Origin: Acidimicrobiales bacterium
GTDB lineage: Bacteria; Actinomycetota; Acidimicrobiia; Acidimicrobiales; RAAP-2
NCBI GenBank assembly: GCA_017883045.1
Contig: JADGOJ010000001.1
Location: forward strand, 1 to 64,000
Length of the DNA: 64,000 nucleotides
Direction of reading: 5' to 3'
This document shows, one piece after another, positions 1 to 64,000 of the stretch. The notes beneath the pieces are model-generated. The model was not told the DNA's origin and did not search any database. It was given only the letters and a program-made list of their open reading frames with translations. The number at the start of each line of letters is the position of its first letter. Positions within the stretch are counted from its first letter, which is position 1. Position numbers and translations under genes: made by a program.

Positions 1-717
1 ATCTGCGTTCCCTCGGGCATCACCGGCGTCGAACAGCGTGCCGTGATGGAAGCGGCCGAGTTCGCCGGCGCGCGCAAGGCCTACATCATCGAAGAGCCCA
101 TGGCGGCTGCCATCGGCGCGGGACTGCCCATCCACGAACCGACCGGCAACATGGTCGTCGACATCGGCGGTGGCACGACCGAGGTCGCAGTGATCTCGCT
201 CGGCGGCATCGTGACAAGCCAGTCGATCCGCGTGGGGGGCGACGAACTCGACGAGGCGTTGATCGCGTTCGTGAAGAAGGAGTTCCAGCTGGCCCTCGGT
301 GAGCGCACCGCCGAGGAGATCAAGATCCAGCTCGGATCGGCCTACCCCCTCGAGGAGGAGCTGCGCGCCGAGATCCGCGGCCGCGACCTCGTGACGGGAC
401 TGCCCAAGACTGTGATCATCTCGACCGAACAGATACGCAAGGCCATGGAAGAGCCCGTCCAGGCCATCGTCGACGCCGTGAAGGTGACCCTCGACCGCAC
501 GCCGCCCGAGTTGTCGTCTGACCTGATGGAGCAGGGTATCGTCCTGACCGGTGGGGGCGCCCTGCTCGCCGGGATCGCGGCCCGACTGGAGTACGAGACC
601 AACATGCCCATCATCGTGGCCAACGACCCGTTGAATTGCGTGGCTCTCGGTAGCGGCATGTGCCTCGAAGAGCTCGACGTCTTCGCGCGCATGTTGAAGA
701 CCAGTCCTTCGCGCTAA
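1..717 (+). CDS. mreB: Rod shape-determining protein MreB, C-terminal part (5' truncated by window)
   Basis: Frame is open from base 1 ([43 protein letters not shown]); actin-fold motifs [12 protein letters not shown] and [13 protein letters not shown]; followed by mreC/mreD/PBP2. Confidence 0.95.
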
Positions 718-720
718 CAC

Positions 721-1539
721 GTGGCCACTGACCGGACGAGGCGTCGCACCTGGGCGATCGCCGTCGCCGTCACGGCCCTGCTCTCGGTCCTCTACTTCAG
801 CGGTGGTGTCGTCTCGGGACTGCGCAGCGCCGCCAACCTCGTCGTGAATCCGTTCAGCTGGACGGTGAACGTCGTGGCGCGCCCGATCGGTCACCTGTTC
901 GCCGGCATCGTGAACTACAGCGACGTCGTGGCCCAGAACCAACGCCTGCGCTACCAACTGGGGCAAGCCGAGCTTCGCGCCAACGAGGGCTGGGCCATCG
1001 AGCGTCAACTCCAGGAGATCACGACCCAACTCCATGTGCCCTTCGTCGGGTCGCTGCCCGTCGTCGCCGCGCAGGTCACCGCGCTGTCGCCGACGAACTT
1101 CGCCGCCACCATCGACATCTCCAAGGGGCGCGACGACGGCGTGCTGGTCGGCATGCCGGTCGTGGCCAACGGTGGACTGGTGGGCCGGGTGATCGCCACC
1201 ACGCCGCGCGGGGCGACCGTGCGTCTGATCTCTGACGTCAATTCGGCGATCGGCGTGACCTTCGGCACGGGCCAGACCTCGCTCGTGGTGGACGGACGAG
1301 GAGTGAACAACGGCCTCGGCGCGACCGCGGTTCCGCTTAGTACCGCCCTCAAGCCCGGCACGGTGCTGACGACCGACGGTCTCCGAGGTGGACTCTTTCC
1401 GCCGGGGCTTCCCGTGGCGACGGTGGCCAACGTGAGCCTCACCCCGGGTGCCGCGACCTATAACGTGTCCCTGCACCCGACCGCGGATTTGCGACGTATC
1501 ACGTACCTCGACGTCATCTTGTGGGAGCCCTCGACGTGA
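721..1539 (+). CDS. mreC: Rod shape-determining protein MreC
   Basis: Directly after mreB; N-terminal TM, coiled-coil QNQRLRYQLGQAE, beta-rich C-terminal domain VGMPVVANGGLVGRV. Confidence 0.9.
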   Translation: MATDRTRRRTWAIAVAVTALLSVLYFSGGVVSGLRSAANLVVNPFSWTVNVVARPIGHLFAGIVNYSDVVAQNQRLRYQLGQAELRANEGWAIERQLQEITTQLHVPFVGSLPVVAAQVTALSPTNFAATIDISKGRDDGVLVGMPVVANGGLVGRVIATTPRGATVRLISDVNSAIGVTFGTGQTSLVVDGRGVNNGLGATAVPLSTALKPGTVLTTDGLRGGLFPPGLPVATVANVSLTPGAATYNVSLHPTADLRRITYLDVILWEPST

Positions 1540-2048
1540 CCAGAGCGCTCGTCTCCGCCACCCTGGTGACCCTCTGCATCGTTGCGCTGCAACTCTCGAT
1601 CCTCTCGTCACTTCGCTTCGCCGGCGTCGTCGTCATGCTGGTGTGGCTCTGGCCGCTCGCGATGGGTCTCGCGGGCTTCACGGTGCTGGCAGTGTGGAGC
1701 GCGCTGGTCGCGGGGGTCTTCTTCGACACCCACGCGGTGACGCCCTTCGGGCTCACCGCCGCGGTGGGCATGCTGCTCGCCTACGGCGCCTCGCGCCTCG
1801 GCAAGGAGGGTGTGGGCGACCTCGACTCGGCGGCGTGGTGGGTGGCGCCGGTCCTCGCCGCGGGCGGCGGATTCGTCGCCCCGGCGCTCTACGTGGTCGG
1901 CGCGTTCGTGACCCTGCACTTCTCGCTGTGGCGCGGCAGCACGCTCGCCATGATGGTGGTCAACGCACTGGCCTTCCTGGTGCTGGCCCGCCCGGTCTCT
2001 CGCCTCGCGCGGGTCGTCGGCAACTTCGGGGTTCGAGTCCGTCGATGA
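1536..2048 (+). CDS. mreD: Rod shape-determining protein MreD
   Basis: GTG overlaps the mreC stop (GTGA); polytopic membrane protein of about 170 aa between mreC and PBP2. Confidence 0.8.
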   Translation: MTRALVSATLVTLCIVALQLSILSSLRFAGVVVMLVWLWPLAMGLAGFTVLAVWSALVAGVFFDTHAVTPFGLTAAVGMLLAYGASRLGKEGVGDLDSAAWWVAPVLAAGGGFVAPALYVVGAFVTLHFSLWRGSTLAMMVVNALAFLVLARPVSRLARVVGNFGVRVRR

Positions 2049-4183
2049 AGGGTTCGTGGCGCGACCGCCCCAGCGGCTCGTGGTTCTCGCGCCTGTGGCG
2101 CCCCTGGGTCTCGTTGCACCCGTTTCGAGGACGCGGCCGCTCGATCAACGAGCCCAGGCCCGTGGGCATCCGGGACCTGGTGGCTGCTCCGGGTGATGTG
2201 CAGTCGCGTCCCGAGCGCCGTTGGTTCGTCATCGGGGGCTTCTTCCTCGTGCTCTTCGTCCTGCTCGTCGGCCGGCTCTTCGTGCTGCAGATCGTCGACT
2301 ACAAGTCGTCGGTCGCGGCGGTGAACTCCAACTCGCTGCGCGTCAGCACGATCCCGGCCTCGCGTGGACTGATTCTGGACCGCTACGGCCATCCGCTCGT
2401 GGCGAACGTCATCACCGTGGAGATCAGGCTCTCGCGCGCCGAGGCCACGCTGCACCCGACGATCAAGGGCGCACTGGCGTCCTTGACGGGACTGAGCGTG
2501 CGCCAGATCAACAGCGACCTCAGCAACGTCCAGTACGACCCGTACCAGCCGGCGCCGATCATGAGCAACGCCCCGGCGCGCGTCGTGGAGTTCATCCAGC
2601 TGCACCCCACCGAGTTCCCGGGGGTGTCGGTGCTGAATGTGGCGCGGCGCTCGTACCCGCTGGGCGGCAACGTCGGCGCCCAGGTCCTCGGCTACGTCGG
2701 CCCGATCACCGGCGCCGAGATCGCCGCCAATCCCAACGCCGGCTACAAGACCGACTCCACGATCGGCAAGACGGGCATCGAGTCGTTCTACGAGCACTAC
2801 CTGCGCGGCCACGACGGCACCAGCACCCTCGAGGTCGACGCCTTCGGCAACGTCCTCGGCTCGGTGCAGACCACCCAGCCCAAGGTCGGCCACTCGGTGG
2901 TGCTGAACATCGACGAGGGGCTGCAGAAGGCGCTCGACGGATACCTCGCCAGTGACATCCTGGCAGTGCGCAAGTCCGTCGACCCGCGCTCGGGGAAACG
3001 CCCGCCCGCCCCCAACGGCGCGGCGATCGTGCTCGATCCCAACACCGGGGCGGTGCTGGCGATGTCGAGCTATCCGTCCTACAACCTGTCGTCGTTCGTC
3101 AACGGCCTCTCCACCAAGCTGTTCCATGAACTGCTCAACCAGGGCGCCTTCAACAACTTCGCGCTCCAGGGCCTGTACACCCCGGGCAGCACGTTCAAGC
3201 TGATCTCGGCCACCGCCCAGATGCAGACCGGGGTCCTGTCGCCCAGCACCCTGATTAACGACACCGGCACCTACAAGGTGCCCGGCTGCCTGCAGGGCTA
3301 CCACGGCTGTCTGTTCCACGACGACGAGCGCTCGGGCGCCGGACTCGTCAACCTGCCCCTGGCCCTGACCAAGTCCTCGGACTACTACTTCTACAACCTG
3401 GGCTACCTCTTCTGGTCCCAGACCGGCAAGTACGGCGAGACGCCGATCCAGAACGTGGCCCACCTCTACGGCCTCGACCAGTACACCAACATCGACCTGC
3501 CCGACGAGGGTCAGGGACGCGTCGACTCGCCGTCGGTGCGACGCTCGCTGCACGCCCAGGCCCCCAAGGCCTTCCCGAACGTCAGTTGGTACACGGGGGA
3601 CAACATCGAGATGGCCTTCGGCCAGGGCACGACCGCGATCACGCCCCTCGAGCTCGCCAACGCCTACGCCACGTTCGCCAACGGCGGCACGCGCTACACG
3701 CCCGAGGTCGCCGCGGCCGTCATCGATGCCCACGGCAAGCTCATCATCCGCTACGGACCTCGGGTCCTCGGCCACGTCAGCCTGCCGCCGCGCGTGCGCG
3801 ACCCCATCCTCCAGGGCCTGCTCGGCGCGGTGAACAGCCCCCAAGGCACGGCGTACGGCACGTTCCACAGCATCGCCAACTTCTCACTCGCCGGGTTCCC
3901 GATCGCCGGCAAGACCGGGACCGCGAGCAACGCCCCCGGCCTCGAGCCGAACTCGTGGTTCGTGGGCTTCGGGCCGGTCAACCATCCCCGGTACGTCGTG
4001 CTCTGTGTGGTGGGCCAGGGCGGCTACGGCGCCGAGGCCGCCGCGCCCGTGGTGGCCGAGACCTTCAACTACCTCGTGGCCCACCCGATCAGGCCCGTGC
4101 GCCTGAAACCACAGCTCTCGCTGCCCGTCGCGACCACCACTTCGCCGAGCACGACCACCAGTTCGGCCAAGAAGTCTGGCTAG
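2045..4183 (+). CDS. mrdA: Penicillin-binding protein 2 (class B transpeptidase)
   Basis: ATG overlaps mreD stop; TM segment, SRGLILDRYG, transpeptidase STFK (YTPGSTFKLISA), KTGTA (IAGKTGTASNAPG). ORF track extends upstream artefactually. Confidence 0.92.
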   Translation: MKGSWRDRPSGSWFSRLWRPWVSLHPFRGRGRSINEPRPVGIRDLVAAPGDVQSRPERRWFVIGGFFLVLFVLLVGRLFVLQIVDYKSSVAAVNSNSLRVSTIPASRGLILDRYGHPLVANVITVEIRLSRAEATLHPTIKGALASLTGLSVRQINSDLSNVQYDPYQPAPIMSNAPARVVEFIQLHPTEFPGVSVLNVARRSYPLGGNVGAQVLGYVGPITGAEIAANPNAGYKTDSTIGKTGIESFYEHYLRGHDGTSTLEVDAFGNVLGSVQTTQPKVGHSVVLNIDEGLQKALDGYLASDILAVRKSVDPRSGKRPPAPNGAAIVLDPNTGAVLAMSSYPSYNLSSFVNGLSTKLFHELLNQGAFNNFALQGLYTPGSTFKLISATAQMQTGVLSPSTLINDTGTYKVPGCLQGYHGCLFHDDERSGAGLVNLPLALTKSSDYYFYNLGYLFWSQTGKYGETPIQNVAHLYGLDQYTNIDLPDEGQGRVDSPSVRRSLHAQAPKAFPNVSWYTGDNIEMAFGQGTTAITPLELANAYATFANGGTRYTPEVAAAVIDAHGKLIIRYGPRVLGHVSLPPRVRDPILQGLLGAVNSPQGTAYGTFHSIANFSLAGFPIAGKTGTASNAPGLEPNSWFVGFGPVNHPRYVVLCVVGQGGYGAEAAAPVVAETFNYLVAHPIRPVRLKPQLSLPVATTTSPSTTTSSAKKSG

Positions 4184-4490
4184 CCCCTGATGGGGAGTAG
4201 CCTTGAGACCGTTGGGCGTCGCTGCGCAGAGAGTGCAGCACGCGAAAAGACGCAGTCGATGCGCGGTGCAGTCGCACTCCGCACGGACAAGCATTAAGGA
4301 CGCAACGTGGTACACGGCAGTGAAGTGACCCTAGTGATCACCTTGTTCGTCATCCCCTTCGTCGTGGCCCAACGCGCCATCGTTTCTTCCATCCACGCCG
4401 ACGTCGCGGCCACCGCGCCGCGCGCGGCACTCATCAGTAGTAGTGCGGCGCACTACGCCCCCACCTTCAAGAACTCAAGGAGTACCCGTC

Positions 4491-6089
4491 GTGAGCGACG
4501 AAACCAACATTCAACCTGCATCATCGTCTAGCCCCCGCATTGGCGACACCCGACCAGCCCCCCAGATAGGCGACACCCGACCGGGGACCCCGTCGTCACC
4601 GCCCTCGAGTCCCTCGGGGGGCCAGGAGCGCCAGGGCCAGGGCGCCAACCGGCGCCGGCGCGGCGGACGGGGACGCGGCGGCCAGGGCGGCTCTCCGCGT
4701 CCTGCGTCACGCGTATTCGAGGCGCCGGTCGAGGCGTCCGCCCCCGAGGCCGCCGGGGCCGACAGCGCCGCCGGGCGCGGCAAGAACAGGAAGCGCCGCG
4801 GGGGGGAGCGGCGCACCCGCGCCCAGGGCCGCTACCTCATGTGCGTGCACACCTCCAAGGAGGCGACCCACATCGCCACCCTCGAGGGCCGCACCATGGT
4901 CGAGTACACGGTCGCCAAGGCCGCCGACGAGACCAACCAGATCGACGGCAACATCTACGTGGGCCGCATCCAGAACGTGTTGCCGGGCATGGAGCTGGCC
5001 TTCGTCGACATCGGCATCCCGAAGAACGCCGTGCTCTACCGCGGCGACATCTCCTTTGACGCCGAGGACGTCGAGGGCCCCTCGTCCAACGCCAAGCGGA
5101 TCGAACAGATGATCCGCTCGGGCCAGACGATCATCTGCCAGGTGACCAAGAACGCCATCGGCGCCAAGGGCGCGCGTCTGACCCAGGAGGTCTCGCTGCC
5201 GGGACGCTTCGCGGTGCTGGTGCCCAACTCCTCGACCATCGGCATCTCCAAGCGCCTGCCCGACGGCGAGCGCCGCCGCCTGCGAAAGATCATCGACGAG
5301 GTCAAGCCCGCGCGCCACGGCATCATCATCCGCACGGCCGCCGAAGGCGTCACCGCCGACGATCTCGCACGCGACGTGGCGTCGCTGTCCGAGAAGTGGG
5401 CGGCCATCGAGGCCGAGGTCGCCAAGTCCAACCAGCCCCGGCTCATCTACCGCGACCTGGACCTGGCCGTGCGGGTCCTGCGCGAAGAGCTCAACGACGA
5501 CTACCGCGGCGTCCTGATCGACGACCTCGAGCTCTACGAGAAGGTCCGCGAGTACGTGCTGGCCGTGAACCCCGAACTCGCCGACCGCATCGAGTACTAC
5601 GACCGCTCCACCGAGGAGCTCCCGCTCTTCGAGCGCTACTTCGTCCACGAGCAACTCCATCGGGCCCTTGACCGCAAGGTGTTCCTGCCCTCGGGTGGGT
5701 CGCTCATCATCGAGCGCACTGAGGCCCTGACCGTCGTCGACGTCAACACCGGCAAGAACGTCGGCACGACGAACCTCGAGGAGACCGTCTTTCGCAACAA
5801 CCTCGAGGCCGCCGAGGAGGTGGCCCGCCAGCTGCGACTTCGCGACATCGGCGGCATCATCGTCATCGACTTCATCGACATGGAGGCCAAGGGCAACCGC
5901 GAGGCGGTCGCCTCGGCGTTGCGCCTCGCTCTGTCGCGCGACAAGACCCGCACCCAGGTCTTCGACATCTCCGAGCTCGGACTGGTCGAAATGACCCGCA
6001 AACGGGTCAATGAGGGACTGCTCGAGTCGGTCTCGAGCGTGTGCGCGGTGTGCGACGGCCGGGGATTCGTCGTGGAGACCGGCCTGTAG
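4491..6089 (+). CDS. rne: Ribonuclease E/G family protein
   Basis: S1-like region (NIYVGRIQNVLPGMELAFVDIG) and RNase E/G catalytic motifs (TVVDVNTGKN, GGIIVIDFIDME, CxxC CAVCDGRG); SD caaggag before GTG 4491. Confidence 0.92.
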   Translation: MSDETNIQPASSSSPRIGDTRPAPQIGDTRPGTPSSPPSSPSGGQERQGQGANRRRRGGRGRGGQGGSPRPASRVFEAPVEASAPEAAGADSAAGRGKNRKRRGGERRTRAQGRYLMCVHTSKEATHIATLEGRTMVEYTVAKAADETNQIDGNIYVGRIQNVLPGMELAFVDIGIPKNAVLYRGDISFDAEDVEGPSSNAKRIEQMIRSGQTIICQVTKNAIGAKGARLTQEVSLPGRFAVLVPNSSTIGISKRLPDGERRRLRKIIDEVKPARHGIIIRTAAEGVTADDLARDVASLSEKWAAIEAEVAKSNQPRLIYRDLDLAVRVLREELNDDYRGVLIDDLELYEKVREYVLAVNPELADRIEYYDRSTEELPLFERYFVHEQLHRALDRKVFLPSGGSLIIERTEALTVVDVNTGKNVGTTNLEETVFRNNLEAAEEVARQLRLRDIGGIIVIDFIDMEAKGNREAVASALRLALSRDKTRTQVFDISELGLVEMTRKRVNEGLLESVSSVCAVCDGRGFVVETGL

Positions 6090-6132
6090 GTCGTCACGGA
6101 CCCCGGCGCACTTCGGCTACTATGGAAACCTT

Positions 6133-6444
6133 ATGTACGCCGTTATCCGTGTAGGAACATCCCAAGAGCGCGTCACCGAGGGCCAGGTGGTCCGCGTGGA
6201 CCTGCGCCCCGAGGCGAACGACTCAGAAATCCAGTTCGAGCCAGTCCTGCTCGTCGACGGCGACACCGTCGTCGCCGGGCCAGCGCTGAAGGGTGCGACG
6301 GTCACCGCCAAGATCATCGGCAACGAGACCGGTCCGAAGATCCGCGCCCTCACCTACAAGTCGAAGTCGATCCAGCGTCGTCGCTGGGGACACCGCCAGC
6401 ACTACTCGACCGTTGAAATCACCAAGATTTCGCCCAAGGCCTAA
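6133..6444 (+). CDS. rplU: 50S ribosomal protein L21
   Basis: MYAVIRVGTSQERVTEGQVVRVD...YKSKSIQRRRWGHRQHYSTVEI is L21. Confidence 0.97.
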   Translation: MYAVIRVGTSQERVTEGQVVRVDLRPEANDSEIQFEPVLLVDGDTVVAGPALKGATVTAKIIGNETGPKIRALTYKSKSIQRRRWGHRQHYSTVEITKISPKA

Positions 6445-6453
6445 GGAGCACCC

Positions 6454-6705
6454 ATGTCAAAGACCAAAGGTGGCGGTTCCACCAGGAACGGCCGCGATTC
6501 CAACGCCCAGCGCCTCGGGGTCAAGACGTTCGACGGCACCGCGGTGAAGGGCGGCAGCATCATCATCCGCCAGCGCGGCACCCAGTTCCACCCGGGTCGC
6601 AACGTCGGCATCGGCAAGGACGACACGCTGTTCGCACTCACTGAGGGAACCGTCAAGTTCGGCTTCCGCCGCGGTCGCAAGCTCGTCGACGTACTCGTCG
6701 ACTAG
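6454..6705 (+). CDS. rpmA: 50S ribosomal protein L27
   Basis: [28 protein letters not shown]...[13 protein letters not shown] is L27. Confidence 0.98.
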
Positions 6706-6713
6706 TCATCGCC

Positions 6714-6733
6714 CGTCGAGCGAAAGCTCGACG
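6714..6733. terminator. Perfect 8-bp hairpin with GAAA tetraloop downstream of rpmA
   Basis: cgtcgagc-gaaa-gctcgacg between convergent rpmA(+) and the DUF2142 gene(-); no T-tract, so terminator role is tentative. Confidence 0.45.
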
Positions 6734-6814
6734 CACCGCCTCACCGACCTGCTCCTCCTGGCCGCGTGGCTCACTGCGCGCAATCTCGACCATGCGGTCG
6801 CGCGCCGCAGCGTC

Positions 6815-8386
6815 CTAGGCGGCGCGGTGGCGGTTTCTGGGTCGCCTGGAACTGGCCGGCGAAGCGTCGATGGGATCGCGCGAACTCCAGATCCACCAGA
6901 TCGTCACGACGCCGATCAGCGTGGTCGCGACGGCGTAGGCCACCAGCGTGGGCAGTTGGCCGGTCGGAGGCGACCATCCCTGGTGGTGGAGGAAGAACCA
7001 TCGCGGGCCCTCGACGCCCACCGCGTAGCGACGCAGGTTGACGTAGAAGGCGACCAGCTCGAGTAGCGACGCGACCGCGACGATCACCGTCGCCAGCCAC
7101 CGTTCGAAGGCGCCCGATCGCACGGCACTGGCACAGAGGCCCGCACCGAGGATCAGCGCCCCCACCGTGAGCGGCATGCCGTCGCGTCCCTGCCACACGA
7201 CGCCAATCTCGCGAGCTTCCCTCGACACGATCAGCACGGGCACCGCGATGGCCAGGGCGCAGACGGCGGCGAGTGCACCGCGCTGACGCCAGCCGGCGCG
7301 CGCGAGCGCCACCAGCACGATGGCGAGCATCAAGAGGTACCAGGCCCCGTAGAGGCCGATCGGCATGGTCGTGTCGAGCCAGCCCAACACGCCCACGCTC
7401 TCGCGCAGCCACTGGTAGCCGTGGTCGGCCACGAGGCGGAAGGTCTGGAGTGTCGTGGAGTGGCGGTCGATCACCACGTGACTGGGCAGCACATTCAAGG
7501 TCCCCTGGGTCCAGATCCACGCCACGGCGGCGATCCCGGCGACGCCCACCGAAGCAGTGGCGATCCGGACGTCGCGCCGTTCTCGCAACAGACCCACCAC
7601 GCGGCTCGGCCCGAGGAGCAGGGTCAAGACGAGCGCGACGAGCAGCACCCACAGTGGCGAGAGTCCCCGGATCAAGGCGAGGACCGACGCCGTTGCGCCG
7701 ACAATGGCGACGAGGCCCCTGGGCGGGTCGGCCGGATACTCGAGCGCCATGATGACGACCGCCGTCCAGAGGCAGATGGCCGTGACGATCTCGAAGCCGC
7801 TGGGATTGACGGCAGAGGACAAGAAGAGGGTGATGGGCGTCAACGCTGCGAAGATGCCCGCCACGAGCGACCGGCGCCGACTCCACCGCGCCACCGCGTA
7901 GGCGCTCAGTGCCAGCATCGCCGCGCAGATAGCCGCGCTGACGAGTCGCATCGCGTAGATGCCCGATCGTTGTTGGGAGAGGTACGAACCGGTGCCCACC
8001 AGCGCGTAGTAGAGCGGTGGGTAGTGGCCGACGTGGATGGTGGTCTCCACGAGTAGCTCGGAGGTGGGCCACGTCGGCGAGCACGAGGCCGGCGTCGAGG
8101 CGTGGAACTGCCAGCAGGTGATCCAGTACTTGACTGCGTTGATCGACGCGGGGACCCTCACCGTCACGAGCACCTTGTTGGTCGGCGAGGTCCGGTGACC
8201 TAGATGGCCATGGTCGAGGGCGTCGGCACGGATGACGTGGGCCTGTTCGTCGGGGGCCGCCACCAACGGGCTGGCGAACGACCAGCAGGCAATCGACAGG
8301 AATGCGAGCACGAAGAAGACGAGGAACACCGCCCTCGGGGGGAATCGTCGCGCGACGGCCCTGGCGTCAGGCGGCGGTCCATTCAC
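6815..8386 (-). CDS. DUF2142-like predicted polytopic membrane protein
   Basis: About 10 hydrophobic segments; N-terminal SPLVAAPDEQAHVIRADAL and hydrophobic core resemble DUF2142 membrane proteins; TAGGGT box 6 nt before the GTG. Confidence 0.75.
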   Translation of the reverse strand: MNGPPPDARAVARRFPPRAVFLVFFVLAFLSIACWSFASPLVAAPDEQAHVIRADALDHGHLGHRTSPTNKVLVTVRVPASINAVKYWITCWQFHASTPASCSPTWPTSELLVETTIHVGHYPPLYYALVGTGSYLSQQRSGIYAMRLVSAAICAAMLALSAYAVARWSRRRSLVAGIFAALTPITLFLSSAVNPSGFEIVTAICLWTAVVIMALEYPADPPRGLVAIVGATASVLALIRGLSPLWVLLVALVLTLLLGPSRVVGLLRERRDVRIATASVGVAGIAAVAWIWTQGTLNVLPSHVVIDRHSTTLQTFRLVADHGYQWLRESVGVLGWLDTTMPIGLYGAWYLLMLAIVLVALARAGWRQRGALAAVCALAIAVPVLIVSREAREIGVVWQGRDGMPLTVGALILGAGLCASAVRSGAFERWLATVIVAVASLLELVAFYVNLRRYAVGVEGPRWFFLHHQGWSPPTGQLPTLVAYAVATTLIGVVTIWWIWSSRDPIDASPASSRRPRNRHRAA

Positions 8387-8392
8387 GCGATG

Positions 8393-8398
8393 ACCCTA
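8393..8398 (-). promoter_or_regulatory. -10 box TAGGGT, 6 nt before GTG of the DUF2142 gene
   Basis: Minus strand TAGGGT-catcgc-GTG. Confidence 0.5.
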
Positions 8399-8534
8399 AC
8401 AGTTGGCAATTGCCCGGCATCGGAACCGCCACGGGTGACGAGCACACCGATCCGGCTCAGCATTCGCTGGGAACTCGTGTGCCTTCGCCGATCGGACGAT
8501 GTGATCGCGTGGCTCGTGTGGTCCGAGGGAACGA

Positions 8535-8576
8535 CGAACCCCCGACCTCTCGCCGTGGCGAGAGGTCGGGGGTTCG
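8535..8576 (-). terminator. 20-bp perfect inverted repeat, likely terminator of the HU gene
   Basis: cgaacccccgacctctcgcc / ggcgagaggtcgggggttcg with a 2-nt centre, about 75 nt downstream of the HU stop. Confidence 0.75.
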
Positions 8577-8651
8577 GTTCGACTTATCCCTTTACCGCAC
8601 GAATCGTCTCGAAAGGCTCTCGCCCGAAGGGAATCGTGTCAGCGAAGAGGA

Positions 8652-8930
8652 CTACGCGCCCTTGACTGCTTTCTTGAAGGTCGAGCCAATCGAGACCTTC
8701 GGGGCGTTGGAGGCCTTGACCTGAATGGCCTCGCCCGTCTGGGGGTTACGGGCCGTACGAGCCTTGCGAGCAACCCGCTCGAACGAAAGGAAGCCCGACA
8801 GCACGATCTTCTCGCCCTTCGAGACGTTCTTGACGACGACTTCTTCAAAGCCCTTGAGGACCTCCGCTACCGTGTTCTTGGCTGCGCCACTCTCGGCAAC
8901 AATTGCATCTACCAACTCGGCCTTGTTCAC
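8652..8930 (-). CDS. hup: HU family nucleoid-associated protein
   Basis: VNKAELVDAIVAESGAAKNTVAEVLKGFEEVVVKNVSKGEKIVLSGFLSFE...ARNPQTGEAIQVKASNAPKVSIGSTFKKAVKG; SD aaggag before GTG 8930. Confidence 0.95.
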   Translation of the reverse strand: MNKAELVDAIVAESGAAKNTVAEVLKGFEEVVVKNVSKGEKIVLSGFLSFERVARKARTARNPQTGEAIQVKASNAPKVSIGSTFKKAVKGA

Positions 8931-9125
8931 CGGTCGACTCCTTACTCTTCGTTGAAACGGACTGGGAGTTTTCCCAGCAACCGGAGCCATCTTTACCTCA
9001 AAATCAAGGAAATGAGCGGATTACTCATAAGTTTTCGGGGTTTTTGGGGGGTTCTCGAATCCAAAAGTGCTGTTCAAAGGCGATTTCCAGAATTTATCTT
9101 GCCCGCGTGGCCCACGGCACGGCTC

Positions 9126-9131
9126 TACGAT
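9126..9131 (+). promoter_or_regulatory. -10 box TACGAT, 6 nt before ATG of the aminotransferase
   Basis: TACGAT-ggccca-ATG. Confidence 0.55.
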
Positions 9132-9137
9132 GGCCCA

Positions 9138-10502
9138 ATGAACCACCTGAATCGCCAGAAACTGGCCCAGTTGGTGGCGTCTGAGCGGGACCGCTACGAC
9201 GCCGACCACCCCTCCTCCAAGGCCCTGCACGCGAGCGCCAACCACCTCTTCGCTCGGGTCCCCATGACCTGGATGAACAAGTGGCCCGGCGGCTTCCCCC
9301 TCGGCTTCGCGACGGCCCACGGCGCGCTGATCACCGACCTCGACGGCAACGAGTTGATCGACTTCGCCCTGGGTGACACCGGCGCAATGGCCGGCCACTC
9401 GCCCCGACCCCTCGTCGAGGCGATGCAGCGCCGCATCGGCGTCGAGGGCGGCGTGACGACCATGCTGCCCAACGAGGACGCCGAATGGGTGGCCGCCGAG
9501 ATGGCTCGACGCTTCGGCCTGCCGCAGTGGTCGTTCAGCCTGTCGGCCACCGATGCCAACCGGTGGCTGCTGCGCCTCGTGCGCCTCGTGACCAACCGCC
9601 CCAAGATCCTCGTCTTCTCCTACTCGTACCACGGCTCGGTCGACGAGACCTTCGTCGTGGTCGACGGGCAGGGCCGACCGACCTCGCGTCCCGGCAACGT
9701 CGGACCAGCGGTCGATCCGACCACCACGACGCGCGTCGTGGAGTTCAACGACCTCGCCGCGCTCGAGCGCGAGTTGGCCTTCGGAGACGTGGCGGCGGTG
9801 CTGACCGAGCCTGCGCTCACCAACATCGGCATCGTGATGGCCCAGCCCGGCTTCCTCGAGGGCGTGCGAGCGCTCTGCGACGAGACCGGCACCTTGCTGA
9901 TCCTCGACGAAACCCACACGTTCTCCGCCGGACCCGGGGGAGCGACGCGCCGGTTCAATCTGCGCCCCGACGCAATCACCATCGGCAAGTCGCTCGGGGG
10001 TGGCGTGCCGTGCGGGGCGTATGGCCTCAGCCGCGAGCTCGCCGAGCGCGTGCTCGACGCGGTGTCGAAGGGCGCCGACATCGAAGACGTCGGCGGGATC
10101 GGCGGCACCCTCGCCGGCAACGCCATGAGCTTCGCCGCCATGCGCGCTGTCCTTGGACGAGTGCTGACCGACGACGCCTTCGGACCAATGGAGCTGCTGG
10201 CGACGGCGTTCGCCGAGGGTGTGCAGCGTTCGATCGACGCCCGCGGACTCCCGTGGTCGATCAGCCAGCTCGGTGCGCGCTGCGAGTACCGCTTCGCGAA
10301 TCCCGCTCCGACCAACGGCGGTGACTCGCTGCGCAGCGCCGATCCGCTGCTCGAGGACTACCTGCACCTGCACTGCGTGAACCGGGGGGTCCTCCTGACG
10401 CCGTTCCACAACATGGCCCTGATGTGTCCCGCGACGACTCGCGACCACGTGGCGCGCCACCAAGAGGTCTTCGACGACGCGCTCGACGCGCTGTTCGCCT
10501 AA
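9138..10502 (+). CDS. Class III PLP-dependent aminotransferase (glutamate-1-semialdehyde aminomutase-like)
   Basis: ILDETHTF...DAITIGKSLGGGVPCGAYG (PLP lysine region), DLDGNELIDFALGD; substrate not determinable. Confidence 0.85.
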   Translation: MNHLNRQKLAQLVASERDRYDADHPSSKALHASANHLFARVPMTWMNKWPGGFPLGFATAHGALITDLDGNELIDFALGDTGAMAGHSPRPLVEAMQRRIGVEGGVTTMLPNEDAEWVAAEMARRFGLPQWSFSLSATDANRWLLRLVRLVTNRPKILVFSYSYHGSVDETFVVVDGQGRPTSRPGNVGPAVDPTTTTRVVEFNDLAALERELAFGDVAAVLTEPALTNIGIVMAQPGFLEGVRALCDETGTLLILDETHTFSAGPGGATRRFNLRPDAITIGKSLGGGVPCGAYGLSRELAERVLDAVSKGADIEDVGGIGGTLAGNAMSFAAMRAVLGRVLTDDAFGPMELLATAFAEGVQRSIDARGLPWSISQLGARCEYRFANPAPTNGGDSLRSADPLLEDYLHLHCVNRGVLLTPFHNMALMCPATTRDHVARHQEVFDDALDALFA

Positions 10503-10529
10503 GCCCGAGGACCGCTCCGGGCAGGCCCG

Positions 10530-10535
10530 TAGGAT
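10530..10535 (+). promoter_or_regulatory. -10 box TAGGAT, 6 nt before GTG of obgE
   Basis: TAGGAT-ggtgcc-GTG. Confidence 0.55.
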
Positions 10536-10541
10536 GGTGCC

Positions 10542-11909
10542 GTGTCCACCTTCGTCGATTTCGCCCAGCTGCATGCCAAGGCGGGCGACGGCGGGGCGGG
10601 ATGCGTGAGCTTTCGCCGCGAGGCCCACGTGGCCAAGGGCGGTCCCGACGGGGGCGACGGCGGGCGCGGCGGCAGCGTCTGGATCGTCGCGGACAACAAC
10701 CAGGCCTCGCTGCTGGGCTTTCGCGACCACCCGTTTCGCCGGGCCACCGACGGCCAGCACGGCACGTCCAAGCGCCAGCACGGCTCGGGTGGCAAGGACA
10801 CCATCGTCACGGTGCCCGTGGGCACCATCGTCTACAGCCGCGAGGGCGAGCTCCTCGTCGACCTGGGCGGGCCCGGCGACCGCTGGCTCGCCGCCGAGGG
10901 CGGGCTCGGGGGCCAGGGCAACGCGCGGTTCCTGTCGAACAGGCGTCGCGCCCCGGCCTTCGCCGAGCAGGGCGAGAAGGGCCAGGAGGCCTGGTACAAC
11001 CTCGAGCTGAAGCTCCAGGCCGACGTGGCGCTGATCGGATTCCCCAACGTCGGCAAGTCGACGCTGATCTCGCGGGTGTCGGCCGCTCGACCGAAGATCG
11101 CGGACTACCCGTTCACCACGCTCGTGCCCAACCTCGGTGTCGTGCGGGTCGGCGCGCGCTCGGGGCGCCCGGGCGACGCCACCGAGTTCGTCATGGCCGA
11201 CATCCCCGGACTGATCGAGGGAGCCGCCGAAGGGCGCGGGCTCGGTCACGACTTCTTGCGCCACGTCGAGCGCGCCCGCGTGCTCTGCGTGCTGCTCGAC
11301 CTCTCCGAGCTCGCGCCCCTCGAGCCCCAGGCGCAGTTGGACATCCTGCTGCGAGAGCTCGGTGACTACCAGGCCGACCTGCTCGAGCGCCCGCGGGTCA
11401 TCGTCGGGTCCAAGGGCGACGTCGCCGCGCACGAGATGGAGGGCATCCTCGTCATCTCCTCGGTCACCGGCGAGGGCATCGACCAATTGGTCAATCAGCT
11501 CGCCGCACTGGTCGTGCAGGTCCGCAAGGAAGAGGCCGAGAAGATCGAACACGAGATCGTCGTGCACAAGCCCCTGCCCGACGAGATCACGGTCGAGAAG
11601 AGCGGCGCGGGCGAGTGGACCGTGGGCGGTCGGCCCGCGATCCGCGCGGTGCGCTTCCAGGACCTCACCGACGACGAGGCGCTCGCCGAGATCGTGCGGC
11701 GCCTGCGCGCGCTGGGCGTCGATCGGATGCTGACGCGCGCGGGAGTGCGCGATGGCGACATCGTGAACATCGGACCACTCTCGTTCGAGTGGTGGCGTGA
11801 CGAAGTGGGCGCCGGACTCGACCGAGGCGACCACCACCGCGCGACGCGACGCGAGCGGCTCGCGCGACACGGGCGACTCGACCTGGGGGGGAGCGATGAC
11901 GACTCGTAG
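10542..11909 (+). CDS. obgE: GTPase ObgE/CgtA
   Basis: Glycine-rich Obg fold (KAGDGGAGCVSFRREAHVAKGGPDGGDGGRGGSVW), G1 GFPNVGKST, DIPGLIEGAAEGRGLGHDFLRH, OCT-like C-terminus. Confidence 0.97.
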   Translation: MSTFVDFAQLHAKAGDGGAGCVSFRREAHVAKGGPDGGDGGRGGSVWIVADNNQASLLGFRDHPFRRATDGQHGTSKRQHGSGGKDTIVTVPVGTIVYSREGELLVDLGGPGDRWLAAEGGLGGQGNARFLSNRRRAPAFAEQGEKGQEAWYNLELKLQADVALIGFPNVGKSTLISRVSAARPKIADYPFTTLVPNLGVVRVGARSGRPGDATEFVMADIPGLIEGAAEGRGLGHDFLRHVERARVLCVLLDLSELAPLEPQAQLDILLRELGDYQADLLERPRVIVGSKGDVAAHEMEGILVISSVTGEGIDQLVNQLAALVVQVRKEEAEKIEHEIVVHKPLPDEITVEKSGAGEWTVGGRPAIRAVRFQDLTDDEALAEIVRRLRALGVDRMLTRAGVRDGDIVNIGPLSFEWWRDEVGAGLDRGDHHRATRRERLARHGRLDLGGSDDDS

Positions 11910-12966
11910 CGTCGTGGTGAAGATCGGCACCTCGTCGGTCACCGACGACACCGGCGGCGTCGCCTACGGCGTGCTCGTGAACATCGCGCTGGACGTGGTG
12001 GACCTGCGCTTGCAGGGCTGGAACGTCGTCGTCGTGACCTCGGGCGCCATCACCGCCGGCTGGGCCGAGGTGGGCAAGGGCCGACCCCGTCCGACCGACA
12101 GCGTCAAGCTGCAGGCGGTCTCGGCGGTGGGGCAGCCGCTGTTGATGCACGCGTGGCGCAACGCCTTCGCCGAAGTGGGCGCGGCCGTGGGACAGGTGCT
12201 GCTCGCTCCGCTCGACTTCTCGCACCGCGGCCAGTACCTCCACGCTCGCGGCACCCTCGAGGCGCTCCAGAGCCTCGACGTCGTGCCGATCGTGAACGAG
12301 AACGACGCCGTCGCCGACGAGGAGATCCGCTTCGGCGACAACGACCGGCTGGCCGCGTTGGTGGCGAACCTGGTCGGGGCTTCGCACCTCGTGCTCTTGA
12401 CCGATACCGAAGGGCTGTTGACCGCCGACCCGCGCCTCGACCCCTCGGCGACCTTGATCGAGGAGGTCACCGCCTTGGACACCGACCTGGTCGAGATCGC
12501 CGGGGCGAGCCGGTCGGGTGTGGGCAGCGGGGGCATGGCCTCGAAGCTGGCGGCCGCGCGCATGGCCTCCTGGTCGGGCATCACCACGGTAATCGCGCCG
12601 GCCCACGCTCACAACGCCCTGCGACACGCCCTGAGCGGCGCCGCCGGCTTCGGCACGACCTTCCACCCACGCCCCGAGCGGCTCTCGGCGCGCAAGTCGT
12701 GGATCGCCTTCGCGGTGGCGAGCCACGGGTCGCTGCACATCAACCAGGGCGCGCTGCAGGCCCTCGAGAACCACGGGCGCAGCCTGTTGCGCGTGGGTGT
12801 CGAGTCCCACGACGGCGCGTTCGCCGAGGGCGACGCCGTCGACATCAAGGGGCCAGACGGCCAGATCGTCGCCAAGGGTCTGGTGCGGGTCAGCGCCGAG
12901 GCGTTCAGGGACGGCGACGACGTCGTCGTCCACCGCGACGACCTCGTGCTGCTTCGTCGGGTCTAG
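11896..12966 (+). CDS. proB: Glutamate 5-kinase
   Basis: MTTRSVVVKIGTSSVTDD, VVVVTSGAITAGW, NENDAVADEEIRFGDNDRLAALVA, GGMASKLAAARMA; C-terminal PUA-like region; overlaps obgE end by 14 nt. Confidence 0.94.
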   Translation: MTTRSVVVKIGTSSVTDDTGGVAYGVLVNIALDVVDLRLQGWNVVVVTSGAITAGWAEVGKGRPRPTDSVKLQAVSAVGQPLLMHAWRNAFAEVGAAVGQVLLAPLDFSHRGQYLHARGTLEALQSLDVVPIVNENDAVADEEIRFGDNDRLAALVANLVGASHLVLLTDTEGLLTADPRLDPSATLIEEVTALDTDLVEIAGASRSGVGSGGMASKLAAARMASWSGITTVIAPAHAHNALRHALSGAAGFGTTFHPRPERLSARKSWIAFAVASHGSLHINQGALQALENHGRSLLRVGVESHDGAFAEGDAVDIKGPDGQIVAKGLVRVSAEAFRDGDDVVVHRDDLVLLRRV

Positions 12967-12977
12967 GCGCTCTCCGT

Positions 12978-12983
12978 TAGCCT
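12978..12983 (+). promoter_or_regulatory. -10 box TAGCCT, 6 nt before ATG of proA
   Basis: TAGCCT-gtagtg-ATG. Confidence 0.5.
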
Positions 12984-12989
12984 GTAGTG

Positions 12990-14225
12990 ATGACGACGAG
13001 CGCATTGGCGCAACAGGGCCACGCCGTTCGCGACGCCGCCGTCGCGCTGGCCCAGGCGAGCGACGACCAGCGCCGCGCGGTGCTGCGCCACGTCGCCGAC
13101 CGCCTCGAACAGACGACCGACGAGCTGCTCGCCATCAACGCCAGAGAGCTCGACGCCTACCGAGAGTCCGGCGCGGGCCGCGACCGGCTGCTGCTGACCG
13201 AGGCCCGTGTCGCGTCGATGGCGAGTGCGCTGCGCGAGATCGCCGACGCCCCCGACCCGCTGTTCGAGACGCTCGACGCGAGCACGCGGCCCAACGGACT
13301 GCGCATCGAGCGACTGCGAGTGCCGCTCGGGGTGATCGGCGTCGTCTACGAGAACCGCCCGAACGTCACGAGCGACGTGGCCGGGCTCTGCATCCGCAGT
13401 GGCAACGCGGCCTACCTGCGCGGATCGTCAACGGCGCTGTCGACCAATCGGTTCATCGTCTCTCTGTGGCACGAGGCGCTCGAGAAGGAGGGTCTGCCGT
13501 CGGCTGCGGTCTCCCTGGTCGAGGACACGTCGCACGAGACCGCGACGGCCTTCATGCAGATGACCGACGTGCTCGACTGCCTCATCCCTCGCGGAGGCCC
13601 CAGCCTGATCGCCGCGATGCGCGAGCACGCCCGGGTTCCCTACGTGCTCGACGGCGACGGCAACTGCCACATCTACGTCGACGAGTCGGCCGACCTCGAC
13701 CAGGCGGTAAGGATCGTGCGCAACGCCAAGGTGTCACGTCCGGGGGTGTGCAACGCCGCCGAGACGGTGCTCGTGCATCGAAAGGTCGCCGAGCGCTTCC
13801 TGCCCGCCCTCGCCGGCGCGATGCCCGAGGTCGAACTGCGCGGCGACGGCGCCACGCGCGAGCTGCTGCCCGGCGCCACACCCGCCACCGAGGAGGACTA
13901 CGGGCGCGAGTACCTCGACCTGATCCTGGCCGTGAGGGTCGTCGACTCGCTCGACGAGGCGATCGCGCACGTGGCGCGCTACGGCACCGGCCACAGCGAG
14001 GCGATCGTCACGGAGAACCTCGACAACGCCGAGCAGTGGGTGAAGCGCGTCGACGCCGCCGCCGTGCTCGTGAACGCCTCGACCCGGTTCATCGACGGTG
14101 GCGAGCTGGGACTCGGCGGCGAGGTCGGCATCTCGACCCAGAAGCTGCACGCGCGAGGGCCCATGGGCCTGCGCGAGCTGACCTGCCTGAAGTGGGTCGT
14201 ACGAGGAGAGGGACAGATTCGATGA
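12990..14225 (+). CDS. proA: Gamma-glutamyl phosphate reductase
   Basis: VPLGVIGVVYENRPNVTSDVAGLCIRSGNA, LIPRGGPSLI, RPGVCNAAET. ATG 12990 preferred over GTG 12987 because TAGCCT lies exactly 6 nt upstream. Confidence 0.95.
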   Translation: MTTSALAQQGHAVRDAAVALAQASDDQRRAVLRHVADRLEQTTDELLAINARELDAYRESGAGRDRLLLTEARVASMASALREIADAPDPLFETLDASTRPNGLRIERLRVPLGVIGVVYENRPNVTSDVAGLCIRSGNAAYLRGSSTALSTNRFIVSLWHEALEKEGLPSAAVSLVEDTSHETATAFMQMTDVLDCLIPRGGPSLIAAMREHARVPYVLDGDGNCHIYVDESADLDQAVRIVRNAKVSRPGVCNAAETVLVHRKVAERFLPALAGAMPEVELRGDGATRELLPGATPATEEDYGREYLDLILAVRVVDSLDEAIAHVARYGTGHSEAIVTENLDNAEQWVKRVDAAAVLVNASTRFIDGGELGLGGEVGISTQKLHARGPMGLRELTCLKWVVRGEGQIR

Positions 14226-15169
14226 CCGCACTGGACCCACGCGAAGAGCTCGCCCGGCGACTGGGGCTCGCCGAGGTGCCCAAGGTGCGCTTCGAGTCGC
14301 CCGACGACGTGCGCCAGCGCCTCGCCGACAACGACTACCTGAGCGACGACGCCATCGCGTCGGTCACGTACCTCGCGGACCGGCTCGCCAAGCCCGTGCT
14401 CGTCGAGGGGCCGGCGGGCACCGGCAAGACGGCCCTCGCCAGGGCCGTCGCCGACTCGATCGGGGCCCGTCTGATCCGCCTGCAGTGCTACGAGGGACTC
14501 GACGACTCCAAGGCCCTCTACGAGTGGAACTACCGCAAGCAACTACTGCGGATCCAGGCCGGACGCCCCGAAGGCGAGGGCACCGAGGACTGGGGGCACC
14601 TCGAGGAGGACATCTTCGGCGAGGAGTTCCTGCTGACGCGTCCGCTGCTCGAGGCGATCTCGGCGACCGACCCGGTCGTGCTCTTGATCGACGAGGTCGA
14701 CCGCGTCGAGCTCGAGACCGAGGCGCTGCTGCTCGAGGTCCTCTCGGAGTATCAGGTCTCGATCCCCGAGCTGGGCACCGTGAAGGCCAAGCAGATCCCG
14801 ATGGTCTTCCTGACGTCGAACAACACCCGTGAGCTCTCCGAGGCGTTGAAGCGGCGCTGCCTCTACCTCTACATCGGCTACCCGAGCGTCGAGCGCGAGC
14901 GCGACATCATCCTCTCGCGCGTGCCCGGCATCTCGACGGCCCTGGCCGAGCAGATCGCCCAGGTCGTGCGGAGCCTGCGTACGCTCGACCTGAAGAAGGC
15001 GCCCTCGGTGTCCGAGACCCTCGACTGGGCGCGGACCCTCGTGGTGCTCGGGCGCAAGGAGATCGGCGACCAGGACGCCGCGGCTACGCTGCACATCTTG
15101 CTGAAGTACCAGTCCGACATTGAGCGAGCCACCAAAGAACTCCTCGGTCGCTCGAAGCCGCTTGCTTAA
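14222..15169 (+). CDS. MoxR-family AAA+ ATPase
   Basis: Walker A VEGPAGTGKTALARAVA, Walker B VVLLIDEVDRVELE, TSNNTRELSEALKRRCLYLYI; ATG overlaps proA stop. Confidence 0.88.
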   Translation: MTALDPREELARRLGLAEVPKVRFESPDDVRQRLADNDYLSDDAIASVTYLADRLAKPVLVEGPAGTGKTALARAVADSIGARLIRLQCYEGLDDSKALYEWNYRKQLLRIQAGRPEGEGTEDWGHLEEDIFGEEFLLTRPLLEAISATDPVVLLIDEVDRVELETEALLLEVLSEYQVSIPELGTVKAKQIPMVFLTSNNTRELSEALKRRCLYLYIGYPSVERERDIILSRVPGISTALAEQIAQVVRSLRTLDLKKAPSVSETLDWARTLVVLGRKEIGDQDAAATLHILLKYQSDIERATKELLGRSKPLA

Positions 15170-16598
15170 CCTGCTCGGCGACTTCATCGGCGAGCTGCGC
15201 TCGGCCGGGATCCCGATCTCGATGAGCGAGCACGTGGACGCCGCGCGCGCCATGGAGGTGATCGACCTCGGCGACCGGGCGATGGTCAAGAGCTCGCTCG
15301 CGGCGACCCTCGTGAAGGACGGCGACCATCTGCCGGTCTTCAACACCGCCTTCGAGGTCTTCTTCTCGACGCGCTCGTGGCAGAACGCCGAGCAGTTCAT
15401 GGGCGAGGGCGACGAGGACGAGCAACTGACCCGCGAAGGGGGAGCGGGCGCGAGCGGGCCGGGCCAGTCGCGCGGCGAGGGCGGCGGCTCGTCGTCGTCG
15501 CTGAGCGCCCAAGAGCTGGCCGACCTGCTCTTTCGCGCCCTGCGCGACGGCGACCTCGGCGCGCTGCGCCACGCGGCGAGCGAATCGGTGACCCGCTACG
15601 CCGGGATGGAGCCGGGCCGCCCGGTGGGTGGCACGTACTACCTCTACCGGACGCTGCGGAACCTGGACCTGGAGAACCTCGAACGCCGGCTCACCACGGG
15701 CCCTCAAGGCGAGGGCGACGACCAGCTCGCCCAGCGCCTGGCGCGCGAGGAGGCCCACGCGCGCATCGAGCACTTGAAGGCTGAGATCGAACGGGTCATC
15801 CGCGAACGGCTCGTCGAGGACCGCGGGGCCGAGGCGCTCGCCAAGTCCGTGCGCAAGCCCCTGCCCGAGGACATCGACGTGATGCACGCCAACCGCGACG
15901 AGATGGCCCAGCTCGAGCGAGCCCTTCGTCCACTCAGCCGCAAGCTGGCGACCCGCCTCGCGCGCCGCCGCCGGCGCCGGCGCCGCGGCCCGGTGGACCT
16001 GCGCCACACCGTGCGCCGGAGCCTCTCGACGGGCGGCGTGCCGATCGACCTGCGCTTCAAGCCGCCCCACCCCGCCAAGCCCGAGATCTTCGTGATCGCC
16101 GACGTCTCGGGTTCGGTCGCGTCCTTCGCGCGCTTCACGCTGCACCTGGTGCACGCCATCAGCTCGCAGTTCTCCAAGGTCCGCAGCTTCGTCTTCGTCG
16201 ACGGCCTCGACGAGGTCACCCGGCTCTTCGACGGGGTCGACGACCCCGCCGAGGCGGTCGCGCGCATCAACGCCGAGGCCGACGTGATCGCCTTCGACGG
16301 CCACTCCGACTACGGCCGGGCGCTGCTGACCTTCCACGAGCGCTTCGCCAAGGACATCACCCGGCGCTCGACGGTGCTGATCCTGGGCGACGCGCGCAAC
16401 AACTACCACCAGGCCCACGCCGAGATCATCGCCGACCTGCACTACCGCGCCAAGTCCGTGTACTGGCTGAACCCCGAGCCCACCGCCTACTGGAACAGCG
16501 GCGACTCGATCATCAACCAGTACGCGCCCTACTGCGAGCGGGTGATCGAGTGTCGGACCCTGCGCCAGCTCGAGGCCTTCGTCGGAGAACTGGAGTGA
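15120..16598 (+). CDS. VWA domain-containing CoxE-like protein
   Basis: MIDAS motif FVIADVSGSVASFARFTLHLVHAI; immediately downstream of and overlapping the MoxR ATPase; TTG start assumed. Confidence 0.82.
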   Translation: MSEPPKNSSVARSRLLNLLGDFIGELRSAGIPISMSEHVDAARAMEVIDLGDRAMVKSSLAATLVKDGDHLPVFNTAFEVFFSTRSWQNAEQFMGEGDEDEQLTREGGAGASGPGQSRGEGGGSSSSLSAQELADLLFRALRDGDLGALRHAASESVTRYAGMEPGRPVGGTYYLYRTLRNLDLENLERRLTTGPQGEGDDQLAQRLAREEAHARIEHLKAEIERVIRERLVEDRGAEALAKSVRKPLPEDIDVMHANRDEMAQLERALRPLSRKLATRLARRRRRRRRGPVDLRHTVRRSLSTGGVPIDLRFKPPHPAKPEIFVIADVSGSVASFARFTLHLVHAISSQFSKVRSFVFVDGLDEVTRLFDGVDDPAEAVARINAEADVIAFDGHSDYGRALLTFHERFAKDITRRSTVLILGDARNNYHQAHAEIIADLHYRAKSVYWLNPEPTAYWNSGDSIINQYAPYCERVIECRTLRQLEAFVGELE

Positions 16599-17281
16599 GC
16601 GAGGACCAGCGACTGCCGCCCGTGGGATTCCGTCAACGCGGTCCGGCGCCGAGCGGGACGAGGTTGCTCATGATCCGCCACGGCGAGAGCCGCGCGAACG
16701 CCGAGGGACTCGCCGGGGGCCACCTCGGTGACGGGGGGCTGACCGACCTCGGACGTCGCCAGGCGCGGGCCCTGCGTGATCGCCTGGTGATGAGCCGCGA
16801 GCTCGAGGGCGCGAGCGCGTTCTACACCTCCACCTTGCCCCGCGCCATCGAGACCGCGCGGATCGTGCGTGCGGCGGTGCCGGCGCACCTCGAGCCGGTG
16901 GCCGACGAGACGCTGTGCGAGATCAGCGTGGGCGAGGGCGACGGGCTGACCTGGGCCGCGCTCGTCGAACGGTTCGGTTCGCCGGACTGGGAGCGCGACC
17001 CCCACGAGATCACCGCGCCGGGCGGCGAGTCGCTCATCGACTTCTTCGAGCGCTGCCGCGCGGCCATCGAGCGCCTCGTCGAGCGCCACCCCGGCGAGCT
17101 GGTGGTGCTCGTCGTGCACGGCGGGGTGATCGAGCAGGCGATGAAGATCTACCAGGGACTGGCCGGCCACGTGCGGCTGCGGCCGCGGATCGAGAACTGC
17201 TCGATGACCGAGATCGAGTTCAACGGCGAACGCCGTCGACTGCTGCGCTACAACGACCGCGCGCCGTTGGCGCCCGAGTAG
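16595..17281 (+). CDS. Histidine phosphatase superfamily protein
   Basis: [52 protein letters not shown] overlap with upstream stop. Confidence 0.88.
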
Positions 17282-18630
17282 CGCTGCAGGAACTCCGCGA
17301 CGTGGAACGCCATGTCCAGGCTCTGGGTGGCGTTGAGCCGGGGGTCGCAGATCGAGGTGTAGTTGAGGTCCAGGTCGCCCTCGGCGAGCCGTGAGCCTCC
17401 GCCCAGGCACTCGGTGACGTTGTCGCCGGTCAGCTCGATGTGCAGGCCGCCCGGCCAGGTGCCGAGGCCCTGGTGGATATCGAAGAACTGGGCGGTCTCG
17501 GAGAGCACGTCGTCGAATCGGCGCGTCTTCTGGCCCCCCGACGCCACGAAGGTGTTGCCGTGCATCGGGTCGCACGCCCACACGACGTTGGCCCCCTCGT
17601 CGCTCAGCGCCTGGACGAGGGTCGGCAGCTTGTCGGCGATGCGGTCGTGGCCCATGCGCGCGATCAGCGTCAGCCGCCCCGCGACGTTGTGGGGGTTCAG
17701 CGCGTTGACCAGCGCCACCAGCTCGCCGACGCCCATGCTCGGGCCGACCTTCAGGCCCACCGGATTGGCGACGCCGCGCAGGAACTCGACGTGGGCGCCG
17801 TCGATCTGGCGGGTGCGGTCGCCGATCCACAGCATGTGCGCCGAGCAGTCGTACCAGTCGCCGCTCAGCGAGTCGCGGCGCGTCAGCGCCTGCTCGTAGG
17901 GCAAGATGAGCGACTCGTGGCTGGTGTAGAAGTCGACGGCCTGCAGCGCGTTGTCGTCGTGCAGGTCGATGCCGCAGGCCTTCATGAACTGCAGGGCGCG
18001 CTCGATCTCGTCGGCGACGACCTCGTAGCGCTTGCCCTCGAGCGAGTTGGCGACGAACTCCTGGTTCCAGGCGTGGACCCGCGACAGCGCGGCGAAGCCG
18101 CCGGTCGTGAAGGCGCGCAGCAGGTTCAGCGTCGCCACGCTCTGGTGATAGGCGGCGAGCATGCGCTCGGGGTTGGGGCGGCGCGCGTCGGCGTCGAACT
18201 CCTCGTCGTTGACGATGTGCCCGCGGAACGAGTCGAGACGCACGCCATCGCGCTCTTCGAACTCGTCCGAGCGGGGCTTGGCGAACTGCCCGGCGATGCG
18301 TCCGACCTTGATCACCGGCACGCCGGCCGCGTAGGTCAGCGCCACGGCCATCTGCAAGATGACCTTCAGCTTGTCGCGGATCGAGTCGGCCGAGCCCTCG
18401 TGGAAGGACTCGGCGCAGTCACCGGCCTGCAAGAGGAAGGCCTTGCCCTGGGCGACCAGCGCGAGGTGCTCTTGGAGTCGTCGGGCCTCGCCGGCGAAGA
18501 CGAGGGGTGGCTTGGTCGCCAGTTCGGCCTCGACGCGGCTCAGGTGCTCGAGGTCCGGCCACGTCGGGCTCTGGGCGGCGTGGCGCGCGCGCCACGAACT
18601 CGGAGTCCAGTCGAGTGCGGTCGATTCCAT
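17248..18630 (-). CDS. Class II 3-deoxy-7-phosphoheptulonate synthase
   Basis: [81 protein letters not shown] 18630 preferred: TACGCT is 6 nt upstream. Confidence 0.95.
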
Positions 18631-18636
18631 CATCCA

Positions 18637-18642
18637 AGCGTA
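18637..18642 (-). promoter_or_regulatory. -10 box TACGCT, 6 nt before ATG of DAHP synthase
   Basis: Minus strand TACGCT-tggatg-ATG. Confidence 0.5.
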
Positions 18643-18674
18643 GGGGCTGGGCCGGTGGGCGGGCAATCGCAGCC

Positions 18675-18680
18675 TAGGCT
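18675..18680 (+). promoter_or_regulatory. -10 box TAGGCT, 6 nt before GTG of nadD
   Basis: TAGGCT-gcatcc-GTG. Confidence 0.55.
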
Positions 18681-18686
18681 GCATCC

Positions 18687-19280
18687 GTGAAAGTACGGCG
18701 CTGCGGTCTCTTTGGGGGGACCTTCGACCCGCCTCACTTCGGCCACGTCGCCGCACTGCGCGCCGCCGCCGCGACGTCACGGTTCGATCGCATCGAGGTC
18801 ACCGTCGCCGGCGACCCCTACCTGAAGAGCGCCGCGGGCGCGATTCGTCCGGCCGCCGTGCGCCTCGCGATGGCGCGCGCGGCGTTCGCCGACCTGCCCC
18901 TGGTCGTGGTCTCGGACCGCGAGATCGTGCGCGAGGGCCCGTCGTACACGATCGACACGGTCGGGGAGCTGTTGGAGGAGGCCGACGAGGTGGACCTGAT
19001 CGTCGGGGCCGACCTGGCGGTCCAGCTCGACAATTGGCACGACGCCTCGACACTGCGCACGCTCGTGCGTGTCGGCGTCGTGCCGCGCCCAGGGTCGGTG
19101 ACGGTCGTGCCCGAGGGCTGGTCCAGCTACGAGATCCCCATGGAACCGGTGGACCTGTCGAGTTCGTTCATCCGCGACATCGACCTCTCGTCGGACGATC
19201 TGAAGAAATTCCTGCCTGAACTGGTAATTCCGCTCTACCTGGGCGCCCGAGGCTACAGTCGACACAATGGCAGTTCGTAG
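18687..19280 (+). CDS. nadD: Nicotinate-nucleotide adenylyltransferase
   Basis: [31 protein letters not shown]; followed by rsfS. Confidence 0.93.
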
Positions 19281-19446
19281 CTTCGACCTTTCTGAGCCGC
19301 AGTCGCCGAGACTGCGGGGCTTGGAAGCGCCGCCCGTCAGGCGCCGCGACCTACGACGTTTGAAGCAGCGCTACGCGATGGTCGGGATCGTCACCCTGTC
19401 GGTCCCCTTCGTCGCGGCGCTCATCGTGCTGGGAGCGGCCCACTGA
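19267..19446 (+). CDS. Small single-TM protein (59 aa) between nadD and rsfS
   Basis: [59 protein letters not shown], translated by eye; below the ORF-track cutoff; TACAGT box 7 nt upstream of ATG; fills an otherwise empty gap. Confidence 0.6.
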   Translation: MAVRSFDLSEPQSPRLRGLEAPPVRRRDLRRLKQRYAMVGIVTLSVPFVAALIVLGAAH

Positions 19447-19454
19447 GTGGCATC

Positions 19455-19844
19455 GTGACCAGCGGCGAGGTTGCTCGCGATCCGCACACCAGCTTCGTTG
19501 CCGCGCTGACCAACGCCGCGATGATGGCGGCCGAGGACAAGTTGAGCACGGACACGGTCGTGCTGGACCTGCGCGGACTCGTGGACTCCTTCGACGCGCT
19601 GGTGCTGGCCTCGGGCCGCAACGATCGTCAGGTCCGCGCCATCGCCGAGGAGGTCGAGCGACTCGTCGAACTCGCCCTCGACGTCAAGCCCGTGCGGGTC
19701 GAGGGTTGGACCGCCGCCGAGTGGATCGCGCTCGACTACGGCGACGTCATCGTGCACGTCTTCGACGAGGCCGCGCGCGAGTACTACGACCTCGAGCACC
19801 TCTGGAGCGCCGCTCCGGCCTATCGCCACGAGCCGGTCCGTTAG
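19455..19844 (+). CDS. rsfS: Ribosomal silencing factor RsfS
   Basis: AAEDKLSTDTVVLDLRGLVDSFDALVLASGRNDRQVRAIAEEV...EWIALDYGDVIVHVF. Confidence 0.93.
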   Translation: MTSGEVARDPHTSFVAALTNAAMMAAEDKLSTDTVVLDLRGLVDSFDALVLASGRNDRQVRAIAEEVERLVELALDVKPVRVEGWTAAEWIALDYGDVIVHVFDEAAREYYDLEHLWSAAPAYRHEPVR

Positions 19845-20419
19845 CGGTTCAAGAGGCTGGAGTAGTCACTCGTGGTGATGAGCGGGGTCCTCGTGCCGTT
19901 GGGCAACAGCGAACGCTGCACCCGACCCGCTGCCGTGATCTCGATCCCCTTGACCGCCCCGGCGTCGTACGCCGTCAGCACCAGTTGGCCGAGCGCCAAG
20001 ACCTCTTGGGACCGACTCAGCTTCGACAGCGGGGTCGCGAGGTCGACGTAGCCGACGTCGCCCTTAATGCTCGCCGACAGCAGCACCAGGCCCGCGGGCA
20101 GCGCCGAGGTGTAGCCCGCGAACGTCTCGATCTGGGTCGGGCCGAGGATGAGCTGGCGCAACACGGTGGCGAGCACGGGGGGAGCGGGCACGATCCGACT
20201 CGAGGGGGCGAGGTGGCCGGTGGCGTCGACGATGTAGACGGGCTGGGTGATGAAGCGCACGCGACCGTTGTTGGTCCCGGGGATGGTCTTGTTGAGCAGG
20301 CCGAAGGGGATCTGGCGGTGGGCGATGAGATCGGGCGTCGGCGCGGTGGGCACCAGCGTGCAGCCGCTCAACAGCACGGCGCCCAGTCCCACGGCCACGA
20401 GTGCGCCCAGCCGCTTCAT
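19841..20419 (-). CDS. GerMN-domain lipoprotein, LpqB-like (short)
   Basis: Lipobox LLSGC; GYVDLATPLSKLSRSQEVLALGQLVLTAYDAGAVKGIEI is a GerMN-type region; downstream of mtrA/mtrB-like genes. Confidence 0.78.
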   Translation of the reverse strand: MKRLGALVAVGLGAVLLSGCTLVPTAPTPDLIAHRQIPFGLLNKTIPGTNNGRVRFITQPVYIVDATGHLAPSSRIVPAPPVLATVLRQLILGPTQIETFAGYTSALPAGLVLLSASIKGDVGYVDLATPLSKLSRSQEVLALGQLVLTAYDAGAVKGIEITAAGRVQRSLLPNGTRTPLITTSDYSSLLNR

Positions 20420-21810
20420 TCCCGGTCTCCTTCGACGATCGGCAGGAGGATCTGGAAGCGGGCCCCGCCGTCGTCGCTCTCGAGCACCGCGATGGTGCCC
20501 CCAAACGCCTTGACGTGGTCGCGCACGAGCGCGAGGCCGAGCCCGGTGCCGCGCGCGATGCCGCGGTCGTGGGCGGCGCGTCCTCGAAAGAAGCGCTCGA
20601 AGACGTGCTCTCGCTCGTCGAGCGGGACGCCGGGGCCGGCGTCGTCGACGTTGATCGCGAGATAGTTCGCGACCCGGTTCATCCGCACCGCCACCGCGCC
20701 CTCGGCGTAGCGGTGCGCGTTGTCGATGAGGTTGGTGATCACCCGCTCGAAGCGGCGCCGGTCGACCTCGACGAGTGGATCGCCGACCGACTCGTCGACC
20801 TCGACGACCGGCTCGACCAGTGCGTGTCGAGCGGCCGCCGAACGCACCGACTGGCGCAGCAGTTCAGTGGCCGGCACCTTCTCCATCACGAGCGGGACCG
20901 CGCCCGCGTCGCTTCTCGCCATCTCCAGGAGGTCTTCGACGAGTGACTGGAAGATCGAGAGGTCGGCGAGCAACAGGTCGAGGCTCTCCTGGCCGGCGGG
21001 CGAAAGCTGCTCACGGTGCTGTTGCAGCACCGACGCCGTCGTCGCCAGTGTCGTCAGCGGCGAGCGCAGCTCGTGACTGACGTCGCTCGCGAAGCGCGCG
21101 TCGCGCTCGAGCCGGTCGACCAACCGGCTGACCATCTCGTTGAACGACTCGGTCAGCTGCTGGACCTCGCGGTCGGCCTGGGTCACGACGAGGCGCGTGG
21201 TCAGCGCCCCCGCGGCGATCTTGGCCGCGGCGAGCGAGACCTCCTCCAGGGGCCGCACGGCCCGCCGGGTCGCCCAGAGTCCGCCGCCCATCCCGATGAA
21301 CGAGGTCGCCAGTGCACCCGCCGCGAGCACCAGCAGCAGCACCCGCAGCGTGTGCTCGAGGCTGGAGAGCCGGAAGACCTCGAAGACCTGGGTCTCGACC
21401 GCGGGGATCGGCACGCCCACGACGAAGAGGATCTCGCCGTTGACGATGAGCGTCTGTTGCGTCGCGTGTCCTTGGTTCACCAGCTTGATGATCTGGGGCG
21501 ACACGTCCTTGGTGGACGCCGGTTCACTGCGCGCCAGCCACTGGTGGTGGGTCTGGACGAGGACGATTGACGAGGTGGCCTTCTGGATCGAGTTCAACAG
21601 GTTCGCGAGCTGGGCCGGCGACGTGTAGAGGGTGCTGCGCACCAGGGCCGCGTTCACGTAGCTCTGGCGTAGGTCGGTCTGCTGCTGGTTCGAGATCAAG
21701 AGTCGCTGCACGCCGATGTAGGTCAGCGAGGCGAAGAGCGAGCTCAGCACCAGCGCACCCAGGCCGAACGTGACGAGTAGGCGAAGTCGCAGGCTCCGAT
21801 GCGCCATCAA
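20416..21810 (-). CDS. mtrB: Sensor histidine kinase, MtrB-like
   Basis: TM, HAMP region, H-box FASDVSHELRSPLTTLA, N-box ERVITNLIDNAHRYA, DDAGPGVPLDERE, GTGLGLALVRDHV; overlaps RR gene. Confidence 0.88.
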   Translation of the reverse strand: MMAHRSLRLRLLVTFGLGALVLSSLFASLTYIGVQRLLISNQQQTDLRQSYVNAALVRSTLYTSPAQLANLLNSIQKATSSIVLVQTHHQWLARSEPASTKDVSPQIIKLVNQGHATQQTLIVNGEILFVVGVPIPAVETQVFEVFRLSSLEHTLRVLLLVLAAGALATSFIGMGGGLWATRRAVRPLEEVSLAAAKIAAGALTTRLVVTQADREVQQLTESFNEMVSRLVDRLERDARFASDVSHELRSPLTTLATTASVLQQHREQLSPAGQESLDLLLADLSIFQSLVEDLLEMARSDAGAVPLVMEKVPATELLRQSVRSAAARHALVEPVVEVDESVGDPLVEVDRRRFERVITNLIDNAHRYAEGAVAVRMNRVANYLAINVDDAGPGVPLDEREHVFERFFRGRAAHDRGIARGTGLGLALVRDHVKAFGGTIAVLESDDGGARFQILLPIVEGDRE

Positions 21811-22481
21811 AGGACCAACTTGTATCCCGCGCCGCGAACGGTAACGAGGAACATCGGGCTGGCCGGATCGGGCTCGATCTTCATGCGCAGACGCCGGATG
21901 TGCACGTCGACAAGGCGGCTGTCGCCGAAGTAGTCGTAGCCCCAGACGCGCTCCAGCAGGTCCTCGCGGGAGAGCACCTTGCCGTTGGCCGACGCGAGGT
22001 CGGTCAGCAGGCGGAACTCGGTCGAGGTCAGGTGCAGTTCGGCGCCGTCGGCGTGGCGCACCACGCCCTCGTCGGGCACGACGTGCAGGTCGCCGAGTTG
22101 GAAGGCGTTGGCGCTCCTCTCGGGACGTCGGCGCAGGTGGGCCTTCACCCGCGCGAGGAGCTCTTCGGGCACGAAGGGCTTGGTGACGTAGTCGTCGGCG
22201 CCCGATTCCAGGCCGAGCACCACGTCGACGGTGTCATCACGAGCCGACACGATGACGATCGGCAGGTCGCTCGCTTCGCGCAGGGCCTGACACGTCTCGA
22301 AGCCCGTCATACCCGGCAGCATCACGTCGACGATGGCGACGTCCGACGCCATGCGCGCGAACAGCGCGACGCCGACCTCGCCGCTCGGCGCGTCGTCGAC
22401 CACGAAGCCCTCGCCCTCGAACATGAGCCGAAGTGCGGTGCGGATGTGGTCGTCGTCTTCAACGATCAGAATGCGGGCCAA
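21807..22481 (-). CDS. mtrA: OmpR/PhoB-family response regulator, MtrA-like
   Basis: VEDDDHIRTAL, VDVMLPGMTGFETCQAL, DTVDVVLGLESGADDYVTKPF (very MtrA-like), winged-helix VWGYDYFGDSRLVDVHIRRLRMKIE; SD aaggag before TTG. Confidence 0.9.
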   Translation of the reverse strand: MARILIVEDDDHIRTALRLMFEGEGFVVDDAPSGEVGVALFARMASDVAIVDVMLPGMTGFETCQALREASDLPIVIVSARDDTVDVVLGLESGADDYVTKPFVPEELLARVKAHLRRRPERSANAFQLGDLHVVPDEGVVRHADGAELHLTSTEFRLLTDLASANGKVLSREDLLERVWGYDYFGDSRLVDVHIRRLRMKIEPDPASPMFLVTVRGAGYKLVL

Positions 22482-22544
22482 CCGTGCTCCTTAGGAATCT
22501 CCGCCAAGACTAGTGAGGTGGCGTCGCGCCAAGGGTGCCGTCGG

Positions 22545-22550
22545 TAGCCT
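22545..22550 (+). promoter_or_regulatory. -10 box TAGCCT, 6 nt before GTG of xerC/D
   Basis: TAGCCT-tggggc-GTG. Confidence 0.55.
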
Positions 22551-22556
22551 TGGGGC

Positions 22557-23465
22557 GTGTCACCCAAGAGCGAAGGCGGCGGGACCGCAGATCCGTGGTA
22601 CCTGGAGGGATACGCCTCCACGCTTCGCGCCGCGGACCGGGCGCTGGCCACCCAACTCGCCTACGGCGCGGACCTCGAGCTCTTCATCGAGTGGGCGAGG
22701 AGCCGAGGTGCGGCTGGTCCGAGCGACGTCACGATGCGCGTACTGCGCGACTACCTCGCCTTCATGACCTCGCGCGGCGACGAGCGCACCTCGATCGTGC
22801 GTCGGCGCGCGTCCCTGCGCAGCTACTTCGGATGGATGGTCGAGCGCGGCCACCTCGCCGAGAGCCCCGCGGCCCGGCTCTCGGCGCCGCGCCCCAATAG
22901 CCGCCTGCCCAAGATCGTCATTCGCGAGCAGCTCGAGAACCTGCTCGACGACGACTGGGGCGAGGACGAGTGGGCCACGCTGGACCGGGCGGTCTGCGAG
23001 GTCCTCTACGGCGCCGGGCTGCGCGTGGGCGAACTGTGCGGACTCGAACTGGACAGTGTCGACTTCGTCCAGGGACTGGTGCTGGTCATGGGCAAGGGCC
23101 GCAAGGAGAGGATCGTCCCGCTGCACCGGCGCGGGCTCGAGGCGGTGCGCCTGTGGATCACCGACGCGCGCGACGACGTGGCCAGAAACGACTCGCCGCC
23201 CGAGGCGCTCTTCTACAACCGACGCGGTCATCGGATCGGACCGCGCGACGTACGTCGGATCCTGGACAACCGGGTGGCGCGCGGCCACATCCACCCCCAC
23301 GCCCTTCGCCACACCTACGCGACGCACCTCTTGGAGGGTGGCGCCGACCTGCGCGTGGTGCAGGAACTGCTCGGTCACGAGAGCCTGACGACCACCCAGA
23401 TCTACACGCACGTCTCGAAGTCCCGACTCCAGAAGGTCCACCGCCAGACCCACCCGAGGGGCTAG
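22557..23465 (+). CDS. Tyrosine recombinase XerC/XerD
   Basis: YGAGLRVGELCGLELDSVDF, HPHALRHTYATHLLEGGADLRVVQELLGHESLTTTQIYTHVS. Confidence 0.93.
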   Translation: MSPKSEGGGTADPWYLEGYASTLRAADRALATQLAYGADLELFIEWARSRGAAGPSDVTMRVLRDYLAFMTSRGDERTSIVRRRASLRSYFGWMVERGHLAESPAARLSAPRPNSRLPKIVIREQLENLLDDDWGEDEWATLDRAVCEVLYGAGLRVGELCGLELDSVDFVQGLVLVMGKGRKERIVPLHRRGLEAVRLWITDARDDVARNDSPPEALFYNRRGHRIGPRDVRRILDNRVARGHIHPHALRHTYATHLLEGGADLRVVQELLGHESLTTTQIYTHVSKSRLQKVHRQTHPRG

Positions 23466-23524
23466 GCACCGGCCCAGCGACTAACATGGTCAGGCTCTCC
23501 CACAGTGGGCGAGTTGACGAAATG

Positions 23525-23569
23525 TCCTTGTGGTTTCGTGCGGTCGCCGCTTGCGGTGCACCACAAGGA
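23525..23569 (+). promoter_or_regulatory. Structured leader upstream of rpsB (10-bp perfect outer stem)
   Basis: tccttgtggt (23525-23534) pairs with accacaagga (23560-23569); TAACAT at 23482-23487 could start a leader of about 100 nt. Confidence 0.55.
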
Positions 23570-23597
23570 TCGAGCAACCGAACGGAAGGAAAATACA

Positions 23598-24596
23598 GTG
23601 GCACTTGTCACATTGCAGGAACTGTTGGACTCGGGCGTGCACTTCGGGCACCAGACCCGTCGTTGGAACCCCAAGATGCGTCGTTTCATCCTTGGTGAGC
23701 GCAACGGCATCTACCTGATCGACCTTCGAAAGACCCTCGCGGGCATCGAAACGAGTTACACCTACGTGCGCGACCTCGTCGCCGACGGTGGCGTCATCCT
23801 CTTCGTGGGCACCAAGAAGCAGACCCAGGGCCCCATCGCGGACTACGCCAAGGCCTGCGGCATGCCCTTCGTGAATCAGCGTTGGCTGGGCGGGATGCTG
23901 ACCAACTTCACTACGGTCGCCGGGCGAGTGAAGCGGATGGTGGAACTCCGCTCCATGGAGCGCTCCGGTGACTTCGAGAACATGCCCAAGCGCGAAGCTC
24001 TTCGCCACAGCCGTGAGCTCGTGAAGCTCGACCGCAACTTGAGCGGTATCGCCAGCCTCGAGCGCGTCCCCGACGCGATCTTCGTGATCGACACCAAGAA
24101 GGAGCACATCGCCGTTACCGAGGCACGCAAGCTCGGTCTGCCGGTGGTGGCCGTGGTTGACACGAACTGCGACCCTGACGTGATCGACTACGTGATCCCG
24201 GGCAACGACGACGCCATCCGTTCGGGCGCGTTGCTGTGCCGACTGATTGCCGACGCCGTCACCGAGGGACGCTTCATCCGTCAGAACCGCCCAGTGGTCA
24301 CGCCCAAGCCCAAGCCCGCCGCTGTCGCGGAACCGGTCGTCGTCACTCCCGAGCCCGTGGCCGAGCCCGCCGCCGCCGAGCCCGTCGCCGCTGTCGCGGA
24401 ACCGGTCGTCGTCACTCCCGAGCCCGTGGCCGAACCCGCCGCCGCCGAGCCCGTCGCCGAGCCGGTCGCCGAGCCGGTCGCCGAAGCTGCCCCTGTCGAG
24501 TCAGAGGCGGTCGCTCCCGTGGCGGAGGCCGCTCCCGCGACCGAGGTCGCTGGAGGAACCGCCGAGGAGCCAGACACCACAACCGCCAACGCCTGA
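23598..24596 (+). CDS. rpsB: 30S ribosomal protein S2 with repeat-rich C-terminal extension
   Basis: [27 protein letters not shown]...[11 protein letters not shown]...[13 protein letters not shown]; then (A/E/P/V)-rich tail; GTG 23598 with SD ggaaggaaa. Confidence 0.96.
24318..24455 (+). repeat. Two tandem 69-bp repeats in the rpsB 3' end
   Basis: gccgctgtcgcggaaccggtcgtcgtcactcccgagcccgtggccgaRcccgccgccgccgagcccgtc at 24318-24386 and 24387-24455 with one difference. Confidence 0.95.
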
Positions 24597-24628
24597 TTCG
24601 TCAGTAGAGATTCAAAGAGGAGAACAAG

Positions 24629-25420
24629 GTGGCTATCACCGCAAAGGACGTACAGACGCTGCGCCAGTCGACGGGCGTCGGAATGATGGATGCCAAGAAG
24701 GCGCTCGAAGCGAACAACGGCGATCAGGAGGCAGCGACCCAGTGGTTGCGCGTCCAGGGCCTCGCCTCGGCGGCCAAGCGCGCCGACCGTGAAGCCGGCG
24801 AGGGCGCCGTCGCGGTCGTTCGCGATGGCAAGGTCGCGGCGATCGTCGAGCTGCGCTGTGAGACCGACTTCGTCGCGAAGTCCGAGGAGTTCGTCTCGCT
24901 TGTCGACGAGATCGCCGCGCGCGTCTGCGTTGACGGCGAAGGCGCCACGGCACAGTTCCAGGACCGCATCGAGAAGATGCTCACCACGCTGAAGGAGAAC
25001 ATCTCGATCGGACGGGTGTACCGCCTCGAGGCCGGTCCCGACGAAGTGGTCGAGACCTACTGGCACCCGCAGGCCGGTCGTGGCGTGAACGGCGTGGCGG
25101 TCGTGCTGAAGGGTGGCACCGACGAGGTGGCCCACGAGGTCGCCGTGCACATCGCCTTCGCCAAGCCGCTCTACCTGAAGCGCGAGGACGTCCCGGCGGA
25201 CGAGGTCGACGCCGAACGCAAGACCGTCGAGGAGATCTCGCGCAACGAGGGCAAGCCCGAGGCCGCCCTGCCCAAGATCATCGAAGGCCGGCTCAACGGC
25301 TGGTTCAAGGACCGCGTGCTGCTCGAGCAGAGCTACGTGAAGGACGAGAAGCAGACGATCCAGCAATTCCTCAACGGAGCGACCATCACGTCGTACGCTC
25401 AAGTGGTCATTGGGGGATAG
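24629..25420 (+). CDS. tsf: Translation elongation factor Ts
   Basis: ITAKDVQTLRQSTGVGMMDAKKALEANNGDQEAATQWLR; SD aaagaggag. Confidence 0.97.
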   Translation: MAITAKDVQTLRQSTGVGMMDAKKALEANNGDQEAATQWLRVQGLASAAKRADREAGEGAVAVVRDGKVAAIVELRCETDFVAKSEEFVSLVDEIAARVCVDGEGATAQFQDRIEKMLTTLKENISIGRVYRLEAGPDEVVETYWHPQAGRGVNGVAVVLKGGTDEVAHEVAVHIAFAKPLYLKREDVPADEVDAERKTVEEISRNEGKPEAALPKIIEGRLNGWFKDRVLLEQSYVKDEKQTIQQFLNGATITSYAQVVIGG

Positions 25421-25429
25421 GACATCATC

Positions 25430-26140
25430 GTGCGTCGAGTCGTCTTGAAGCTGTCGGGAGAGGCCCTGGCCTCGGCCGCGAGCGACGAGACGATTGACGC
25501 TTCGACCGTCGACTTCCTGGCTCGCGAGATTGCCAGCGCCATGACGCGCGGCGGACTCGAGCTCGCCGTCGTCGTCGGCGGCGGCAACATCTGGCGAGGC
25601 GCCACCGGCGCCATGGCGGGGATGAACCGGGCGAACTCGGACCTCATGGGCATGCTCGGCACCGTCATCAACGCCCTGGCGCTCCAGGACGCGATCGAGA
25701 GCCACGGACGTCCGACCCGGGTGATGTCGGCGATCGGCATGGACCAGGTGGCCGAGCCCTACATCCGCCGCCGCGCCGTTCGACACCTCGAGAAGGGTCG
25801 CGTCGTCATCTTCGCCGCCGGCATGGGCAACCCTTACTTCACGACCGACACCCCCGCCGCGCAGCGCGCCGCGGAGATCGAGGCCGAGATCGTCCTGAAG
25901 GGCACCCACGGCGGCGTCGACGGCGTTTACTCCGAGGACCCGCGCATCAATGTCGATGCGATCAAGTTCGAGGAGATCTCCTTCGACGAGGTCATCGCTC
26001 GCGACCTTCGCGTCATGGACATGACCGCGATCACCTTCTGCAAGGACAATCACCTGCCGTTGCGCGTCTTTGACCTGATGGCCGAGGGAAACCTGGGTCG
26101 CGCACTCGACGGTCACGCCGTCGGTACGCTGGTGAGGTAA
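25430..26140 (+). CDS. pyrH: UMP kinase
   Basis: [44 protein letters not shown]-type region ([21 protein letters not shown]). Confidence 0.96.
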
Positions 26141-26709
26141 TGGAGAACGAACTGGTCGAGATGGTCATGCTGGACACGCGCGAGCGAATGGCGCGAGCCG
26201 TCGAGCACGTCAAGACCGAGTTCGCCACCGTCCGTACGGGCCGCGCGTCGTCGTCGCTGATCGAGAACCTGATGGTCGACTACTACGGCGTCGACACGCC
26301 GCTCAAGCAACTCGCCAACTTCTCCGTGCCCGAGCCGCGCCTCCTGGTGGTATCGCCCTTCGACAAGGGCGCCATGGCCGCGATCGAGAAGGCCATCGGC
26401 AACGCCGACCTCGGTCTCAACCCCTCTAATGATGGCAACGTCATCAGACTGACGTTCCCCTCCCTCACCGAGGAGCGTCGCAAAGCGTTCGTGAAGATCG
26501 TGCGCACCAAGGCCGAGGATGGCAAGGTCGCCCTACGCGGCGTTCGCCGCCACGCCCGCCAGGAGCTCGAGAACCTCGAGAAGGAAGAAGGACTCTCGAG
26601 CGACGACATCGAGCGTCTGGAGAAGGTCCTCGACAAGATGACTCACGATGAGGTGGCCGTCGTCGACGCGCTGCTCGCTCACAAGGAGCAAGAACTCCTT
26701 GAGGTCTGA
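26140..26709 (+). CDS. frr: Ribosome recycling factor
   Basis: TEFATVRTGRASSSLIENLMVDYYGVDTPLKQLANFSVPEPRLLVVSPFDKGAMAAIEKAI. Confidence 0.97.
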   Translation: MENELVEMVMLDTRERMARAVEHVKTEFATVRTGRASSSLIENLMVDYYGVDTPLKQLANFSVPEPRLLVVSPFDKGAMAAIEKAIGNADLGLNPSNDGNVIRLTFPSLTEERRKAFVKIVRTKAEDGKVALRGVRRHARQELENLEKEEGLSSDDIERLEKVLDKMTHDEVAVVDALLAHKEQELLEV

Positions 26710-28000
26710 CGACGAAGCCTCCTTTGTTGATTCGACGGGCGAAGAGACCGTCGTCAGCCCGACCGATTCCAGGGTGATCATCACCGGCGCCGAGATCGCC
26801 GCCGAGGCCGTCGACGAGACCCCACTGATCGACCCCACGACGCTCTTGCCCCACTGGACTGACGCGCCGACGGGACAAGTACCGATCGTCGTCGCGCGCG
26901 AGGCGGCGGAGAGCGGCGACCCGTGGTCCGCCATCCCGGCGCCGGCGTGGCGCGAGGGTGAGGTCGATTGGGTGGCCCACGAAGACCAGTTCGACGCTTC
27001 GATTCTCGCCGGTGACGATCGCGAGGACACGGCTCGACCGTGGGAGTTCACGCTGCCCGACGACGTGGTCGCCGAAGAGGCTGTCCTCGAGGAGGCGCCT
27101 CGACCCGAGCCCCACCGCATCCAGCGCACGCGACGTTCGATCACCTCGAACCCGCTGGCTGGCCGGGCCGTTCGCCAGAGCATCGACCGTAGTGTCTCTC
27201 GCGCCACCATGACCGGCGTGCTGCTGGCCGCCGTCGTGTTGTTGGTCTTCATCGCGGGAGCCTTGCCCGTCGCGGTGCTCGTGCTCGCCGCACTGGGCCT
27301 CGCGAGCGCCGAGGCCTACGCGGGCTTCCGCGCGGTCGGAGCGCACCCCGCCAGCGTGCTGGGCATCGTCGCGGTCTTGACGCTCAGCGTCGCGGTCTAC
27401 AACAAGGGACTGATCGCCTACGGCGCGGTGAGCGTGCTGCTGCTGCTTTTCGGCTTCATCTGGTACCTGAAGGCCGAGACGGCGGTCGACGTGCTCGACG
27501 GGATTGGCGCCACGCTGTTCGTCTACGCCTGGATCGGCGTGCTGGGCTCGTACGCGCTGCTGATGATCTCGCCCCAGTCGTTCTCGAACGGACACGGGCT
27601 GACCTACCTCTTCGGCGCCGTCGTCTTGACGGTCGCGAACGATGTGGGGGCACTCTTCATCGGGCGCCGATTCGGGAAGCATCCGCTGAACGCGAAGCTG
27701 TCGCCGAACAAGACTCGCGGCGGCACGATCGGCGGCACGATCGTGACCCTGCTCGTGGGCGTGGCGCTCCTGCCCCTGATGAGCCCGTGGACCAGGACCT
27801 CGGGACTCGAGGTGGCCGCGGTGCTGTCGGTCGTGGTCCCGTTCGGCGACCTCTTTGAATCGATGGTCAAGCGCACGCTCGGCCTGAAGGACCTCGGTCA
27901 CTGGCTGCCCGGCCACGGCGGACTGCTCGACCGGGTCGACGGGCTGCTGTTCGCGCTGCCGACGATGTACTACCTCACCCACGTCCTCAAGCTGGGTTAA
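26699..28000 (+). CDS. cdsA: Phosphatidate cytidylyltransferase with long hydrophilic N-terminus
   Basis: C-terminal LSPNKTRGGTIGG...VPFGDLFESMVKRTLGLKDLGHWLPGHGGLLDRVDGLL is the CdsA signature; TTG 26699 start is a guess. Confidence 0.88.
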   Translation: MRSDDEASFVDSTGEETVVSPTDSRVIITGAEIAAEAVDETPLIDPTTLLPHWTDAPTGQVPIVVAREAAESGDPWSAIPAPAWREGEVDWVAHEDQFDASILAGDDREDTARPWEFTLPDDVVAEEAVLEEAPRPEPHRIQRTRRSITSNPLAGRAVRQSIDRSVSRATMTGVLLAAVVLLVFIAGALPVAVLVLAALGLASAEAYAGFRAVGAHPASVLGIVAVLTLSVAVYNKGLIAYGAVSVLLLLFGFIWYLKAETAVDVLDGIGATLFVYAWIGVLGSYALLMISPQSFSNGHGLTYLFGAVVLTVANDVGALFIGRRFGKHPLNAKLSPNKTRGGTIGGTIVTLLVGVALLPLMSPWTRTSGLEVAAVLSVVVPFGDLFESMVKRTLGLKDLGHWLPGHGGLLDRVDGLLFALPTMYYLTHVLKLG

Positions 28001-28002
28001 CG

Positions 28003-29169
28003 GTGCCGACGACGAAGAGCACCGTGGCGCTCTTGGGGGCCACCGGCTCGATCGGCACCCAGACCCTCGACGTGCTGCGCCTCGAGCCCGAGGCCTTCGA
28101 ACTGGTCGCCCTGTCGGGTGGCGAGCAACTCAGCGAACTCGCGGCCATCGCCCGCGAGTTCCACGTGGCGAGGATCGGCGTGATCAGCGACGCACACCGC
28201 GACGCCCTGGCCGACCTCGTCGGGCCCGGCGTGGAGATCGTCGTCAGCGACGACGGACTGACGTCGCTGTCCCAGGGCGCCGATATCGTCGTCAACGCGC
28301 TGCTGGGCTTCGCCGGTCTCCCGGTGACCCTCGCCGCCCTGCAGGCCGGCAAGCGCTTGGCGCTCGCGAACAAGGAGTCGCTCATCGCCGCGGCGCCGTT
28401 GGTCGCCAAGGTCCGCTCGACGCCGGGCGCGTCGTTGCTGCCCATCGACTCCGAGCACTGCGCGATCCACCAGTGCCTCGCGAGCTCGCCGGGTCAGCCG
28501 GGCTTCCCGGACGTGCGCCGCCTGCTCTTGACGGCATCGGGTGGCCCGTTTCGCGGGTGGACCCACGAGCAGTTGCGGGGCGTCACGAAGGACGAGGCGT
28601 TGCGCCATCCGACGTGGTCGATGGGCGCGAAGATCACCATCGACTCGTCGACGCTCATGAACAAGGGTCTCGAAGTGCTCGAGGCGTCGGCCCTCTTCGG
28701 CATCGAGGTCGACCGGGTCGACGTGGTCGTGCACCCCCAGTCGATCGTTCATTCGATGGTCGAGTACGTCGACGGCTCGGTACTCGCCCAACTGTCGCGC
28801 CCCGACATGCGCCTGCCCATCGCGTACTGCCTCGGCCTGCCCGAGCGCTTCGACCACGGTTGGGGATCGATCGACTTCACCCAATCCCTCGAACTGACGT
28901 TCGAGGCGCCCGACCGTGACGCGTTCCCGGCGCTGACGCTCGCCTACGAGGCGGCCCGACTCGGCGGAGCGGCGCCCGCGTGGCTGAGTGCGGCCAACGA
29001 AGTGGCGGTGGGCGCGTTCCTCGACGACCAGATCAGGTGGAGCGAGATCGTGGGCGTCGTGGCCCGCGTGATGGACCGCTACGTCGCCGATCCGCTCGAC
29101 TCGCTCGACGCCCTGATCGAGAACGACGCGATAGCGCGCCGCCACGCCCACGGTATTGTCCGGACGTAG
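28003..29169 (+). CDS. dxr: 1-deoxy-D-xylulose 5-phosphate reductoisomerase
   Basis: VALLGATGSIGTQTLDVLR, ALANKESLIAA, LPIDSEHCAIHQCL, LTASGGPFRGW. Confidence 0.96.
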   Translation: MPTTKSTVALLGATGSIGTQTLDVLRLEPEAFELVALSGGEQLSELAAIAREFHVARIGVISDAHRDALADLVGPGVEIVVSDDGLTSLSQGADIVVNALLGFAGLPVTLAALQAGKRLALANKESLIAAAPLVAKVRSTPGASLLPIDSEHCAIHQCLASSPGQPGFPDVRRLLLTASGGPFRGWTHEQLRGVTKDEALRHPTWSMGAKITIDSSTLMNKGLEVLEASALFGIEVDRVDVVVHPQSIVHSMVEYVDGSVLAQLSRPDMRLPIAYCLGLPERFDHGWGSIDFTQSLELTFEAPDRDAFPALTLAYEAARLGGAAPAWLSAANEVAVGAFLDDQIRWSEIVGVVARVMDRYVADPLDSLDALIENDAIARRHAHGIVRT

Positions 29170-29171
29170 CC

Positions 29172-30431
29172 ATGGACGCCACGACCTCCCCGCGCACCTC
29201 GCTGATCGCCCTCCTCGCCGGGGTCATCGCGTCAGTGGCGCTGCTGACGTGGTGGGTCGGCTGGGCGCTGCCGCTCGTGATCGGCGCGATCATCGTCATG
29301 GTGATGGGTCACGAGTTCGGCCACTTCATCACCGCCAAGCGCGCGGGCATGAGGGTCACCGACTTCTTCGTCGGCTTCGGCCCGGTGCTGTGGTCGACGC
29401 GGATCGGCGAGACCCGCTACGGCGTGCGCGCCATCCTCGCCGGGGGCTACGTGAAGGTCCCGGGGATGACCTGGAGCGACGAGATCGAGCCCTCCGAGGA
29501 GGCCCGCACCTACCGCTCCGCCACCTACCCGCGCAAGGTCCTCTTCGCCTCGGCCGGCTCGTTGATGCACGGGGTGATGGCGCTGCTGCTGGCGTGGGCC
29601 TCGCTCACCTTCGTGGGACAGCTCTCGGCCAGCCACGTCGGGGTCCTCTCGTTCACCCACTGGGACGGCCACGCCAAGAACGCCGCGCAGCTCGCGGGCC
29701 TCCAGCCCGGGGACCGCATCGTGAGGATCGACGGACGCGTCGTGAAGGACGCCACGTGGCTGGTGAACGAGGTCCACCGCAACGCCGGCCACAACCTCAC
29801 GCTGCTCGTCGAGCGCGACGGGCGCGACCTCACCCTGCACGCCACGCCCGTCGACGGGCGTAGCCTCAAGGTGAGCGGCGCGCGACTCGCCACCGGCTCC
29901 AAGCCCCAGGGCTACCTCGGGATCTCGCTGGTCTACCAGCGCTCGCGCACGTCGTGGTACGCCGCGGTGCCCTCCTCGTTCACCCAGGTCGGCTCGATGC
30001 TCGCCACCGCCGCCCACGCCATCGTGCACGTCTTCTCCCCGGGCCAGTTCTCGAGCCTGATCCACCAGGTCGCGTCGCCCGCGGCGGCGAGCAAGCCGTC
30101 GAACCAGTTGACGCGACCCGAGTCGATCGTGGGCGTGGTGCGCATCGCCGTCCAGAGCACCCAGGCCGGCCCCGGCACGCTGCTCGACATCCTGATCGCC
30201 GTCAACATCTTCGTGGGCGTGCTCAACATGCTGCCGATGCTGCCCCTCGACGGCGGCTACGTGGCGGTGGCGACGTACGAGCGCCTGCGCAGCCGGCGCG
30301 GCGCCCGCTACCACGCCGACGTGAACCGCCTGGCGCCCATCGTCTACGCGTTCATGACCGTCTTGGCCGTGCTGTTCGCCTGCACGCTGTACCTCGACAT
30401 CGCCCACCCGATCGCCAATCCCTTCAACTAG
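29172..30431 (+). CDS. M50 site-2-type membrane metalloprotease with PDZ domain (RseP/RIP-like)
   Basis: HEFGH zinc motif (VMGHEFGHFITAKRAG), PDZ region, MLPLDGGY; located dxr-rip-ispG. Confidence 0.9.
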   Translation: MDATTSPRTSLIALLAGVIASVALLTWWVGWALPLVIGAIIVMVMGHEFGHFITAKRAGMRVTDFFVGFGPVLWSTRIGETRYGVRAILAGGYVKVPGMTWSDEIEPSEEARTYRSATYPRKVLFASAGSLMHGVMALLLAWASLTFVGQLSASHVGVLSFTHWDGHAKNAAQLAGLQPGDRIVRIDGRVVKDATWLVNEVHRNAGHNLTLLVERDGRDLTLHATPVDGRSLKVSGARLATGSKPQGYLGISLVYQRSRTSWYAAVPSSFTQVGSMLATAAHAIVHVFSPGQFSSLIHQVASPAAASKPSNQLTRPESIVGVVRIAVQSTQAGPGTLLDILIAVNIFVGVLNMLPMLPLDGGYVAVATYERLRSRRGARYHADVNRLAPIVYAFMTVLAVLFACTLYLDIAHPIANPFN

Positions 30432-30469
30432 CCGCTCGGCGGGGTGGTGCGACACGGCAGAATGGTGAG

Positions 30470-31699
30470 GTGGACGTCACCGCCAGTGCCCTCAGCCCCC
30501 GCCGCAAGACCCGCCAGATCTCCGTTGGATCGGTGAAGGTCGGCGGCGACGCCCCGATCTCGGTCCAGTCCATGACCACGACCAAGACCGCCGACGTCGA
30601 GGGCACCCTCGCCCAGATCTACGCCCTCGCCGCCAACGGCGCCGACATCGTGCGCTGCACGTGCAACGACCGCGGGGCCGCCGAGGGCCTGGCCCAGATC
30701 GTGCCGCGTTCGCCCGTGCCGATCGTCGCCGACATCCACTTCCACGTCGAGATGGCCCTCGCCGCACTCGAGGCGGGCGTGCACGGCCTGCGCCTCAACC
30801 CGGGCAACCTGCGCAAGCCCGAGGAGATCAAGCTCGTCGCGAGCGAGGCGCGCGACCGCGGCGTGCCGATCCGCATCGGAGTGAACGCCGGCAGCCTGCA
30901 CCCGGACATCTACGAGCGCTTCGGGGGCGCCACGCCAGAGGCGTTGGTCGAGTCGGCTCGCATCGAGCTCGCCTACTTCGAGGAGGTCGGCTTCTCGGAC
31001 GTGAAGATCTCGGTGAAGGCGTCGTCGGTCGCCACCATGATCGCGGCCTACCGCCTCGCGTCGGCGACCTTCGACCGCCCGCTGCACCTCGGGGTGACCG
31101 AGGCCGGTCCACTGCCCGGGGGACTGCTGAAGGGCACCGCGGGCATCGCGACGCTGCTCGCCGAGGGCATTGGCGACACGTTGCGCTACTCACTCACCGC
31201 CGACCCCGTCGAAGAGGCCAAGGCCGGGCGCCAGCTGCTCGAGGTGCTGGGGCTGCGTGAGCGCAAGGGACTCGACCTGATCGCCTGTCCGAGCTGCGGA
31301 CGCGCCGAGGTCGACGTGATCAAGGTCGCCAACGAGGCCCAGGCCGCGCTCGAGGCGCTGAACCTGCCCATCCAGGTCGCCGTCATGGGATGCGTGGTGA
31401 ACGGCCCGGGCGAGGCGCGCCACGCCGACCTCGGAATCGCCGCGGGCAAGAAGCGCGGCCACCTGTTCATCCAGGGCCAGATCATCCGCGTGGTGCCCGA
31501 GGACGAGATGGTCGAGGCGCTGGTCGAGGAGGCGAAGAAGATCGTCGCCGAGGGCGTCGCCGTGCGACTCGCCGCGCGCGACGTATCGGCCGAGGCCGAG
31601 GCCGAGGCTGACCGCGCACTGCTGCTCGACGACCGCGGCGCCGACGCGAATCGAGCCAACGAGCGCATTGCGCAGATCAGACGTCGCACCGAGGGCTAG
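30470..31699 (+). CDS. ispG: 4-hydroxy-3-methylbut-2-enyl diphosphate synthase
   Basis: VQSMTTTKTADVEGTLAQI, PIVADIHFH, RLNPGNL, CPSCGRAEVD, VMGCVVNGPGEARHADLGIA. Confidence 0.96.
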   Translation: MDVTASALSPRRKTRQISVGSVKVGGDAPISVQSMTTTKTADVEGTLAQIYALAANGADIVRCTCNDRGAAEGLAQIVPRSPVPIVADIHFHVEMALAALEAGVHGLRLNPGNLRKPEEIKLVASEARDRGVPIRIGVNAGSLHPDIYERFGGATPEALVESARIELAYFEEVGFSDVKISVKASSVATMIAAYRLASATFDRPLHLGVTEAGPLPGGLLKGTAGIATLLAEGIGDTLRYSLTADPVEEAKAGRQLLEVLGLRERKGLDLIACPSCGRAEVDVIKVANEAQAALEALNLPIQVAVMGCVVNGPGEARHADLGIAAGKKRGHLFIQGQIIRVVPEDEMVEALVEEAKKIVAEGVAVRLAARDVSAEAEAEADRALLLDDRGADANRANERIAQIRRRTEG

Positions 31700-31742
31700 A
31701 ACGGGCCTTGGCTAGGCTGGCGCCACGAATCAAAGGAGAATC

Positions 31743-33152
31743 GTGGCATCGCAGAGCGTTTTGACCCCTCAGGACGAGGACTTCCCCCGCTGGTACCAAG
31801 ACGTCGTCGCCAAGGCCGAGATGGCCGACAACGGTCCGGTCCGCGGCACCATGGTCATCCGCCCCTACGGCTACGCCATCTGGGAGCGCATGCAGGCCGA
31901 GATCGACCAGCGCATCAAAGAAGCCGGCGCCCAGAACGCCTATTTCCCGCTCTTCATCCCCGAGTCCTACTTCCACCGCGAGGCCGAGCACGTCGAGGGC
32001 TTCAGCCCCGAACTGGCGGTCGTGACCCACGCGGGTGGCGAGGACCTGGCCGAGCCGATCGTCGTTCGCCCGACCTCCGAGACGGTCATTGGCGAGTTCA
32101 TGGCCAAGTGGATCCAGAGCTACCGCGACCTGCCGCTGCTGCTCAACCAGTGGGCCAACGTCGTGCGCTGGGAGCTGCGCCCCCGGCTCTTCCTGCGCTC
32201 GTCGGAGTTCCTGTGGCAAGAGGGCCACACCGCGCACGCGACCTACGAGGACGCCGCCGCGTACGCGATGAAGATCCACCTCGAGGTCTACAACGACTTC
32301 CTGGAGAAGGTCCTCGCGGCGCCGACGTACCTGGGCATCAAGCCGCCGACCGAGCGCTTCGCCGGGGCGATCAACACGATGACCTGCGAGGGCATGATGC
32401 GCGACGGCAAGGCCCTGCAGATGGCGACGAGCCACGAGCTCGGACAGAACTTCGCCAAGGCCTTCGACATCTTCTACCAGAACGAGGACGGCCAGGCCGC
32501 GCTCTGCCACACCACCTCGTGGGGCGCCTCGACGCGGCTCGTGGGCGGGCTCATCATGCTCCACGGGGACGACAGCGGCCTGGTGGTCCCCCCGCGCCTC
32601 GCGCCGATCCAGGTGGTGGTCGTCGCCGTTCGCGACGAGCCCGAGGTGAACGAGGCGTGCGAGCGGATCGCCCAGTCCCTGAAGGGCGAGGGCGTCAGGG
32701 TCCAGGTCGACCGCGGTCGCGGAAGCTTCGGGCGGCGCCTCACGGACTGGGAGATCAAGGGCGTGCCGCTGCGCGTGGAGGTCGGACCACGCGACCTGGC
32801 CCAGGGTCTCGTGACGCTCGTGCGCCGTGACAACGCCGAGAAACTCCCCGTCGCCCTCGATGCGGTGGGTGGCGAAGTCGCAAGGCTCCTCGAGGCCATG
32901 CAGAGCGCGATGTTCGACGACGCGCGCCAGCGCCGCGACGGCGCCACCGTCGACGTCAAGAGCGTCGCCGAGGCCGTCGAGGCCGCCCAGACCGGCTTCG
33001 CGCGACTTCCCTGGTCGCAGGTGGGCTACAAGGGGGAGAACGAGCTCAACTCCCAGGCCATCACCGTTCGCTGCCTGCAGCGACGCGACGGGTCCATGCC
33101 GGTCACCGACACCGAAGACGAACTGGACTGCATCGTCGCCAAGTCCTACTGA
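31743..33152 (+). CDS. proS: Prolyl-tRNA synthetase, short archaeal/eukaryal-like type
   Basis: FPRWYQDVVAKAEMAD...RGTMVIRPYGYAIWE, VVRPTSETVIGEFMAKWI, FLRSSEFLWQEGHTAH; about 470 aa without the bacterial editing insertion. Confidence 0.93.
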   Translation: MASQSVLTPQDEDFPRWYQDVVAKAEMADNGPVRGTMVIRPYGYAIWERMQAEIDQRIKEAGAQNAYFPLFIPESYFHREAEHVEGFSPELAVVTHAGGEDLAEPIVVRPTSETVIGEFMAKWIQSYRDLPLLLNQWANVVRWELRPRLFLRSSEFLWQEGHTAHATYEDAAAYAMKIHLEVYNDFLEKVLAAPTYLGIKPPTERFAGAINTMTCEGMMRDGKALQMATSHELGQNFAKAFDIFYQNEDGQAALCHTTSWGASTRLVGGLIMLHGDDSGLVVPPRLAPIQVVVVAVRDEPEVNEACERIAQSLKGEGVRVQVDRGRGSFGRRLTDWEIKGVPLRVEVGPRDLAQGLVTLVRRDNAEKLPVALDAVGGEVARLLEAMQSAMFDDARQRRDGATVDVKSVAEAVEAAQTGFARLPWSQVGYKGENELNSQAITVRCLQRRDGSMPVTDTEDELDCIVAKSY

Positions 33153-33214
33153 TCCGGTCGCCGCGCGCTGGTGAGAACCCGGTAATCTCGCCCAGATTGA
33201 CGGCCCGCGACCCG

Positions 33215-33243
33215 TTGTGACTCGACGCTGGGACTGCTACAAT
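33215..33243 (+). promoter_or_regulatory. Putative sigma70-type promoter for the rimP-nusA-infB operon
   Basis: TTGTGA (33215-33220) - 17 nt - TACAAT (33238-33243), preceded by TGC (extended -10). Confidence 0.6.
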
Positions 33244-33282
33244 TTCTGTCTACAGTCCGCTCAGGACGTTTGGACTCGTTTA

Positions 33283-33313
33283 AGCGCGGGCCTCGGGCCC
33301 GCGCTTTTTCTTT
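33283..33313 (+). terminator. Intrinsic terminator between proS and rimP (possible attenuator)
   Basis: agcgcgggcc-tcg-ggcccgcgct followed by tttttcttt. Confidence 0.85.
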
Positions 33314-33350
33314 GTCCGAACGTCCTGTCGACACAGAGAGGAGCAATGGC

Positions 33351-33845
33351 ATGGATCTGGAGACCCCATTGCGCTCGCTGCTATCCGACCTCGGACTCGA
33401 CCTCTACGACCTGGAGATGGTGAAGGGGACCCTGAACGTCGTGGTGACCAAGTCCGGCGGGGTGGACCTGGAGTCGCTCACCAGGGCCAATCGCGCGATT
33501 TCGGAGTGGCTCGACGTGAACGACCCCATCGCGGGCCGCTACACCCTGGACGTCTCGAGCCCCGGGCTCGAGCGCAAGCTGCGCACCGCCGCGCACTTCC
33601 GGTCCACCGTCGGCGAGGTCGTCACCCTTCGCGAGCTGCGAGGCAGCGAGCCCACCCGCCGCCTCGAGGGAACGGTGCTGTCGGTCGACGACACCACGGT
33701 GACCCTCGACGACGCCGAGCACGGTGTCGTCACCGTCCCCATCGACTCGATCGAGCGCGCGCGCACCGTCTTCAAGTGGGGCGCCGAGGCCAAGCCCACG
33801 CCGTCGCGCGGTAAAGCATCCTCATCAACGGCTAAGGAAGGTTAG
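33351..33845 (+). CDS. rimP: Ribosome maturation factor RimP
   Basis: LLSDLGLDLYDLEMVKGTLNVVVTKSGGVDLESLTRANRAISEWLD...YTLDVSSPGLERKLRTAAHF; upstream of nusA; SD gagaggag. Confidence 0.92.
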   Translation: MDLETPLRSLLSDLGLDLYDLEMVKGTLNVVVTKSGGVDLESLTRANRAISEWLDVNDPIAGRYTLDVSSPGLERKLRTAAHFRSTVGEVVTLRELRGSEPTRRLEGTVLSVDDTTVTLDDAEHGVVTVPIDSIERARTVFKWGAEAKPTPSRGKASSSTAKEG

Positions 33846-33847
33846 AG

Positions 33848-34999
33848 ATGGCGAACTTCGAATTCCTGGAAGCTCTAGGACAGATTGCCCGCGATCAGAA
33901 CATCGACGAAGGGGAGTTGCTGATCGCGCTCGCCAACGCCCTGCTCGCCGCCTACAAGCGCCGTCCCGACTCTGCTGAGGACGCCGAGGTGGAGATCAAC
34001 CCCGAGACCGGCGAGATCAAGGTCTGGGGCCTGGAGCTCGACCTCGAGGGCAACGTGACGCGCGAATGGGACGCGACGCCCGAGGACTTCGGGCGCATCG
34101 CCGCCCAGACCGCCAAGCAGGTCCTGATGCAACTGATCCGCGACATCCAGCGCCGCCAGATGTACGAGGAGTTCGCCAATCGCGAAGGCGACATCGTCTC
34201 GGGTACGGTCCAGCAGAACGACAACCGCTACACGCTGCTCGACCTCGGTCGGGTCGAGGCGCTGCTGCCCCAGGCCGAGCAGATCGCCTTCGAGCGCTAC
34301 GAGCACGGCGCGCGCATCAAGGTGTACATCGTCGAAGTGCGCAAGACCAACAAGGGCCCCCAGATCGTCGTGAGCCGCACCCACCCGGCGCTCGTCGCCA
34401 AGCTCTTCGAGATCGAGGTGCCCGAGATCGCCAACGGCATCGTCGAGATCAAGGCGCTGGCGCGCGAACCGGGTCACCGCAGCAAGATCGCCGTGGCGTC
34501 CAACGACCACATGGTCGACCCCGTCGGCGCGTGCGTCGGCGCGCGCGGCAGTCGGGTGCGCAACATCACCAACGAGCTGCGCAGCGAGCGCATCGACGTG
34601 GTGCCCTACAGCGACGACCCGATCCAGTTCATCCAGGCCGCGCTGCAGCCCGCGCGCGTGCGCGAGGTGCTTTTGAACGAGGAGGAGGGCATCGCCACGG
34701 TCATCGTCCACGACCAGCAGCTCTCGCTCGCGATCGGCAAGGAGGGCCAGAACGCCCGCCTCGCGGCGCGCCTCACCGGATGGCGCATCGACATCCGCTC
34801 GGAGAACGAGGGCGTCGAGGACCAAGTCGTCGAAGAGGTCTGGACTGAGGGCGACGTCGTGATCGACGACAAGATCGTGGTCGTGGCCGACGAGCACGGT
34901 GACGTCGAGGCGATCGTCGTCGACGAGGTCGTCACCGACGCCGAGGGCGACCACATGGTGGTCGTCGTGACCGAGGAGATCGTGGAGGGCGAGGCATAG
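33848..34999 (+). CDS. nusA: Transcription termination/antitermination protein NusA
   Basis: EALGQIARDQNIDEGELLIALANALLAAYKR; S1 region; KH motifs VGACVGARGSRVRNITNELRSERIDVVPYS and LAIGKEGQNARLAARLTGWRIDI. Confidence 0.96.
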   Translation: MANFEFLEALGQIARDQNIDEGELLIALANALLAAYKRRPDSAEDAEVEINPETGEIKVWGLELDLEGNVTREWDATPEDFGRIAAQTAKQVLMQLIRDIQRRQMYEEFANREGDIVSGTVQQNDNRYTLLDLGRVEALLPQAEQIAFERYEHGARIKVYIVEVRKTNKGPQIVVSRTHPALVAKLFEIEVPEIANGIVEIKALAREPGHRSKIAVASNDHMVDPVGACVGARGSRVRNITNELRSERIDVVPYSDDPIQFIQAALQPARVREVLLNEEEGIATVIVHDQQLSLAIGKEGQNARLAARLTGWRIDIRSENEGVEDQVVEEVWTEGDVVIDDKIVVVADEHGDVEAIVVDEVVTDAEGDHMVVVVTEEIVEGEA

Positions 35000-35253
35000 C
35001 ACCGGTCCGTACGTGCGTCGTCTGTCGTTCGAGGCGTGATGACGCGCAGATGGTCCGAGCCGGACGCAGCGCGGATGGTTCGTGGTACGTCGGTCGGGGA
35101 ACCGGTCGGGGAATCTGGTGGTGTCGGGACTCAGAGTGCGAACGGGCTCTGCGGGCGAGCCACGTGGCCCGGACGCTGCGAAAAGCGGTGTCCGAAAGCG
35201 ACGTGGAGGCCTTGCGGAGTCTGCGAGCAGGTGGTAAGTCCACAAAGCAGTAG
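34996..35253 (+). CDS. ylxR: YlxR (DUF448) family protein; apparent ATA start
   Basis: APVRTCVVCRSRRDDAQMVRAGRSADGSWYVGRGTGRGIWWCRDSECERALRASHVARTLRKAV; between nusA and infB; no in-frame ATG/GTG/TTG upstream of the CxxC motif. Confidence 0.75.
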   Translation: MAPVRTCVVCRSRRDDAQMVRAGRSADGSWYVGRGTGRGIWWCRDSECERALRASHVARTLRKAVSESDVEALRSLRAGGKSTKQ

Positions 35254-35273
35254 GTGTGAAAGAATAGACAACT

Positions 35274-35295
35274 GTGCTCGCAGTAGTGCGAGCAC
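35274..35295 (+). promoter_or_regulatory. Perfect 9-bp hairpin immediately upstream of infB
   Basis: gtgctcgca-gtag-tgcgagcac ending one base before GTG 35296. Confidence 0.6.
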
Positions 35296-35313
35296 GTGAA
35301 GCAAGGGAATGTT

Positions 35314-38046
35314 TTGGCCCAGAAGAAGATTCGAGTGCACGAGCTCTCCAAGGAGCTCGGTCTCACGAGCAAAGAGTTGCTCGCGCTCGCCCAAAAACTA
35401 GGCATCGGCGCGTCGAGCCCCTCTGCCTCCATCGAGGACGCCCAGGCAGACCGTATCCGCCGGCGCGCGGACGCCGACGGGCTTCGTCGTGTCGTCCAGC
35501 CCGAAGAGCCGGCCAAGGCCGAAAAGTCGACCAAGGCCGCCGCCGCGGCGAAGGCCGCGCCCGTTCGCGCCCCTGAACCGGCCGAGGCCGTGGCGCCGAC
35601 GCGCGTCAGTCGTGTCACCAAGGCCGCCGCGCCGAGCGAAGCGCCGGTCGTCGAGGCCATCGCGCCAAGTCCCAGCGCTGCCGTCGAGTTGCCCGAGGCC
35701 ATCGCGCCCAAGGTCGTGCGCAGCCGTGCGCCCGTCGCGAAGCCGGTGCCCACGCGCACCGTCTCACCCGACGGTCCCACGACGATCCGCCCCACGCAGC
35801 GCTCGGTCGCTGGCGAGGGCGGCGAGGGCGGCGCTCCGTCGACTCGTCCGCCACTCAGTTCGACCGGCCGTCCGATCCCACCACCCCCGGGCCGCCCACT
35901 CAGTGCGACCGGCCGTCCGATCCCGCCGCCGCCCGGTGCGCGTCGACCGATGCCGGGCGGCACCGGCCGCCCGTCGGGCCCCGGTGGTCCTCGGCCCATG
36001 GGCACCTCTCGTCCGAGCACCGGCGCCCCGCGTACCGGTGGGCCGACGTCGCGTCCCGGTGGCGCGGGCGGCGGATTCGCCGGATCGCGCCCCGGCGCGC
36101 CGACCGGCGGTGCGCCGGGCGGCCCGAGCCGAGGCGGTCCGCCGCGCGGAGGCGGAGGGCCCCGCGGCTCCCAGCGCAAGGCCACGCGCCGTCGTCGGCG
36201 CAACGTCGAAGAGCTCGAGCCGACCCAGATGACCACGTGGCAGCCGAGCAGCTCGCCGGTGCCCGAGGGGGAGATCATCATCGAGCGCGGCTCGACCGCC
36301 AAGGACGTCGGACCGAAGCTCAACCGCAGCGCCGCGGACATCATCCGCTTCTTGTTCCTCCAGGGCGAGATCGTCACGGCGGTCCAGAGCCTCACCGACG
36401 ACATGATCGAGCTCTACGCCGCCGAGGTCGGGGCGGTGGTGCACCTGGTCGATCCCGGTGAGCAGCAAGAGGCCGCGCTGCTCGCGAAGTTCTTCGACGA
36501 GGACGACCAGGACGACGAGATCCCCGCCGTGATGCGACCACCGGTCGTCACGGTCATGGGCCACGTCGACCACGGCAAGACCCTGCTGCTCGACAAGATC
36601 CGCAAGACCGACGTCGTCGCCGGCGAGGCCGGTGGCATCACCCAGCACATCGGCGCCTACAAGGTGCAATGGAAGGGCAAGGCCATCGCCTTCATCGACA
36701 CCCCGGGCCACGAGGCCTTCACGGCGATGCGCGCGCGCGGTGCGAAGGTCACCGACATCATCATCCTGGTGGTCGCCGCCGACGACGGCGTGATGCCCCA
36801 GACGATCGAGGCGATCAACCACGCCAAGGTCGCCGACGTGCCGCTCATCGTGGCGGTGAACAAGATGGACAAGCCCGACGCCAACCCTGACCGTGTGCTC
36901 CAGCAGATCAGCGAGTACGGCCTCGTGCCCGAGAAGTGGGGCGGTGACACGATCTGTGTCGAGATCTCCGCTCTCCAGGGCACCGGCATCGACGAGCTGC
37001 TCGAACAGGTGCTGCTCGTCGCGGAACTGGCCGAACTCGCGGCCCGTCCGAGCGGGCGTGCCGTCGGCACGGTGCTCGAGGCGAACCTCGAGGTCGGGCG
37101 CGGACCGGTCGCCACCGTCATGGTCCAAAAGGGCCTGCTCTCGGTCGGTGACCCCGTCGTCGCCGGCGCCGCGTACGGCAAGGTCAAGGCCCTCATCAAC
37201 GACCAGGGCAAGCAGATCAAGAGCGCGGGTCCCTCGACGCCGGTGCAGATCCTCGGCTTCAGCGAGCCCCCGTTCGCCGGTGACGAGATGCGCGTCGCCC
37301 ACGACCTCACCCACGCCCGCTCGCTCGCCGAGGCCCGCGCGCAGCGCGCCCGCCTGATCGGTCACCAGCCCGTCGCCTCGACCAGTGGCGCACGCCTCGA
37401 GGACCTCTTCGAGCAGATCCAGCGTGGCGAGACCGCGACGCTCAACATCGTGCTGAAGGCCGACGTGCAGGGTTCGCTCGAAGCCTGCACCGAGTCGCTG
37501 CGCAAGCTCGAGCGTGACGACGTGAAGCTCGTCATCGTGCACCGCGGGGTCGGTGGCATCACCGAGAACGACGTGCAACTGGCCAAGGCCTCGGGCGCCA
37601 CCATCATCGGCTTCAACGTCCGCCCCGACAAGCGCAGCCGCGACCTGTCGGAGAACGAGGGTGTCCAGATCCGCACCTACGAGATCATCTACAAGCTGAT
37701 CGAGGAGATCGAGGCGGCGATGCTCGGCCTGCTCTCACCGGTCTTCGAAGAGGTCGTCACCGGCGAGGCCGAGGTGCGCGAGGTCTTCCGCGTACCCAAG
37801 ATCGGCGCCATCGCCGGTTGCTTCGTGCGCGACGGCGTCATCACTCGCGGATCGAAGGTTCGATTCCTTCGCGAGGGGACGATCATCTGGAAGGGCTCGA
37901 TCACGTCGCTGCGTCGCTTCAAGGACGACGCGCGCGAGGTGCAGTCCGGATTCGAGTGCGGTGTAGGTCTCTCCGACTACCAGGACCTCAAGCCGGGCGA
38001 CATCATCGAGACCTTCGAAGAGCGCGAGATTCCAAGAACGGCCTAG
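35314..38046 (+). CDS. infB: Translation initiation factor IF-2
   Basis: AQKKIRVHELSKELGLTSKELLALAQKLG; VTVMGHVDHGKTLLLDKIRKTDV, DTPGHEAFTAMRARGA. TTG 35314 (SD aaggga) or GTG 35296 as start. Confidence 0.96.
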   Translation: MAQKKIRVHELSKELGLTSKELLALAQKLGIGASSPSASIEDAQADRIRRRADADGLRRVVQPEEPAKAEKSTKAAAAAKAAPVRAPEPAEAVAPTRVSRVTKAAAPSEAPVVEAIAPSPSAAVELPEAIAPKVVRSRAPVAKPVPTRTVSPDGPTTIRPTQRSVAGEGGEGGAPSTRPPLSSTGRPIPPPPGRPLSATGRPIPPPPGARRPMPGGTGRPSGPGGPRPMGTSRPSTGAPRTGGPTSRPGGAGGGFAGSRPGAPTGGAPGGPSRGGPPRGGGGPRGSQRKATRRRRRNVEELEPTQMTTWQPSSSPVPEGEIIIERGSTAKDVGPKLNRSAADIIRFLFLQGEIVTAVQSLTDDMIELYAAEVGAVVHLVDPGEQQEAALLAKFFDEDDQDDEIPAVMRPPVVTVMGHVDHGKTLLLDKIRKTDVVAGEAGGITQHIGAYKVQWKGKAIAFIDTPGHEAFTAMRARGAKVTDIIILVVAADDGVMPQTIEAINHAKVADVPLIVAVNKMDKPDANPDRVLQQISEYGLVPEKWGGDTICVEISALQGTGIDELLEQVLLVAELAELAARPSGRAVGTVLEANLEVGRGPVATVMVQKGLLSVGDPVVAGAAYGKVKALINDQGKQIKSAGPSTPVQILGFSEPPFAGDEMRVAHDLTHARSLAEARAQRARLIGHQPVASTSGARLEDLFEQIQRGETATLNIVLKADVQGSLEACTESLRKLERDDVKLVIVHRGVGGITENDVQLAKASGATIIGFNVRPDKRSRDLSENEGVQIRTYEIIYKLIEEIEAAMLGLLSPVFEEVVTGEAEVREVFRVPKIGAIAGCFVRDGVITRGSKVRFLREGTIIWKGSITSLRRFKDDAREVQSGFECGVGLSDYQDLKPGDIIETFEEREIPRTA

Positions 38047-38049
38047 ACA

Positions 38050-38412
38050 ATGGCCCGCGCGTCTGGCAGCCACCACCCGTACCCCCGCTCCGCGCGAGTG
38101 AACCAGATTCTGCGCGAGGTGATCTCCGACGAGTTGATGCGCATCACCGACGTCGACGAGCGCCTCGGACTCTTGACGGTCACGGGCGTCGAGACGACCC
38201 CCGACATGCGCCAGGCCGTGGTCTTCCTCGATTCGCTTAGCGACGAGGCGAGGGTCGCGCTCGAAGAGCACCGCGCCCAGCTGCAGTCGGCCGTCAACGT
38301 GCAGACGCGTCTGAAGCGAACTCCCAAACTGTCGTTCATGGCCGACCCGGCCGTCGCCAGCGGCGAGGCGGTCGAGGAGATCCTGCGCCGCCAGGGCCAT
38401 GACGACGAATAA
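38050..38412 (+). CDS. rbfA: Ribosome-binding factor A
   Basis: YPRSARVNQILREVISDELMRITDVDERLGLLTVTGVETTPDMRQAVVFLD; infB-rbfA-truB order. Confidence 0.93.
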   Translation: MARASGSHHPYPRSARVNQILREVISDELMRITDVDERLGLLTVTGVETTPDMRQAVVFLDSLSDEARVALEEHRAQLQSAVNVQTRLKRTPKLSFMADPAVASGEAVEEILRRQGHDDE

Positions 38413-39301
38413 CGGCCTCCTGCTGCTCGACAAGCCGCCGGGCCTCACCAGCCACGACGTGGTGGCGCGGGTGCGGCGCATCCTGGGCGAACGACGGATA
38501 GGACACGCGGGCACGCTCGATCCCATGGCGACGGGCCTCCTGGTGATGGCGGTCGGTCCCTCGACGCGACTGCTTCGCTTCGCCCAGTCCGAACTGAAGC
38601 GCTATAGCGGCGCGGTGCGACTCGGCGTCGCGACCGATTCGCTCGACGCCGACGGGGCGGTGACCGACGAGAGGCCGGTACCCACCCTGACCACCGACCA
38701 GATGATGGCGGCCGCGTCGACGCTGCTCGGCACGCAGGGGCAGACCCCACCGATGGTGTCGGCCAAGAAGGTCGGCGGCAAGCGCCTCCACCAGTTGGCG
38801 CGCGAGGGCGTCGAGGTGGATCGAGAACCGCGCGAGATCACCGTGAGTGAGTTCACCCTGGCCCCGACGGACGACCCCGCGACGTGGAGATTCGAGGTCG
38901 AATGCTCGGTCGGCACGTACGTGCGGGTCCTGCTGAGCGACCTCGCCCAGAAGGTCGGCACGGTTGGCCACCTCGTCGAACTGCGCCGACTCTCGAGTGG
39001 ATCGCACCACGTTGACGACGCGTTGACGCTGCGCCAACTCGACGAGATGGTCGCGCGCGGTGAGTCGCCGTTGCGGCCGCCCTCGAGCTTCGTCGCGCAC
39101 CTCGAGGCCGTCGAACTCGACGCCGACCAAGAGTTGAAGATGCGCCGGGGCCAACAACTTGACCTGAGTGCGACGTTCGACGGCGACGAGATCGCGGCGA
39201 CCGGCGAGTCGGGCGAGCTCGTGGGGATCCTGCGACGCCGCGAGGAGAAGTGGCAGCCCGAGTTGGTTCTGCCGCCGTCGACCGATCCGTCGCACGGGTA
39301 G
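38399..39301 (+). CDS. truB: tRNA pseudouridine(55) synthase TruB
   Basis: GLLLLDKPPGLTSHDVVARVRR, HAGTLDPMATGLLVMAVG, VGTYVRVLLSDLA. Confidence 0.95.
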   Translation: MTTNNGLLLLDKPPGLTSHDVVARVRRILGERRIGHAGTLDPMATGLLVMAVGPSTRLLRFAQSELKRYSGAVRLGVATDSLDADGAVTDERPVPTLTTDQMMAAASTLLGTQGQTPPMVSAKKVGGKRLHQLAREGVEVDREPREITVSEFTLAPTDDPATWRFEVECSVGTYVRVLLSDLAQKVGTVGHLVELRRLSSGSHHVDDALTLRQLDEMVARGESPLRPPSSFVAHLEAVELDADQELKMRRGQQLDLSATFDGDEIAATGESGELVGILRRREEKWQPELVLPPSTDPSHG

Positions 39302-39304
39302 GTT
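39299..39304 (+). promoter_or_regulatory. -10 box TAGGTT, 6 nt before ATG of ribF
   Basis: TAGGTT-gctggg-ATG. Confidence 0.5.
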
Positions 39305-39310
39305 GCTGGG

Positions 39311-40267
39311 ATGATTGTCCTGCGTGACGGCGACGTGACGGCCCCATCATCGATGCCCTCGGTCGTGGCGATCGGAGTGTTCGACGGGCTCCACCTGGGA
39401 CACCAGAAGGTCATCGCCAAGGTGCGCGAGCTCGCCCACGACCTCGGCGCCGTCGCGACGGTGGTGACCTTCGATCCCCACCCCGCCTGGGTGCTGGCGC
39501 CCGAGCGGGCCCCGCTGCTGCTCGGCACGCTCGACCAGCGCCTCGAGGGGTTCGAGGCGCTCGGCATCGAGCGGGTGCGCATCGTGCACTTCGACCACGA
39601 ACTGGCCAGCGAGTCGGCCGTCGGCTTCATCGAGCGAGTGCTGGTGGGCGAGTTGCGCGCCGTGCGGATCGTGGTGGGGAGAGACTTCCGATTCGGACGC
39701 GACCGCCAAGGCGACGTCGCGCTGCTCGAAGACGAGGGCGCGCGAAGTGGTTTCAAGCTCTTCTCGGCGCCCATCTACGGGGCGGCCACCCGGTGGAGCT
39801 CGACGGTCGTGCGCCAGGCCCTGCGCGACGGAGACCTGGAGCTGGCGAACGCCACGCTCGGCCGGCCCTTCACCCTGCGCGGCACGGTCATCCACGGCGA
39901 CGCGCGCGGGGGAGAGCTCGGCTACCCGACCGCGAACCTCGACCTGGGCGAGCACCAGTTGGTCCCCCAGACCGCCGTCTACGCCGGGGCCGCGCGAGTG
40001 GCGGGGTCGTGGTGGCCCGCGGCGATATCGGTCGGCACCCGCCCCCAGTTCCACGAGGACGGCGCGCTGCTCGTCGAGGTGCACGTGGCGGGTTTCGAGG
40101 GCGATCTCTACGCCCAGCAGCTCGACGTGGCCTTCATCGCGCGCCTTCGCGACGAGATGACGTTCGCTGGCGTGCCCGAGTTGGTGGCCCAGATTGAACT
40201 CGATGTTGAGAAAACCGTTGATATCTTCAAGAAATTCTCGCCCGAGTCCTCGGCGCTGCTAGAATAG
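39311..40267 (+). CDS. ribF: Bifunctional riboflavin kinase/FAD synthetase
   Basis: [76 protein letters not shown]. Confidence 0.94.
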
Positions 40268-40353
40268 AACTTCGGTCAGCGACGCTGATCGTGTGGGTCG
40301 TCACGTTGGCGGCTTGCAACGGGACACCCGACTCAATAAGGCAAAAAAACGTT

Positions 40354-40611
40354 ATGGCTGAGAAGCAGCAGATCATCAAGGACTACCAGGCTCACGAAAC
40401 GGACACCGGCTCGCCCGAGGTCCAAATCGCGATCCTGACCGACCGGATCTCTCATCTCACCGAGCACCTCAAGGTTCACAAGGGCGATCATCACACGCGC
40501 CGTGGACTCATGAAGCTCATTGGCCAGCGTCGCCGTCTGCTCGACTATGTGCAGCGCGGAAATGTCGAGCGCTATCGCGCTTTGATCGGTCGTCTCGGCA
40601 TTCGTCGCTAG
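40354..40611 (+). CDS. rpsO: 30S ribosomal protein S15
   Basis: [64 protein letters not shown]. Confidence 0.98.
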
Positions 40612-40619
40612 CCGAGATG

Positions 40620-40640
40620 CACGTCGACGCCGTCGACGTG
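40620..40640 (+). promoter_or_regulatory. Perfect 9-bp hairpin in the rpsO-pnp intercistronic region
   Basis: cacgtcgac-gcc-gtcgacgtg just after the rpsO stop; a 12-bp palindrome ccgaggcctcgg follows at 40651-40662. Confidence 0.6.
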
Positions 40641-40746
40641 TTCAACACATCCGAGGCCTCGGAGGCCAGTGGAGAACAGTCGCCATTCGCGAAGGTTGCC
40701 CACTGGGATCCGGGCGGAGTGTTGCTAACCAAATAGGAGCAAATCC

Positions 40747-43215
40747 ATGACTGACGCAATCCGCGTAAGTAGCCCGATTACGGGCACCGACAAAACCCTG
40801 AGTTTTGAAGCGGGCCACCTGGCCCAACTCGCCGACGGAGCCGTAGTGGCTCGCATTGGCGACACCATGTTGTTGGCCACCGTGGCCGCCGCACGAAGCG
40901 TGCGCGAGGGAGTCGACTTCTTCCCACTCACCGTCGACATCGAAGAGCGCGCCTACGCCGCTGGCAAGATCCCCGGCGCCTTCTTCCGTCGCGAGGCCAA
41001 GCCCTCGGACCAGGCCGTGCTGACCTGCCGACTCATCGACCGCCCGCTGCGTCCCTCGTTTCCCAAGGGCTTCCGCAACGAGGTCCAGGTCGTGGGCACC
41101 ATCTTCAGCGCCGACCAGGAGAACCCGCATGACGTCCTGGCCATCAACGCCGCCTCCGCGGCCCTGATGATCTCGGGCATCCCCTTCGACGGCCCCATCG
41201 GCGCCGTTCGCATGGCCTTCACCACCGACGGTGAGTGGGCGCCGCACCCGACCTACGCCGAGGGCGACGCCGCGACGTTCGAGCTCGTGGTCGCCGGTCG
41301 CGCGCTCACCGACTCGGTCGAGACCGACATCGCCATCATGATGGTCGAGGCCGGCGGCACCGAGGGCTCGTTCGTGAAGTACGCCGACGGAGCACCGAAG
41401 GTCAGCGAAGAGGTCCTCTCCGCTGGACTCGAGGCCTCCAAGCTCTGGATCCGCGAGGCCATCAACCTGCAGCGCGAACTCGTCAAGGAGTTCGTCGCCG
41501 CCCGTGGACCGATCAAGACCATGGAGTACAAGCCGGTCTTGGACTACCAGGACGACGTCTTCGCGCGCGTCGACGCCGTGGGCTCTGGCCCGCTCGCCGA
41601 AGCCAACAAGCTGACGACCAAGGCCGCTCGCGCCGGGGCGCTCGACACCGCCACCTCGGCGATCCTCGAGCAGCTCGTCAGCGAGTTCCCCGAGCGCACG
41701 GCTGAGATCAAGGCGGCCGTGAAGTCGGTCACCAAGGAGATCGTCCGTCGTCGCATCGTCGAAGAGGGCGTGCGCATCGACGGACGCAACGTCACCGACC
41801 TGCGCCCGCTGTCGGCCGAGCTCGACCTGTTCCCGATGACCCACGGCTCGGCGCTGTTCCAGCGCGGCGAGACCCAGGTCGTCAACGTGACGACCCTGGG
41901 CATGCCCCGCATGCGCCAGCTGCTCGACACGATCGGACCCGACGAGTTTCGCCGCTACATGCACCACTACAACTTCCCTCCCTACTCGGTGGGCGAGACC
42001 GGGCGCGTGGGCATGCCCAAGCGCCGCGAGGTCGGACACGGGATGTTGGCCGAGCGCGCGCTGATCCCCGTACTGCCGAGTGAGCAGGACTTCGCGTACA
42101 CGTTGCGCGTGGTCTCTGACGTCATGCAGTCCAACGGCTCGACGTCGATGGCGTCGGTCTGCGGCTCGACGCTGTCGCTGATGGCGGCCGGTGTGCCGAT
42201 CAAGGCGCCCGTCGCGGGCATCGCGATGGGCCTCGTCTTCGACGAGGGCAAGTACGTCACCTTGACCGACATCCTCGGTGCCGAGGACGCGTTTGGCGAC
42301 ATGGACTTCAAGGTCGCCGGCACCGCTGACGCGGTCACTGCGCTGCAGCTCGACACGAAGATCGACGGCCTGCCCGCCGACGTGCTCTCGAAGGCCCTGC
42401 ACCAGGCCAAGGAGGCCCGTCTCGCGATCTTGAAGGTCATCACCGACACGATCGCCGAGCCCCGCCCCCAGGTCGCCGACGTGGCGCCCAAGATCGTGTC
42501 GCTCGAGATCCCGATCGACAAGATCGGCGAGGTCATCGGTCCGAAGGGCAAGGTCATCAACACCCTGCAGCAGGAGACCGGCGCGGACATCGCCGTGGAC
42601 GACGACGGCGTCGTCGGTACGGTCACCATCGGAGCAAAGGACGGACGTGCGGTCGAGGAAGCTCGCCGTCGCATCGCCCTGATCCTGGACCCCCCGACGC
42701 CCGAGGTCGGCGCCACCTACCAAGGTCGTGTCGTGAACCTCGCGAAGTTCGGTGCGTTCGTGAGCATCATGCCCGGACGTGACGGACTCCTGCACATCTC
42801 GAAGATGTCGCCGCTGAACGCGGGCAAGCGCATCGGACAGGTCGAGGACGTCCTCGAGCTCGGCCAGGCCATCGAAGTGAAGGTCGACGACATCGACCCG
42901 CAGGGCAAGGTCTCGCTGTCACTCGCCGGCGAGTACGCCGACATGGTGACCGACGAAGAGTCGCGTCCGCCGCGCCAGCCCCGTGAAGGTGGCGACCGTG
43001 GCGAGCGCGGTCGCGACCGCGAGCGCGCGCCGCGCGACCGCGAGCGCGCGCCTCGTGAAGGAGCGGGCGCCGCGCGTCCCGTGGCGAGCTCGTCGTTCGA
43101 GGCGGCCTTCGAGGCCGAGTTGGCTGACGAGATCGGTGACCTCGGTCCCGGCGGTCCCGCCTTCTCCGACGGTGATGGTGGTGGGCGTCGCAGCCCACGA
43201 CCGCGTCGCCGCTAG
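40747..43215 (+). CDS. pnp: Polyribonucleotide nucleotidyltransferase (PNPase)
   Basis: RNase PH repeats (YAAGKIPGAFFRREAKPSDQAVLTCRLIDRPLRP), KH (IDKIGEVIGPKGKVINTLQQETGA) and S1 domain; Arg-rich tail; SD ggagcaaat. Confidence 0.97.
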   Translation: MTDAIRVSSPITGTDKTLSFEAGHLAQLADGAVVARIGDTMLLATVAAARSVREGVDFFPLTVDIEERAYAAGKIPGAFFRREAKPSDQAVLTCRLIDRPLRPSFPKGFRNEVQVVGTIFSADQENPHDVLAINAASAALMISGIPFDGPIGAVRMAFTTDGEWAPHPTYAEGDAATFELVVAGRALTDSVETDIAIMMVEAGGTEGSFVKYADGAPKVSEEVLSAGLEASKLWIREAINLQRELVKEFVAARGPIKTMEYKPVLDYQDDVFARVDAVGSGPLAEANKLTTKAARAGALDTATSAILEQLVSEFPERTAEIKAAVKSVTKEIVRRRIVEEGVRIDGRNVTDLRPLSAELDLFPMTHGSALFQRGETQVVNVTTLGMPRMRQLLDTIGPDEFRRYMHHYNFPPYSVGETGRVGMPKRREVGHGMLAERALIPVLPSEQDFAYTLRVVSDVMQSNGSTSMASVCGSTLSLMAAGVPIKAPVAGIAMGLVFDEGKYVTLTDILGAEDAFGDMDFKVAGTADAVTALQLDTKIDGLPADVLSKALHQAKEARLAILKVITDTIAEPRPQVADVAPKIVSLEIPIDKIGEVIGPKGKVINTLQQETGADIAVDDDGVVGTVTIGAKDGRAVEEARRRIALILDPPTPEVGATYQGRVVNLAKFGAFVSIMPGRDGLLHISKMSPLNAGKRIGQVEDVLELGQAIEVKVDDIDPQGKVSLSLAGEYADMVTDEESRPPRQPREGGDRGERGRDRERAPRDRERAPREGAGAARPVASSSFEAAFEAELADEIGDLGPGGPAFSDGDGGGRRSPRPRRR
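43012..43051 (+). repeat. Short tandem repeat (21-bp period) in the pnp 3' end
   Basis: cgcgaccgcgagcgcgcgc at 43012-43030 and 43033-43051, encoding RDRERAPRDRERAPRE. Confidence 0.85.
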
Positions 43216-43223
43216 TCCCTGGG

Positions 43224-43264
43224 GGCCCGTGCCGCAAAGTCTTCGTGACGTCGCGGCACGGGCC
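43224..43264 (+). terminator. Putative terminator downstream of pnp
   Basis: 12-bp stem ggcccgtgccgc / gcggcacgggcc, followed by tcttgtattt. Confidence 0.75.
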
Positions 43265-43276
43265 TCTTGTATTTCG

Positions 43277-43282
43277 TAGCGT
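43277..43282 (+). promoter_or_regulatory. -10 box TAGCGT, 6 nt before GTG of the YfhO-like gene
   Basis: TAGCGT-agggaa-GTG; follows the pnp terminator. Confidence 0.55.
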
Positions 43283-43288
43283 AGGGAA

Positions 43289-45988
43289 GTGCGAACGACC
43301 TTGAGCCCATCGACCGTCACGTGGTGGCGACCGCTGGCGCGCGCCGACCGCAACGCCGTGCTGCTCATGCTGCTCATCCCGCTCGTGCTCTTCGGGGTCC
43401 CGGCGCTCTTCGGCCATCCGGCCATCGCGGCGGACAACCTGATCCAGAACTTCCCGTTGCGGGTGCTGGCGGGCCAGCAGATCCGCTCGGGGCACCTGCC
43501 GCTGCTCAACCCCCTCGCGAACTCCACGACGCCGCTGCTGGGAGGCATGAACGCCGGCGCGCTCTTCCCGGCCACGCTGCTCTTCGTCGTTCTGCCCCCG
43601 ATCCTGGCGTGGGTGTTCAACCTGGTCGCGGTCTACGTGGCCGCGGCGCTGGGCATGTTCGCCCTGCTGCGCTGGCACCAACTGCGATCCCTCTCGGCGA
43701 CCGTCGCGGCCCTGGTCTTCGCCTACAGCGGCGCGATGATCGGCCAGATGGTGCACCTCGGGGTCATCCAGGGCTTCGCGCTGCTGCCGTGGGCGACGCT
43801 GGCGATGCTCTCGATGGCACGAGCCCTGCGAAATCTCTCCTTCGAGGCGACCGGGCGCCAACGTGCGCGAACGATGATGCCTGGCGTCATGGCGCTCGCG
43901 GCGGTGTGGGGACTCGTCTGTCTGTCCGGTGAGCCGCGCGCCATCGCCGAGATCGAGCTGCTGACGCTCGTCATCGCGCCGGTCGTGGCACTCGTGCGCA
44001 GCTCGTACCAGCCCGCGCGCTGGCGAGAGCGGTTCCTCTACCTCGCCGGCGTGGTGACCGGCGCGGCGTGGGGGGTCGTGGTCGGCCTCGTGCAGCTCCT
44101 GCCGGGCTGGAACTTCATCGCCCAGTCACAGCGCGCCTCCATCTCCTACTCGTTCTTCGGGGCCGGCTCGTTGGTGGTGCGCTGGACGTCGATGCTGTTC
44201 CTCCAGACGATCGTCGGCGGCAACGCCGTGCTCGGCCAACCGCACTTCTTCACCGGCTACAACCTCCCCGAGGTGACCGGCTACGTCGGCATCCTCGCGC
44301 TCGTCGCGGTGGCCGCCTTCCTCTCGCGGCTCACCTGGCGGGGATGGAGTGGCGAGAATCGCGACTTCGTGGTCTACGCGACGCTCATCGTGGTGGGGCT
44401 GCTCACGACGTGGGGGAGCTTCACTCCGCTCGGTCACGTGTTCCAGCACATCCCGCTGTTCGGCAGCACGAGGCTCCAGAGCCGCAACATCGTGCTCGTC
44501 GATTTCGGGGCGACGGCGCTGCTCGGATGGTGGCTCGATCGCCTCCAAGAGCGCGATCTCGCCGGAGCGGGCCTGCTGGGACGCCGACGCGCACTCACGG
44601 TCGTTCCCGCAGCGGTGACGATCGCGCTGAGCGCCGCGATGATGGTGTGGGGCGCGTCCATCGTGAGGTGGCTTGGAGCGACGGCCAGTGCTTCGCAGAT
44701 GGCCCGCCACGAGACCCTGACCTTGGCCCTGCAGATCGCCATCGCCGGTTCGATCGCTCTGCTGGTGCTCGGGGCCGCTCGAACGCGCCACCTGGTGCGG
44801 TGGCTCTGCGCCGTCGCGGCGTTCGACGTCGTGGTGTTCATGCTCTTCTGCTCGACGGGCTTCTCCCCGGGTCGCGTCGACGTGATGCCCTCAAGGGAGA
44901 AGGCGCTGAGTGAACTGGGCAACGCCGGACGATTCGCCCTCGTCGATCCCTCGGGCGGTCACGCCGAAGCCTTCGAGGCCCTGGGACTTCCGAACATGAA
45001 CGTCTTCACGCAGCTCCCCAGCGTCCAAGGCTACGGCTCGCTCATCAACTCCTTCTACGGCGACGTCACGTACGTCCACCCGCTCTTCAGCATCGCTGCC
45101 TGTCATCTCGCGCAAGGGACCTTCAAGCAACTGCGCCTCGCCACCGTCGTCGCCGCCGCCGACGTGCTGGCGACCCCGGTCACCTCCTCGACGCCGCACC
45201 CGACGTGGTGCTTCCCTCCCGAGAGCACCACCACGGCGAGTCGTTACTTCGGTCAGCTGCTCGCGGTGAAGACCCTGGCGCTCGAGGGGGTGGGCGGAGC
45301 AGCGGTGTCGTCCGGTCCGGTCCAAGCCCAGTTGCTCGACGCGAGGGGCGAACCCACGGGACCGGTCATCGTCCAGATGGGCCAGCCGTCGATGAGCTTC
45401 GACTTCAGCCCCCTCCACGAGATCGCCGCCGGCGTGCGATTCAGCGCCGGCTCGGGAGAAGTGATCTACTCCACGACCGTCGCGCCGATGGATTCGGGGC
45501 CCTCGTACCGACTGGACAACGGCTTCCAGGAGGCGCTCACCACGTCGTGGTGGAAAGCCGGCCGGACGCGCGGCACGTTGACGACGTTCCGGGCCGTGCA
45601 CGTGCGGCCTCCGGCGTGGCTCGGCGCGAACGCGGGGACTTCGAAGGTGGTGTCCATAAGGAATGCGAGTTGGGGTGACTCGTGGGTCACGGTGGACGCC
45701 ACGCACGACACGGTGCTGAAGCGATCGGCCGAGTGGCTGCCGGGATGGCGCGCGACGGCTCTCGACGAGACGACGGGCGCGAGTCGTCGACTCGTGGTCG
45801 AACGGTCCGGGCTCATCCAGCAGGTGATCGTGCCCGCGGGCCGGTGGCGCGTGCACTTCCACTATCACGCGCCGTACATCGAATTGGGTCTCGTGAGCTC
45901 GGGTGCCGGTCTGCTCGCACTGCTGGGGACGTACGGATACCTTCGAGGATGGTTCCGTCGAAACCGAGACGGTAAGGTTCGTCCATGA
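43289..45988 (+). CDS. YfhO-like large polytopic membrane protein
   Basis: About 900 aa, many TM segments and a long C-terminal extracytoplasmic region; PLLNPLANSTTPLLGGMNAGALFP resembles YfhO/GT-C-like proteins. Confidence 0.6.
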   Translation: MRTTLSPSTVTWWRPLARADRNAVLLMLLIPLVLFGVPALFGHPAIAADNLIQNFPLRVLAGQQIRSGHLPLLNPLANSTTPLLGGMNAGALFPATLLFVVLPPILAWVFNLVAVYVAAALGMFALLRWHQLRSLSATVAALVFAYSGAMIGQMVHLGVIQGFALLPWATLAMLSMARALRNLSFEATGRQRARTMMPGVMALAAVWGLVCLSGEPRAIAEIELLTLVIAPVVALVRSSYQPARWRERFLYLAGVVTGAAWGVVVGLVQLLPGWNFIAQSQRASISYSFFGAGSLVVRWTSMLFLQTIVGGNAVLGQPHFFTGYNLPEVTGYVGILALVAVAAFLSRLTWRGWSGENRDFVVYATLIVVGLLTTWGSFTPLGHVFQHIPLFGSTRLQSRNIVLVDFGATALLGWWLDRLQERDLAGAGLLGRRRALTVVPAAVTIALSAAMMVWGASIVRWLGATASASQMARHETLTLALQIAIAGSIALLVLGAARTRHLVRWLCAVAAFDVVVFMLFCSTGFSPGRVDVMPSREKALSELGNAGRFALVDPSGGHAEAFEALGLPNMNVFTQLPSVQGYGSLINSFYGDVTYVHPLFSIAACHLAQGTFKQLRLATVVAAADVLATPVTSSTPHPTWCFPPESTTTASRYFGQLLAVKTLALEGVGGAAVSSGPVQAQLLDARGEPTGPVIVQMGQPSMSFDFSPLHEIAAGVRFSAGSGEVIYSTTVAPMDSGPSYRLDNGFQEALTTSWWKAGRTRGTLTTFRAVHVRPPAWLGANAGTSKVVSIRNASWGDSWVTVDATHDTVLKRSAEWLPGWRATALDETTGASRRLVVERSGLIQQVIVPAGRWRVHFHYHAPYIELGLVSSGAGLLALLGTYGYLRGWFRRNRDGKVRP
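45973..45978 (+). promoter_or_regulatory. -10 box TAAGGT, 6 nt before ATG of dapB
   Basis: TAAGGT-tcgtcc-ATG. Confidence 0.5.
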
Positions 45989-46755
45989 AGCGCATCGGAA
46001 TCGTCGGCGGAGCGGGTCGGATGGGCCAAGCGCTGGCCGAGGGCCTCGGCGCGATCGAGGACTTCCGCGTCGCGGCGCTGGTCGACGTGCACGAGCCCCA
46101 CGAGCGCTTCGGCGCCAAGTACCTCGCGTCGCTCGCCGAGCTCGACGCCGACCTCGTCGACGTGATCGTCGACTTCTCCACGCCCGAGGGCGTGGTCGGC
46201 TCGGCGCACTGGTGCTCGGCGAACGGCGTTGGGCTGGTGGTCGGCACGACCGGACTCTCGCGCGAGCAGCGAGCTGAGGTGGAGACGGCCGGGACCAAGG
46301 TGGGCGTGGCGATGGCCTCGAACTTCGCCATCGGCGCGGTGCTCTCCGAGCGCTTCGCGGCGCAGGCCGCCCCCTACTTCGATCGCGTCGAGATCATCGA
46401 ACTGCACCACGACCGCAAGGCCGACGCGCCGTCGGGCACGTCGATCACGACGGCCGACGCCATCGCCAGGGCTCGCCGGGCCGCGGGCGTGGCTCCGATG
46501 GACGATCCGACGGTGCGCCACACCATGGCCGGCGCGCGCGGCGCCGACGCCGTCGACGGTATCAAGATCCACTCGGTGCGCCTGCCGGGCCTCGTGGCCC
46601 ACCAGGAGATCCACTTCGGCGGGCCGGGCGAGGGCCTCACGATCCGTCATGACTCGTTCGGACGCGAGAGCTTCGTCCACGGCGTGGCGCTCGCGGTGCG
46701 CGCCGTCGACGACACGCCTCGCTTCCTCGACGGAATCTCGTCACTCGTGGTGTGA
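45985..46755 (+). CDS. dapB: 4-hydroxy-tetrahydrodipicolinate reductase
   Basis: RIGIVGGAGRMGQALAEGL, VVGTTGLS, ELHHDRKADAPSGTS, GLVAHQEIHFGGPGEGLTIRHDS. Confidence 0.95.
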   Translation: MKRIGIVGGAGRMGQALAEGLGAIEDFRVAALVDVHEPHERFGAKYLASLAELDADLVDVIVDFSTPEGVVGSAHWCSANGVGLVVGTTGLSREQRAEVETAGTKVGVAMASNFAIGAVLSERFAAQAAPYFDRVEIIELHHDRKADAPSGTSITTADAIARARRAAGVAPMDDPTVRHTMAGARGADAVDGIKIHSVRLPGLVAHQEIHFGGPGEGLTIRHDSFGRESFVHGVALAVRAVDDTPRFLDGISSLVV

Positions 46756-46780
46756 TTCGAGGGGTTCCGGCGACGGCTGG

Positions 46781-46786
46781 TAACTT
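46781..46786 (+). promoter_or_regulatory. -10 box TAACTT, 6 nt before ATG of dapA
   Basis: TAACTT-cgttct-ATG. Confidence 0.55.
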
Positions 46787-46792
46787 CGTTCT

Positions 46793-47689
46793 ATGACCAC
46801 ACCCCTCTTCGGACGCGTCCTCACGGCCATGGTGACGCCCTTCGCGCCCGACGGAACGGTCGACTTCGACGTGGCCATTCAGATAGCCGAGCACCTGGTC
46901 GCCGGGGGCAGCGACGGACTGGTGTTGGCCGGCTCGACGGGCGAGGGCTCTTCACTGACCGACACCGAGAAGCTCGAGCTGTTCGCGTGTATCGCCGGTG
47001 CGGTGCAGGTGCCGGTGCTCGCCGGATCGACCTCGGCGGACACCGCGCGTTCGGTCGCCTTGACCAGTCAGGTCGCCGCCACCGGGGCGACCGGCGTGCT
47101 CGCCACGACCCCCGCCTACTCGCGTCCGAGCCAGGCGGGCATCGCCGCGCACCTCGCCGCCGTGGCGGAGTGCACCGAGTTGCCGGTGATGCTCTACGAC
47201 ATACCGTCGCGCACCGGACGCAAGATCGCCGCGTCCACGGCCATCGACCTCGTGCGCGCCCACTCGAACATCATTGCGTTGAAGGACGCGTCGGGCGACC
47301 TCGCGTCGGCCGCGCACCTGAAGGCCGTGCTCGGTGACGCCCTCGACCTCTACAGCGGTGACGACGCGTTGCTGCTGCCCTTCATGGCGATCGGGGCCGT
47401 GGGCATCGTTTCGGTCGCGTCGCACTGGGCCGGGCGCGAGTTCGCGACCATCGTCGACTGCGTCGAACGCGGCGACTGGGCCACGGCGCGCTGCGTGAAC
47501 GAGCGCCTCGCCACCAGCTGCGCGTTCGAGAGCTCCGAGGCCTATCCCAACCCGATGCCCAGCAAGGCCGCGCTGCGGGCCCTCGGCATCAACGCCGGCC
47601 AGTGCCGATTGCCCCACCCACCGAGCGATGCGACACTCGATGCCAACGCGGACCAGGTAGTGGCCACGCTTCGAGCCGCCCGTGGCTAA
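46793..47689 (+). CDS. dapA: 4-hydroxy-tetrahydrodipicolinate synthase
   Basis: GRVLTAMVTPFAPDGTVDF, LVLAGSTGEGSSLTDTEK, VMLYDIPSRTGRKI, ALKDASGDL. Confidence 0.96.
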   Translation: MTTPLFGRVLTAMVTPFAPDGTVDFDVAIQIAEHLVAGGSDGLVLAGSTGEGSSLTDTEKLELFACIAGAVQVPVLAGSTSADTARSVALTSQVAATGATGVLATTPAYSRPSQAGIAAHLAAVAECTELPVMLYDIPSRTGRKIAASTAIDLVRAHSNIIALKDASGDLASAAHLKAVLGDALDLYSGDDALLLPFMAIGAVGIVSVASHWAGREFATIVDCVERGDWATARCVNERLATSCAFESSEAYPNPMPSKAALRALGINAGQCRLPHPPSDATLDANADQVVATLRAARG

Positions 47690-49343
47690 GGGCCCCGTTC
47701 GGATCACGTTCCTCGGCGGACTGGGAGAGATCGGGCGCAACTGCGCCGCCATCGAACAGGACGGGCGCATCGTCATCATCGACGCCGGCCTGATGTTCCC
47801 CGAGCCGACCATGTACGGCGTGGACCTGATCCTGCCCGACTTCCGCTGGCTCATCGAACGGCGAGACCGCATCGACGCCATCGTGCTGACCCACGGCCAC
47901 GAGGACCACACCGGGGCGCTGCGCTACCTCGTGAAGGACGTCAACGTGCCGATCTACGGATCCGCGCTGACCCTCGGCTTCGCGCGCCACCGCCTGACCG
48001 AAGCGAAGGTCGCCAAGGATCTCACGTTCATCGAGGTCGCCGACGGCGAGCGGCGCCGGATTGGCCCCTTCGAGGTCGAGTTCATCCCGGTGACCCACTC
48101 GGTGCCGAGCGCCCACGCCCTCGCGTTCTGGACCAACGTCGGCATCGTCGTGCACTCGGGCGACTTCAAGCTCGACCTCACGCCGATCGACGGGCGACGC
48201 ACGGACATCTCGCGACTCGCGGCGTTGGGCGACGAGGGCGTCGCCCTGCTGCTCTGCGACTCCACCAACGCCGAGGAGCCGGGCTTCACCGCCTCGGAGC
48301 GCTCGGTCGGCGGAGCGCTGCGGCGCCTCTTCCTCGAGCGGCCCGAGCGGCGCATGGTGGTCGCCTGCTTCGCCAGCCACATCCACCGCGTCCAGCAGAT
48401 CATCAACGTCGCCAAGGAGCAGAATCGCAAGATCGTGCTGATGGGCCGCTCCATGGAGGCCAACGTCAAGCTCGCGCGCAAGCTGCACCTGCTGCACGTC
48501 GACGCCGCAGACCTCATCGACATCGAGAACATCGACCGCTACCCCCCAGGCGAGGTGTGCGTGATCTGCACCGGCAGCCAGGGCGAGCCGCTGGCCGCCT
48601 TGTCGAAGTTGTCGCGTGGCGACGCGCGCTTCTTGAAGGTCGGTCCCGACGACACGGTGATCCTCAGCTCGCACCCGATCCCGGGCAACGAGTGGACCGT
48701 CGGGCGCGTCATCGACGACCTGCACCGTGCCGCGGCCGAGGTCATCCACTCGGGTCACGAGCCGGTGCACGCTTCGGGTCACGCCCGCCAAGGCGAGCTG
48801 CGCACGTTCCACCAGCTGATCCGACCGCGCAACTTCGTGCCGGTCCACGGCGAGTACCGCCATATGGTTCACCACGCCGAATTGGCCACTTCGATGGGAC
48901 TGAGCCCCAAGCACGTGCTGATCTGCGAGGACGGCGACCAGGTCGAGGTGACCCAGGCCGGCATCCGCCGCTCGGGCCAGGTGCCCGCCGGCTTCCACTA
49001 CATCGACGGCAGTGCCGGCGACCTCGACGAGCGACCACTCGAGGAGAGGCGGATGCTCGCCGAGTACGGCGTGCTGCAGATCTCGGCCGGCGTCGACAAG
49101 GATCGCGGCACCATCATCCAGCCGGTTCGCGTCACCGCGCGAGGCTGGTTCGAAGGCGAGCACGACCGCGGTCTGCTCGACTCGGTCACCAACGAGGTGC
49201 GCGGCGCACTCGAGGCCGCCCTTCGTGACGGCAATCGCGACGCCGAGTCGCTCAACAAGGTGGTCCAGCGCGCCGCCGGTCGACTGTTGGGCCAGAAGTA
49301 CCGCCGCCAGCCCGTGCTGCTGCCGGCGATCGTCGTGCTCTAG
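47682..49343 (+). CDS. rnj: Ribonuclease J
   Basis: RITFLGGLGEIGRNCAAIE, LTHGHEDHTGAL metallo-beta-lactamase motif, VHASGHARQGEL, NFVPVHGEYRHM. Confidence 0.95.
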   Translation: MAKGPVRITFLGGLGEIGRNCAAIEQDGRIVIIDAGLMFPEPTMYGVDLILPDFRWLIERRDRIDAIVLTHGHEDHTGALRYLVKDVNVPIYGSALTLGFARHRLTEAKVAKDLTFIEVADGERRRIGPFEVEFIPVTHSVPSAHALAFWTNVGIVVHSGDFKLDLTPIDGRRTDISRLAALGDEGVALLLCDSTNAEEPGFTASERSVGGALRRLFLERPERRMVVACFASHIHRVQQIINVAKEQNRKIVLMGRSMEANVKLARKLHLLHVDAADLIDIENIDRYPPGEVCVICTGSQGEPLAALSKLSRGDARFLKVGPDDTVILSSHPIPGNEWTVGRVIDDLHRAAAEVIHSGHEPVHASGHARQGELRTFHQLIRPRNFVPVHGEYRHMVHHAELATSMGLSPKHVLICEDGDQVEVTQAGIRRSGQVPAGFHYIDGSAGDLDERPLEERRMLAEYGVLQISAGVDKDRGTIIQPVRVTARGWFEGEHDRGLLDSVTNEVRGALEAALRDGNRDAESLNKVVQRAAGRLLGQKYRRQPVLLPAIVVL

Positions 49344-50113
49344 TCGTCGCTCTTGTCCGGCTCGCCGTGGTCGGCGTTGCCGCGTCCCGTGCGCCAGAAC
49401 GCCTTGAGACTCGCCTCGACTTCGCCCAGTCCGCGGTCGAGCAGGGCGGCGCGCACGGCCTTCATGACGTGGAACTCGCCGAAGAGGTAGGCGTGGCCCG
49501 CGTCGGGGGGGAAGGCGAACGCCGCGAGACCGCTCAGCAGTCCCGCGGGGTCGTTCCTCTCGCGGTCGTGGCGGTCGACGAAGATCCCGGTCACGCCGAG
49601 GCCCTCGTCGAACGCGGCGGTGATCGCGTCGTCGGCGTGGTCGATCTCGACGATGAAGATCGCGCGTCCGGGCACTTCGATGCTCTGGGCCATCCGGTAG
49701 AAGGCGGCCAGTCCCGTGGCGTCGCCGACGAAGACGTGCCAATCGGCATCGGGGTCGAGCACGATCTTGCCCCGCGGCCCGATGACGTCGACTGAGTCGC
49801 CGGGCTGGGCGCTGCGCGCCCACTCGCTGCCCGGCCCGTCGTGGCCGGTCGTGATCCACAAGGTGAGCTGGTCGAGTTCCGGTTCGAGCGCGCGCACGCT
49901 GTAGCGGCGCCGCACGAACTTGCCCGCGGCGTTGGCGACCCGCACCATCACGTCGTTGCCGGGCACGCCCGCGAGCAGCACCGCATCGCCGCTCAGCACG
50001 ACCTCGCGGACCGACGAACTCAGCTGGGAGGACGACACGACCTGGCAGACGCGCGCGTGCGCGCCGAGTCGATCGGCCAATTCGGTGGAGGATCCGTGGG
50101 GCGTTGGAGTCAC
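49340..50113 (-). CDS. Siderophore-interacting protein-like flavin reductase
   Basis: FVRRRYSVRALEPELDQLTLWITTGHDGPGSEWARSAQPGDSVDVIGPRG, FVGDATGLAAFYRM, YLFGEFHVMKAVR; SIP family pattern. Confidence 0.85.
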   Translation of the reverse strand: MTPTPHGSSTELADRLGAHARVCQVVSSSQLSSSVREVVLSGDAVLLAGVPGNDVMVRVANAAGKFVRRRYSVRALEPELDQLTLWITTGHDGPGSEWARSAQPGDSVDVIGPRGKIVLDPDADWHVFVGDATGLAAFYRMAQSIEVPGRAIFIVEIDHADDAITAAFDEGLGVTGIFVDRHDRERNDPAGLLSGLAAFAFPPDAGHAYLFGEFHVMKAVRAALLDRGLGEVEASLKAFWRTGRGNADHGEPDKSDD

Positions 50114-50119
50114 CGGCCC

Positions 50120-50125
50120 AGACTA
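50120..50125 (-). promoter_or_regulatory. -10 box TAGTCT, 6 nt before GTG of the siderophore-interacting protein gene
   Basis: Minus strand TAGTCT-gggccg-GTG. Confidence 0.55.
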
Positions 50126-50167
50126 GGACCAGTGGCGCGCCTTACGAACCTGCGTTCGGTAAGTTGG

Positions 50168-52513
50168 ATGGTTGTGGCACAGGCACGACACCAGAAGAAG
50201 CCGGCGAAGCGGCCGGTGAAGGCCGCCCGGGGGTCGGACGCGCCGAGCGTATGGCAGCGCCACGCTCGCGACCTGTGGGTCGTGCTGCTGGTGGTCGTCG
50301 GGCTCTTCGCGGCCCTGGCCGAAGCGGGGGCGCTCGGCCCCGTCGGGCGTGCGATCTCCACATCGCTGGCCGTCGCGTTCGGCGTGGGGCGCTTCGCGCT
50401 GCCGGTGATGCTGCTCGGCCTCGGCGTGGCGCTCGTCGTGGGCAAGATCGAGGTCGACCGGCCACGGCTGGGCTGGGGGATCGCGCTCGGACTCGTGAGC
50501 CTCTGCGGCATCGGGCACCTCGCCGGGGGTCGCCCGTCGCTGCACGCCAAGACCAAAGCGCTCGCGCACGCCGGTGGCTGGCTCGGCGCCGTCGTGGGCG
50601 GTGGGCTGGACAGGGCCATCGGCATCGCCGGCGCGCTGGTCGTGCTGCTGGCGCTGCTCGTGGTGGCGATCATGGTGGGTACGGGCATCGGGCTCGGCGC
50701 GCTCTACGCCGGGACGGTCGCGCTGGTTCGCGCGAGCGCTTCGCGCCTGGCGCGGTGGTGGTCGATGCGTCCCCAGCACGACGTCGGGTACCCCGGCGAC
50801 GCCGACGACAGCGGGGTCGAGCAGAAGCCCGCCAAACGCGCTCGCAAAGAGCCCGTCGAGGAGTACATCGCCGAGCCCGTCGAGTACGAGGACGAGTACG
50901 GGCAAGAGGAGGGGGGCGGGTACGAGGAGAGCGGCGAGCCCGGACCGGTGCTGGCGCCCATCGTGCCCCTGACCCACCGCGAGCCCGTGATGACGAGCGA
51001 GTGGAGGCTGCCCTCGCCGTCGCTGCTGCTGCGCACCAAGGAGCAGAGGCAGGACCGCGGCGCCATCGAGGACCTGGGCGCCGAGCTGGTCGAGGCGCTC
51101 GGCGCCCACGGTGTCGACACGACCCTCGTCGGCTACACCGTCGGCCCGACAGTCACGCGCTTCGAGCTCGAGCTCGGACCCGGCGTCAAGGTGTCGAGCG
51201 TCACGTCGCTCAACAAGGACATCGCCTACGCCATGGCCTCGCCCGAGGTCCGCATCCTGGCCCCGATCCCCGGACGTTCCGCCATTGGCGTCGAGGTGCC
51301 GAACCGCCAGCGCACGCTCGTCGCGTTGGGTGACCTGCTCGCGTCGGAGGAGGCGTTGGCCGCCGAGCACCCCCTCGACGTCCCCATCGGTCGCGACATC
51401 TCGGGCAAGACGGTGATCGTGAACCTGGGCGAGATGCCCCACGTCCTGATCTCGGGCGCCACCGGGGCGGGCAAGAGCTCGCTCATCAACTCGCTCGTCA
51501 CCTCGCTCGTGATGCGCGCGACCCCCGACCAGCTGCGCCTGATGCTGGTCGACCCCAAGCGCGTGGAGATGGGCCAGTACAACGACCTGCCCCACCTGCT
51601 CTCGCCGGTGGTCGTGGACCCGAAGAGGGCCGCGGGGATGCTGGCCTGGGCGGTCAAGGAGATGGAGCGCCGCTACGACATCCTCGCCGAGAGCGGCGCG
51701 CGCGACATCACGAGTTACCAGCAGATGATCGAGCGCGGCGAGCTGGTGCCCGAGCCGACGGTGCGCGAGCAGGTCGCCGAGGCGATCGAGCGCGCGACCG
51801 GTCTCGAGTCCGACGTCGAGGAGCCGTCGGGCCCCGAGGAGCTGCCCTACATCGTGATCGTCGTGGACGAGTTGAACGACCTGATGATGGTCGCGGCGCG
51901 CGACGTCGAGGAGTCGGTCGTGCGCATCGCCCAGATGGCCCGCGCGGTCGGCATCCACCTGGTGCTCGCGACCCAGCGCCCGAGCGTCGACGTCATCACC
52001 GGCGTCATCAAGGCCAACGTGCCCAGCCGGATCGCCTTCGCGGTCAGTTCGCTCGCCGACAGCCGGGTCATTCTCGACCAGGCCGGCGCCGAACGCCTCA
52101 TCGGCAAGGGCGACATGCTGCTCGTCACCTCGTCGTCGAACGTCGCGCGGCGTCTGCAGGCACCGTGGGTGTCCGAAGAGGAGGTCCATCGCGTCGTCGA
52201 GGCGTGGCGCGCCCAGGGTGGCCGTCGCGAGAACGTGGTGGCGCTCGACGTGCGAGAGGGACGGGGTTCGCAGTCGGGTGGATCGGGAGACGACGATGAC
52301 GACGAGTTGTTGCGCCAGGCCCGCGACCTCGTGATCCGGACCCAGTCGGGTTCGACGTCGATGCTCCAGCGAAAGCTCCGCGTCGGATTCGCCCGCGCCG
52401 GCCGTCTGATGGACCAGCTCGAGCAGGAGCACGTGGTCGCCCCCGGAGACGGCTCCAAGGCCCGCAAGGTCCTGGTGACGCTCGAAGAGTACGACCCGCA
52501 GTCTTCGTTGTAG
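50168..52513 (+). CDS. ftsK: DNA translocase FtsK/SpoIIIE
   Basis: Four hydrophobic segments, Walker A LISGATGAGKSSLINSLVTSL, VVDELNDLMMVA, ATQRPSVDVITGVIKANVPSRIAFAVSSLADSRVILDQAGAERLIGKGDML; gamma-like C-terminus. Start uncertain. Confidence 0.94.
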   Translation: MVVAQARHQKKPAKRPVKAARGSDAPSVWQRHARDLWVVLLVVVGLFAALAEAGALGPVGRAISTSLAVAFGVGRFALPVMLLGLGVALVVGKIEVDRPRLGWGIALGLVSLCGIGHLAGGRPSLHAKTKALAHAGGWLGAVVGGGLDRAIGIAGALVVLLALLVVAIMVGTGIGLGALYAGTVALVRASASRLARWWSMRPQHDVGYPGDADDSGVEQKPAKRARKEPVEEYIAEPVEYEDEYGQEEGGGYEESGEPGPVLAPIVPLTHREPVMTSEWRLPSPSLLLRTKEQRQDRGAIEDLGAELVEALGAHGVDTTLVGYTVGPTVTRFELELGPGVKVSSVTSLNKDIAYAMASPEVRILAPIPGRSAIGVEVPNRQRTLVALGDLLASEEALAAEHPLDVPIGRDISGKTVIVNLGEMPHVLISGATGAGKSSLINSLVTSLVMRATPDQLRLMLVDPKRVEMGQYNDLPHLLSPVVVDPKRAAGMLAWAVKEMERRYDILAESGARDITSYQQMIERGELVPEPTVREQVAEAIERATGLESDVEEPSGPEELPYIVIVVDELNDLMMVAARDVEESVVRIAQMARAVGIHLVLATQRPSVDVITGVIKANVPSRIAFAVSSLADSRVILDQAGAERLIGKGDMLLVTSSSNVARRLQAPWVSEEEVHRVVEAWRAQGGRRENVVALDVREGRGSQSGGSGDDDDDELLRQARDLVIRTQSGSTSMLQRKLRVGFARAGRLMDQLEQEHVVAPGDGSKARKVLVTLEEYDPQSSL

Positions 52514-52516
52514 TCC

Positions 52517-53737
52517 GTGGCCCGTTCATCCCCACGTCGCGCGGCCCTTCGCGGTCTCTGGACCCGCCTGCTCTCCATGGTGCTCGGCTTGGCGATCGCG
52601 GCCGGACTGATCGTCGCGATGCAGTTGCCGCTGATGCACCAGCGAGCGGTGGCGCGCCATGACCTGGTCTCGATGTTCAACGGCGTAGGCGACGTGCCGC
52701 CCCTGGCGTGGCCGAGCGCGGGCAGCGCGGCGCTCGATATCCCGGCGCTCGGCGTGGCCGAGGGCTGGAACAACCGGGTCATGCCGATCGCCAGTCTCAC
52801 CAAGATGATGACGGCCTACGTGACGTTGAAGAAGCTGCCCCTCGCCATTGGCGAGACCGGTCCGTGCACGACCGTCACCGAGAACGACGTGCTCGCGTAC
52901 CAGTTCGAGAAGCTGGCGGGCCAGTCGACGGCGCTCGTCGTCGTCGGAGAGCAACTGTGCGAGCTCGACCTCTTGAACGGCCTGCTGGTGCACTCGGCGG
53001 GCAACTACGCCGACATGCTCGCCTCGATGGTGGCCGGATCGCCCGAGGCGTTCATTGCCTCGATGAACAGCACCGCGATGGCGCTCGGTCTCCACGCGAC
53101 CCACTACGACGACGTCACCGGATTCTCGCCGCTCTCGGTCTCGACCGCGCTCGATCAGGCGAAGCTGGCGGTGCTGCTCATGAGGTCGCCCCTCGTGCGC
53201 GCGATCGTGAAGCAGCCCAGCGTCACCCTGCCGGTGGCGGGACTCGTCAACTCCTTCACGCCGCTCGTCGGCACCGAGAACGTGGTGGGTGTGAAGTCCG
53301 GACGCACCGACGAGGCGGGTGGCTGTGACGTGCTGGCGTTGACGTTCGAACAGGGCGGTCTGACCAGGATCATCTACGCCGTGGTGCTGGGCCAGCGAGG
53401 CGGCGACCTGCTGACCCCGGCGGGCGCCGCGGCCCTGGCGCTCGCGCAGTCGGGGCTGGCGAATCGGGTGGAGCTGACGATCGCGAAGGGGACGACCGTG
53501 GGTCGGATCGGCTGGGGTGCGCGTACGGTGACGTTCGGGTTCGCCCGCGACCACCTGGTCACCTTCTGGGTGCCGCACGCGAGCCTGTCGGCGACGCTGC
53601 GCATGAAGCACTTCTCGACGACGATCCGAAAGGGCGAGGTGGTCGGCTGGGTGCACGTTCGCGGCGTGGCCAAGAGGATGGCCGTCGTCGCGCAAGGCAT
53701 GGTGTCGCCGCCGACCATCTGGCAACGCGTACTCTGA
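52517..53737 (+). CDS. Serine-type D-Ala-D-Ala carboxypeptidase (S11, PBP5/6-like)
   Basis: SxxK in MPIASLTKMMTAYV, SAGNYADMLA (SxN), VGVKSGRTDEAGGC (KSG). Confidence 0.88.
   Translation: MARSSPRRAALRGLWTRLLSMVLGLAIAAGLIVAMQLPLMHQRAVARHDLVSMFNGVGDVPPLAWPSAGSAALDIPALGVAEGWNNRVMPIASLTKMMTAYVTLKKLPLAIGETGPCTTVTENDVLAYQFEKLAGQSTALVVVGEQLCELDLLNGLLVHSAGNYADMLASMVAGSPEAFIASMNSTAMALGLHATHYDDVTGFSPLSVSTALDQAKLAVLLMRSPLVRAIVKQPSVTLPVAGLVNSFTPLVGTENVVGVKSGRTDEAGGCDVLALTFEQGGLTRIIYAVVLGQRGGDLLTPAGAAALALAQSGLANRVELTIAKGTTVGRIGWGARTVTFGFARDHLVTFWVPHASLSATLRMKHFSTTIRKGEVVGWVHVRGVAKRMAVVAQGMVSPPTIWQRVL
53730..53735 (+). promoter_or_regulatory. -10 box TACTCT, 6 nt before GTG of thrB
   Basis: TACTCT-gaagtg-GTG. 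Confidence 0.5.
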
Positions 53738-53741
53738 AGTG

Positions 53742-54590
53742 GTGTTCGCGCGCGTTCCCGCCAGTTCGGCCAATCTGGGTCCGGGATTCGACACGCTCGC
53801 GGTGGCGCTCGGACTCTACATCGAGGTCTCGCTCGAGCTCGCTGACGCCTTCGAGATCACCACCGAGGGCTTCGGCGCGGGACTGTTCGACGACGAGCGC
53901 CATCCCGCCGTGACGGTCGCGTCGAACGTGCTCGGCCACACGAACTTCAAGATGCACGTCAGGTCCGACATCCCCGTCTCTCGCGGCCTGGGCTCGTCGG
54001 CCGCGCTGGCCGTGGCCGCGGCGGCGGTCGCCGGCGCGCCCGACCCGCTCGCCGTCGGCACCGAAGTCGACAGTCACGCCGAGAACGCCGCCGCGTCGGT
54101 GCTCGGCGGGCTCGTCGTCGCGAGCGCGCACGGCCGTGACGGCATCGTGGCGCGCGCGATGCCCCTCGACGAGGCGTGGCGCTTCGTGGTGGTCATTCCC
54201 GAACAGGAACTCGCCACCGCCGACGCCCGCAGGGTGCTGCCGGTCCAAGTCCCCCTGGCCGACGCGGTGCGCAACCTGAACTCGATGGGACTGCTGCTCG
54301 CCGGTCTCGCCGACCACCGGGCCTTCGTCGCCTCGGCGATGGACGACGCGCTGCACCAGCCCTACCGGATGGCACTGCTGCCCTTCGCGGCGCCGCTGTT
54401 GGCGACGCTTCGCGACAGCGGAGCCGCGGGCTCGTGCTGGTCGGGCGCGGGGTCCACCATGCTGGGACTGGCGTTGCTCGACGTGGCGCCGCGGGTGGCC
54501 GCGGCGGCGAGGACCTTCCTGCACGACCAGGGCGTCGCGGGCACCGTCCACATCCTCGACGCCGACCGCGAGGGCCTGGTGACTCGTTGA
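53742..54590 (+). CDS. thrB: Homoserine kinase
   Basis: ARVPASSANLGPGFDTLAVALGLY, SRGLGSSAALAVAAAAVAGA. GTG 53742 preferred because TACTCT is 6 nt upstream. Confidence 0.93.
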   Translation: MFARVPASSANLGPGFDTLAVALGLYIEVSLELADAFEITTEGFGAGLFDDERHPAVTVASNVLGHTNFKMHVRSDIPVSRGLGSSAALAVAAAAVAGAPDPLAVGTEVDSHAENAAASVLGGLVVASAHGRDGIVARAMPLDEAWRFVVVIPEQELATADARRVLPVQVPLADAVRNLNSMGLLLAGLADHRAFVASAMDDALHQPYRMALLPFAAPLLATLRDSGAAGSCWSGAGSTMLGLALLDVAPRVAAAARTFLHDQGVAGTVHILDADREGLVTR

Positions 54591-55465
54591 GCCCAGTGGC
54601 GCCCAGTGCGCAGCGACGCGCCGTGACCGGCGCCGGATTCATGCTGATGGGCTCGACGCTCATCCCGTGGTCGGCCGCGGTCGCCACCGGCGCGTTCGCC
54701 CTCCTGGGACCCATGGCCACGAGTGGATGGCGCTTCTTGTTGGGCGCCGTGGTCCTCTTGGCGTACACGCGACCCAAGGTGCGCACCTGGTCGCGGCGCC
54801 AGTGGCTGGGGGCCCTGGCCCTGGGCGCGTCGACCACGTTCATGAACGTGTGCTTCTACCAGGCGATCGCGCGGATCCCCCTGGGCGGCGCGGTCGCCAT
54901 CGAGTACCTCGGACCCTTCCTCGTCGCGGCGCTCGGCAAGCGCAGCGCGCGGCACCTGGCGTTCGTGCTGCTGGCCGGGCTGGGCGTGCTGGCGATCACC
55001 CGGCCCGGAGGGGGCCTGACGTTGGTGGGGATGCTGTTCGCGGCCGGCGCCGGCCTCGGTTGGGCCTGTTACGCCTTCTCCTCGCACCGGGTCGGCAGTC
55101 TGAGCCCGGGGTTCGGCGGACTAGCCGTGTCGATGTCGATCGCGGCGGTGCTGACCCTGCCGATGTCGCTCGGCTCGACGTCCACGCTGGTGCACCACCC
55201 CTACCTCGTGGGGCGGATCGCGCTCGTCGCGGTGATGTCGATCGTGCTGGGAGTGGGCGCCGAGATGCAGGCGCTGCGTCGATTGAAGCCGTCGATCGTC
55301 GGCGTGCTCTTCTCGATGAATCCGGCGATCGCCTTCGGGATCGGTTGGCTTTTGCTCAACCAGGTGATCCGCTCGTGGGACTACGTGGGCGTCGCGTGCG
55401 TCGTCGCGGCGGGAGTGGGCGTCACCTACGACGCCGCCAAGAGTGATCTCGAGGTCGCTCAGTAG
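54587..55465 (+). CDS. EamA/DMT-family transporter, copy 1
   Basis: 10-TM pattern, paired EamA repeats, IEYLGPFLVAALGKRSARH; TTGA overlap with thrB stop (GTG 54596 also possible). Confidence 0.88.
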   Translation: MSPVAPSAQRRAVTGAGFMLMGSTLIPWSAAVATGAFALLGPMATSGWRFLLGAVVLLAYTRPKVRTWSRRQWLGALALGASTTFMNVCFYQAIARIPLGGAVAIEYLGPFLVAALGKRSARHLAFVLLAGLGVLAITRPGGGLTLVGMLFAAGAGLGWACYAFSSHRVGSLSPGFGGLAVSMSIAAVLTLPMSLGSTSTLVHHPYLVGRIALVAVMSIVLGVGAEMQALRRLKPSIVGVLFSMNPAIAFGIGWLLLNQVIRSWDYVGVACVVAAGVGVTYDAAKSDLEVAQ

Positions 55466-55468
55466 GCT
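55463..55468 (+). promoter_or_regulatory. -10 box TAGGCT overlapping the EamA copy 1 stop, 6 nt before the mini-ORF GTG
   Basis: TAGGCT-cgaggg-GTG. Confidence 0.45.
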
Positions 55469-55474
55469 CGAGGG

Positions 55475-55519
55475 GTGGGAACGTCCGGAAGCATCGCCCT
55501 TCGCTGCGTGAGACCGTGA
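55475..55519 (+). other. 14-codon mini-ORF resembling a decayed miaB 5' end
   Basis: GTG GGA ACG TCC GGA AGC ATC GCC CTT CGC TGC GTG AGA CCG TGA, 6 nt after TAGGCT; peptide VGTSGSIALR versus MiaB VETPRTFAIR. Confidence 0.4.
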
Positions 55520-56424
55520 CGAGCGATGGCCGCGCGGGCGAGGGGGCGTTGAGCGACGAGGCGAGCCACAAGAGCCGCGCGGTCAGTGGCGCCGGCTTCA
55601 TGGTGATCGGCGCGGGACTGATCCAGTGGTCGGCCGCCATCGTCACCCGGGTGTTCGGCCAGGTCGGCCCGTCGGCCACGAGCGCGTGGCGCTTCTTGCT
55701 CGGCGCGATAGTGCTGATGGCCTTCACCCGCCCGAGGCTGCGCTCCTGGACTCGCCACCAGTGGGTCGGCGCCCTTGCCCTGGGCGCGTCGGTCGCCTTC
55801 ATGAACCAGTGCTTCTACCAGTCGATCGCGCGCATCCCGCTCGGCGCGGCCGTTGCGATCGAGTACCTCGGACCGTTCCTCGTGTCGGCGCTCGGCAAGC
55901 GTTCGGCGCGCCACTTCGCCTTCGTCGCCCTGGCGGGACTCGGCGTACTCGCCATCGCGCGCCCGGGCGGTGGGCTCAACGTCGCGGGAATCCTGTTCGC
56001 CGGCGGATCGGGTCTCGGATGGGCCGCGTACGTGTTCGCCGCTCACCGGGTCGGGGGACAGGCCGAGGGATTCGGAGGACTCGCGGTCTCGATGTCGATC
56101 GCGGCGATCTTCACCCTACCGATGTCGATGGGCTCGTCGGCCTTCGTGCTCGCCCACCCCTACGTCCTCGGGCGGCTCCTGCTCGTCGCCGTGATGTCGA
56201 TCGTGCTGGGTTTCGGTTGCGAGCTGCAGGCGCTGCGCCGCTTGAGGCCCTCGACCGCCGGCGTGCTCTTCGCGCTCGACCCGGCCGTGGCCTTCGGCAT
56301 CGGCCTGCTGATCCTCAGTCAGTCGATCCACCCGTGGGACATCGTCGGGATGGTCTGCGTGGTCGTCGCCGGCGCCGGGGTCACGGTCGACGCCGCCAGT
56401 AGCGAATCCATGGTCGTTCAGTAG
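55516..56424 (+). CDS. EamA/DMT-family transporter, copy 2 (tandem paralog)
   Basis: Aligns end to end with copy 1 (AVSGAGFM, GALALGAS, ARIPLGAAVAIEYLGPFLVSALGKRSARH, GGLAVSMSIAAI). Confidence 0.88.
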   Translation: MTSDGRAGEGALSDEASHKSRAVSGAGFMVIGAGLIQWSAAIVTRVFGQVGPSATSAWRFLLGAIVLMAFTRPRLRSWTRHQWVGALALGASVAFMNQCFYQSIARIPLGAAVAIEYLGPFLVSALGKRSARHFAFVALAGLGVLAIARPGGGLNVAGILFAGGSGLGWAAYVFAAHRVGGQAEGFGGLAVSMSIAAIFTLPMSMGSSAFVLAHPYVLGRLLLVAVMSIVLGFGCELQALRRLRPSTAGVLFALDPAVAFGIGLLILSQSIHPWDIVGMVCVVVAGAGVTVDAASSESMVVQ

Positions 56425-56427
56425 GCT
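56422..56427 (+). promoter_or_regulatory. -10 box TAGGCT overlapping the EamA copy 2 stop, 6 nt before GTG of miaB
   Basis: TAGGCT-ggaacg-GTG. Confidence 0.55.
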
Positions 56428-56433
56428 GGAACG

Positions 56434-57828
56434 GTGGAAACACCGCGAACCTTCGCCATCCGGACCTTCGGCTGCCAGATGAACGAGCACGACTCCGAGC
56501 GGCTGGCGGGCCTGATGGTGGCCGACGGCCTCGTGGCCGCCGCGAGCGACCTCGAGGCCGACGTGGTGATCTTCAACACCTGCACGATCCGCGAGAACGC
56601 CGACCTCAAGCTCTACAGCGCGCTGGGCCACCTGAAGGCCCAGAAGGAGCTGCGTCCCGACATGCAGATCGCCGTCGGCGGCTGCATGGCCCAGAAGGAC
56701 CGCGGCGCGATCCTCGAGCGCGCCGGCTGGGTCGACGTGGTGTTCGGCACCCACAACCTGGCCTCGGCGCCGCGACTGCTCGCGAGGGCCCGCCTTGACG
56801 GGCCGGTCGTGGAGATCCTCGACTCGCCCGACCCCGAAGCCAACCGCGACATGGCGCCCGCGCTGTACGCCGTGCGCGAACTGCCCTTTGCGGCGTGGAT
56901 CACGATCCAGACGGGCTGTGACAACACCTGCGCCTACTGCATCGTCCCGTCGGTCCGCGGTGGCGAGATCAGCCGGCCGTTCGACGACCTGCTCGCCGAG
57001 GCCACGATGCTCGCCGACTCGGGCGTCACCGAGGTCACGGTGCTCGGCCAGAACGTCAACTCCTACGGCCGCGACATCACGCGGCGCCGTCCGCTGTTCG
57101 CCGAGCTGCTGCGGGCCCTGGGCGAGATCGACGGGATCGAGCGCATCCGCTTCACGAGCCCGCACCCGAAGGACCTGCGCCCCGAGACCGTCGCCGCCAT
57201 GGCCGAGACCGAGGCGGTCTGCCCCCAGCTGCACCTGCCGTTGCAGTCGGGATCGAACCGCGTGCTGCGCGCCATGCGCCGCGGCTACAGCGCCGGGCGC
57301 TACGTGGAGCGCCTCGCAGCGGCTCGCACCGCGATCGACGACCTCGCGGTGACGACCGACCTCATCGTGGGATTCCCCGGCGAGACCGACGCCGAGTTCG
57401 ACGAGACCCTGGAGGTGGCGGCGGCCTGCGAGTTCGACTCGGCCTACACGTTCATCTTCTCGCCGCGCGCGGGGACCCGTGGCGCGACGATGGTCGACCA
57501 GTTCGTGCCCGAGGACGTGATCCGGTCGCGCTTCGAGCGGCTGAAGGAGGTCCTCGACCGCTCGGCGCTGCGCAAGCACGAGGCCCGGGTCGGGCGGCGC
57601 GAGGAGGTCCTCGTCGAGGGGACGTCCAAGCGCAACGACGCGATGCTCTCGGGTCGGACCCGCCAGGGCAAGTTGATCCACTTCCCGGTGAGCGACGAGG
57701 TGCTGCGTCCCGGAGCGCTCGTCATGGTCGACGTCGTGCACGGCGCGCCGTATCACCTCATGGGCGAACTCGCCACGCCGCTACGTGGTCCGCGCCACAA
57801 GGTTCGAATACCGCTGCTCAGCTCGTGA
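56434..57828 (+). CDS. miaB: tRNA-2-methylthio-N6-dimethylallyladenosine synthase MiaB
   Basis: RTFGCQMNEHDSERLAG, radical-SAM CDNTCAYCIVPSVRG, VTVLGQNVNSYG, C-terminal TRAM region. Confidence 0.96.
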   Translation: METPRTFAIRTFGCQMNEHDSERLAGLMVADGLVAAASDLEADVVIFNTCTIRENADLKLYSALGHLKAQKELRPDMQIAVGGCMAQKDRGAILERAGWVDVVFGTHNLASAPRLLARARLDGPVVEILDSPDPEANRDMAPALYAVRELPFAAWITIQTGCDNTCAYCIVPSVRGGEISRPFDDLLAEATMLADSGVTEVTVLGQNVNSYGRDITRRRPLFAELLRALGEIDGIERIRFTSPHPKDLRPETVAAMAETEAVCPQLHLPLQSGSNRVLRAMRRGYSAGRYVERLAAARTAIDDLAVTTDLIVGFPGETDAEFDETLEVAAACEFDSAYTFIFSPRAGTRGATMVDQFVPEDVIRSRFERLKEVLDRSALRKHEARVGRREEVLVEGTSKRNDAMLSGRTRQGKLIHFPVSDEVLRPGALVMVDVVHGAPYHLMGELATPLRGPRHKVRIPLLSS

Positions 57829-58760
57829 GCAACAGCGGCGGCCTCGCGGTCGCACTGGTCGGCCCCACCGCGTCGGGCAAGTCGGCCCTCGCGCACGCCC
57901 TCGCGGCGCGGCGCGGCGACGTCGAGGTCCTCTGCGTCGACGCCATGACCGTCTACCGCGGCATGGACATCGGCACCGCGAAGCCGTCACGGGCCGAACG
58001 CGCCGAGGTCGACTACCACCTGCTCGACCTGGTCGAGCCGAGCGAGGAGTTCACGGTCGCCCAGTTCCAGGTCGCGGCGCGCGCCGCGGCCCAAGAGGTC
58101 TGGTCGTCGAGCGATGCGGTGCTCTACGTCGGGGGCACCGGGCTCTACGGTCGCGCGGTGCTCGACAACCTCGAGATCCCCGCCCAGTACCCCGAGATCC
58201 GCGCCGAGCTCGAGGCACTCGTCGAAGGGGACCTCGGGGGGCTCTACGAGCAGCTCGAAGCCCTCGACCCGCTGGCCGCGAGCCGGATGGAGTCGACCAA
58301 CGCCCGCAGGATCGTTCGCGCGCTCGAGGTCAGTCTCGGCGCGGGGCGGCGATTCTCCTCCTACGGCGAGGGACTGCTCTCGTACGGACCGGTTCGTGTC
58401 GTGCAGGTGGGACTGCGGGCCGACTTCGATCGACTCGACGAGCGCATCGAGCGACGCTTTCGCGATTGGATGGACGAGGACCTGCTCGACGAGGTCGTGG
58501 CGCTCGCGAGCGCGCCGGGCGGACTGAGTCGCACCGCGCGCCAGGCCGTTGGCTATCGCGAGCTGCTGCGCCACGTCGAGGAGGGCGCCGACCTCGAGAG
58601 TTGCGTCGTCGACGCGATCACCCGGAGTCGCCGTCTCGCGCGCCGCCAGCGATCGTGGTTCCAACGCGACCCGAGGATCGAGTGGTTCGACGACACCAAC
58701 GGCGCCTCCCGGCGCCTCGACGAGGTCTTGAACAGCCCCGATGGGTTCGTGCGAGACTAG
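57825..58760 (+). CDS. miaA: tRNA dimethylallyltransferase MiaA
   Basis: ALVGPTASGKSALAHALA, DAMTVYRGMDIGTAKPS, GGTGLYGRAV, ARRQRSWFQRDPRIEWFD. Confidence 0.95.
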   Translation: MSNSGGLAVALVGPTASGKSALAHALAARRGDVEVLCVDAMTVYRGMDIGTAKPSRAERAEVDYHLLDLVEPSEEFTVAQFQVAARAAAQEVWSSSDAVLYVGGTGLYGRAVLDNLEIPAQYPEIRAELEALVEGDLGGLYEQLEALDPLAASRMESTNARRIVRALEVSLGAGRRFSSYGEGLLSYGPVRVVQVGLRADFDRLDERIERRFRDWMDEDLLDEVVALASAPGGLSRTARQAVGYRELLRHVEEGADLESCVVDAITRSRRLARRQRSWFQRDPRIEWFDDTNGASRRLDEVLNSPDGFVRD

Positions 58761-58766
58761 GGGCAC

Positions 58767-59534
58767 ATGGCACTACGAACCCTTCAAAAATGGCACGCGG
58801 CGGGTAATGACTTCCTCGTCGAGGTGATCGAGCACGGCACGGCTCCTTGGTGGACCCCGCAACGCGCGGCGGCGGTGTGCCACCGCACCACGGGGGTCGG
58901 CGCCGATGGGCTCATGCTCGCGACGATCGGACCGGTCACGTCGATGGTGCTCTACAACGCCGACGGCTCGATCGCCGAGATGTCGGGCAACGGGATCCGC
59001 TGCCTCGCCGCGGCCGTTCGCCGGGCCACCAGGGCGACGTGGGACTCGCTCGACGTCGAGACGGTGACCGGCACGCGTCACGTGACCCTGACGATGGACG
59101 GCGATGCGGGCTACGGCAGCGTGGACATGGGCGAGGTTACCTTCGGTGACACGTTGCCCGGCACGCTCGGGGTCGCCTACGTCGGCAACCCCCACGTCGT
59201 CGTGCGCGACGACGCGAAGTGGAGCGACGCCATGCGCGAAGAGCTCGCCGAGACCCTGGCCGAACAGGTCGGCGGCGCGAACGTGGAGTTCCTCACGGTG
59301 CTCGAAACCGACCACCTGAGCATCCAGGTGGTCGAGCGCGGCGTCGGGTGGACCGAGGCCTGCGGCACCGGATCGTGCGCGGTCGCGGCGGTGGCGAAGC
59401 GCGAGGGGATGAGTGGCACCGACGTCACGGTCGACAACCCCGGCGGCGCCCTGCGGGTGCAGCTCGACGACGGCCACGCGACCCTGAGCGGACCCGTGCA
59501 GTTCGTCGCGAACGTGGAGTGGCTCGAGACTTGA
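58767..59534 (+). CDS. dapF: Diaminopimelate epimerase
   Basis: KWHAAGNDFLVEV, YNADGSIAEMSGNGIRCLA, YVGNPHVVV, ERGVGWTEACGTGSCAVAA. Confidence 0.95.
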   Translation: MALRTLQKWHAAGNDFLVEVIEHGTAPWWTPQRAAAVCHRTTGVGADGLMLATIGPVTSMVLYNADGSIAEMSGNGIRCLAAAVRRATRATWDSLDVETVTGTRHVTLTMDGDAGYGSVDMGEVTFGDTLPGTLGVAYVGNPHVVVRDDAKWSDAMREELAETLAEQVGGANVEFLTVLETDHLSIQVVERGVGWTEACGTGSCAVAAVAKREGMSGTDVTVDNPGGALRVQLDDGHATLSGPVQFVANVEWLET

Positions 59535-60811
59535 CCTACGTCCCCGACACTCTGATCAGTCGCACGATCCGCGAGAAGATCGTGCTGGCGGGGGTGCTCT
59601 TCCCCGGAGTGACCTCCGAGGAACTCGACCATCAGCTCGATGAACTCGCCGAGCTCGTCGACACCGCCGGCGCCGAAGTCGTGGCGCGCGTGGTCCAGCG
59701 GCGCGACTCGCCCGACCCCGCCACGTTCCTCGGCTCGGGCAAGGTCCAGGAGCTGCGCGAGATCTGCCTGGCCCTCGACTCGGACACCGTCGTCTTCGAG
59801 CACAACCTCTCGCCGGCCCAGCAGCGCAACCTCGAGAAGATCCTCGGGCGCACCGCGATCGACCGCACGGCCGTGATCCTGGACATCTTCGCCCAGAACG
59901 CCCGCACTCCCGAGGGCAAGGCCCAGGTCGAACTGGCGCTGCTGCAGTACCGGTTGCCCCGGCTGCGCCGCGCCGGAGGCTCGCTCTCCCAGCAGGCCGG
60001 TGGCATCGGCACCCGGGGTCCCGGCGAGACCCAACTCGAGACCGACCGTCGACGCCTCGTGAACCGCATTCACGCCATTCGGCGCGAATTGAAGGAGATC
60101 GACCGGACCCGCAACGTGCAACGCCAGGGCCGCGCGCGCGGGCGCCACCGCGAGGTGACCCTCGTGGGCTACACCAACGCTGGCAAGTCCTCGATGCTGA
60201 ACGCCCTGACCGAAGCTGGCGTCGCGGTCGAGAACCGCCTGTTCGCGACGCTCGATCCGCGCACCCGCCAGCGTCAACTGCCCGGCGGCGAGACGGTCCT
60301 GTTCACCGACACCGTCGGCTTCATCTCGAACCTGCCCCACGACCTGATCGAGGCCTTCATGAGCACGCTGAAGTCGGTGCAGCTCGCCGACCTGCTCGTG
60401 CACGTGGTCGACGGCTCGAGTGACCACGCCGAAGAGCAGATCGCCGCCGTGCGCGAGGTGCTGCGCGAGATCGACGCCGACGGCGTGCCCGAGCTGCTGG
60501 TCTTCAACAAGGCCGACGTGCCTGGATCGCGGGCCCGCGACCTGGCGAAGCTGCACGAGGGGAGCGTGTGGGTCTCGGCGCTGACCGGCGAGAACCTCGA
60601 CCAGGTCGTCGCCGCGATCGGCGACCGACTGCGCACGAACGACCGTGTCGTGACCCTGCACCTGCCGCTCGACCGCGGCGACTTGCTCGCCGCGGCGCAC
60701 CGCGAGGGAGAGGTGCTCGACACCCAGATGACCGACGACTACGTCGTGGTGCGCGTGGTGCTCGACCCGGTCGGCGTAGCGCGCTTCAGTGAGTGGCGGG
60801 TTCCCGCGTGA
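59531..60811 (+). CDS. hflX: GTPase HflX
   Basis: LGSGKVQEL, GPGETQLETDRR, VGYTNAGKSSMLNAL, FTDTVGFISNLPHDLIEAFMSTL; TTGA overlap with dapF stop. Confidence 0.94.
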   Translation: MTYVPDTLISRTIREKIVLAGVLFPGVTSEELDHQLDELAELVDTAGAEVVARVVQRRDSPDPATFLGSGKVQELREICLALDSDTVVFEHNLSPAQQRNLEKILGRTAIDRTAVILDIFAQNARTPEGKAQVELALLQYRLPRLRRAGGSLSQQAGGIGTRGPGETQLETDRRRLVNRIHAIRRELKEIDRTRNVQRQGRARGRHREVTLVGYTNAGKSSMLNALTEAGVAVENRLFATLDPRTRQRQLPGGETVLFTDTVGFISNLPHDLIEAFMSTLKSVQLADLLVHVVDGSSDHAEEQIAAVREVLREIDADGVPELLVFNKADVPGSRARDLAKLHEGSVWVSALTGENLDQVVAAIGDRLRTNDRVVTLHLPLDRGDLLAAAHREGEVLDTQMTDDYVVVRVVLDPVGVARFSEWRVPA

Positions 60812-61911
60812 GCTTCGCGCCGCCCCCGTACCCCTACGAGCGGCTCGATGGACTGAAGAAGATTGCCGAGCGTCACGAGGGCGGACCCATCGACTGCTCG
60901 ATCGGTACGCCGGTGGACCCCCCACCCGCGGCGGTGCTCGAGGAGTTGGCGCGCGGTGTCGGGGCGAGGGGCTATCCCACCTCGCAGGGCTCGCTCGACC
61001 TTCGCGAGTCGGCCGCCGGATGGATGAACCGCCGGTTCGGGCTCGAACTCGCGCCCGACCAGCTCGCCGCCTGCATCGGCACCAAGGAGTTCGTCGCCAC
61101 GTTGTCGGGGTACCTGCACCTGCGAAGCCCCGAGCGCGACACCATCCTGTACCCGGCGGTGAGCTACCCGACCTACGCCATGGGAGCGACGCTCGCCGGG
61201 CTGCGACCGGTCAGCGTCGACGTGGTCGACGGACAGTTGGACCTCGCGTCGATCAATCCCGCCGACATCGACCGAGCGTTGGTGCTCTGGTCGAACTCGC
61301 CGTCCAATCCGACCGGTCGCCTCGACGACCTCGAGGGCGTCGCCACGTGGGGCCGCCACCACGGCGTGCCGCTAGCCAGTGATGAGTGCTACGCCGAGTT
61401 CACGTGGGCCGGTCGCCCGAGGTCGATCCTCGAGCACGGCCCCGACGGGGTGCTGGCCGTGCACTCGATCTCGAAGCGTTCGAACCTCGCCGGGGTGCGC
61501 GCTGGATTCTACGCCGGCGACCCCGAGCTGGTGTCGTACCTGCGCTCCGTGCGCCAGCACGCCGGCTTCATGGTCGCCGGCCCGATCCAGTCGGCGGTCG
61601 CCGTCGCGTACCGCGACGACGCGCACGTCGACGTCCAGCGGGCGGTCTACCGCGCGCGCCTCGAACTGCTGTCGAGCGCGCTGGGCGACTTCGGCGTCGA
61701 TGCGCCGATGCCCGACGGCGCGTTCTACCTGTGGTGCCGCAAGGACGGTCTCGACGGATGGGAGCTGGCCGCGTTGCTCGCCGAGGTTGCGGGACTGATC
61801 GTGAGTCCCGGCGAGCTCTACGGAGAGCCCGGCCGAGAGTTCGTGCGCATCGCCGTCGTGCAGCCCGACGATCGACTGGCCCTCGCGGCGTCGCGTCTCC
61901 TCGACAGCTAG
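60808..61911 (+). CDS. dapC: Succinyldiaminopimelate transaminase
   Basis: Class I/II PLP aminotransferase (WSNSPSNPTGRL, SDECYAEF, SISKRSNLAGVRAGFYAG); adjacent to dapD/dapE; GTGA overlap. Confidence 0.88.
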   Translation: MSFAPPPYPYERLDGLKKIAERHEGGPIDCSIGTPVDPPPAAVLEELARGVGARGYPTSQGSLDLRESAAGWMNRRFGLELAPDQLAACIGTKEFVATLSGYLHLRSPERDTILYPAVSYPTYAMGATLAGLRPVSVDVVDGQLDLASINPADIDRALVLWSNSPSNPTGRLDDLEGVATWGRHHGVPLASDECYAEFTWAGRPRSILEHGPDGVLAVHSISKRSNLAGVRAGFYAGDPELVSYLRSVRQHAGFMVAGPIQSAVAVAYRDDAHVDVQRAVYRARLELLSSALGDFGVDAPMPDGAFYLWCRKDGLDGWELAALLAEVAGLIVSPGELYGEPGREFVRIAVVQPDDRLALAASRLLDS

Positions 61912-61922
61912 CACCGCGCCGA

Positions 61923-61928
61923 TACGAT
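61923..61928 (+). promoter_or_regulatory. -10 box TACGAT, 6 nt before ATG of dapD
   Basis: TACGAT-ggccac-ATG. Confidence 0.55.
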
Positions 61929-61934
61929 GGCCAC

Positions 61935-62759
61935 ATGAGCGATCTTGAAGAGCGAATTGGACAGTGGTTCGAGCATATTGACGAGATGACGCCCGAGAAC
62001 GTCGAGGCCCGCCGCGATGTCGAGTTGGTGATCACCAAGCTCGATGACGGGCAATTGCGCGTCGCCGAGATCGACCGGCACGGCTACATCGCGGTCCACG
62101 AGTGGGTGCGCCAGGCGATCCTGCTCTTGTTCCGCCTGCACGGCCTCGTGCGGACCGAAGCCGGGCCGTTCGAGTACCTGGACAAGTTGGAACTGAAGAC
62201 CGACTACGAACGGCGCGGCGTGCGCGTGGTGCCCGGCGCTTCCGCGCGGCGTGGCAGCTATCTCAGCCCGGGTGTGATCCTGATGCCCAGCTACGTCAAC
62301 ATCGGGGCGTGGGTCGGCCCCGGAACGATGGTCGACACCTGGGCGACGGTCGGCAGCTGCGCACAGATCGGCGCCAACGTGCACCTCGCGGGCGGCGTGG
62401 GCATCGGCGGCGTGCTCGAGCCGGCCAACGCCGTGCCGGTGGTGATCGAGGACGACGCGTTCATCGGCAGTCGCTGCATGGTCGTCGAGGGCGCGCGCGT
62501 GGGCCGGGGATCGATCCTCGGCGCGGGCACGATACTCAACCCGTCGATTCCGGTGATCGACGCCGCGACGGGCGAGGAGGTCTCGCGCGGCTACGTTCCC
62601 GATTACTGCGTCGCGGTGTCGGCGAGCCGTCGACGAGAGTTCATGGGTGGGGAGTTCTTCCTGCCCTGCGTGCTGATCATCCGGCGCATGACCGAGGGCG
62701 AGCGCCACAACAAGGTCGCCCTCAACGCGCTGCTGCGCGAGCACGGTGTCTCGACGTGA
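61935..62759 (+). CDS. dapD: 2,3,4,5-tetrahydropyridine-2,6-dicarboxylate N-succinyltransferase (DapD, E. coli-type)
   Basis: LMPSYVNIGAWVGPGTMVDTWATVGSCAQIGANVHLAGGVGIGGVLEP hexapeptide region. Confidence 0.93.
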   Translation: MSDLEERIGQWFEHIDEMTPENVEARRDVELVITKLDDGQLRVAEIDRHGYIAVHEWVRQAILLLFRLHGLVRTEAGPFEYLDKLELKTDYERRGVRVVPGASARRGSYLSPGVILMPSYVNIGAWVGPGTMVDTWATVGSCAQIGANVHLAGGVGIGGVLEPANAVPVVIEDDAFIGSRCMVVEGARVGRGSILGAGTILNPSIPVIDAATGEEVSRGYVPDYCVAVSASRRREFMGGEFFLPCVLIIRRMTEGERHNKVALNALLREHGVST

Positions 62760-63805
62760 GTCGACTCGACGACGCGCTGACCCTGGTGTCAATCGACTCC
62801 GTGAGCCGCAACGAGTCCCGGTTGGCCCACGTGATCGCCGCGCGATTGCGCCAGAATCCGACACTCGACGTCGAGCAGATCGGCGACAACGTGGTGGCCC
62901 GCACGACCGGTCACCACTCGACCCGGCTCCTGGTCGCCGGCCACATCGACACCGTCCCCGGTGACGCCGCCTCTGCCGTGATCGTGGGTGACGAGTTGCG
63001 GGGCCTCGGGGCGTGCGACATGAAGGGCTCGCTGTCGGTGATGCTCGAACTGGCCACCGACCGCTCGCCCCGCTCAGTCGAGGTGACCTGGGTCTTCTAC
63101 GCCCGCGAGGAGATCGCGCGAAGCGAGTCCGGACTCTTGGAGATCGCCGAGCTTCGTCCCGGCTTGCTCGACGCGCACGCCGCCGTACTCTGCGAACCCA
63201 CGGGGGGAGCAGTGGAGGCGGGATGTCAAGGGACACTTCGAGTGCTCGTCGAGATGGCGGGCGTGCGCGCCCACACCGCGCGACCGTACGCCGGGCGAAA
63301 CGCGATCCACCGGCTTGGTGAGGTGATCAATCGCGTTGCCGCCTACGAACCGCGCATCGCGACAATTGACGGCATTGACTACGCCGAGCAGCTGCAGGTC
63401 GTCGCCGTCGACGGGGGAGTGGCCCCGAACGTCGTTCCCGACAGGGCGAGATGCACCCTCAATCACCGCGTGGCCCCTGACCGCACGAAGGACGAGGCGA
63501 TGGCAGCGCTCGAGGGCTTCTTGGGTGACCTCATCCACGACGGCGACGTGGTGGGCGTCGTGGACTGGGCTCCCGCGGCCGCTCCGTCGCTCTCCAACGA
63601 TCGCCTGCGCTCGCTCGTAGCGCTGAGCGGTCATGCTGCTCGTGGCAAGGTCGGATGGACCGACGTCGCCACGTTCGCGGAGATGGGCATCCCAGCGACG
63701 AACTTCGGAGCGGGAGACCCCCTGCTGGCCCATCGCAGCGACGAGTTCGTGACCCTCGGCCAACTGGACGGTTTCGCCAGCCAGTTGGCTGCGTGGCTCC
63801 GCTAG
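62756..63805 (+). CDS. dapE: Succinyl-diaminopimelate desuccinylase
   Basis: M20 peptidase motifs LLVAGHIDTVPGD, GLGACDMKGSLSVML, YAREEIARSESGL, CEPTGGAVEAGCQGTLRV; GTGA overlap with dapD. Confidence 0.93.
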   Translation: MSRLDDALTLVSIDSVSRNESRLAHVIAARLRQNPTLDVEQIGDNVVARTTGHHSTRLLVAGHIDTVPGDAASAVIVGDELRGLGACDMKGSLSVMLELATDRSPRSVEVTWVFYAREEIARSESGLLEIAELRPGLLDAHAAVLCEPTGGAVEAGCQGTLRVLVEMAGVRAHTARPYAGRNAIHRLGEVINRVAAYEPRIATIDGIDYAEQLQVVAVDGGVAPNVVPDRARCTLNHRVAPDRTKDEAMAALEGFLGDLIHDGDVVGVVDWAPAAAPSLSNDRLRSLVALSGHAARGKVGWTDVATFAEMGIPATNFGAGDPLLAHRSDEFVTLGQLDGFASQLAAWLR

Positions 63806-64000
63806 AGCGGCGCCAGAGCCAACCGCGCGGCCGAACCAAGCGGCAGTGCGAAGCCATTGCCAGTGCTCGAGCAGATTGATGTCCTGGTCGTCGTGATGGC
63901 GCTGCAGGCGCAGGTGCACCGGCACGGCACCGAAGACGCTGCAACCCACGGCGCAGAGCGCGAGCATGGCGTGGGCGAAGGCGTCGATCCGGTGGGGTCC
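63800..64000 (-). CDS. Partial membrane protein entering from the window end
   Basis: Minus-strand reading GPHRIDAFAHAMLALCAVGCSVFGAVPVHLRLQRHHDDQDINLLEHWQWLRTAAWFGRAVGSGAALA looks like a genuine membrane-protein C-terminus, but the true stop is unclear. Confidence 0.3.

Follow-up and report, generated by a model that had tools for sequence, protein, structure and literature searches.

A conserved promoter and rimP-leader-type terminator ahead of rimP-nusA-ylxR-infB in Acidimicrobiales: a probable leader attenuator with a genus-specific 5' element

The spacer between proS (stop at 33152) and rimP (ATG at 33351) in an Acidimicrobiales genome (assembly of 2.28 Mb in 156 contigs) holds a leader in which a terminator stands between a promoter and the first gene of the operon encoding NusA. 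The question raised by this locus, which lies in a 64,000-nucleotide stretch of DNA (the window), is whether the terminator controls the operon behind it or simply belongs to the gene in front of it, since a strong stem followed by a U-tract would also suit a plain terminator. Both readings had been put forward in a first-pass annotation of the window. The probability that the spacer constitutes the promoter and leader attenuator of rimP-nusA-ylxR-infB, of the rimP-leader type and with NusA thought to strengthen termination, is put here at about 0.72.

The mechanism that we infer from the anatomy and conservation of the leader (Table 1) is as follows. Transcription would begin at ~33250, and some of the RNA polymerases would stop at 33307-33313 to give an RNA of ~60 nt, the remaining fraction reading through into rimP-nusA-ylxR-infB. 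NusA, as the presumed signal, would promote termination in the leader of its own operon, thereby holding its own level steady. A genus-specific 5' element most likely tunes the read-through, by binding a protein or by base-pairing with the 5' arm of the terminator.

Table 1. Coordinates of the leader features and operon genes in the window
Feature	Position	Strand	Basis
Promoter TTGTGA-17-TGcTACAAT (extended -10)	33215..33243	+	Sole sigma70-type match in 10 kb; conservation
Leader element ACAGTCCGC-NNN-GGACGTTTGGACTCGTTT, nearly invariant	33252..33281	+	Conservation in 81 congeners; pattern scan
Candidate antiterminator, 33255-33260 (GUCCGC) with 33286-33291 (GCGGGC) and 33264-33268 with 33277-33281	33255..33291	+	Minimum-energy fold with the terminator 3' arm not yet out
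Intrinsic terminator, rimP-leader type, GGGC...GCCC core (stem 33282-33306) and U-rich tract	33282..33313	+	Kept in genus and order
Right arm of outer stem	33314..33327	+	Exists, not conserved
Shine-Dalgarno site of rimP, AGAGGAG type	33336..33343	+	0.94 identity in congeners
rimP	33351..33845	+	Pfam PF02576 and PF17384
nusA	33848..34999	+	Pfam NusA_N, S1, KH
ylxR (rnpM family)	35002..35253	+	Pfam PF04296
infB	35296..38046	+	Pfam IF-2, GTP_EFTU

Anatomy of the leader and its conservation within the genus

The promoter-like pair noted in the first-pass annotation was found to be present and TG-extended: a -35-like TTGTGA (33215-33220) and a -10 TACAAT (33238-33243) are separated by 17 nt, with TG before the -10. 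Against 0.5 sigma70-type matches expected in 10 kb, this was the single one observed, while terminator-like sites in the same region numbered five against 3.7 expected, the leader terminator being the strongest of them. Neither count is significant alone, so the reality of the two elements rests on conservation. The comparison was made with 81 same-genus genomes, in which rimP identity falls to 54% and the leader nevertheless aligns readily. The TGNTANNNT columns of the promoter were (nearly) invariant across these congeners and the -10 was kept, with a mean majority identity of 0.89 for the extended -10, against 0.52-0.59 at most of the background positions around the conserved blocks.

The terminator, AAGCGCGGGCC-TCG-GGCCCGCGCTT followed by TTTCTTTG, has an 11-bp stem that contains the GGGc...gCCC motif (GCGCGGGCCTCGGGCCCGCGC), and the mean majority identity of its two arms was 0.97. 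It sits ~60 nt after the predicted start of transcription and ~38-45 nt ahead of the rimP start. The strong intrinsic terminator that had been described between the promoter and the first gene of the operon was borne out, with a stem conserved in the genus and, as described below, in the order. As read from the sequence, neither ATG nor GTG occurs as a start with a Shine-Dalgarno site between the predicted start and the terminator, and ribosome-mediated attenuation was rejected because the leader holds no translatable leader peptide before the terminator.

The 5' element begins ~8 nt past the -10, where transcription is predicted to start (~33250-33252). It comprises ~27 bases, may also be written ACAGTCCGC-N3-GGACGTTTGGACTCG, and includes a hairpin of GTCC (33255-58) with GGAC (33264-67). 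The two halves of the leader, ACAGTCCGC and GGACGTTTGGACTCGTTTAA, showed mean majority identities of 0.985 and 0.941, and the conserved stretch corresponds to the entire predicted terminated RNA, from predicted start to terminator.

The distribution of the element was followed with an IUPAC pattern run against 84,980 species genomes, which returned 85 stretches, 80 of them listed as loci; the close relatives found in this way were mostly assemblies named Acidimicrobiaceae or actinobacterial metagenome. A rimP match was present in 77 of the 80 listed loci and lay 76-104 nt downstream of the element in all but one partial match. Two of the other three loci end just past the rimP start, and the third, in a planctomycete assembly (L106), has neither terminator nor rimP and was taken as chance. 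Among the matches listed, and this chance match aside, the element occurs only before the rimP of its own clade. It is a single-copy sequence, with no further copy in its own genome within three mismatches. A covariance model run on a class-wide sample matched strongly in 14 genomes, all of the same genus, and in none of five sister-genus genomes; the weaker matches that were checked, in G261, G308, G234, G294 and G382, lay away from rimP and were taken as chance hairpins. One sister genus (L296, L297) carries a vestige of the element, CAGTCCGGTCTCGG / CAGTCCGG. As judged from these comparisons, what is new at this locus is a nearly invariant 5' element confined to one genus and added to the known rimP-leader terminator.

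Alternative folds of the leader

The first-pass annotation had proposed alternative folds in which a left arm pairs with agtcc at 33254-33258. That pairing exists, and GTCC/GGAC was invariant in 80/80 distinct rows; such invariance is compatible with a folding switch and does not prove one. With only the 5' arm of the terminator exposed, the best fold was GUCCGC/GCGGGC around a GGACG/CGUUU stem (-13.6 kcal/mol), and the same fold was obtained for nearly all of 30 distinct leaders in the absence of the terminator 3' arm. Once the RNA reaches 33300, about where the polymerase would meet the U-tract, this fold yields to the 5' hairpin plus terminator.

One interpretation of these calculations is that the leader is a switch-type attenuator, in which the GTCC/GGAC hairpin favours the terminator, GUCCGC pairing with GCGGGC antiterminates, and a ligand or protein on the 5' element chooses between them. 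The crossover of the competing folds near the U-tract and the participation of the conserved blocks in pairing would both suit such a device. However, the antiterminator arms, which pair in 98.8% of cells across the congener leaders, do so without covariation because they hardly change, ~15% of shuffled leaders likewise pair with the terminator 5' arm, and the complete terminator fold is ~15 kcal/mol more stable than the antiterminator. The order-level leaders described below likewise gave no antiterminator signal (arm pairing of 0.49 vs 0.54 in shuffles). It could be that GUCCGC and GCGGGC form an antiterminator, a plausible hypothesis from the modelled folds and a candidate in the window's own genus only, but a switch of this type is regarded as a tentative, minority reading of the leader. 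The same modest standing is given to its strongest form, in which the 5' element would be a new RNA sensor or protein-binding site, restricted to one genus, that makes a two-state switch of the rimP-leader terminator by way of GUCCGC-GCGGGC.

The invariant letters of the 5' element, which are not covarying pairs, could also be read at the level of DNA. The inverted and direct GGAC repeats at about +3 to +25 would then form an operator, AGTCC-N5-GGACG-N3-GGACT, lying over the transcription start and binding a repressor or activator. Yet the conservation continues into the terminator, and a single copy in the genome would require a regulator with one target, making an operator doubtful.

The enclosing stem to which the first-pass annotation had drawn attention fared differently from the terminator inside it. 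Its arms, 33262-33275 and 33314-33327, form 14 pairs as described, and these pairs dominate when the whole leader is folded as a read-through transcript (-56.7 kcal/mol, z -5.9); the stem is partly present in the closest relatives. In the covariation analysis of the spacer the terminator and leader proved to be conserved and the outer stem did not: the mean majority identity of its right arm was 0.534, within the background range given above, pairing across 80 distinct leaders reached 67.3% of cells vs 66.3% in shuffles, and no convincing covariation was found in those leaders. The same counting tool detected covariation in a hairpin ahead of infB (see below), and the null result for the outer stem is therefore informative. 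Moreover, the right arm lies past the U-tract and the termination point, so that only RNAs already extended by read-through could fold into the outer stem. The outer stem was rejected as a regulatory structure, its right arm drifting at the background rate.

Conservation beyond the genus and the relation to proS

The leader might still owe its terminator to proS, with a plain proS terminator happening to lie after a rimP promoter. Indeed, proS is upstream in ~79/82 congeners, and no other terminator was detected after proS. The first-pass annotation had named this as the simpler alternative, to be preferred if the inner terminator persisted as a proS terminator while the outer stem was not conserved. 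The outer stem does lack conservation, but the conserved promoter comes before the terminator, and the rimP upstream regions of 47 genomes from other families of the order argue against a terminator that serves proS alone.

A strict GTGGG...CCCAC core was present in 35/47 of these regions, nearly always as GCGTGGGC(3-5)GCCCACGC with a U-rich tract behind it, while variant cores were seen in several of the other genomes. The stem is conserved in sequence between families. A -10 with at least 5/6 matches (a TATACT-like motif) was found 25-70 nt upstream of the strict core in 21 of the 35 genomes, compared with 1.4 expected from shuffled windows and 0 in a control window further upstream. No proS-like end was detected within 450 nt in 33 of the 47 genomes, and 24 of those 33 retained the strict core, from which it follows that the terminator is not simply that of proS. 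A leader of this kind (GCTATACTTCGG, ~40 nt, GCGTGGGCGTTGCCCACGCTTTTGATTT) also occurs in one genome in which rimP could not be detected (G097, L250; 92% complete); there it directly abuts nusA, whose product is 71% identical to the NusA of the window, and a proS-like stretch lies upstream. The plain proS terminator was rejected on these grounds and is considered very unlikely, while the order of promoter, terminator and operon, and with it the attenuator reading, is supported by conservation that includes genomes in which proS is not upstream. Transcripts of proS probably end at the leader terminator too, in which case both genes may be served by it. Least probable of all is that the ~60-nt terminated RNA acts in trans as a small regulatory RNA, a role suggested by the conservation of its entire length from predicted start to terminator, as the conserved placement of promoter and terminator with respect to the operon is better explained by control in cis.

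Related GTGGGC...GCCCAC-type terminators, for example GAAGTGGGC(N4)GCCCACTTT, were also found before rimP in other classes of a phylum-level sample. Two other sequences were noted in these wider comparisons. CGTTCGA was enriched between promoter and terminator in order-level leaders (L083-L090, L208-L246; five leaders vs 0.3 expected) and is perhaps the counterpart of the genus element. Leaders from another part of the phylum (L256, L262, L285) have in common a GAACTNAGTAYGGG-like stretch upstream of a GAGTGGGT terminator, perhaps another lineage-specific 5' element.

Known leaders of the operon and its neighbouring features

Naville & Gautheret (2010, PMC2965389) singled out the rimP-leader as the most ubiquitous of transcription attenuators. 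Its GGGc...gCCC terminator is conserved in sequence and lies within 4-130 nt of the gene; the leader was reported mainly for Firmicutes and Gammaproteobacteria, with no general antiterminator and with NusA as the best candidate effector. The leader described here resembles it in its premature intrinsic terminator before rimP-nusA-infB, in the GGGC...GCCC stem, in a distance from the gene within that range, and in a stem conserved in sequence and not just in pairing. Unlike the rimP-leader, the leader of the window's genus has in addition a 5' half that is nearly invariant and includes a candidate antiterminator. An Rfam model for a rimP leader, RF01770 (covariance-model threshold 47 bits), gave no match at the locus, its best match in the same genome being elsewhere at 15.6 bits. 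Matches to RF02278, suhB and other Rfam models in the region were far under their thresholds and were discarded as generic hairpins with a U-tract.

In B. subtilis, NusA stimulates termination in the nusA operon leader (Mondal et al. 2016, as summarised in PMC12288461). The terminator is likewise part of the operon's 5' leader, but NusA dependence was demonstrated there, whereas NusA-stimulated termination is proposed here by inference. In the S. agalactiae rimP-nusA leader, termination occurs 31 nt after a mapped start, short and long transcripts were seen by RNA-seq, and NusA feedback was proposed (PMC4448216). There too the terminator comes shortly after the start and before rimP-nusA-infB; unlike that mapped leader, the one described here is predicted to measure ~60 nt and carries the extra element. 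NusA feedback control of the E. coli metY-rimP-nusA-infB leader is reported as cited in PMC2965389 and PMC4448216; the operon is the same, and the leader in the window has no tRNA gene and a different architecture. By analogy with these systems, autoregulation of the leader by NusA is likely. In the rrn leaders of congeners, CTCCTTGAAAACGGAAGAACGAGAGCCAAAAGCCAGTACGG or near forms were found but not the 5' element, which leaves the element with no sequence link to a NusA site; a boxC-like match considered as part of a NusA boxA-boxC-type site was rejected as it was absent from those rrn leaders.

These comparisons widen the range of the rimP-leader attenuator, and of its sequence-conserved terminator stem, to Acidimicrobiales and other classes of the phylum. 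That the leader abuts nusA in one genome with no detectable rimP suggests that it is kept for nusA and not for rimP, and the genus element offers a defined target in the search for whatever reads the leader.

Further along the operon, ylxR, between nusA and infB, was missing from the list of open reading frames and apparently has no ATG, GTG or TTG start in frame. The true start of infB is probably a TTG near 35314 rather than the GTG at 35296, and a Shine-Dalgarno site (AAGGGAA) and a TTG-GCC-CAG context are conserved around this TTG. Directly 5' of the infB start, at 35274-35295, lies a hairpin, GTGCTCGCA-gtag-TGCGAGCAC, with a conserved AAGAATAGAYAACTG ahead of it. In 10 congeners 95.3% of its cells were paired and compensatory changes were found in 5/9 pairs, a covariation score reached by 0/500 shuffles. 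From this pattern of changes, the hairpin is likely to represent, close to infB, a second cis-element of the operon.
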